NCBI GenBank assembly: GCA_001803565.1
Contig: MHDQ01000155.1
Location: 1-8,115, forward strand
Reading direction: 5' to 3'
DNA: 8,115 nucleotides
Source: Nitrospinae bacterium RIFCSPLOWO2_12_FULL_45_22
Lineage (GTDB): Bacteria; 2-12-FULL-45-22
Shown here piece by piece: positions 1 to 8,115 of the stretch. The notes beneath the pieces are model-generated. The model saw only the letters and a program-made list of their open reading frames with translations. It did not search any database and was not told the DNA's origin. Every line of letters starts with the position of its first letter. The first letter of the stretch is position 1. The position numbers were made by a program, and so were the translations under genes.

Positions 1-327
1 CAACAAGTCAGGACCCTTTTCCGTCAAGATTTCAAAGACGCCTTCGAGAAGTGCGATGTTTTAGTAACACCCACCAGCCCTACCCCGGCTTTTAAGATTG
101 GTGAGAAGATTGAAGACCCACTCCAGATGTATCTTTCTGATATCTTTACTATCTCTATTAACCTGGGTGGAATACCGGCGATTAGTCTCCCTTGTGGCCT
201 TAGTAAGGATAACCTTCCTATTGGTTTTCAGATACTGGGTATGCCTTTTGCTGAAGAGACTGTCTTGCGGACCGCTTATGCTTACGAGCAGCACAGCGGC
301 CTGGGGCGTTTGCGGCCACAACTATAA
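1..327 (+). CDS. gatA: Asp-tRNA(Asn)/Glu-tRNA(Gln) amidotransferase subunit A, C-terminal part
   Basis: Only the last 108 codons are present, open from base 1 in frame 1 to TAA at 325-327. GatA is the amidase subunit of the cytoplasmic GatCAB complex. It releases ammonia from glutamine so that misacylated Glu-tRNA(Gln) or Asp-tRNA(Asn) can be amidated. The visible part carries the end of the amidase-signature fold: a [12 protein letters not shown] stretch (about residues 21-32 of the fragment), a glycine-rich [12 protein letters not shown] segment, then PIGFQILG and the typical GatA ending with an AYAYEQ motif and a basic RPQL tail. The Ser-Ser-Lys catalytic residues lie upstream of the window. 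The assignment rests on this tail, which separates GatA from other amidases fairly well. The next gene is convergent, so gatA is the last gene of its transcription unit. Confidence 0.9.
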
Positions 328-391
328 TCGTAAGCGTATAGCCTTCGTCTTTCAGCAGGAATGGTTAGTATGCTATTGAGTCGCCGGAATC

Positions 392-453
392 ATTAGGTAA
401 TTGGGTTATCGGTTTACCTAATAACCCAATTACCCAATCACGTAGTTACCTAA
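392..453. repeat. Octamer tandem array with nested palindromes between convergent genes
   Basis: From 414 to 453 the plus strand reads as five consecutive 8-base units of consensus TTACCYAA: TTACCTAA, TAACCCAA, TTACCCAA, the degenerate TCACGTAG, then TTACCTAA again. The left part carries the reverse complement, so 396-409 (GGTAATTGGGTTAT) pairs perfectly with 421-434 across an 11-base loop. ATTAGGTAA at 392-400 can alternatively pair with TTACCTAAT at 414-422. The stop codon of the receiver-LpxC gene (446-448 on the minus strand) lies inside the last unit. The palindrome sits between two convergent 3' ends and could act as a bidirectional terminator, but neither side has a T-run, so a canonical Rho-independent terminator is not supported. 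Confidence 0.75.
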
Positions 454-2410
454 CTGCCAGGTGACGGATTTTTTTCAGGAGGGCGATATTTTCTGTGTGG
501 CCAGTCATACGGGCGGTTACCAGCCCCTGAACCCTCTTGCCCAGTAGGTAGAGATCACCCATGATATCCAGGACTTTATGACGGGGATATTCGTCTTCAA
601 ATCGCAATGTAGTATTAATGACCCTTTCTTCGTCTAGCAATATGACATTGCTCAACCTTCCTCCCTTAGTCAGACCTTTCTCTTCTAAATATCCCACATC
701 TTTAAGGAAGACAAAAGTCCGGGCTGGGGCAATCTGATTCTTGAATCCTTCTCCCCACTTATGAGAATAGAAGAACTCTTGCTGGCCAATAGGCTCAGGG
801 CAATCCATTATATACCGGATAGCCAGGCCAGGATAAGGTTCTATAGTCAAATATTCCCTTTGCGAGGGGTCACCTACAGCATAAAAGTCATCAATAATTA
901 TCCCTTGTTCAGGGCCCTCCTGCTCCTCTATACCACCTTCTTCTATCAGTTGACAGAACTCCCTGGCCGACCCATCCATAATCGGTACCTCATCTCCCAC
1001 CTTAATAAGGACATTACTGATTTCGTAAGCATGTAAAACGGCCATAAGGTGCTCAATGGTACCGATGGAGATAGGCCCTTTCTTCAAGACGACAGCATTG
1101 TAAGTAGAATCTACCAGGTCGAGACGTGCAGGTATGTTTTGGCCTGAAGGGATATGAGAAAAGATGATCCCACTGTTAGGTGGTGCCGGTAGCAAGATCA
1201 GCCCTCCCTTTATCCCGGAATGGAGTCCCTGACCACACAGCACCACACTTTGCTTAAGGGTCTTTTGCCGGGGGTATTTCCTGGCTTTAGCAAGTGGGTA
1301 TCGTTGGCTATCCCGGCTAGTAGCTATCTCTCTCTGGATAAAAACTGGTATGTCCTGAACCCTTATAGTCTCTTCCGGGGTAGAGGAAATTATCCTCAAT
1401 ATGATATTTTTTAATTCTTTAACGTTTCCTGGCCAATGATACCCTTCTAAGATAGCTAAGGCATCTTTAGTTATCTGCTTGGGTTTGACCCCTAAATAAT
1501 GGGAGAATTGAGAGATAAAATACTGGACTAGAAAGGGAATATCTTGCTTCCTTTCTCGCAGCGGCAGAGTCTTGATAACTACCTGGTCCAGGTATTGCCA
1601 GAGGTCGTAGTTAAATCCGGTTATTTCAACCTCTTTCTTTAAGCTCTTGGTGGAAGAGGCGATTATTTTAGGAGGGTTCTCCCTATCTCTCATGATTTTT
1701 AAAAGGGTCAGGAGCTCCTGCTGGCTCTCTTGGTCCAGGGCAGCGATCTGATCGAAAAAGATAGTTCCGGCTGGTGTTGGGCAGAGGGCCATTAGGGTTT
1801 CTTTAGTTAAACCCGGGCAATTGAGACGCAGGAAAGAACTATCTTCTTTGCCGCTGCTATGGTGAATAGCCCGGCCAATGAGCTCCTTACCCGTCCCTTC
1901 CTCGCCTATAATGAGTATGAGAAAATGTTCCTGGGCGAGAATAGGGATCATCTTTTTCAGCTCAAAAATAGCTGGGCTCTGACCCACAATCTCCTCGTTG
2001 GCGGAAGCGAGCCGGCTGGCTTCTCTCCCTTTACGTAAGGTCTTTTGCTGGGATAATGCCTGGTTAACAGTCTGGACAATATTTTCCAGCGATAACGGCT
2101 TTTCTATAAAGTCGAAAGCGCCTAGCTTCGTGGCCTTAACCGCAGTATCTATATTGCCATGCCCGGACATCATGATTATCTCCAGGTCGGGGCAGATAGC
2201 CCGGGCTAACTGCAATAATTCTATACCATCTATCCCTGGCAGCCAGACATCTAAGATAGCCAGATCGGGCGCTTCTTTCATTATTATATCCAGGGCCTGT
2301 GGGCCATTTTGGGCCTGGGATATTTGGAAGCCCTCATCTGTCAAGATACCCCCTAACGAGTTCAGGATACTCTTTTCATCATCCACAATAAGTATATGGC
2401 CTTTGTTCAA
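446..2410 (-). CDS. lpxC: Response-regulator receiver / degenerate NtrC-like AAA+ / LpxC fusion (UDP-3-O-acyl-GlcNAc deacetylase)
   Basis: A 654-residue protein starting at TTG (2408-2410). Residues 1-120 are a CheY-like receiver with acidic D10/D11, phospho-acceptor D54, S82 and K104 in FIEKP. Residues about 141-355 resemble the sigma54-activator AAA+ domain: Walker A GEEGTGKE at 169-176, Walker B-like GTIFFDQI at 215-222, LPLRER near 282 and WPGNVKEL at 326-333. This domain lacks the GAFTGA region, is shortened before sensor I, has N267 and Y273 at the arginine-finger positions and Q221 for the usual Walker B glutamate. Residues about 384-654 are a complete LpxC domain, the zinc deacetylase of the committed step of lipid A synthesis. 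By E. coli correspondence the zinc ligands are H454, H611 and D615, with catalytic-site E453, K612, D619 and H638; the 27-residue H611-H638 spacing matches E. coli. No Fis-type HTH remains. No plausible start codon lies just upstream of the LpxC part, so it appears to be made only as a fusion. The symbol refers to the LpxC domain. Confidence 0.93.
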   Translation of the reverse strand: MNKGHILIVDDEKSILNSLGGILTDEGFQISQAQNGPQALDIIMKEAPDLAILDVWLPGIDGIELLQLARAICPDLEIIMMSGHGNIDTAVKATKLGAFDFIEKPLSLENIVQTVNQALSQQKTLRKGREASRLASANEEIVGQSPAIFELKKMIPILAQEHFLILIIGEEGTGKELIGRAIHHSSGKEDSSFLRLNCPGLTKETLMALCPTPAGTIFFDQIAALDQESQQELLTLLKIMRDRENPPKIIASSTKSLKKEVEITGFNYDLWQYLDQVVIKTLPLRERKQDIPFLVQYFISQFSHYLGVKPKQITKDALAILEGYHWPGNVKELKNIILRIISSTPEETIRVQDIPVFIQREIATSRDSQRYPLAKARKYPRQKTLKQSVVLCGQGLHSGIKGGLILLPAPPNSGIIFSHIPSGQNIPARLDLVDSTYNAVVLKKGPISIGTIEHLMAVLHAYEISNVLIKVGDEVPIMDGSAREFCQLIEEGGIEEQEGPEQGIIIDDFYAVGDPSQREYLTIEPYPGLAIRYIMDCPEPIGQQEFFYSHKWGEGFKNQIAPARTFVFLKDVGYLEEKGLTKGGRLSNVILLDEERVINTTLRFEDEYPRHKVLDIMGDLYLLGKRVQGLVTARMTGHTENIALLKKIRHLAVR

Positions 2411-2415
2411 ATTAG

Positions 2416-2423
2416 CCCCTCCT
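2416..2423 (-). promoter_or_regulatory. Strong Shine-Dalgarno site that fixes a TTG start
   Basis: On the minus strand AGGAGGGG ends five bases before the TTG codon at 2408-2410; counted from the AGGAG core the spacing is about eight bases. No ATG or GTG at a similarly good distance competes, and the protein sequence from this TTG gives a normal receiver-domain N-terminus (KGHILIVDDE). This supports TTG as the start of the receiver-AAA+-LpxC gene. Confidence 0.8.
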
Positions 2424-2435
2424 TTATCAAATTTA

Positions 2436-2451
2436 AATATAACCGTATATT
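2436..2451. promoter_or_regulatory. Small AT-rich palindrome upstream of the LpxC fusion gene
   Basis: AATATA (2436-2441) and TATATT (2446-2451) form a perfect 6-base inverted repeat around ACCG, about 26 bases upstream of the TTG start. On the minus strand TAATAT lies beside it and could serve as a weak -10 box, with only a poor -35 match (TTTCCG) 17 bases farther upstream. It may be an operator or part of a promoter for the fusion gene, but a chance palindrome in AT-rich DNA is equally possible. Confidence 0.25.
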
Positions 2452-2524
2452 ATGTGCCCTTGAGCCAATCGGAAAGTCTGTTCGTGATGAGAGTCAGACG
2501 CTCGGTGTCAATCTTTCCTATCAA
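2450..2524 (-). CDS. Possible 24-residue peptide overlapping the MoxR stop codon
   Basis: A TTG at 2522-2524 overlaps the TGA stop of the MoxR-type gene, and an open frame of 24 codons runs to TAA at 2450-2452. The peptide is charged and amphipathic, beginning MIGKIDTERLTL and ending LSDWLKGT. There is no Shine-Dalgarno site of its own; translation could only come by coupling with the upstream gene. The composition looks more coding-like than the surrounding spacer. It could be a real small peptide, or the broken 5' end of a downstream partner gene such as the VWA-domain gene that usually follows ATPases of this family, but I cannot recognise homology. It may also be chance. Confidence 0.18.
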   Translation of the reverse strand: MIGKIDTERLTLITNRLSDWLKGT

Positions 2525-3378
2525 TAATACTTGCGGCGGCGGCCAAAGGTACCGGTCAATTTCCCATCCAGATAATCCAGGTCCTCTTCCTTTTTCAGGA
2601 GCACACCCATAAAGGGTAGTTCTTTTTCTACTATAGCCGGTGAGATACCACCGGCTATCAGGGCTTGGATCCAATCTATCAGCTCACTGGTAGAGGGCTT
2701 CTTACGGAATTCATCCAATTCCCTCAACCAATAGAACTTATTCAGGCATTGCTGCAAGAGGTCCTGCTGGATATCAGGGTGATGTACCCGCACGATTCGC
2801 TCCATCAACTCTGGCCCAGGAAACTCTATGTAATGGAAGACGCAACGCCGTAGAAAGGCATCGGGCAGCTCTTTCTCGGAATTGCTGGTAATGATTACAA
2901 TGGGGCGGTGCCGGGCAATGATGGTCTTATCCAGCTCAGGTATATAGAAGGACATCTCATCCAGCTCGTTCAGCAGGTCATTAGGAAACTCTAGATCGGC
3001 CTTATCAATCTCATCTAATAGCAGTACCGGCTGCGCTTCGAAAGTAAAGGCTAGGCCCAGCTTGCCCAGTTTTATATATTGGCTGATGTCGGAGATATCT
3101 TTATCACCAAAGCGGCTATCATGGAGGCGCTGGACAGTATCGTAAAGATAGAGCCCTTCCTGGGCCTTGGTGGTTGACTTAATATTCCAGACAATCAGGG
3201 GTTTACTCAGCCCTAAGGCGATATTATGGGCCAGCAAAGTCTTGCCTGTGCCCGGCTCGCCCTTGACCAGCAAGGGCCTGGCTAAAGCAATAGCGGCATT
3301 AACCACATTGCGTAATGCCTCTGAGACGATATATTTATGTGTCCCTTGAAACCGATCAAAACCATTATCCCTGCTCAT
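2521..3378 (-). CDS. MoxR/CoxD-type AAA+ ATPase
   Basis: A 285-residue AAA+ ATPase counted from ATG at 3376-3378. Walker A GEPGTGKT is at residues 40-47, Walker B LLLDEIDKA at about 119-127, sensor I ITSN near 163-166, and the arginine pair LRRC near 176-179. The segment reading GLYLYDTVQRLHDSRFGD and the later KPSTSELIDWIQAL are features I associate with the MoxR-like ATPases that accompany CoxE-type VWA proteins. Such ATPases act as cytoplasmic chaperones that remodel or insert metal cofactors into client enzymes, usually with the VWA partner. No VWA gene follows here. Two GTG codons at 3382-3387 are also in frame, but they lie within the AAGGTGG ribosome-binding sequence of the ATG, so ATG is preferred. 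It lies 88 bases after the acyl-CoA dehydrogenase stop and 110 bases before the LpxC fusion. The client is unknown. Confidence 0.88.
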   Translation of the reverse strand: MSRDNGFDRFQGTHKYIVSEALRNVVNAAIALARPLLVKGEPGTGKTLLAHNIALGLSKPLIVWNIKSTTKAQEGLYLYDTVQRLHDSRFGDKDISDISQYIKLGKLGLAFTFEAQPVLLLDEIDKADLEFPNDLLNELDEMSFYIPELDKTIIARHRPIVIITSNSEKELPDAFLRRCVFHYIEFPGPELMERIVRVHHPDIQQDLLQQCLNKFYWLRELDEFRKKPSTSELIDWIQALIAGGISPAIVEKELPFMGVLLKKEEDLDYLDGKLTGTFGRRRKYY

Positions 3379-3388
3379 ATCCACCACC

Positions 3389-3467
3389 TTTCATGCGTAA
3401 CAGTTCACTACGCTTTGCGCTATTCTGAACCCTGCTAACTGAACCCCGTGAACTGTTACTTTCATAC
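3389..3467. repeat. MITE-like inverted-repeat element with flanking direct repeats
   Basis: GTAACAGTTCAC (3397-3408) and its exact reverse complement GTGAACTGTTAC (3448-3459) enclose 39 bases. The arms are directly abutted by 8-base direct repeats with one mismatch: TTTCATGC at 3389-3396 and TTTCATAC at 3460-3467, as expected of a target-site duplication. Inside are two copies of CTGAACCC (3425-3432 and 3439-3446). The element fills the gap between the acyl-CoA dehydrogenase and the MoxR gene, and its right flank touches the dehydrogenase stop codon. In a transcript it could fold as a 12-bp stem between the two cistrons. It encodes nothing. Confidence 0.6.
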
Positions 3468-4618
3468 TAATTAAAAGCGCTGATACCGAGGACTTCTCGA
3501 CCGATGATCAGCTTCTGTATCTGGGAAGTCCCCTCGGCCATGGTCAGGTGCCTGATATCCCGATAGTATCGCTCCACGGGAAATTCACGGGTATAGCCAT
3601 ACCCACCATGTATCTGGATAGCATTAGAAGCAATCTTTAGAGCCGCCTCAGTAGCAAAGAGCTTGGCCATAGCCGCTTCTTTGGCACAGGGGAGCCCTTT
3701 CTGCAAGAGGTGCGCAGCCCTCAAGCCCAATAACCGTGCCGCCTCATTCTCCATCACTATCTCGGCTATCATCTCCTGTACCAACTGAAATCCGCCAATA
3801 ACCTTACCGAACTGCTTCCTCTCCTGGGCATATTTGACGGAGGCATCAATACAGGCCTGGGCAACACCAATGACGGCAAAGGCGACGGTACATCTTCCTA
3901 TATTGAGTCCGGCAAGGGCTATCTTTAACCCCTCGCCCGGCTGGCCCAATAGGTTTTTACGCGGTACACGGCAGTCCTCAAAATGGAGTTCTGAGATAAC
4001 CGAGGCCCGCATGCCCATCTTCTCTATATCCCGGGCGGTATAATGACAGGTATCGCGCTCGACAAGGAAGGCGCAGATACCTTTTGCCCCTTTACTCCGG
4101 TCTATAGTGGCAAAGACTAAACCCATCTCGGCCTTACTGCCATGAGTGATCAGGGTCTTGGTCCCATTCAAGATATAATCGTCACCATCCAGGGTTGCCC
4201 GGCTCTCTAGACTGGCGGCATCAGAGCCGACATTAGGCTCGGTCAGGCCGAAGAAAGCCAGTTTGTCCCCGTTAAGCATGGGCCTTAAGAAACGTCCTTT
4301 CTGTTCTTCAGTGCCATGCTTATAGATATTAGTCAGGATCATGTTATTAGTGGTTATAACGGTACGGATAGAGCTCCAGGCCCGGCCCAGCTCTTCTATC
4401 AATATAAAATAGGATATATAATCCAGGCCCATACCACCTGCCTCTTCGGGCAATAAGCCGCCAATATAGCCAAACGGTATGAGCTTTTTTATTATTTCAC
4501 GGCTGGGGAACTCTTGCTGCTCCTCGTGCTCAGCGACAATGGGGATGATCTCGGTATCCATGAACCTGCGGACAGTCTTCTTCAGCGCCTCCTGCTCTTC
4601 GGTCAGATCAAAATCCAT
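3467..4618 (-). CDS. Acyl-CoA dehydrogenase (FAD-dependent)
   Basis: A full-length 383-residue member of the acyl-CoA dehydrogenase family, starting at ATG (4616-4618) with an AAGGGG/AAAGGA purine stretch just upstream. These soluble flavoproteins introduce a 2,3-double bond into acyl-CoA and pass electrons to electron-transfer flavoprotein. Visible features are the N-terminal helical domain (DFDLTEEQEAL), the flavin/substrate signature LTEPNVGSD at 125-133, the central beta domain, ERKQFG at 266-271, and the C-terminal signature IHGGYGYTREFPVERYYRD (about 336-354). The catalytic base is E362 in AEGTSQIQ, the position used by short-chain, butyryl- and glutaryl-CoA dehydrogenases. The LITHGS segment near 156-161 replaces the more common FITNG. 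Chain length or substrate cannot be read from sequence; glutaryl-CoA-like or alicyclic acyl-CoA substrates are possible. No etfAB or other beta-oxidation gene is in the window. Confidence 0.93.
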   Translation of the reverse strand: MDFDLTEEQEALKKTVRRFMDTEIIPIVAEHEEQQEFPSREIIKKLIPFGYIGGLLPEEAGGMGLDYISYFILIEELGRAWSSIRTVITTNNMILTNIYKHGTEEQKGRFLRPMLNGDKLAFFGLTEPNVGSDAASLESRATLDGDDYILNGTKTLITHGSKAEMGLVFATIDRSKGAKGICAFLVERDTCHYTARDIEKMGMRASVISELHFEDCRVPRKNLLGQPGEGLKIALAGLNIGRCTVAFAVIGVAQACIDASVKYAQERKQFGKVIGGFQLVQEMIAEIVMENEAARLLGLRAAHLLQKGLPCAKEAAMAKLFATEAALKIASNAIQIHGGYGYTREFPVERYYRDIRHLTMAEGTSQIQKLIIGREVLGISAFN

Positions 4619-4661
4619 GTTCCTTTCCCCTTAAGTTTGTTGCTTTCCTTTTTTGACGCAC

Positions 4662-4676
4662 ACCCACTTCGTGGGT
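4662..4676. repeat. Short hairpin in the divergent spacer
   Basis: ACCCAC and GTGGGT form a perfect 6-bp stem around TTC, 44 bases upstream of the acyl-CoA dehydrogenase start. Copies of GACGCA lie on both sides (4655-4660 and 4681-4686). It falls in what would be the 5' leader of the dehydrogenase mRNA if transcription begins farther upstream, but no regulatory class is recognised. Confidence 0.35.
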
Positions 4677-4682
4677 ACCCGA

Positions 4683-4731
4683 CGCAGATTTTCAAGATAA
4701 AAATATCTGCGTATATCTGTGAAAATCTGTG
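4683..4731. repeat. Inverted repeat of the ATCTGTG/ATCTGCG type
   Basis: CGCAGATTTTCA (4683-4694) is complementary to TGAAAATCTGTG (4720-4731) at 11 of 12 positions, with a G-T pair at the other. A second, internal match ATCTGCG lies at 4705-4711. Related wording (an ACAGAT motif) recurs at 7803-7819. It looks like a dispersed intergenic motif family rather than a gene-specific regulator. Confidence 0.45.
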
Positions 4732-4748
4732 TCCTAATTAATTCGGCA

Positions 4749-4791
4749 TTGTCACATTAAAATTGACCCTATAACATGACAAATGTGACAA
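4749..4791. promoter_or_regulatory. 10-bp inverted repeat, possible operator, in the divergent region
   Basis: TTGTCACATT (4749-4758) and AATGTGACAA (4782-4791) are perfect reverse complements separated by 23 bases; an additional ATGACAA lies at 4776-4782. The half-site resembles TGTGAC, but the arms face the wrong way and are too far apart for a CRP/FNR site. Centred about 150 bases upstream of the acyl-CoA dehydrogenase start, it could bind a dimeric or tetrameric repressor of either divergent gene, or be a remnant repeat element. Confidence 0.35.
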
Positions 4792-4873
4792 AGTTACCTT
4801 ACAGGAACCGGAATGTTGATATTTTACAAGATTATGTCTTTAGAAGCAATAAAATAGCATAACCATTCAGCCA

Positions 4874-4982
4874 CCAGGGCGCTAAGTCGCCAGGGAACAA
4901 GCCGTGAGCAGTGAGGAGTGAGCAGTAAGGAGTAAGGAGTAAAGAGTTACTGCTCACTTCTCAGCGTTTCCGGCGTTCCCTG
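4874..4982. repeat. Nested repeat element with heptamer tandem array
   Basis: Six consecutive 7-base units of consensus GTRAGSA run from 4904 to 4945. The third and fourth units supply GTGAGCAGTAA (4918-4928), which pairs exactly with TTACTGCTCAC (4947-4957). Outside this, CAGGGAAC (4891-4898) pairs with GTTCCCTG (4975-4982), so the region can fold as a nested cruciform. The left border has CCAGGG twice with a 16-base period (4874 and 4890) around a GGCG/CGCC mini-hairpin. A related GTRAGGR array occurs at the 3' end of the PHP gene. No gene is seen in the divergent spacer 4619-5104. Confidence 0.65.
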
Positions 4983-5053
4983 CGGTGAAATTTTGAATAA
5001 GGATGATACCTGGTTGTAGAAATTTTTGGGGAAACATCAGTCAAGAATGGGCG

Positions 5054-5084
5054 TTGACAAAGAGAAGAGAATGGTTTATATGAT
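5054..5084 (+). promoter_or_regulatory. Candidate sigma70-type promoter of the PHP gene
   Basis: A perfect TTGACA is at 5054-5059. Possible -10 boxes are TATATG at 5077-5082 (17-base spacing) or TATGAT at 5079-5084 (better match, 19-base spacing). Transcription would start near 5089-5092, giving a leader of only about 15 bases before the preferred ATG at 5105, just enough to include the GGGAGAGG ribosome-binding site. Confidence 0.45.
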
Positions 5085-5104
5085 AGCAGAATATGGGAGA
5101 GGAT

Positions 5105-5818
5105 ATGGAAAACTGGTTAAAAGGAGATTTTCACCTTCATACCGAGGAAGACTATCGGGAAAGAATTAGCTACAACGCTAAAGAGTTAATTGATAGGGCT
5201 GGCCAGCAGGGGTATAAAGTCCTGGCCATAACCAACCATGAGCAGGTGACTTTTTCCAGGGAATTAAAGGAATATGCTGCGGGGCAGGGGATAATTCTAT
5301 TGCCCGGTACTGAGGCGACTATCAAAGGAAAGCATGTATTAATAATCAGCCCGGACGGCTTCTTTCATCCCGAAAAGATAAAGACCTTTAAAGATTTGCA
5401 GCAAGCCCGACAGGATGGCGCCCTAATAATCGCCCCCCACCCCTTCTTTCCTGGTATCCACTCGCTGCGTTCTAAATTGATCCGATACCTGGGGGTATTT
5501 GATGCGATAGAATATTCCCATTTCTATCTCAGCCGGATCAATTTTAATATACCGGCCGAGAGACTGGCCCGGCAGCATGGTATTCCTCTGGTAGGGACCT
5601 CTGATGCCCATTGCTGGCGGCAATTTGGTGCCACATACAGCCTGGTAAAGGCTAAACAGGAATCAGAAGATATTATCCGGGCCATAAAGGAAGGTGATAT
5701 AGAGATAGTTAGTCAGCCCCTGGGGGCTATTTCTGCAGCCCGATGCTATCTGGGAATCTGGTGGAACAGCCTGTGGGGCCTATTTCAATCCCCAAATTCT
5801 AGGATAGTGAGGAAGTGA
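5105..5818 (+). CDS. PHP-domain metal-dependent phosphoesterase
   Basis: A 237-residue protein with the PHP fold (polymerase and histidinol phosphatase), a metal-dependent hydrolase of phosphoester bonds. The metal-binding motifs are present in order: DFHLHT (H10, H12), ITNHEQ near 42-47, PGTEAT with E70, APHPFF with H112, a midsection E136 in IEYSHF, and GTSDAH with D167 and H169. The substrate cannot be named; single-domain PHP proteins include nucleotidases, oligoribonucleases and histidinol-phosphatase-like enzymes. ATG at 5105 is preferred because GGGAGAGG lies just ahead of it; an in-frame ATG at 5093 overlaps that site and would add four residues. The C-terminal 35 residues contain a hydrophobic, tryptophan-rich stretch (about 215-227). 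The last three codons and the stop fall in a GTGAGGA-type repeat, so the end of the protein may have been shaped by that repeat. Confidence 0.88.
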   Translation: MENWLKGDFHLHTEEDYRERISYNAKELIDRAGQQGYKVLAITNHEQVTFSRELKEYAAGQGIILLPGTEATIKGKHVLIISPDGFFHPEKIKTFKDLQQARQDGALIIAPHPFFPGIHSLRSKLIRYLGVFDAIEYSHFYLSRINFNIPAERLARQHGIPLVGTSDAHCWRQFGATYSLVKAKQESEDIIRAIKEGDIEIVSQPLGAISAARCYLGIWWNSLWGLFQSPNSRIVRK

Positions 5819-5922
5819 GCGTTGAGGGGTAAGGAGTAAGGGATAATCCCTTTTAGATTGCTTCGCTCCCCCTTCGCTACGCTCAGGGCTAAGGGCTCAC
5901 CGCAATGACACTTTGAATGTCA
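5807..5922. repeat. Repeat tract joining the PHP gene and the M23 gene
   Basis: 5807-5842 contains units related to GTRAGGA (GTGAGGA, GTGAGC, GTTGAGG, GTAAGGA, GTAAGGG), the same family as the array at 4904-4945. The PHP stop codon is inside it. AAGGG/CCCTT (5838-5842, 5848-5852) makes a 5-bp hairpin followed by a T4 run, at best a weak terminator. Beyond it lies CTTCGCT twice (5861 and 5872), then an ACGCTCAGGGCT stretch and CGCAATGACA, which look like dispersed repeat vocabulary. TGACA/TGTCA at 5906-5910 and 5918-5922 is a small inverted repeat. Confidence 0.55.
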
Positions 5923-6014
5923 ACTTGTTTGAGACGTTCACTATAACTGCTCCCGGCTTACAGTTAACTGCCCAGTTTTTTGTGTTCTTTACGGTTCATA
6001 ATTCCAGATTATCA

Positions 6015-7748
6015 GTGGATAAGCTTGCCAGGTCACGGTATGGCACTACTATTTTTGTTTTATTAATTATCTGGTGCTTGCTATCAGGTCAGACAAAGGC
6101 CCCTGAATATCTCTTCCCTTTAGCTATGGAACCTGCTATTAGTGGGACTTTTGGCGAATACCGGGGCTATAGGTTTCATGCTGGGATAGACCTCAGGACT
6201 AATGGGGTGATGGGCTATCCAGTGAAGGCCACAGGAGATGGGGAGGTCTTTCAGGTAAAGCACTTTGTTGGTGCTGATGGCAAGGTGCTGTATTTGCGCC
6301 ATAGAACCGGCCAGATAACGGTATATGCCCACCTTTTTGAGTTCATGCCTGCATTAGAAAAACTGGTTCAGGAAGAGAGACGGCGGACAAATAGGTATGG
6401 GTTCAGGCTCTGGCCAGAAAAACCGCTCAGGGTTAATAAAGGTACTATTATCGGATATTCAGGTAAATCGGGTACCAGCTCCCCACATCTCCATTTCGAG
6501 ATTCGCACACCAGATAATCAGCCCCTTAATCCCTTTAAAAAAGGCCTCCTGATAGCAGATGTTATCCCGCCGGTCTTGAAGTCTATTACCCTGGAACCGG
6601 CAGACCCATACTCGGCCGTGGAAGGCGGTTCTGCCAGCCGTAGTTTTAATTTTGTCCAGCGGGGAGGAGGATACGTTTTAGCGAAAAGACCGCGGGTAGC
6701 CGGGCAGGTTCAGATCACGCTAGGGGCCTGTGATGAGACCACCCCGGGCAGTTGCAATGGGGTCTATCGCATAGAGGTTTATCGGGGATCGGGCCTTCCC
6801 GGGCTTAGTCTCTCTTTTGATAAATTCTCTTTTCTAGATAATTTTAAGGGCCTCTCTGTTTACCAGACAGGCTCCAATTTTTTTCAGGGACGATACCTGT
6901 ACCGGCTCGTTCCAGCTCCTTCAGCCTGTAATCCTTTCCTGCGTAACCCACCCCACCCTTTGTGGCTAAGGGGGATAGGGGCCCGAGGACCTTTATTAAT
7001 AAAGGTGTATGATGCTGCCGATAATTTTGCTATCGGGAAAGTCCTGCTTGAAGAAGACCCTGGCGCTTATGATTTTTCTGACCAGATATTGAAATACCCA
7101 TTCTTCATAAAAGCGGGGGAGAAAAAGGCCCTATCAATAGACAAGGGGTCTTTTAAGCTTGAGTTTAGCCCGGAAAGTCTATGCAGCCCTGATTATCTGG
7201 CTATCCAGGAGAAGAGGGAAGGGGAGGGGACAGTTTATTCGGCAAGGTTCAAGGATAATTCTTCTGCCCAGCGAATAAAGGTAGCTATGGAACTGACCAA
7301 CCGGATGCGCTTAGACAAGGTAGGGATATATGCCCGGGCCTCAGCCGAACAGGGCTGGACATATCTCCCTACAGTTGTGGATAGGAAGAGCCATTATGCC
7401 TGCGCCTATTCTACCCTCCCAGGCGATTTTACCCTAAAAGAAGACGATAGCAAACCCGTGATTGGCCCAGAGATATACTATGGCAAAGCCCGCAACCTGA
7501 TCAATCTTAAACGGTATGAGATCTCTTGCTCATTGTATGACTATGGGAGCGGTTTAGACCCAGACTCCATCAGCTTTCGGGTGGATAATGAGCCGATGTT
7601 CTGGGAATTGAATTATCCTGAACAACGTCTCTATTGCTACTTGCGGGAGCCCCTGCCCGCTGGCAGTCATCAGCTATACCTTAAAGCCGCTGATCGGATA
7701 GGCAATATCAGTGAGTACCAGGGTACTTTCCTTGCCCCAGACCCATAA
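6015..7748 (+). CDS. Secreted M23 family metallopeptidase with Ig-like C-terminal domains
   Basis: A 577-residue protein if GTG at 6015-6017 is the start. That start gives a clean signal peptide: basic DKLARSRYG, hydrophobic TTIFVLLIIWCLLSG, and a possible cleavage after QTKA. TTG at 5913 would add 34 residues that begin inside repeat DNA and spoil the signal; neither start has a clear ribosome-binding site. A TATAAC at 5942-5947 could be a -10 box. The LytM/M23 zinc endopeptidase domain (about residues 38-176) has all its signatures: HAGID with H55 and D59, YAHL with H106, and SPHLHFE with H158 and H160. The opening SGTFGEYRGYRFHAGID is typical of a subfamily of large periplasmic M23 enzymes that cut peptidoglycan cross-bridges. 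About 400 residues follow, probably beta-rich: one Ig-like region around 185-346 ending GPLLIKVYDAADNFA, and another around 502-571 with GSGLDPDSISFRVDNE and AGSHQLYLKAADRIGN. The substrate is not known. Confidence 0.88.
   Translation: MDKLARSRYGTTIFVLLIIWCLLSGQTKAPEYLFPLAMEPAISGTFGEYRGYRFHAGIDLRTNGVMGYPVKATGDGEVFQVKHFVGADGKVLYLRHRTGQITVYAHLFEFMPALEKLVQEERRRTNRYGFRLWPEKPLRVNKGTIIGYSGKSGTSSPHLHFEIRTPDNQPLNPFKKGLLIADVIPPVLKSITLEPADPYSAVEGGSASRSFNFVQRGGGYVLAKRPRVAGQVQITLGACDETTPGSCNGVYRIEVYRGSGLPGLSLSFDKFSFLDNFKGLSVYQTGSNFFQGRYLYRLVPAPSACNPFLRNPPHPLWLRGIGARGPLLIKVYDAADNFAIGKVLLEEDPGAYDFSDQILKYPFFIKAGEKKALSIDKGSFKLEFSPESLCSPDYLAIQEKREGEGTVYSARFKDNSSAQRIKVAMELTNRMRLDKVGIYARASAEQGWTYLPTVVDRKSHYACAYSTLPGDFTLKEDDSKPVIGPEIYYGKARNLINLKRYEISCSLYDYGSGLDPDSISFRVDNEPMFWELNYPEQRLYCYLREPLPAGSHQLYLKAADRIGNISEYQGTFLAPDP
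6940..6981 (+). repeat. Palindromic repeat-like insert within the M23 reading frame
   Basis: Inside the M23 gene, CCCTTTG (6956-6962) pairs with CTAAGGG (6966-6972), except for one T-T mismatch, around TGG. It is flanked by C-rich CCCACCCC and G-rich GGGGATAGGGG. The composition is unlike the neighbouring codons and resembles the C-rich/G-rich palindromes found between genes of many uncultured bacteria. The encoded residues (roughly NPPHPLWLRGIGARG) interrupt an otherwise beta-rich domain just before GPLLIKVYDAAD. The frame is preserved. Confidence 0.35.
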
Positions 7749-8017
7749 TTGTGTAACCATTCACCCCAGAGCACGCAGAGGAAGCAGTTACTACGGATAT
7801 AAACAGATAAAGACAGATTTCTGGCTTCATTGCAAAATTAGCAATAAAAAATTAGCAATTAACAATTAGAGAGACTAAGAGATTAGGAGACTAATAGAGA
7901 TTGGATATTGAGATTTTGAAATGCTAATTGCTAATTTTGCATTTTGCATTGAAAGGGGATCCGTGTTCATCCGTGGCTAAAAATCAAATAATAACTAAAC
8001 AATTACATTTTATTTAA
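7749..8017. repeat. Repeat-filled spacer between the M23 gene and an ABC transporter gene
   Basis: No gene is seen in this 269-base spacer. It starts with a CAGAGCACGCAGAGG motif (7768-7782) and an ACAGAT-containing stretch (7803-7819). A perfect 15-bp inverted repeat follows: TGCAAAATTAGCAAT (7831-7845) and ATTGCTAATTTTGCA (7927-7941). AAAATTAGCAAT recurs at 7848 with a 14-base period. Between the arms GAGACTAA is repeated with a 16-base period (7871 and 7887). After the right arm ATCCGTG occurs twice, 10 bases apart (7959 and 7969). The promoter of the next gene should be in the AT-rich 7985-8017, but no convincing -35/-10 pair is visible. Confidence 0.6.
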
Positions 8018-8115
8018 ATGATGTTAAGGCTGGAAGGGTTATCTAAGAGGTTTGGTAAATTTGTTGCGGTTGATAATATCTCGCTGGAGGTGAACCCCGG
8101 CGAGATATTTGGCTT
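8018..8115 (+). CDS. ABC transporter ATP-binding protein, N-terminal fragment
   Basis: Thirty-two codons are visible before the window ends. They begin with two successive ATGs (8018 and 8021) and match the first strands of an ABC ATPase: LRLEGLSKRFGKFVAVDNISLEVNPGEIFG, including the A-loop aromatic region (RFGKF) and the approach to Walker A, which would start a few residues past the end. The NPGEIFG wording is common in ABC-2 type and drug or polysaccharide exporters, but the substrate cannot be called. No Shine-Dalgarno site is evident in the AT-rich DNA ahead of the ATGs, so the mRNA may have a very short leader or the start may be weak. Confidence 0.85.
   Translation, partial: MMLRLEGLSKRFGKFVAVDNISLEVNPGEIFG

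Follow-up and report, generated by a model that had tools for sequence, protein, structure and literature searches.

Background

LpxC catalyses the committed step of lipid A synthesis, which makes it a control point of outer-membrane synthesis, and it is a major antibiotic target. The control of LpxC known to us operates by proteolysis or by transcription. Transcriptional and proteolytic control are both discussed in a review on the regulation of lipid A from 2025, E. coli LpxC being controlled by proteolysis and the lpxC of Caulobacter crescentus being transcriptionally inhibited by NtrYX; searching the text of the review gave no mention of fusion (PMC12444477). NtrYX governs the cell envelope as well as lpxC: in Rhodobacter sphaeroides lacking NtrYX the lpxC transcript rises 8.8-fold and LPS about two-fold, and an NtrX site was not found at lpxC (PMC7240162). 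The response regulator DVU2934 of Desulfovibrio vulgaris has lpxC as its single reported target (PMC3333781); it binds DNA and acts on the lpxC gene, and is not fused to the enzyme.

Fusions of LpxC and response regulators with enzymatic outputs have each been described. In the LpxC-FabZ bifunctional protein (NF009667, PRK13188) the partner of LpxC is a second enzyme. Regulators of the CheB, GGDEF/EAL/HD-GYP and PP2C types join a receiver straight to a catalytic domain, and the enzymatic outputs that we know of are signalling or modification enzymes. Here we describe a protein in which a receiver of the NtrX type is joined to LpxC, so that the output, unlike that of the CheB-like regulators, is an enzyme that commits a biosynthetic pathway.

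A receiver, a degenerate AAA+ domain and LpxC in one reading frame

The window analysed is the whole of contig MHDQ01000155.1 (8,115 nt). The fusion gene is complete and lies on its minus strand (446-2410), encoding 654 amino acids from a TTG start at 2408-2410 to a stop at 446-448. Reading the sequence further upstream reveals a strong ribosome-binding site (AAGGAGG, 2418-2424, minus strand), with a spacing of 7 nt to the TTG. The preliminary description of this DNA had reported a single uninterrupted frame; it is real and unbroken, with the correction that it runs on the minus strand from 2410 to 446. Residues 6-115 (2066-2395) form a receiver (Pfam Response_reg, 2.8e-30) in which D10, D11, S82, K104 and the phospho-acceptor D54 (codon 2249-2251) are all present as previously listed; the domain has the fold of a two-component receiver together with its acidic pair, phospho-Asp, S/T and Lys residues. 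Residues 141-281 (1568-1990) match the Pfam Sigma54 AAA+ family at about 1e-17 and constitute a degenerate NtrX/NtrC-type AAA+ domain, followed by an AAA+ lid at residues 285-366 (1313-1558; AAA_lid_14, PF25601, 1.4e-22). A short linker of 15 residues (367-381; 1268-1312), delimited by alignment with relatives and with low model confidence at 370-377, leads into the LpxC catalytic domain at residues 382-648 (467-1267), which matches PF03331 over nearly its full length (9e-75). All of these segments are encoded on the minus strand.

The LpxC domain scores 252 bits against PF03331 (cut-off 27) and 235 bits against TIGR00325 (curated cut-off 187). Its zinc and catalytic residues E453, H454, H611, D615 and H638 are all present, which bears out the earlier claim of a complete LpxC; they correspond to E78, H79, H238, D242 and H265 in E. 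coli LpxC. The domain shares its whole catalytic core, these residues and its fold with the canonical enzymes of E. coli, P. aeruginosa and A. aeolicus, and is set apart from them by the N-terminal receiver with its AAA+ domain. Its fold matches LpxC crystal structures. In an AlphaFold model of the protein the individual domains are confident, and the overall pTM of 0.51 does not allow a receiver-LpxC interface or domain arrangement to be claimed. Pfam and NCBIfam profiles detected no FabZ domain in the fusion.

Distribution, copy number and phylogeny

About 90 sequences carry the receiver-LpxC join. They belong to Nitrospinota, Schekmanbacteria, Tectomicrobia/Entotheonella and unnamed lineages, a wide taxonomic spread, which the preliminary description had named as a point to check. 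When the LpxC domains of five fusions were used as queries against named genomes, 74 loci were recovered at ≥51 % identity, followed by a gap down to ordinary LpxC at ≤43 %. All 74 belong to Nitrospinota, Schekmanbacteria, Tectomicrobia, Entotheonella or bins labelled 'Nitrospirae'. A receiver is in frame with LpxC in 70 of them, and in the other four (L057, L061, L094 and L101) the contig breaks off ahead of the receiver. Plasmids searched by tblastn gave only partial NtrX/NtrC-like matches.

We also screened a domain-wide sample of 386 genomes with a profile of the fusion. Among the 326 LpxC-positive genomes 24 stand out as a discrete clade with scores of at least 330 bits, the next reaching at most 246, and a receiver is present in all 24. 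The fusion occurs in 4/4 genomes of the phylum containing Schekmanbacteria and in only 1/60 sampled genomes of another large phylum, that of G160, so that it is not fixed everywhere. In Nitrospinota, LpxC was found in 65 of 77 genomes (30 of the 31 of high quality), once per genome, and every intact copy lies in a long fused frame of 460-797 aa, the shorter frames being located at contig edges. Single-contig Nitrospinota genomes likewise have one LpxC each. All fusions form one clade of the LpxC tree, separate from canonical LpxC (SH-aLRT 100); the row outL029 of this tree is the same gene as L139 and is itself a fusion, not a stand-alone LpxC.

An assembly or gene-calling artefact might have fused two genes at about 1260-1340, the preliminary description having raised the possibility of an assembly error there; in favour of this, the contig is short and its genome fragmented. 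Dozens of independent assemblies share the join, complete chromosomes included, and the closest relatives of the window protein are 50-57 % identical over the full length. We consider the chance of an artefact here negligible, and for the family the breadth of homologues refutes it.

The possibility of a second, conventional lpxC had likewise been raised. A PF03331 search of the window genome (3.67 Mb) finds one LpxC, the fused copy, with the limit that at 85 % completeness a second lpxC could be missing from the assembly. LpxB is also encoded, and its presence together with that of the fused LpxC makes a lipid A pathway likely in this genome. In the collection the phylum of the window consists of two genomes, and LpxC was not found in the other (68 % complete).

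The receiver and the enzyme are conserved while the AAA+ domain decays

Conservation is distributed unevenly along the protein. The phospho-acceptor D54 is present in 85/85 receiver-bearing members, S/T82 in 85/85 and K104 in 84/85, and the LpxC catalytic residues are identical in 89/89 members. Across the 73 full-length members mean pairwise identity is 0.68 for both the receiver and LpxC, and falls to 0.35 for the AAA+ domain and 0.34 for the lid. Pfam recognises Response_reg and LpxC in 49/49 members searched and Sigma54_activat in 43/49. The AAA+ domain is missing altogether from 12 of the 85 members while the receiver is never lost; 11 of these 12 have a short receiver-LpxC linker and the remaining one, L047, retains a Fis-like remnant. 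Each AAA+-less form may be a loss, or some may represent a simpler ancestral state, the tree being compatible with either.

By profile, sequence and fold the nearest regulator family is NtrX. Like the fusion, the NtrX of Brucella (5m7n/5m7o/5m7p) has a receiver, an AAA+ domain and a lid in the same order. The fusion differs in its C-terminal LpxC, in the loss of the Walker-B glutamate and the arginine fingers, and in a DNA-binding domain that is degenerate or deleted. The GAFTGA sigma-54 contact loop is absent from the window protein and from all 88 aligned relatives. It is also absent from Brucella NtrX, so that it distinguishes the fusion from NtrC and not from NtrX, and its loss is perhaps inherited, whereas the other AAA+ losses are specific to the fusion. 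Walker B reads FFDQ in the window protein, lacking the glutamate, which is kept in 2/79 members, and window residues 266-274 (FNYDLWQYL), where arginine fingers would be sought, hold no arginine. Walker A is mostly retained across members (GEEGTGKE in the window protein). Many relatives have a degenerate Fis-like helix-turn-helix at the position of the linker, which in the window protein is replaced by the 15-residue linker.

The preliminary description had spoken of an NtrC-like AAA+ domain, which holds for the presence of an NtrX/NtrC-type domain and does not hold for a working one of the NtrC type. The NtrC-family paralogues of the window genome, used as positive controls, have most or all activator motifs intact, and a functional NtrC-type activator was rejected on motif loss. 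The AAA+ region thus looks like a scaffold in decay and not like a sigma-54 activator.

These patterns also bear on whether the fusion might still be an NtrX-like transcription regulator, with LpxC as a substrate sensor or moonlighting part in the manner of trigger enzymes. The AAA+ fold with Walker A in most relatives and the Fis-like remnant in many are compatible with such a role, as is the DNA binding of alphaproteobacterial NtrX, which proceeds despite the lack of GAFTGA. We nevertheless think it very unlikely, given that the window protein has no helix-turn-helix and has lost the Walker-B glutamate and arginine fingers, that the AAA+ domain evolves at about twice the rate of the other parts of the protein and is dispensed with in the members noted above, mostly leaving a short linker, and that other NtrC-family proteins in the same genome keep their motifs. 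Decay of the AAA+ domain and its absence from some lineages might also be read as signs of a neutral accident, with a constitutive LpxC that carries its upstream domains as passengers. A passenger receiver would hardly be conserved as well as the enzyme, with every switch residue kept and the domain retained in 24/24 genomes of the wide sample, and we give this reading very little credence indeed.

An NtrY-like kinase as candidate partner

Part of the clade has an NtrY-like kinase gene immediately upstream of the fusion; among 65 testable loci we identified it in 14. The end of the kinase gene there lies anywhere from 142 bp ahead of the fusion start to 4 bp past it, and in L040 and L041 the two genes overlap by 4 bp (ATGA). 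The kinases have NtrY_N, HAMP, PAS, HisKA and HATPase domains. Kinase and fusion are unlinked in most Nitrospinaceae. An NtrY-like kinase gene situated away from the fusion, with no regulator gene as its neighbour, occurs in four Nitrospinota and on contig C296 of the window genome, where the observation is limited by the end of the contig 518 bp past the kinase. The kinase of the window genome has a HEIKNP motif with the histidine at 538. A search at 1e-40 of two genomes with the minimal receiver-LpxC form recovered no NtrY-like kinase. Where Nitrospinota loci were tested, a DUF4390-type gene precedes the kinase and lies next to it; PlrP, a DUF4390 protein, acts on genetic evidence as the third component in NtrYX systems (PMC13001219).

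Proposed control of LpxC by phosphorylation

The preliminary description had proposed that the output domain of the regulator is LpxC itself. The absence of a second lpxC, the wide distribution of the fusion and the strict conservation of the phospho-switch support this proposal, and it is strengthened by kinase adjacency in some loci and by the members that consist solely of receiver and LpxC, such as the Entotheonella form L096. From sequence comparison we consider it probable that an NtrX regulator captured LpxC and that phosphorylation now tunes the enzyme, which is the sole copy in nearly all sampled Nitrospinota and in several other lineages. The protein would then be an LpxC with an NtrX-type receiver and a remnant AAA+ domain, in which an NtrY-like kinase acting through Asp54 plausibly sets lipid A output post-translationally, an account that we judge likely to be right.

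We infer the phosphotransfer partner and the effect on LpxC as follows. An NtrY-like membrane histidine kinase would phosphorylate or dephosphorylate Asp54, joined in some lineages by a periplasmic DUF4390 (PlrP-type) protein. The switch of the receiver would make the LpxC attached to it more or less active, or more or less stable, through changes in oligomerisation or in how the catalytic domain is contacted. Lipid A output would thus be set post-translationally, in place of the NtrYX transcriptional control of lpxC in Rhodobacter and Caulobacter. The link between NtrX and lpxC would have turned covalent in the fusion clade, where the receiver, unlike NtrX, would act on LpxC itself and not on lpxC transcription.

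The receiver might instead govern the location or turnover of LpxC and leave catalysis alone, by docking to the membrane kinase or by exposing the enzyme to, or hiding it from, a protease such as FtsH or Lon. Proteolytic control of E. coli LpxC (PMC12444477), the end of the fusion shortly beyond the LpxC domain and the persistence of the receiver even in AAA+-less members all fit such a role. No specific degron or docking motif is seen in the sequence, and regulation of this kind would itself remain two-component control of LpxC; we regard it as rather unlikely.

A phospho-switch that tunes the enzyme would mean that a sensor kinase could steer outer-membrane building directly, bypassing gene expression. 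The switch is seemingly built into LpxC in environmentally important bacteria, among them Nitrospina-type nitrite oxidisers and Entotheonella symbionts. The fusion would exemplify a transcription factor that shed its DNA-acting parts and retained the phospho-switch for an enzyme, and it offers a simple protein for studying receiver control of attached enzymes. It also suggests that envelope homeostasis may be an old role of NtrYX. Given the regulators with enzymatic outputs and the LpxC-FabZ fusions already known, receiver-LpxC is a new variant; to our knowledge, it is unusual for a regulator to have a committed biosynthetic enzyme as its output and for this form to be fixed as the only copy in most of a phylum. 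We found no paper describing the receiver-LpxC fusion in a search that most subscription papers fell outside, and InterPro or UniProt may list the architecture unremarked.

Gene neighbourhoods

Within the window, the next gene upstream of the fusion, likewise on the minus strand (2521-3387), encodes a MoxR-like AAA+ ATPase, and the window contains no VWA partner gene. On the plus strand a secreted-looking protein of 611 aa (5913-7748) has an M23 peptidase domain at its N-terminus, and its long C-terminal region matches no family.

In four Nitrospinota loci (L158, L159, L160 and L161) the order is mutS, in most cases a nucleotide-sugar epimerase, the DUF4390-type gene and the NtrY-like kinase. 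This order is conserved and no response regulator gene follows the kinase, so that the layout resembles the third-component arrangement of PlrP-PlrS, here outside Proteobacteria. On C296 of the window genome (L157:1930-7284) the kinase begins where mutS ends, and a small gene encoding a LapA (lipopolysaccharide assembly protein A) domain lies just before mutS. LapA and LapB take part in the control of E. coli LpxC. Many loci, L076, L082 and L100 among them, share a conserved series of genes after the fusion, namely purN, a lolA-like gene, an rseP-type site-2 protease gene and nusA, and in Nitrospinaceae the fusion is preceded by trmB.
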